Positions 1 through 12,185 of a stretch of 12,185 nt of DNA are shown here, piece after piece. Each line of letters opens with the position of its first letter. Within the stretch, counting starts at the first letter, position 1. The translations under genes and the position numbers were made by a program. The notes beneath the pieces were generated by a model. The model searched no databases, was not told the origin of the DNA, and saw only the letters and a program-made list of their open reading frames with translations. The stretch covers positions 1 through 12,185 of the forward strand of contig MHFL01000003.1 in the NCBI GenBank assembly GCA_001804165.1. Direction: 5' to 3'. Source of the stretch: Omnitrophica bacterium RIFCSPLOWO2_01_FULL_45_10. GTDB taxonomy: Bacteria > Omnitrophota > Gorgyraeia > 2-01-FULL-45-10.

Positions 1-713
1 TTTTTCTCAAGAGAAGTGGTATCGTTCTCGCCCCAATCAGAAACGTCAACGGAACTGATCGGTGTAATCTGAAATACGCCCATTTTGGCAGAACGCATAA
101 AACCGATTTTATTGCCAGTGGCAGCGGCCATTTGCTCAGCGCGCTTCTTCGCGTTTTGTGTGGCTTCGGAAAGCATTTCGAGCTTCAGTTCTGGAAGTTT
201 GGTATAAAGGTATTCCGGCGAATGTGAAATAAGCTCGATTCCCTGATTGATTAATTCCGTTGATTGGCGGGAAATGTCCGTGATCTTATCCACTTCATTT
301 GATCTAATTTCGATGGTTTGGCTCAGCCGGTACGCTTCAATTTCATTGGTGTCATTGCCCTTCTCATTCTTCTTATAGAGAATCTCGGTATCCACCGGCG
401 AAACAATCATGTCCCGTTCATTGATTCCTTTTGCCATAAGATAGCTTTTAACTGTTTTTAAGTCTTCCTGTAGCTTTTGATAAGCCGGCGTCATTTGGAG
501 TTCACGGCGGGAAAACTTCGTTTGCCAAACTATGAAATCAGACTTAATCTTCCGCTCAGCAGAACCCGTCACATTAATTACCTCTGTGGAGAACTTTTTT
601 ATCTTAACAAGCGCTTGGGAAAGTATGACGCTTGCGGCAATGGTGGCCAGCGCAATACAGACGCCTAAGATGATGATTTGTGAATTTTTGAGAATGTTGT
701 TTTTTTCTTCCAT
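1..713 (-). CDS. SIMPL-domain (DUF541) protein, C-terminus cut by window edge
   Basis: The frame is open from the ATG at 711-713 to the left edge (237 complete codons), so the C-terminus is missing. Residues ~11-31 form one hydrophobic N-terminal segment (signal anchor or uncleaved signal peptide). It is followed by the family-typical VINVTGSAERKIKSD stretch, a coiled middle part and the EATQNAKKRAEQMAAATG motif near residue 200. These are hallmarks of the SIMPL/DUF541 family (COG2859; E. coli YggE is a member), which are envelope proteins linked to oxidative-stress phenotypes but have no settled biochemical role. An AAAGGAAA Shine-Dalgarno-like sequence lies 5-10 nt before the ATG. It is the last gene of the minus-strand series 2441 to 1. 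About 250 nt containing a REP-like repeat separate it from the gene at 965, so independent expression is possible. Family assignment is firm; function is not known. Confidence 0.88.
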   Translation of the reverse strand, partial: MEEKNNILKNSQIIILGVCIALATIAASVILSQALVKIKKFSTEVINVTGSAERKIKSDFIVWQTKFSRRELQMTPAYQKLQEDLKTVKSYLMAKGINERDMIVSPVDTEILYKKNEKGNDTNEIEAYRLSQTIEIRSNEVDKITDISRQSTELINQGIELISHSPEYLYTKLPELKLEMLSEATQNAKKRAEQMAAATGNKIGFMRSAKMGVFQITPISSVDVSDWGENDTTSLEK

Positions 714-851
714 GGCGGGTTTCCTTTCTTCGACTCGTCAACGAGCGGGGTTGGTGCCGTTATTTGCCCGAAACACGCATGGCATCGTAATGCGCGGGGT
801 TATAACTTCGGCATCGTAAAACAAATCTTGAGGGGAAAAGATAGAACCGAT

Positions 852-957
852 CTGGAATATTTCTAAATATAAATTTTGGAACATTTCCAATTACCCCGGG
901 TTCAACTTCAACCCGGCACTTTTGGAAATGTTCCGATCCTTTCCGTTGAAATGTTCC
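852..957. repeat. REP-like interspersed repeat, copy 1
   Basis: This is a nested inverted-repeat element. The core hairpin is CCGGGTT (896-902) and AACCCGG (910-916) with a 7-nt loop. It is flanked by GGAACATTTCC (878-888) and its complement GGAAATGTTCC (924-934), and by outer degenerate copies at 854-864 and 947-957. It ends 8 nt beyond the stop codon of the gene at 965. A relative lies at 2561-2651, also just past a stop codon. The stretch 714-851 between this repeat and the SIMPL gene holds no gene I can support, only the SIMPL Shine-Dalgarno and a 10-bp direct repeat GGCATCGTAA (781-790 and 810-819). Plausible roles are transcript 3'-end protection, attenuation, or a RAYT-mobilised palindrome; none is demonstrated here. 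Confidence 0.8.
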
Positions 958-964
958 GATTATG

Positions 965-1708
965 TTATACTTGTTTGGAAATGATTTCTTGAGGCAAAGA
1001 TTCGATGAATCTTTTTTTCTGTTCGAAGGATAATTTATGCGTTTCTTTGTCGTTGGGTTTACGAGTATACCAGATCACCTTTGGAAACTCCGGGTGCAAT
1101 TCATTGGCCATAACTAGATTAAAATCCTCAATCTTATACAGGTTGTAAAACCAGTAGCTATGAGTTTTGCCGTCCAAGCTATCAAGACCGGCAATTTCGG
1201 TAATGAGTAATTCAAATTGTCCATCGCCGTTTACATCGATGAAATCGGCAATATCAAAACCAAATGTGCCATAATGAATTTTTCGGAACTTTCCATCGCC
1301 TGTTTGCAAAAAAATAAAGATGTCGTCCCAATATCCCTGTAAACCTGCACCTAAACCATTCGTGTGAATGACAAAATCTTTGAACCCATTCTTGTCCACA
1401 TCAACGTAAAAGATATCACCAACCCAAAAAGATTCCTCGTGTTCTTCGTTTAAGGATGTAATCAGACGCCCCTCATAGAAAATTTCAATAAAATCACGAA
1501 CGTAACCAACGTTTGTCCGTGCTTTTTTTATCTCAATTTTCCCAATCTGGATGGTCTTTTCTTTTTCCATGTGAGTTATGACCGGTTGGACCGCAAGCGA
1601 GGAAAGATTGTTTTGTCCAAAAGGAAAAGGCGGATAGTTTTCAAGATAGGCTTGTCCGTCAACAGAAAATAAACTGACGGAAAACAACAGGATGATTAAT
1701 TGCCTCAT
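965..1708 (-). CDS. Secreted protein with two calcium-type (EF-hand/VCBS-like) loops
   Basis: This 247-residue protein has an N-terminal signal peptide (hydrophobic to about residue 20, likely cleavage near VDGQA). Two aspartate-rich loops fit the DxDxNG/DxNxDG calcium-binding pattern: DVDKNGFKD (residues 103-111) and DVNGDGQFE (158-166). Each is followed by a hydrophobic strand, as in VCBS/FG-GAP beta-propeller repeats. There are too few repeats for a full propeller. The ATG lies 34 nt downstream of the sigma-4/membrane gene at 1743, so the two are probably cotranscribed, although no strong Shine-Dalgarno is visible. A REP-like element follows the stop. The export and loop motifs are seen directly; calcium binding is inferred and the overall function is unknown. 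Confidence 0.8.
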   Translation of the reverse strand: MRQLIILLFSVSLFSVDGQAYLENYPPFPFGQNNLSSLAVQPVITHMEKEKTIQIGKIEIKKARTNVGYVRDFIEIFYEGRLITSLNEEHEESFWVGDIFYVDVDKNGFKDFVIHTNGLGAGLQGYWDDIFIFLQTGDGKFRKIHYGTFGFDIADFIDVNGDGQFELLITEIAGLDSLDGKTHSYWFYNLYKIEDFNLVMANELHPEFPKVIWYTRKPNDKETHKLSFEQKKRFIESLPQEIISKQV

Positions 1709-1742
1709 CTAAGTATTGTGTCCCTGGAACCAAGTACCTGAT

Positions 1743-2441
1743 TTACTTGGAACTATATTTTTTCTTTTGTTCTTCCAACCATTCGTCTGGCATTTGCATT
1801 TTCCTAAAGCAGTAAATACGAAAACATACGAACCCAACGATCAGGCTTAAAAGCACAAGAAACCAAATTTGCCAACTCACAAATATCCACCCCAAAAAAG
1901 CCCAAAGAAAAGTGGCGCAGAGAATCTTTGAAAACCAAGCTCCCCAAAGTCTTTTCGCTGCAGTTTGTTCTGGGTATTTAATCGCTTCATTTCTACGTTC
2001 AAGATCCCATTTGCGGAATTTTTCGGGTGTAAATAAATCGAGCCCTTGCGTTCTGATGCCGAGAGAAATTTCTGTATTAAAAAACATCTTGCTTTTTAGA
2101 TCCCACTGGTACCCACAATTCTCGATTGCATCCATAAGCTCTTCAACTTCTTGACGTGTTTTCTTCTCACCAAGAAAGGGGCTTAGAGAAATTAGTTCCT
2201 CGTAAGAAGGCCTCATTTTTACCCTCTTGAGCTTCTGGATCACTTTTACTTCAATCTGCTTAATCCTCGCTGGGGTAATATTGAAAACTTGTCCAACCTC
2301 TTCTAGCGTCCTGCAGTATCCGTCTCCTATTCCCCATCGCAATCTGATAACTTTTTCCTCTCGTTCTGTTAGTCTGTTATCGTTTATCAATTTCATCAAT
2401 TCTGCTTTAATTGTGGTTTGATTCCAAGATCGTTCAACCAT
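1743..2441 (-). CDS. Sigma-70 region 4-like domain fused to two transmembrane helices
   Basis: This 232-residue protein has three parts. Residues ~22-73 closely resemble region 4 of housekeeping sigma-70 factors: [16 protein letters not shown], then TLEEVGQ.FNIT and [15 protein letters not shown]. That is the helix-turn-helix which reads the -35 element and contacts the RNA polymerase beta flap. Regions 1-3 are absent, so it cannot be a complete sigma factor. Residues ~74-165 are soluble and unrecognised. Residues ~168-211 contain two hydrophobic helices separated by one or two residues (a hairpin), followed by a basic, charged cytoplasmic tail. GGAAG sits 7 nt before the ATG. The neighbour downstream (965-1708) is a secreted protein, probably in the same transcript. 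The HTH could bind DNA from the membrane or modulate RNA polymerase; either is inference. Region-4 homology is strong, the fusion is unusual. Confidence 0.82.
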
Positions 2442-2465
2442 TAAAAAACTTCCAATTTCGATTTC

Positions 2466-2493
2466 ATTTTATTCGGCTTTTGTCTTAATTCAA
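2466..2493 (-). promoter_or_regulatory. Candidate sigma-70 promoter for the sigma-4/membrane gene
   Basis: On the minus strand, TTGAAT (2488-2493) is followed after 16 nt by TAAAAT (2466-2471). Transcription would begin near 2459 and give a leader of about 18 nt that still contains the GGAAG ribosome-binding site. The match is moderate and based on consensus only. Confidence 0.35.
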
Positions 2494-2497
2494 TTGA

Positions 2498-2553
2498 TGT
2501 TATTTTACTCCGTTTTTTCGAATCGCGCCAAGCTAAAAAGCGGCCAGTTTAAG
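2498..2553. repeat. ~54-nt hairpin repeat, copy A
   Basis: This sequence recurs at 9270-9322. Shared blocks are TGTTATTTTACTC, TTTTTCG, CAAGCTAAAAAG and CCAGTTTAAG, with a few substitutions and two small indels. It can fold with CCGTTTTTT pairing to AAAAAGCGG (one G-U pair). Here it sits between the sigma-4 gene promoter and REP copy 2, far from any antitoxin gene, whereas copy B overlaps the end of one. It may be the leftover 3' flank of a lost antitoxin gene or an independent structured element. Confidence 0.7.
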
Positions 2554-2560
2554 AAAATAC

Positions 2561-2651
2561 TGGAACATTTCTAAAAGTGTCGGGTTTGATTCGTTAGACC
2601 TGGCACCTGCGGAAATGTTCCAATTAATGGATCAATTAATTGAAATGTTCC
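2561..2651. repeat. REP-like interspersed repeat, copy 2
   Basis: GGAACATTTCT (2562-2572) is matched by inverted copies GGAAATGTTCC (2611-2621) and GAAATGTTCC (2642-2651). They surround a degenerate core (AGTGTCGGGT ... ACCTGGCAC) equivalent to the hairpin of copy 1 at 896-916. It ends 2 nt before the stop codon of the nuclease-like gene at 2654. The outer arms are doubled as in copy 1, so the unit is a family rather than a chance palindrome. Confidence 0.75.
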
Positions 2652-2653
2652 AA

Positions 2654-3313
2654 TTAATGAACAAAATTCCCCCCATAATCAGAAAAATAACGCAAACATT
2701 CAGTGTGAAGTTTATTATCGCTTCGTTGCCAAGCGGGCAAGACTTCATAGTTCAAAATCCATGGGCTTTTTTCATCTTGGTATATTTCAACCCCGGCTGT
2801 TGAGTATGTCCAATCGATCCTCATGCGATAATACTGGCAAACCAAAATAACATCACTGTTAGCCGCCCAATCATCTATCCATCCATAACACCAAAGTTGC
2901 GCGCACACGTTTGGCCAAGCATCTGGTGGAACATGACTATCTTCCCACGTGGTAGTCTTTCGCTCTAAAATTACTACGATACCTTTTTCTTCATCGCGAA
3001 ATACGACGTCGGGCCTACATCGCATAGGTTTACCATCAACGAGCAGACGAGAAGCAAAAAAAGTGCGAGCTTCCATATCTGTGCATGCATCTGCATAAAC
3101 CAGTTTCCAATTTGATGATATGCCAGTCGCTAAATTATTAGCGTTAAGGTGGGACGCAATTCTATCAATTTGCACATGAGCATATTGCCCAAGCTTCTTC
3201 CGATTAACAACTACCGAAGAATGCTCAGCATTTTGATAATTCGGATTATTTTTTCTAAAAACCCAATCTGCGAAATGCGTTGCTGTACCGCGAACGATAT
3301 CGTAATCAGCCAA
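2654..3313 (-). CDS. PD-(D/E)XK nuclease-like protein (RecB/Cas4-like motif)
   Basis: This 219-residue soluble protein carries a recognisable PD-(D/E)XK core: Pro101-Asp102 in RPDVVFRDEEKG, then a strand ending ILERK (Glu117, Lys119), then AQLWCY (Gln139, Tyr143), which resembles the Q..Y motif of RecB- and Cas4-type nucleases. This fold cuts DNA or RNA with a divalent metal bound by the acidic residues. No helicase, Cas, methylase or integrase gene is adjacent, so its pathway is unknown. The start is uncertain. The best in-frame start codon is TTG at 3311-3313, with a weak GGTTGG upstream. The frame stays open for 28 further codons to a stop at 3398-3400 without ATG, GTG or TTG. The motif is seen directly; nuclease activity is inferred. 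Confidence 0.7.
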   Translation of the reverse strand: MADYDIVRGTATHFADWVFRKNNPNYQNAEHSSVVVNRKKLGQYAHVQIDRIASHLNANNLATGISSNWKLVYADACTDMEARTFFASRLLVDGKPMRCRPDVVFRDEEKGIVVILERKTTTWEDSHVPPDAWPNVCAQLWCYGWIDDWAANSDVILVCQYYRMRIDWTYSTAGVEIYQDEKSPWILNYEVLPAWQRSDNKLHTECLRYFSDYGGNFVH

Positions 3314-3380
3314 TTTACCAACCGAATGGTTTGGAAACGTTAAATAACGTGTTTTTTCGTTTCCCCCAACATTACCTATT

Positions 3381-3791
3381 TTAGGTATCAGCGGAACTTA
3401 CCCACCTGATTGCCATCTTCTCCACTATCCAAATGCTTTCGGGATTTGAAGGAAATGCTTTTTGTAAATAAACGACATGTTCTTTGCCTTCATAGACAAT
3501 TTTAACGATGGCGCTATGACCCTTGAGTTCTAAACTTGCCGGTAATTTCTCTCTTTCGTTGGGATCTAAATTCGGATAATAAGAATTCATGAAGTGTTTT
3601 GCGTAATACTCTGGGTCGAACCGCCAGGGCTGATGGCCTTCATCAACCATTTTTTGGATTGAAACAAGTCCGTCATCATCAAAATGTTCAGCGTTAGGTA
3701 TGTCCGCCGGATAAACAATCTGATCTGCAGAAACACTCGCCGCACGAAAAAATAAAATCAAAGTCGCCATTAAGCAAACGGTTAATCGCAT
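3381..3791 (-). CDS. Secreted protein of unknown function, second gene of a broken operon
   Basis: This 136-residue protein begins MRLTVCLMATLILFF and has a typical signal peptide ending VSA before DQIVYP. The mature part contains VDEGHQPWRFDP near residue 50 and ends in two beta-type segments (AIVKIVYEGKEHVVYL, IWIVEKMAIRW). I know of no function for it. The frame is open upstream to 3923, but that part is antisense-like overlap with the gene before it. The ATG at 3789-3791 lies 5 nt after the TAG of the interrupted gene ending at 3797, so the two form a tight operon. The IS inside the upstream gene probably cuts this gene off from its promoter near 5601-5629, unless an outward promoter in the IS replaces it. 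Confidence 0.78.
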   Translation of the reverse strand: MRLTVCLMATLILFFRAASVSADQIVYPADIPNAEHFDDDGLVSIQKMVDEGHQPWRFDPEYYAKHFMNSYYPNLDPNEREKLPASLELKGHSAIVKIVYEGKEHVVYLQKAFPSNPESIWIVEKMAIRWVSSADT

Positions 3792-4210
3792 ATAGTCTAG
3801 GGAGTGAGTTGACATTCGCCGCCAGAACCTATGTATGATCCGTCGGGACATAATGTACATGGGCCTTGATAAACGTATGAGCCATCTGGACACAAATAGG
3901 CAGGGCTGTCTTGTCTTCCCCAAATGTATTTACTGTAAGAGGGCCGATGAGTCACAGGGTCCGAACCAAACTGACCCATTTGCGTTCTTTGGTAACTATT
4001 CGCATAAGTTGCTGTTTCAAGATCCTCATAAGCAGGAACGGTTGCTGACCGTTGTTGTTTAATAGCACCTTTTCTTTCGGCATACCCTTTCAAGAATCCT
4101 GAAAGTGCGCTTAATGCTAAATAAGAGGGACGATTCTGGCTTGGATTTTTTTTGAATTTCGAAAAATCGTACACTTTAGGTGGATTAATTTCTGCAAAAG
4201 TGCTCAGTTG

Positions 4211-4214
4211 AAGT
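4211..4214. repeat. Target-site duplication, left copy (AAGT)
   Basis: AAGT directly precedes the left IS end and is repeated directly after the right end at 5441-5444. Using one copy restores the interrupted gene in frame, which confirms both the duplication and the exact IS boundaries. Confidence 0.9.
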
Positions 4215-4241
4215 TGACCTTCCCCCCGAAAACTGTACCGC

Positions 4242-4270
4242 TTGAAAGTTGAGTCTCTGGGTGTTAAAAA
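4242..4270 (+). promoter_or_regulatory. Candidate IS promoter
   Basis: TTGAAA (4242-4247) is followed after 17 nt by TAAAAA (4265-4270), just inside the left IS end and 20 nt before orfA. A strong Shine-Dalgarno (AAAAGGAGG, 4275-4283) lies 7 nt before the orfA ATG. Confidence 0.4.
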
Positions 4271-4290
4271 GCACAAAAGGAGGCTCGACA

Positions 4291-4557
4291 ATGCCGCGTA
4301 AAAGATACACAGAAGAGCAGATTATCGGGGTATTAAAGCAAGCGGAAGCAGGGGTGAAAACACCGGATATTTGCCGTGAGCACGGGATTAGCAATGCTAC
4401 CCTTTACAAATGGAAGGCCAAGTTCGGTGGAATGGAAATAAGTGATGCACGCAAACTCAGGGCTTTAGAGGATGAAAATCGCCGGTTGAAACATATCGTC
4501 GCTGATTTAACCCTGGACAATCAAGCGCTGAAGGCGATTAACTCAAAAAACTTCTAA
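4291..4557 (+). CDS. IS3-family OrfA (helix-turn-helix transposase subunit)
   Basis: This 88-residue protein has the HTH_Tnp_1 fold: [17 protein letters not shown], then [24 protein letters not shown] (helix-turn-helix, residues ~5-45). A leucine-rich coiled coil ([23 protein letters not shown]) mediates oligomerisation in this family. It binds the terminal inverted repeats and, fused to OrfB by frameshift, forms the transposase. The ATG at 4291 is chosen over the upstream in-frame start at 4249 because AAAAGGAGG lies 7 nt before it. The 3' end carries A_AAA_AAC at 4545-4551 in the zero frame, the expected -1 slippery heptamer. Confidence 0.93.
4545..4551 (+). promoter_or_regulatory. Programmed -1 frameshift site (A_AAA_AAC)
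   Basis: In orfA phase the codons are tcA AAA AAC, a canonical X_XXY_YYZ heptamer two codons before the orfA stop. Slipping back one base continues as [15 protein letters not shown] into orfB with no stop, giving the OrfAB fusion transposase. Confidence 0.75.
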
Positions 4558-4583
4558 GGCCCAGGGCGAAACGGCTCGCAGCC

Positions 4584-5426
4584 GTGTTTACGGTCGAGCG
4601 CTTTGGGCTGAGCATCCGGAGAGCGTGCAGGATCGTCGATCTTTGGCGTTCGACTGAGAGTTACAAGCCGAAACATCCTGAGAGGGATGAGCTGCTTCGT
4701 ACGAGAATGAAAGAGCTGGCTGCTCAAAGGCCCAGGTTTGGTTCTTTGAGGCTGCATGTGATCTTAAAACGAGAAGGACTGGTAATGAATCATAAGAGAA
4801 CGGAAAGAATCTATCGGGAAGAGAAACTTTCTTTAAGGACGAGAAGACGCAAGAAACGTTCTTCTGAGCTCAGGGTTCCCATTCCGGCGCCTGAGTGTCC
4901 CAACGAAAGGTGGTCGATGGATTTTATTCACGCCAGGCTTGCCAACGGCCGCAGGTTTAAATCTCTGACTATTGTGGATGATTACTCAAGAGAATCACCA
5001 GCCATCGAAATGGACACATCCATTCCGGGAGCAAGGGTAGTGCGGACGCTCAATCGGCTTAAAGAAACGAGAGGGATCCCCAAAGTGATTGTGACAGACA
5101 ACGGACCTGAGTTTATCAGCAAAGCGCTTGATGAATGGGCTTATGCGAACGGTGTAAAACTTGATTTCATTGATCCGGGCAAACCGACTCAAAATGCATT
5201 CATCGAAAGCTTCAACGGCAAACTCCGGGATGAATGTTTAAACGAATACTGGTTCTTAACCCTTGAAGAAGCTAAAATCACAATTGAAGACTGGAGGATC
5301 GATTACAACGAAGTCAGACCGCATAGCTCTCTGGACAATTTAACCCCGGCAGAATATGCGACGCAATATCAACAGAAAGCGTTAACCCAAAACACCGAAG
5401 AACTCAACTCACAAATGGCCCAATAA
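4584..5426 (+). CDS. IS3-family OrfB (DDE transposase catalytic subunit)
   Basis: The rve-type integrase core has its catalytic triad intact: Asp113 in WSMDF, Asp172 in VTDNGPEF and Glu208 in [16 protein letters not shown] (numbered from the GTG at 4584). There are 35 residues between the second Asp and the Glu, as expected for IS3. An HTH_21-like region ([28 protein letters not shown]) precedes the core. [15 protein letters not shown] near the end is the usual C-terminal signature. The frame is open back through the slippery site at 4545, so the main product is probably the OrfAB fusion rather than a protein begun at the GTG. It catalyses copy-out/paste-in transposition through a circular intermediate in this family. 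No disabling changes are seen. Confidence 0.95.
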
Positions 5427-5440
5427 ACGGGGGAAGGTCA

Positions 5441-5444
5441 AAGT
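5441..5444. repeat. Target-site duplication, right copy (AAGT)
   Basis: This is the partner of 4211-4214, immediately after the terminal GGTCA of the right inverted repeat. Confidence 0.9.
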
Positions 5445-5600
5445 GAGAAGACGAACAGAAATACTACAGATAACATTTTTTTCATGCGCTACCTTCCCTA
5501 ATTTTCATTTCGCCGATTGGAGAATGAAGACCGCTCGGCACTACCCGAATAATTTATCTCTTCCGTCTGATTCCTCAACGGGCATGCGATGGTTACCAAC

Positions 5601-5629
5601 GATATATGAAACTTAACCGGAATTGTCTA
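5601..5629 (-). promoter_or_regulatory. Candidate promoter of the interrupted secreted-protein operon
   Basis: Minus strand: TAGACA (5624-5629), 17 nt, TATATC (5601-5606), about 115 nt before the ATG at 5485. It has one mismatch at -35 and a moderate -10. The IS lies between this promoter and most of the operon. Nothing else recognisable is present in 5486-5655. Confidence 0.3.
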
Positions 5630-5655
5630 ATTGATAAGCGCCGACGAGTTGAGAA

Positions 5656-6084
5656 CTAGGCTCGGCAACTATTTCCTTCCCAGCGCCAGTTTATAATCGT
5701 ATTGTTTCTTATTGTAAAATCAGTCCTGCAAGAATAATTAGTAACTGTTGCAGGTCTGCCGCCGTAGGGCGTTGTAGTCGCGTTGCTTCCAAAATATGTA
5801 GTCTGAGGTTGAGCATTATAGGGATATACAGTCGCACTTTGATAATTGACCGTTGTTCTGTAACTTGGCGCTACACCGGGCGTGTAAACAGTATTGCTTC
5901 TGAAATATGAAATTATTTTTTTCGTGGCGCTAATTTCATAAACACTATCTGGTATGCCCCAACTAGAAATTAAATTTCTTTCTGGCGAACCAAGCCATGT
6001 ATTTAGAACCTGATTATATCCTGCCGTTGTTGCACAACCAGCGATCAGCAAGATGCAACATAACCACGTCACATAATTCTTCAT
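5656..6084 (-). CDS. Putative lipoprotein (BamE/OmlA-like WGxPD motif)
   Basis: From the ATG at 6082-6084 the protein has 142 residues: a short signal peptide with lipobox LIAGC (Cys17), then NTWLGSPERNLISSWGIPD, which resembles the start of SmpA/OmlA/BamE-type small outer-membrane lipoproteins. A tyrosine/threonine-rich low-complexity middle (~70-115) and a conserved-looking end (CRTDFTIRNNTIINWRWEGNSC) follow. Lgt and LspA, encoded at 10561-11748, would process it. The frame is open upstream to 6189, but that extension lies across a good promoter at 6152-6180, so the MKNY start is preferred. No clear Shine-Dalgarno precedes it. I recall similar lipoproteins in proteobacteria; the role is unknown. 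Confidence 0.8.
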   Translation of the reverse strand: MKNYVTWLCCILLIAGCATTAGYNQVLNTWLGSPERNLISSWGIPDSVYEISATKKIISYFRSNTVYTPGVAPSYRTTVNYQSATVYPYNAQPQTTYFGSNATTTPYGGRPATVTNYSCRTDFTIRNNTIINWRWEGNSCRA

Positions 6085-6151
6085 ATAGATTAAGGGTAAG
6101 TATTTATGACCGAAACTGCTAACAAAAGTGCTAACACTGCCGTTTTGATAC

Positions 6152-6180
6152 ATTATCGGTAAGTTTGATTTTTTTCTCAA
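6152..6180 (-). promoter_or_regulatory. Promoter of the lipoprotein gene
   Basis: Minus strand: TTGAGA (6175-6180), 17-nt spacer, GATAAT (6152-6157). Predicted transcription start is near 6145, leaving a leader of about 60 nt. The leader contains two GTTAGCA copies (6113-6136 region). It decides against the longer frame that starts at 6189. Confidence 0.5.
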
Positions 6181-6206
6181 CTGCTTCAAAATAAAAAAGA
6201 TAAGAA

Positions 6207-6275
6207 CGGGTGAGCGACGGGAATTGTTAGCGAAGCAATCCCTTTAGGGAAACCCGCAACCCCAAGATCCACAAT
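6207..6275 (-). pseudogene. 3' half of tRNA-His with an insertion in the T loop
   Basis: Two blocks match the tRNA-His copy at 9061-9131 exactly: 6208-6226 (19 nt) and 6251-6275 (25 nt). They are separated by a 24-nt insertion (6227-6250) that splits the T loop. The match runs from the middle of the anticodon loop to the CC of the encoded CCA and then stops, as expected of an integrase attachment-site copy rather than a gene. The D arm and acceptor 5' strand are absent, so it cannot make a tRNA. Confidence 0.8.
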
Positions 6276-6454
6276 TTCGCTAAGAACGTTTACCAAAGTT
6301 TACCAACTTTGACCGAAGTTATCCAGAAATTTGAGGTTGGAACAATTTTGGAGGAAAGTCAATTGACCATCTTTGACCGAGTTTCACCATCATTTACCAT
6401 CAAAACTGCTAACAATTTATGCTAACAGTCAAAGTAAGGGAGAACGCACCATTC
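6276..6454. other. Gene-free stretch with short repeated motifs
   Basis: With 6085-6275 this makes about 370 nt without a protein gene. On the minus strand it holds recurring GGTAAA, GGTCAA and GTTAGCA words, and AAACTGCTAACAA (plus strand, 6403-6415) is repeated at 6113-6125. No convincing reading frame was found. A short imperfect hairpin (GAGAA/TTCTC) overlaps the stop codon of the protease gene, but no T-run follows, so I do not call a terminator. Confidence 0.5.
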
Positions 6455-7543
6455 TCAATCTACTGCAGCCGGTTCCGGTCTTGGTTGCGCAGTTTGTTGC
6501 GGTCGAGGTTGTATAGGTTGCGCTGGTCGAAGTTGCATCTGTTGAAGTCCCATTACTGCTTGAAATTGCCTTCCCCAGGATACACCATGCATACTCTCAT
6601 ACAATTTTACGAAAGGACTGACACTAAAAAATCCGTTTAACAAAATATACGCTTCCCATAAGAGATCACATAAAGGATTGCTGGCAATTTGAAGCTTCAA
6701 GTCAAACTCACTTAATTTCTCAGGTGTTAAAGGCCGAGAATGCATTTTATGAGTATCGTAGTCTGAAAAAAAGGCAACAGCTTTTTTAATTTTATAAGAA
6801 ACAGCCCTTTTAACTTTACTGTCACCTTTTTGCTCGTTTGCAAACATATACTTTTTGAGCCAGGACGATACTAATTCTTTAGACAAATTTTCTGAATCTT
6901 GACAAAGTTCAAAAAGATCAAGTGAGTATTTTTCAATCAGCGGAATATAAGCAGGTAAAGCTTCCGGCCCTTCTTTTTTTATTGTAGTTCTTGCTTTCTT
7001 AAAACCATTCACGATTGACTTTGCAGGAACGAAACGTAATCCTTCTTTTGTTGGGACACCAACCTGAGGGTCTATCGGACCAAGCGTTGCGCTTGGGTGA
7101 AAAATTACATTGTTGCCAGATAATGCAAGCATTGTAGCAGCAGAATACGCAGAATGAGGAATGAGAAAGTTTACTTCTTGAAACTTATTGCGGAGCAATC
7201 CGACAATGCGCTCCGTTGCATCAGGTCGTCCGCCCGGACTATGTAAAAGCACATCAACCGAAGAATGATTGCTGCCAACAGAATTTATGAGATCAGTAAA
7301 TCCATCAACATCAGATAGGTCAATTTGATTTGGAATGTTAGGTGGACCACCATCTAGAAATTTTGTTGCATAAATCAAAAGCGGATGGCCGCGTAATGCT
7401 TCTATTTCGGCGTAACACGCTTTGCGAAGGTCGAATAAGCTTTGCCCGGTTATTCCCTGACCAGATTGAAGCAAAGGACCAATAAAATCATTCCAGTCCT
7501 GCGTTGATTTAAATCTCTTGCGCGGTTGTTGAGTGGACTCCAT
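6455..7543 (-). CDS. SDH-family Clp-fold serine protease
   Basis: From the ATG at 7541-7543 the protein has 362 residues. It matches the SDH_protease/ClpP-crotonase-fold family (PF01972 type): LLHSPGGRPDATERI (residues ~99-113) is the ClpP-like glycine loop, PHSAYSAATMLALSG (~129-143) contains the likely nucleophile Ser134, and ATLGPIDPQVG (~152-162) is the conserved loop after it. There is no signal peptide or membrane helix, so it is probably cytoplasmic. The C-terminus is a Pro/Gln/Arg-rich low-complexity tail of about 25 residues. The frame can also begin at TTG 7558, but the ATG is preferred. Its start overlaps the end of the small gene 7509-7745 by 35 nt, suggesting translational coupling. 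Substrates are unknown. Fold assignment is strong; proteolysis is inferred. Confidence 0.87.
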   Translation of the reverse strand: MESTQQPRKRFKSTQDWNDFIGPLLQSGQGITGQSLFDLRKACYAEIEALRGHPLLIYATKFLDGGPPNIPNQIDLSDVDGFTDLINSVGSNHSSVDVLLHSPGGRPDATERIVGLLRNKFQEVNFLIPHSAYSAATMLALSGNNVIFHPSATLGPIDPQVGVPTKEGLRFVPAKSIVNGFKKARTTIKKEGPEALPAYIPLIEKYSLDLFELCQDSENLSKELVSSWLKKYMFANEQKGDSKVKRAVSYKIKKAVAFFSDYDTHKMHSRPLTPEKLSEFDLKLQIASNPLCDLLWEAYILLNGFFSVSPFVKLYESMHGVSWGRQFQAVMGLQQMQLRPAQPIQPRPQQTAQPRPEPAAVD

Positions 7544-7745
7544 AACGATTGATTTCAAAGTTTAACGTGGAACCAGTGCCCGATTTAAATGCCATTTCTT
7601 TTCCTGATGCGAGGTCCGAGCGTTCAATGATATCGACGGTTTTTTTGTAAGCATCGTAGGTTTGAAACGCAACAATATTTTTGTCCACAACACGTTTTGA
7701 AGCTACCTTGCCCACTAATTTTATGAGAGATGCTCTACTCATCAT
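7509..7745 (-). CDS. Small protein of unknown function, near-leaderless, coupled to the protease
   Basis: This 78-residue protein starts MMSRASLIKLVGKVASK; either of the two adjacent ATGs (7743-7745, 7740-7742) could be used. It is basic at the N-terminus and beta-rich later (NIVAFQTYDAYKKTVDIIE; STLNFEINRYG), with no signal peptide or known domain. A near-perfect promoter lies so close that the mRNA would start 2-3 nt before the first ATG, and no Shine-Dalgarno is visible. Its 3' end overlaps the protease gene by 35 nt, so the two almost certainly form one unit. It could be an adaptor, regulator or substrate of the protease; that is inference from position only. Confidence 0.7.
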   Translation of the reverse strand: MMSRASLIKLVGKVASKRVVDKNIVAFQTYDAYKKTVDIIERSDLASGKEMAFKSGTGSTLNFEINRYGVHSTTAQEI

Positions 7746-7753
7746 AGTGATAA

Positions 7754-7782
7754 ATTATAACAGGTATTTCAGTAGTTCTCAA
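7754..7782 (-). promoter_or_regulatory. Strong sigma-70 promoter of the small-protein/protease unit
   Basis: Minus strand: TTGAGA (7777-7782), exactly 17 nt, TATAAT (7754-7759). The expected start at about 7747 is only 2-3 nt before the ATG at 7745, implying a leaderless or nearly leaderless transcript. Confidence 0.65.
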
Positions 7783-7796
7783 CAACCATTCCGCAG

Positions 7797-7943
7797 TTAT
7801 TGAACGAAGGAATGCCGCAACTTCTTTGCTTGGTTTTGCTCTGCCAGGGCAAGCTTTTCTATATCCTTATCATAAACAGGAGCAAAATGGGCATAAATTT
7901 GGGAAATCGGAACTGCTCGCTGGTTATAGTTTTCTTCTTTCGG
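7797..7943 (-). other. In-frame coding-like extension after the Skp-like stop codon
   Basis: Directly after the TGA of the Skp-like gene (7944-7946) the same frame runs on for 48 codons to TAA (7797-7799). It reads PKEENYNQRAVPISQIYAHF and continues with charged, helix-like sequence. There is no ATG inside. It may be the original C-terminus cut off by a nonsense mutation, a readthrough region, or a remnant of another gene. The IYAHFAP stretch recalls the active-site tail of tyrosine recombinases, but alone it is too short to assign. Confidence 0.35.
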
Positions 7944-8507
7944 TCAATCCGCAAGCGACTCATATTTCTTATTTAACCTATTAAGGATTTCTTTCGTAAC
8001 ATCGGGACTGCTGTTCCCATCGTTTGGGCATGCTTTGGACAATCCGTTTTCTGCCATGTAGGCACCAATAACATTATCCATGTCCTGAAAAATAGTTTTA
8101 GCAGCCGCCTCACGAGCTTGTCCAAGAGCGCCCCGTGTAAGTTCGTCAAACTCGATAAGCTCGTTCTCTTTTTTTTTAATCTTGGCGGAGAACGGATCTA
8201 TGTTTTGTAGGCTTCTTATCTCTTGAACAATTCTATCTCTCTCCGCCTGCTTTTTTCTTCCCTCTTCTTGGAAAGCCTGGTCAAATTTTATGGTGCGCTT
8301 ATAGTTATCAAAAATATCGCCTGGTTTGAAATAAATAATCTGGCCCTTCTGCGCATTGATTTCAACACATCCATCAGAAGTGTGTTTAAGATGTATCGAA
8401 GACGGAAATCCAGATGGACTATCATCTGTATAACCGAGGGTTGCAATAAAGAAAGAGGTAAAAAAAGCTATGCAATGTACTAGACAAAAGAGCTTCAGAT
8501 TTTTCAT
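7944..8507 (-). CDS. Skp/OmpH-like periplasmic protein, divergent
   Basis: This 187-residue protein has a signal peptide (MKNLKLFCLVHCIAFFTSFF..., cleavage probably near residue 26). The layout then follows the Skp/OmpH family: a short beta part with IIYFKPGDIFDNYKRT, a long helical coiled-coil arm (~80-140, rich in K, E, Q, R), and an end resembling the OmpH C-terminal strand region (NVIGAYMAENGLS...PDVTKEILNRLNKKY). Family members are trimeric periplasmic chaperones for outer-membrane proteins. Overall similarity is recognisable but distant, so this may be a specialised relative. GAGG lies 5 nt before the ATG, and the gene follows 8527-8877 by 19 nt, so they are likely one operon. The same frame continues past its TGA (see 7797-7943). 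Confidence 0.68.
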   Translation of the reverse strand: MKNLKLFCLVHCIAFFTSFFIATLGYTDDSPSGFPSSIHLKHTSDGCVEINAQKGQIIYFKPGDIFDNYKRTIKFDQAFQEEGRKKQAERDRIVQEIRSLQNIDPFSAKIKKKENELIEFDELTRGALGQAREAAAKTIFQDMDNVIGAYMAENGLSKACPNDGNSSPDVTKEILNRLNKKYESLAD

Positions 8508-8526
8508 AAGGCCTCACAATTATTAA

Positions 8527-8877
8527 TTACTGTTCTGAAATACCTAACTTCTGCATTAGCCTATTTGCTTCTTCTTTTTTTCTCCGCTCCAGTTCTGCTT
8601 CATTAAGGTTTTGCTCTAACTCTGCTTGTTTTACTCCACCTATAGCAGAATTGCTGGTTACGTTAATTCTAGCCCAGCCCGTCAGGTTCGGGCCAAAAAC
8701 ATATGTTTCTCCCGTTTCTTGATTGAATTTTATTAAATCTCCAGATTTTCGGTCAATAATCTGCCAGGTTGGTTCGGCCTGCTTCCATCTTCCCTCATTC
8801 TTCCAGTACGCTAAAGAAAAAAATAGTACACTTATGGCAACTATTGCTGCTGAAATCTCTAAAATTTTGCCTTTCAT
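8527..8877 (-). CDS. Small single-pass membrane protein of unknown function
   Basis: This 116-residue protein starts at the ATG 8875-8877, chosen because AAGGGGG lies just upstream; an in-frame TTG at 8895 is less likely. One N-terminal hydrophobic helix (~residues 6-24, ISAAIVAISVLFFSLAY) would anchor it with the rest outside the cytoplasm. A tryptophan-containing beta segment follows (WQIIDRKSGDLIKFNQETGE ... GPNLTGWARIN), then a C-terminal charged coiled coil (AELEQNLNEAELERRKKEEA). It is the first gene of a pair with the Skp-like gene 19 nt downstream, so both may act in the envelope. No known family is recognised. Confidence 0.75.
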   Translation of the reverse strand: MKGKILEISAAIVAISVLFFSLAYWKNEGRWKQAEPTWQIIDRKSGDLIKFNQETGETYVFGPNLTGWARINVTSNSAIGGVKQAELEQNLNEAELERRKKEEANRLMQKLGISEQ

Positions 8878-8891
8878 TTCTACTACCCCCT

Positions 8892-8960
8892 TCAATTTTC
8901 ATTCGTTTCCTTTAAAATTTCGCCCAGCTTATCTTTCACATCATCTGAAATTTCATCTAG
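8892..8960 (-). other. Possible C-terminal remnant of a lost gene
   Basis: The minus frame reads GRQKLDEISDDVKDKLGEIL and then KETNEN before TGA (8892-8894). This amphipathic, coding-like end leads directly into the Shine-Dalgarno of the next gene. Upstream the frame runs into the hairpin at 8999-9025 and the tRNA trailer, which is not plausible protein, so any original gene has lost its 5' part here. Evidence is compositional only. The wider stretch 8878-9316 has no protein gene; it holds this remnant, two hairpins, the tRNA copy and repeat B. Confidence 0.3.
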
Positions 8961-8998
8961 TTTTTGCCGCCCCAGTTCCGAGCGGAAGCGAGGAAGCT

Positions 8999-9025
8999 GG
9001 CACCAAATCGGTCTGATTTGGTGCC
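8999..9025. other. Perfect 11-bp hairpin beside the tRNA-His copy
   Basis: GGCACCAAATC (8999-9009) pairs perfectly with GATTTGGTGCC (9015-9025) across a 5-nt loop, 36 nt beyond the 3' end of the tRNA-His copy. No T-run follows on either strand, so a standard Rho-independent terminator is unlikely. An imperfect second hairpin (TTCGCC/GGCGAA) lies between it and the tRNA. Confidence 0.6.
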
Positions 9026-9060
9026 ATTCGTCCTTTCGCCCCGTTCGGGCTCAAGGCGAA

Positions 9061-9138
9061 TGGGGTGAGCGACGGGAATTGAACCCGCAACCCCAAGATC
9101 CACAATCTTGTGCTCTAACCAGATTGAGCTATTAAACG
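9061..9138 (-). tRNA. tRNA-His(GUG) lacking a matching 5' acceptor strand (probable pseudogene)
   Basis: Minus strand: D stem GCTC/GAGC, anticodon stem CAAGA/TCTTG around loop TTGTGGA (anticodon GTG), 5-nt variable loop, T stem GCGGG/CCCGT, acceptor 3' strand CGCTCAC, discriminator C73 (diagnostic of bacterial tRNA-His) and an encoded CCA. Everything from U8 (9131) to the 3' end is intact. The seven bases where the 5' acceptor strand should be (9132-9138, CGTTTAA) form no pairs with CGCTCAC; the expected GTGAGCG and G-1 are absent. It is therefore a 5'-truncated copy, probably left by integration at a tRNA-His gene. A functional copy should exist elsewhere. A tRNA finder may still report it. 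Confidence 0.75.
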
Positions 9139-9222
9139 GTACCGGTTCCAATAGTGCCATCCATGAAAAGTTTCCGTTTGTCAAGCAACAATGACGAAAA
9201 AAAGTAATTCAACCATCCATTC

Positions 9223-9270
9223 GTGCATACGTCGCATACGCCGGACGGCGTCCCGAGGGAGACGACGTGC
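9223..9270. other. GC-rich nested inverted repeat
   Basis: Inner arms ACGCC/GGCGT around GGAC and outer arms ACGTCG/CGACGT form a nested foldback. It is much richer in G+C than its surroundings and lies between the tRNA copy and hairpin repeat B. No T-run follows directly. Its role is unknown. Confidence 0.4.
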
Positions 9271-9322
9271 TGTTATTTTACTCTGCTTTTTCGGATCGCC
9301 AAGCTAAAAAGCCAGTTTAAGC
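9270..9322. repeat. ~54-nt hairpin repeat, copy B
   Basis: This is the partner of 2498-2553. It overlaps the stop codon (9317-9319) of the antitoxin-like gene. GCTTTTT pairs with AAAAAGC across a 14-nt loop. Copy A has CCG and CGG added at the base of the same stem, which keeps pairing and suggests that the structure is conserved. Confidence 0.7.
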
Positions 9323-9592
9323 GGCCAAAAGCTTGTCTGAGGCGTATTTGTGGATGATGCTGGCGACCAGCGTTTGATAGGGAATGCCTTCTTCGGCCGC
9401 TCTTGCTTTAATGCGGTTCAGGTCAGCTTTTGAAATCCTGATGTTCATCCGTTGATCTTTGCGGAATGTGTTTCTGGCAATGTCAGCATAGTGATTAAGT
9501 TCCGCTCTCTTAGGCTTGACGAGCTCCCATTTGTCGTTTTCAATGGCATCCAGAATTTCTTTTTCTTCTTTGTCCAATCTATATTTCTTCAT
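9317..9592 (-). CDS. Ribbon-helix-helix (CopG/BrnA-like) antitoxin-type protein, no adjacent toxin
   Basis: From the ATG at 9590-9592 the protein has 91 residues. GGAGG at 9602-9606 is the right distance from this ATG and abuts the alternative GTG at 9601, which is therefore rejected. The N-terminus is charged (KYRLDKEEKEILDAIENDKWE). The C-terminal half has the RHH layout of COG5304/BrnA-type antitoxins: RMNIRISKADLNRIKARAAE, then GIPYQTLVASIIHKYAS. Such proteins bind an operator as dimers and neutralise a BrnT/RelE-like toxin. No toxin frame exists upstream (94 nt to rluD) or downstream (repeat and tRNA remnant), so it is an orphan or a solo regulator. Family assignment is good; the partner is unknown. 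Confidence 0.82.
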   Translation of the reverse strand: MKKYRLDKEEKEILDAIENDKWELVKPKRAELNHYADIARNTFRKDQRMNIRISKADLNRIKARAAEEGIPYQTLVASIIHKYASDKLLAA

Positions 9593-9652
9593 GTCATTCA
9601 CCTCCGGATAAAAATTTCTTCGTCAACTTGCGGCTCGGAATAATGGTTTTGA

Positions 9653-9681
9653 GAAATACACGTATGTGTGCCTAATGTCAA
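9653..9681 (-). promoter_or_regulatory. Candidate promoter and operator of the antitoxin-like gene
   Basis: Minus strand: perfect TTGACA (9676-9681), 17 nt, weak TATTTC (9653-9658). A small palindrome ACAC-GTAT-GTGT (plus strand, 9658-9669) fills the spacer, a suitable place for an autoregulatory RHH dimer. The operator role is inferred. Confidence 0.35.
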
Positions 9682-9686
9682 TACAC

Positions 9687-10592
9687 CTATTCCAGGTATT
9701 TCAAAAGTGAAGCCATATCGTCGGGAAGGTCGGATTTGAAAACCAATTTCTTTTTGGTCTTGGGGTGAGTAAAACCAAGCTCTTTTGCATGAAGCGCTTG
9801 GCGATTGATGTGCGGTGAAGCCACGCCATAAACCGAATCGCCCAACACGGGATAACCCAAATTCCTGAGATGCACCCTAATTTGATGGGTCCGGCCGGTT
9901 TGGGGCCGCGCTTCAAGAAGCGTGGCGCCCTTGAATCGTTTTAAAACGCGAAAATGTGTGACGGAAGGTTTTCCACCATGATGCCGTATGACCACTTTTT
10001 TTCGATTCGCCCGCGAACGGCCCAAGGGTTCATCGGAACGCAGCTCATCATGTTGAACGATTCCCTTCACAACAACCCAATAACGCTTGTCCACTTGATG
10101 ATACTTAAATTGATCGGCCAAAAGCCGGTGCGCGAGATCATTTTGGGCAATCACAAGAAGTCCCGAAGTATCTTTGTCCAGCCGGTGGACAATTCCGGGA
10201 CGAACTCGGTCGCTGAGCACGGAAAGAGATTTCGTGTGATGAAGCAGCGCATTGACGAGGGTTCCTTTCGGATTGCCGCATCCGGGATGAACCACCATTC
10301 CGGCACGTTTATTGACCACAATGATATCTTCATCTTCATAAACAATTTCAATGGGAATTTCTTCAGCGCCAACCGGCTCGTCCGCTTTCAACTCAAATCG
10401 AACTGAAATGCGATCTCCCGGTTTGACACGCGAGTGCGCTTTGGCGATGGCTCCGTTTAACTCGACCATGCCTCCATCAATCAATTGTTTAATCTTCGTG
10501 CGGGAAAAAACAGTTTTCAATTCTTTGGCCAGGAAATAATCGAGGCGGAAAGCGGGCGTCTCAGGAGGAACGGTGATTTCTTTTCTTTCCAT
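9687..10592 (-). CDS. rluD: 23S rRNA pseudouridine synthase, RluD/RluA family
   Basis: This 301-residue protein (ATG 10590-10592) begins with an S4 RNA-binding domain (~15-65, FRLDYFLAKEL...SRTKIKQLIDGGMVELNG). The catalytic domain carries the hallmark GIVHRLDKDTSGLLV with catalytic Asp139, followed by ARPQTGRTHQIRVHL. RluD forms pseudouridines in helix 69 of 23S rRNA; other RluA-family members have different sites, and sequence alone does not separate them fully. The frame is open further upstream to 10628, but MERKEITVPPETPAFRLD is the natural start. It overlaps the end of lgt by 32 nt, so translation is probably coupled, and it closes the dksA-lspA-lgt-rluD operon. Confidence 0.93.
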   Translation of the reverse strand: MERKEITVPPETPAFRLDYFLAKELKTVFSRTKIKQLIDGGMVELNGAIAKAHSRVKPGDRISVRFELKADEPVGAEEIPIEIVYEDEDIIVVNKRAGMVVHPGCGNPKGTLVNALLHHTKSLSVLSDRVRPGIVHRLDKDTSGLLVIAQNDLAHRLLADQFKYHQVDKRYWVVVKGIVQHDELRSDEPLGRSRANRKKVVIRHHGGKPSVTHFRVLKRFKGATLLEARPQTGRTHQIRVHLRNLGYPVLGDSVYGVASPHINRQALHAKELGFTHPKTKKKLVFKSDLPDDMASLLKYLE

Positions 10593-11313
10593 AAAAATAC
10601 AAAAGGGAAAATAAGGCAACAAACACAAAAACCAGGCTCAACCCTTGCTGAAGCGTAAGACTTAAGAATACCGCCTGATTGTTGCCGCGGAAAAATTCCA
10701 GGAAAAATCGTCCCGCAGGATACAACACAAAATAAGCGAGCGCGACCCATCCGGTTCGAAGTTTCCTCTTCCACAAGAGGAACAGAAAAAAAGCCAGCCC
10801 AAAACAAAATAAAGCCTCATAAAGCTGCGTGGGATGAACCGCGTGATCCAAAAAGGGAAACGAAACCGCCCACGGCAAATCAGAAGGCTTTCCAAAACAG
10901 CAGCCGTTGAAGAAACAGCCGATCCGGCCAAATCCTTGCGCCAAAGCCATAGCCGGAACAAATAAATCAAGCAAATCCAAAAAAGGAAGCCGTTTTAATT
11001 TGACGAAGGTTAGAAATCCGAGAATCCCGCCAATCAGGCCTCCGTAAAGAACAAGTCCTCCTTGCCAAAACTTAATCATATCGAAAGGAGCGTTCGCAAA
11101 ATAATCCCAAAATTGAATAATATAAAAAATCCGTGCGCCAATAAAGCCGCTCACGACTGTCGCAATCGCTAAATCCACCATGGTTTCAGGTGAAACCAAA
11201 ATTGCTTTCGCATGCCTTTGAAGAAAGAAAACGGCTAGGAAAATGCCGATTGCGACAAGAGCTCCGTAAGAATAAAAACGAAGCGGACCAAAAGAAAATA
11301 AAATGGGATGCAT
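10561..11313 (-). CDS. lgt: Phosphatidylglycerol--prolipoprotein diacylglyceryl transferase
   Basis: This 250-residue, seven-helix inner-membrane enzyme transfers diacylglycerol from phosphatidylglycerol to the lipobox cysteine of prolipoproteins, the first step of lipoprotein maturation. Family marks are visible: the N-terminal HPILFSFGPLRFYSYG, the signature around GFGRIGCFFNGCCFG with the conserved Arg, and HPTQLYEALF. The ATG (11311-11313) directly abuts the TAA of lspA (11314-11316), so the two are translationally coupled, and its 3' end overlaps rluD. Substrates in this window would include the lipoprotein at 5656-6084. Length is slightly short but normal for the family. Confidence 0.95.
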   Translation of the reverse strand: MHPILFSFGPLRFYSYGALVAIGIFLAVFFLQRHAKAILVSPETMVDLAIATVVSGFIGARIFYIIQFWDYFANAPFDMIKFWQGGLVLYGGLIGGILGFLTFVKLKRLPFLDLLDLFVPAMALAQGFGRIGCFFNGCCFGKPSDLPWAVSFPFLDHAVHPTQLYEALFCFGLAFFLFLLWKRKLRTGWVALAYFVLYPAGRFFLEFFRGNNQAVFLSLTLQQGLSLVFVFVALFSLLYFYGKKRNHRSS

Positions 11314-11748
11314 TTAAGGTTTCCTTAAGGCCAAATAAATAAAAAGAAAAACACCGATTGTGATAAAAGAGTCGGCCATATTGAAAACGGGCCAGACACG
11401 AAAATCCAGAAAATCAACCACATGTTGGAAGCGAATTCGGTCGATCAAATTCCCCGCCGCACCGCCCAAAATAAAAGCATAAGCAACCTGCGCAGGCCGC
11501 CTGTGATTTCTCAAAAACCAGGAGCCGCACAAAAGACATAAAACGCTCGCGAGAATCACGTAGGATAAAATTTCCGGATGCCCTTGAAAAAAACCGAAGG
11601 CGATGCCTGTATTTTCAACAAAACTTAAATGGAAAATACCGGGGAAAATGGCGACGCTCCCTTTGGGTTTTAACCACCAAAGAGCCAAATATTTTGTCAC
11701 TTGATCAACCAGTAAAACGATTGCAGAAACACTAAAGAGGGCGCGCAT
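11314..11748 (-). CDS. lspA: Lipoprotein signal peptidase (signal peptidase II)
   Basis: This 144-residue, four-helix membrane aspartyl protease removes the signal peptide of diacylated prolipoproteins after Lgt acts. The catalytic pair is present: Asp103 in GGAAGNLIDRI and Asp126 in VFNMADSFI. The conserved FVENTGIAFG and VVDFLDF motifs are also present. The ATG is 19 nt after the dksA-like stop, and the stop abuts the lgt ATG. Adjacent lspA and lgt act on the same pathway in sequence. No strong Shine-Dalgarno is visible, consistent with coupling to the gene upstream. Confidence 0.95.
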   Translation of the reverse strand: MRALFSVSAIVLLVDQVTKYLALWWLKPKGSVAIFPGIFHLSFVENTGIAFGFFQGHPEILSYVILASVLCLLCGSWFLRNHRRPAQVAYAFILGGAAGNLIDRIRFQHVVDFLDFRVWPVFNMADSFITIGVFLFIYLALRKP

Positions 11749-11767
11749 GAATCACACGGGGGCGGGG

Positions 11768-12154
11768 TTAATCTTGGCGGCGGACGTTTTTTTCTTCATC
11801 CTCCTTGCACTTAATGCACAACTTCGCATAAGGAACCGCCTTCAAGCGTTTGAAACTGATGGGTTTGGTGCAATTTTCACAAACACCGTAAGAACCATCC
11901 TGGATTTTTTTTAAGGCTTCATCGATTCGGTTGAGAAGCACCTGTTCATTCGAAGCGAGATCGAGCGAAAATTCCCGGTCAAAATTGTCGGTGGCCATAT
12001 CCGCCATATGGAAGGCATAACCCGAAAGGTCGCCGGCGGCATCGCGCTGGCTGCGGTTCAAATTGTCGCGCTCAATGTGACTGAGGCCGTCCGCAATTTT
12101 CGCGCGCTCCGTTTCCAACTGCGTCTTCAATTTCATGAGCTCTTCTTTTTCCAC
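11768..12154 (-). CDS. TraR/DksA-family zinc-finger protein
   Basis: This 128-residue protein has an N-terminal coiled coil (~1-85, rich in K, E, R) and a C-terminal four-cysteine zinc finger, VCENC (Cys92, Cys95) and KLCIKC (Cys113, Cys116), with PISFKRLKAVPYAKLC between. DksA-type proteins enter the RNA polymerase secondary channel and modulate rRNA and stress promoters with ppGpp. The DxxDxA tip of E. coli DksA is not clearly present, so it may be a TraR/YocK-type relative. The GTG start (12152-12154) is supported by AGGAG at 12162-12166. It is the first gene of the lspA-lgt-rluD operon within the window; in some phyla ileS precedes it, but that lies outside the window. Confidence 0.9.
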   Translation of the reverse strand: MEKEELMKLKTQLETERAKIADGLSHIERDNLNRSQRDAAGDLSGYAFHMADMATDNFDREFSLDLASNEQVLLNRIDEALKKIQDGSYGVCENCTKPISFKRLKAVPYAKLCIKCKEDEEKNVRRQD

Positions 12155-12185
12155 TCAGAATCTCCTATCGCCAGCCAAAAGAAGG

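Follow-up and report, generated by a model that had tools for sequence, protein, structure and literature searches.

What can region 4 of a sigma-70 factor do when the other sigma regions are missing and the domain is joined to a membrane segment? The question is raised by a gene for a 232-aa protein. The window, i.e., the whole stretch of DNA that was analyzed, is 12,185 bases long and constitutes an entire contig of a 1.43 Mb assembly (64 contigs, 86.7% complete). To judge from its sequence, two modules have been fused in frame in the gene product, a case seen once, because the homologue of residues 76–232 in a related genome is a free-standing protein that starts at the position of M76. The relevant features are listed below.

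1743..2441, minus strand: fusion gene; the 232-aa protein consists of sigma-70 region 4 (residues 23–72), a linker, and a membrane segment
2226..2375, minus strand: Sigma70_r4 domain (PF04545), residues 23–72, 66% identical to region 4 of the genome's own RpoD
2223..2273, minus strand: recognition-helix stretch, residues 57–73, with P, A, and K at the positions of E. coli R584, E585, and R588 (RpoD alignment)
2214..2216, minus strand: M76, the fusion junction, an internal ATG that lies 6 nt behind a GAGG core (AAGAGGGTAAAAATG)
1746..2216, minus strand: membrane module, residues 76–232, homologous to a free-standing 138-aa protein (phylum-draw search and alignment)
1806..1925, minus strand: hydrophobic stretch, residues 173–212, with two segments of transmembrane length (173–190 and 193–212)
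2502..2531, minus strand: promoter-like TTGGCG-18-TAAAAT that lies 5′ of the fusion gene (promoter scan)
965..1708, minus strand: gene that follows the fusion gene after 34 nt; its product is of the secreted type and has two FG-GAP-like calcium-loop motifs

A lone region 4 of the housekeeping type

An earlier note on this DNA described region 4 of the housekeeping type, devoid of the remaining sigma regions and joined to a membrane segment. This core observation is confirmed by profile search, tblastn, and composition. Residues 23–72 match PF04545 with 47.6 bits, the curated cut-off being 24.1, and share 33 of 50 residues with the genome's own RpoD. The solved structures that match this region best by sequence are those of RpoD/SigA; the best NCBIfam models for the fusion protein are likewise RpoD models, matched over their last part only; and the class RpoD consensus is matched at 32 of residues 24–73. 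Because 24 of the 33 identical residues use a codon different from that of the own RpoD, region 4 is evidently kept at the protein level (9 of the 50 codons are the same in both genes, 24 show silent differences, and 17 encode another residue). A codon-usage test of coding applied to the whole gene was not informative (z −0.38).

Sigma regions 2 and 3 have no Pfam match in the fusion protein, and tblastn with the own RpoD detects region 4 only, with no match to regions 1–3 anywhere in the window, as the claim that regions 1–3 are absent implies. A pseudogene or truncated remnant of a full sigma factor was considered and rejected on the same tblastn result. Region 2, which a sigma-70 family sigma factor needs for core binding and −10 recognition, is not part of the fusion protein.

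On the 5′ side of the gene, an in-frame stop codon lies 9 sense codons ahead of the ATG, which is preceded by GGAAG. The promoter scan of 800–3400 gave 5 sites, compared with 6.8 expected from shuffles; the total is not above chance. As a separate observation, a 54–59 nt repeat, 85% identical between its copies, occurs at 2495–2553, upstream of the fusion gene, and at 9268–9321, at the end of a copG-type antitoxin gene; the former copy contains the promoter-like sequence.

Replacement of the −35-reading residues

E. coli numbering was obtained by matching residues 24–73 to 551–600 of E. coli RpoD (3iyd_F), the two stretches being of equal length. The comparison set comprised 30 RpoDs of the class, including the own RpoD, after removal of four window-locus copies, L032 (which duplicates the own RpoD), and L057 (a phage protein). 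R584, E585, and R588 are R, E, and R in 30/30 class RpoDs and are replaced by P57, A58, and K61 in the fusion protein (TPARIKQ vs TRERVRQ). Within the recognition helix, residues 55, 57, 58, 60, 61, 65, and 67 differ from residues invariant in 30/30 class RpoDs, and residues 32 and 36, outside the recognition helix, are also changed at fixed RpoD positions. R59, Q62, and K66 of the recognition helix, at the positions of R586, Q589, and K593 of E. coli RpoD, are unchanged relative to the class RpoDs. The position of F563, which is F in 30/30 class RpoDs, is occupied by W; this substitution could matter for polymerase contact.

PMC2613000 reports contacts of R584 and E585 with positions −31 and −33, as well as relaxed specificity at −33 caused by the R588H substitution; PMC8407463 names R584, E585, and Q589 as −35 readers. 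Because R584, E585, and R588, taken here as the mark of RpoD-type −35 recognition, are all replaced, region 4 of the fusion protein should not read −35 boxes in the manner of RpoD. A new DNA preference and none at all are both possible. The loss of contact residues, which the earlier note had named as a result that would count against its reading, is seen in part: three of these residues are gone, and Q589, R586, and K593 stand.

The membrane module is a separate protein in a relative

Among the 383 other genomes of the phylum draw, residues 76–232 have one clear homologue, in a genome of the same class and a different family (G441; E 5e-25, 39% identity, 54 of 137 aligned residues identical). 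The search program reported its frame as 146 aa; reading of the DNA gives a free-standing membrane protein of 138 aa that begins at a GTG. Two sense codons separate this GTG from a preceding in-frame stop, and tblastn found no region 4 within the surrounding 8 kb. Because the start of this protein, MMKPTYEEL (the first M being the GTG), aligns with KMRPSYEEL of the fusion protein, homology begins at M76. The two proteins share several blocks, including GWIF, and identity at codon positions 1, 2, and 3 is 0.47, 0.65, and 0.36; the comparison indicates that the membrane half is conserved at the protein level. Homologues devoid of the membrane part had been proposed as evidence against a tethered region 4, and the outcome is the reverse, since in the G441 protein the membrane part is present and it is the sigma part that is missing. 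Because the sole clear C-terminal homologue is without a sigma part, the locus represents one fusion and not a demonstrated family of membrane sigma proteins.

M76 deserves attention for another reason. GAGG, GGAG, or AGGA cores precede 2 of the 27 internal in-frame ATGs in eight window genes. Because M76 has such a core (GAGG) at a distance of 6 nt, this start may leave room for a second, membrane-only product, which we regard as a lead and not as a finding.

Other searches with the module were negative. No relative past a meaningful threshold turned up in Pfam, NCBIfam, PHROGs, or PDB; the protein search returned 1 match, the protein itself, among 54 candidates; the best other match in 384 class genomes has an E of 0.0097; a pattern search found no relatives in the collection of genome contigs; and there is no phage match. 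The G441 homologue has no match in plasmids or phages, and the two-row alignment of the module has none in viral contigs. The view that the C-terminus is an ORFan was overturned by the G441 homologue in the 384-genome phylum draw. Matches at E 0.0097–0.93 in 59 other class genomes were taken as chance, as was a match in G428 (E 5.9e-4) that covers 50 residues of the hydrophobic part and contains one internal stop.

Hydrophobic segment and topology

Residues 173–207 are strongly hydrophobic and contain no D, E, K, R, H, or N, which bears out the claim that region 4 is joined to a membrane segment; by composition, the protein has the hydrophobic segment of transmembrane length expected of an integral membrane protein. 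The flank 150–171 has 4 K+R and 2 D+E, and the flank 208–232 has 7 K+R and 4 D+E. The charge composition suggests that both ends of the protein lie in the cytoplasm. A two-helix hairpin is likely by length, whereas both AlphaFold2 runs give a single helix spanning about 157–215 (mean pLDDT 76.0 and 74.6; pTM 0.45 and 0.37). The G441 homologue carries Pro and Lys at the presumed turn.

Searches for further fusions

No second fusion was found among the protein-search matches, in 384 class genomes, or in 384 phylum genomes, the two genome samples being overlapping and the protein searches being word-based, of a kind that also missed the G441 relative. In 117 class genomes, the only RpoD-like region 4 frames below 250 aa are that of the window and those of G054 (100 aa) and G130 (150 aa); the latter two, both of which begin in the first 250 bases of a contig, are likely cut RpoDs. 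G026 (246 aa) was read by eye as a cut RpoD with regions 2–4, and frames of about 270–370 aa with an RpoD-like region 4 are probably other sigma factors or cut RpoDs. All phage matches of the fusion protein cover region 4 (29/29 records); the plasmid matches listed (30 of 146) lie over region 4, some reaching about residue 130; and the annotated features at the phage and plasmid matches listed are mostly rpoD or sigma factors. RluD matches in other genomes, at 36–52%, may represent a paralogue. For Lgt, the best named match, at 61% identity, is from a Candidatus Omnitrophota bacterium; the sequence of the best named relative stops shortly after rluD and thus does not cover the present locus.

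Some region 4 matches in other genomes fall inside frames of 5081, 2716, and 2443 aa, and a 2762-aa frame (L034, G000:C60:14509-17643) has, by eye, sigma regions 2–4 in mid-protein, with region 4 at 35.1 bits. Sigma-like domains within giant proteins merit attention of their own.

The secreted neighbor and the surroundings of the locus

The protein encoded at 965–1708 has a signal-peptide-like start and two calcium-loop motifs, which FG-GAP_3 matches below its cut-off (E 3.1e-4). It has three relatives at 59–75% in the protein collection and homologues in 7 of the 383 other class genomes. By tblastn, neither region 4 nor the membrane module occurs around any of these 7 (stretches of 4.3–10 kb, some limited by contig ends), and their gene neighbors, read by eye, vary by locus. 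The pairing of fusion gene and secreted neighbor is seen in this genome only, and a conserved signaling pair is not supported. The members of this secreted-type family in the 7 other class genomes (L155–L161) mostly have an AYxExYPPYxF-like start.

The neighborhood of the fusion gene looks variable because of transposase genes (4249–5426) and a partial tRNA copy (6208–6275 against 9063–9106). The partial tRNA was found by Rfam at 9072–9131 on the minus strand (ARAGORN reported none); its anticodon, GTG by eye, makes it tRNA-His. The tRNA part at 9063–9131 is repeated at 6208–6275 with a 24-nt insertion, a probable scar of an element spanning ~6.2–9.1 kb. Inside that stretch, 6455–7558 encodes an SDH-type ClpP-like protease (PHROG 11747, E 2.6e-47, function unassigned). 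The product of 2654–3313 has, by eye, a PD...ERKT pattern like that of PD-(D/E)XK nucleases and no Pfam match above the cut-off. Long hairpins at 878–934 and 2561–2622 bracket the two-gene stretch 965–2441; their arms (GGAACATTTC/GAAATGTTCC) are 73% alike, folding z-scores are −4.4 to −7.4, and each hairpin has an extra half arm 23–30 nt further along. Elsewhere in the genome, only pieces of ~20–30 nt match them.

Comparison with known systems

Membrane-tied sigma factors, split sigma factors, flap-binding substitutes, and stand-alone region 4 proteins are already known. ECF52 proteins such as SCO4117 of Streptomyces also have a sigma domain tied to the membrane via a C-terminal transmembrane part but, as described in PMC5826349, they contain a whole ECF sigma domain, a zinc finger, and a carbohydrate-binding module, and belong to Actinobacteria; the present protein combines a housekeeping-type region 4 alone with an unrelated membrane module. 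Its TIGR02937 match scores 31.3 bits against a cut-off of 42.9 and covers positions 104–163 of 165 only, and Pfam detects no zinc finger in it. In SigO-RsoA of B. subtilis, the sigma regions are split over two proteins (PMC10141391), whereas here the sigma piece itself sits in the membrane. A partner gene with the other sigma regions, as a SigO-RsoA-like arrangement has next to it, was not found within the window, either by Pfam among the 15 window proteins or as an RpoD 1–3 match. The separate T4 protein gp33 takes the place of region 4 on the beta-flap helix but, according to PMC7892883, is structurally unrelated to region 4, while the fusion sequence is a true region 4.

Closer in composition is a 151-aa protein of a viral contig (L057), in which a housekeeping-type region 4 is also the sole Pfam match; unlike the fusion protein, it has R, D, and C at the R584, E585, and R588 positions and, by eye, no obvious hydrophobic stretch. 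The contig (the gene lies at L057:1948-2403) is T4-like by its neighbors, read by eye, and the protein keeps R at 584. Short BFVD entries named Sigma70_r4 are among the matches listed. The UPF0122 (YlxM) structures 1xsv and 1s7o resemble the fusion protein in fold only, with 12 and 14% identity, in a comparison that effectively covers model residues 4–76; UPF0122 is absent from its Pfam matches (E up to 1, HMMER filters on). CadC and ToxR have a DNA-binding fold different from region 4, and an outer sensor domain. The likeness is that a cytoplasmic DNA-binding domain is held by a membrane segment (PMC5430869); in the fusion protein, ~20 residues lie beyond that segment. Matches to MzaA of MZA defense are partial (56.8 bits vs a cut-off of 800, positions 640–716 of 726 only; in PADLOC, 606–657 of 683).

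The combination of a lone housekeeping-type region 4, an altered −35 code, and fusion to a separately existing membrane module was not found elsewhere. No membrane protein with region 4 only was found among the papers listed in the literature search, whose reach excluded most subscription journals.

Interpretation

The reading that we tentatively prefer, while placing it somewhat short of an even chance, is that of a membrane-tethered region 4 module that would contact RNA polymerase and/or DNA and is not itself a sigma factor. On this reading, a stray housekeeping-type region 4 has been fused in frame to a small membrane protein that is a separate gene in a relative. Because both ends probably lie in the cytoplasm, region 4 would be attached to the membrane on its cytoplasmic side. 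The domain would keep its fold and most likely dock to the beta-flap tip of RNA polymerase and/or to DNA, in the latter case with a sequence preference that is weak or altered. It would thereby bring RNA polymerase or a DNA site to the membrane protein, as a local tether or regulator.

An accidental fusion, in which the function resides in the membrane protein, region 4 is carried along, either tolerated or decaying, and the M76 start may even yield the free-standing form, is in our opinion unlikely. It would account for a fusion seen once, whose sole clear homologue has no region 4, for the coincidence of M76, with a GAGG core 6 nt ahead of it, with the start position of that homologue, and for a locus amid genes without a Pfam family, transposase genes, and a tRNA-copy scar. 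Random decay, however, is not what 66% identity to the own RpoD, encoded mostly by different codons, looks like, and region 4 contains no stop or frameshift.

We likewise doubt that the protein is a membrane-tethered DNA-binding regulator in the manner of CadC/ToxR, with region 4 as a re-targeted helix-turn-helix whose job is not polymerase docking. Membrane-bound DNA-binding activators such as CadC are known (PMC5430869), and the many changes in the recognition helix, in which R59, Q62, and K66 stay, would suit a new target; but the fixed positions 32 and 36 outside that helix are changed too, and there is no sizeable outer sensor, given that a hairpin loop would comprise a few residues and that the tail after the membrane segment is short.

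Two further proposals concern the polymerase itself. That region 4, having lost its −35 code, is an adaptor that parks RNA polymerase by the beta flap at the inner membrane, with both the fusion and a membrane-only product from M76 being made, is quite improbable. Still less is to be expected of a decoy or brake that, without binding DNA, reduces sigma-70 transcription by competing with RpoD region 4 at the beta flap. The domain is kept while its base-reading residues are replaced, and T4 gp33, which clamps the same flap helix, alone represses gp55-dependent transcription; yet gp33 and region 4 are structurally unrelated (PMC7892883), and W occupies the F563 position. An assembly or binning artifact or a pseudogene is highly improbable: the window is a whole contig of an incomplete, 64-contig genome, and the protein cluster of the fusion is a single sequence on 2 contigs, but the frame is open through the junction, homology starts exactly at the start of the relative, and the membrane half is conserved at the protein level.

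Significance

If the domain is idle, the locus is still instructive, since it shows that what looks like a new regulator can be the product of a gene fusion in variable DNA. If the domain works, a housekeeping region 4 would have found a second use as a membrane adaptor, independent of promoter recognition, and the protein would be a natural test of what region 4 is capable of without its base-reading residues, for which the free-standing relative offers a matched control without region 4.
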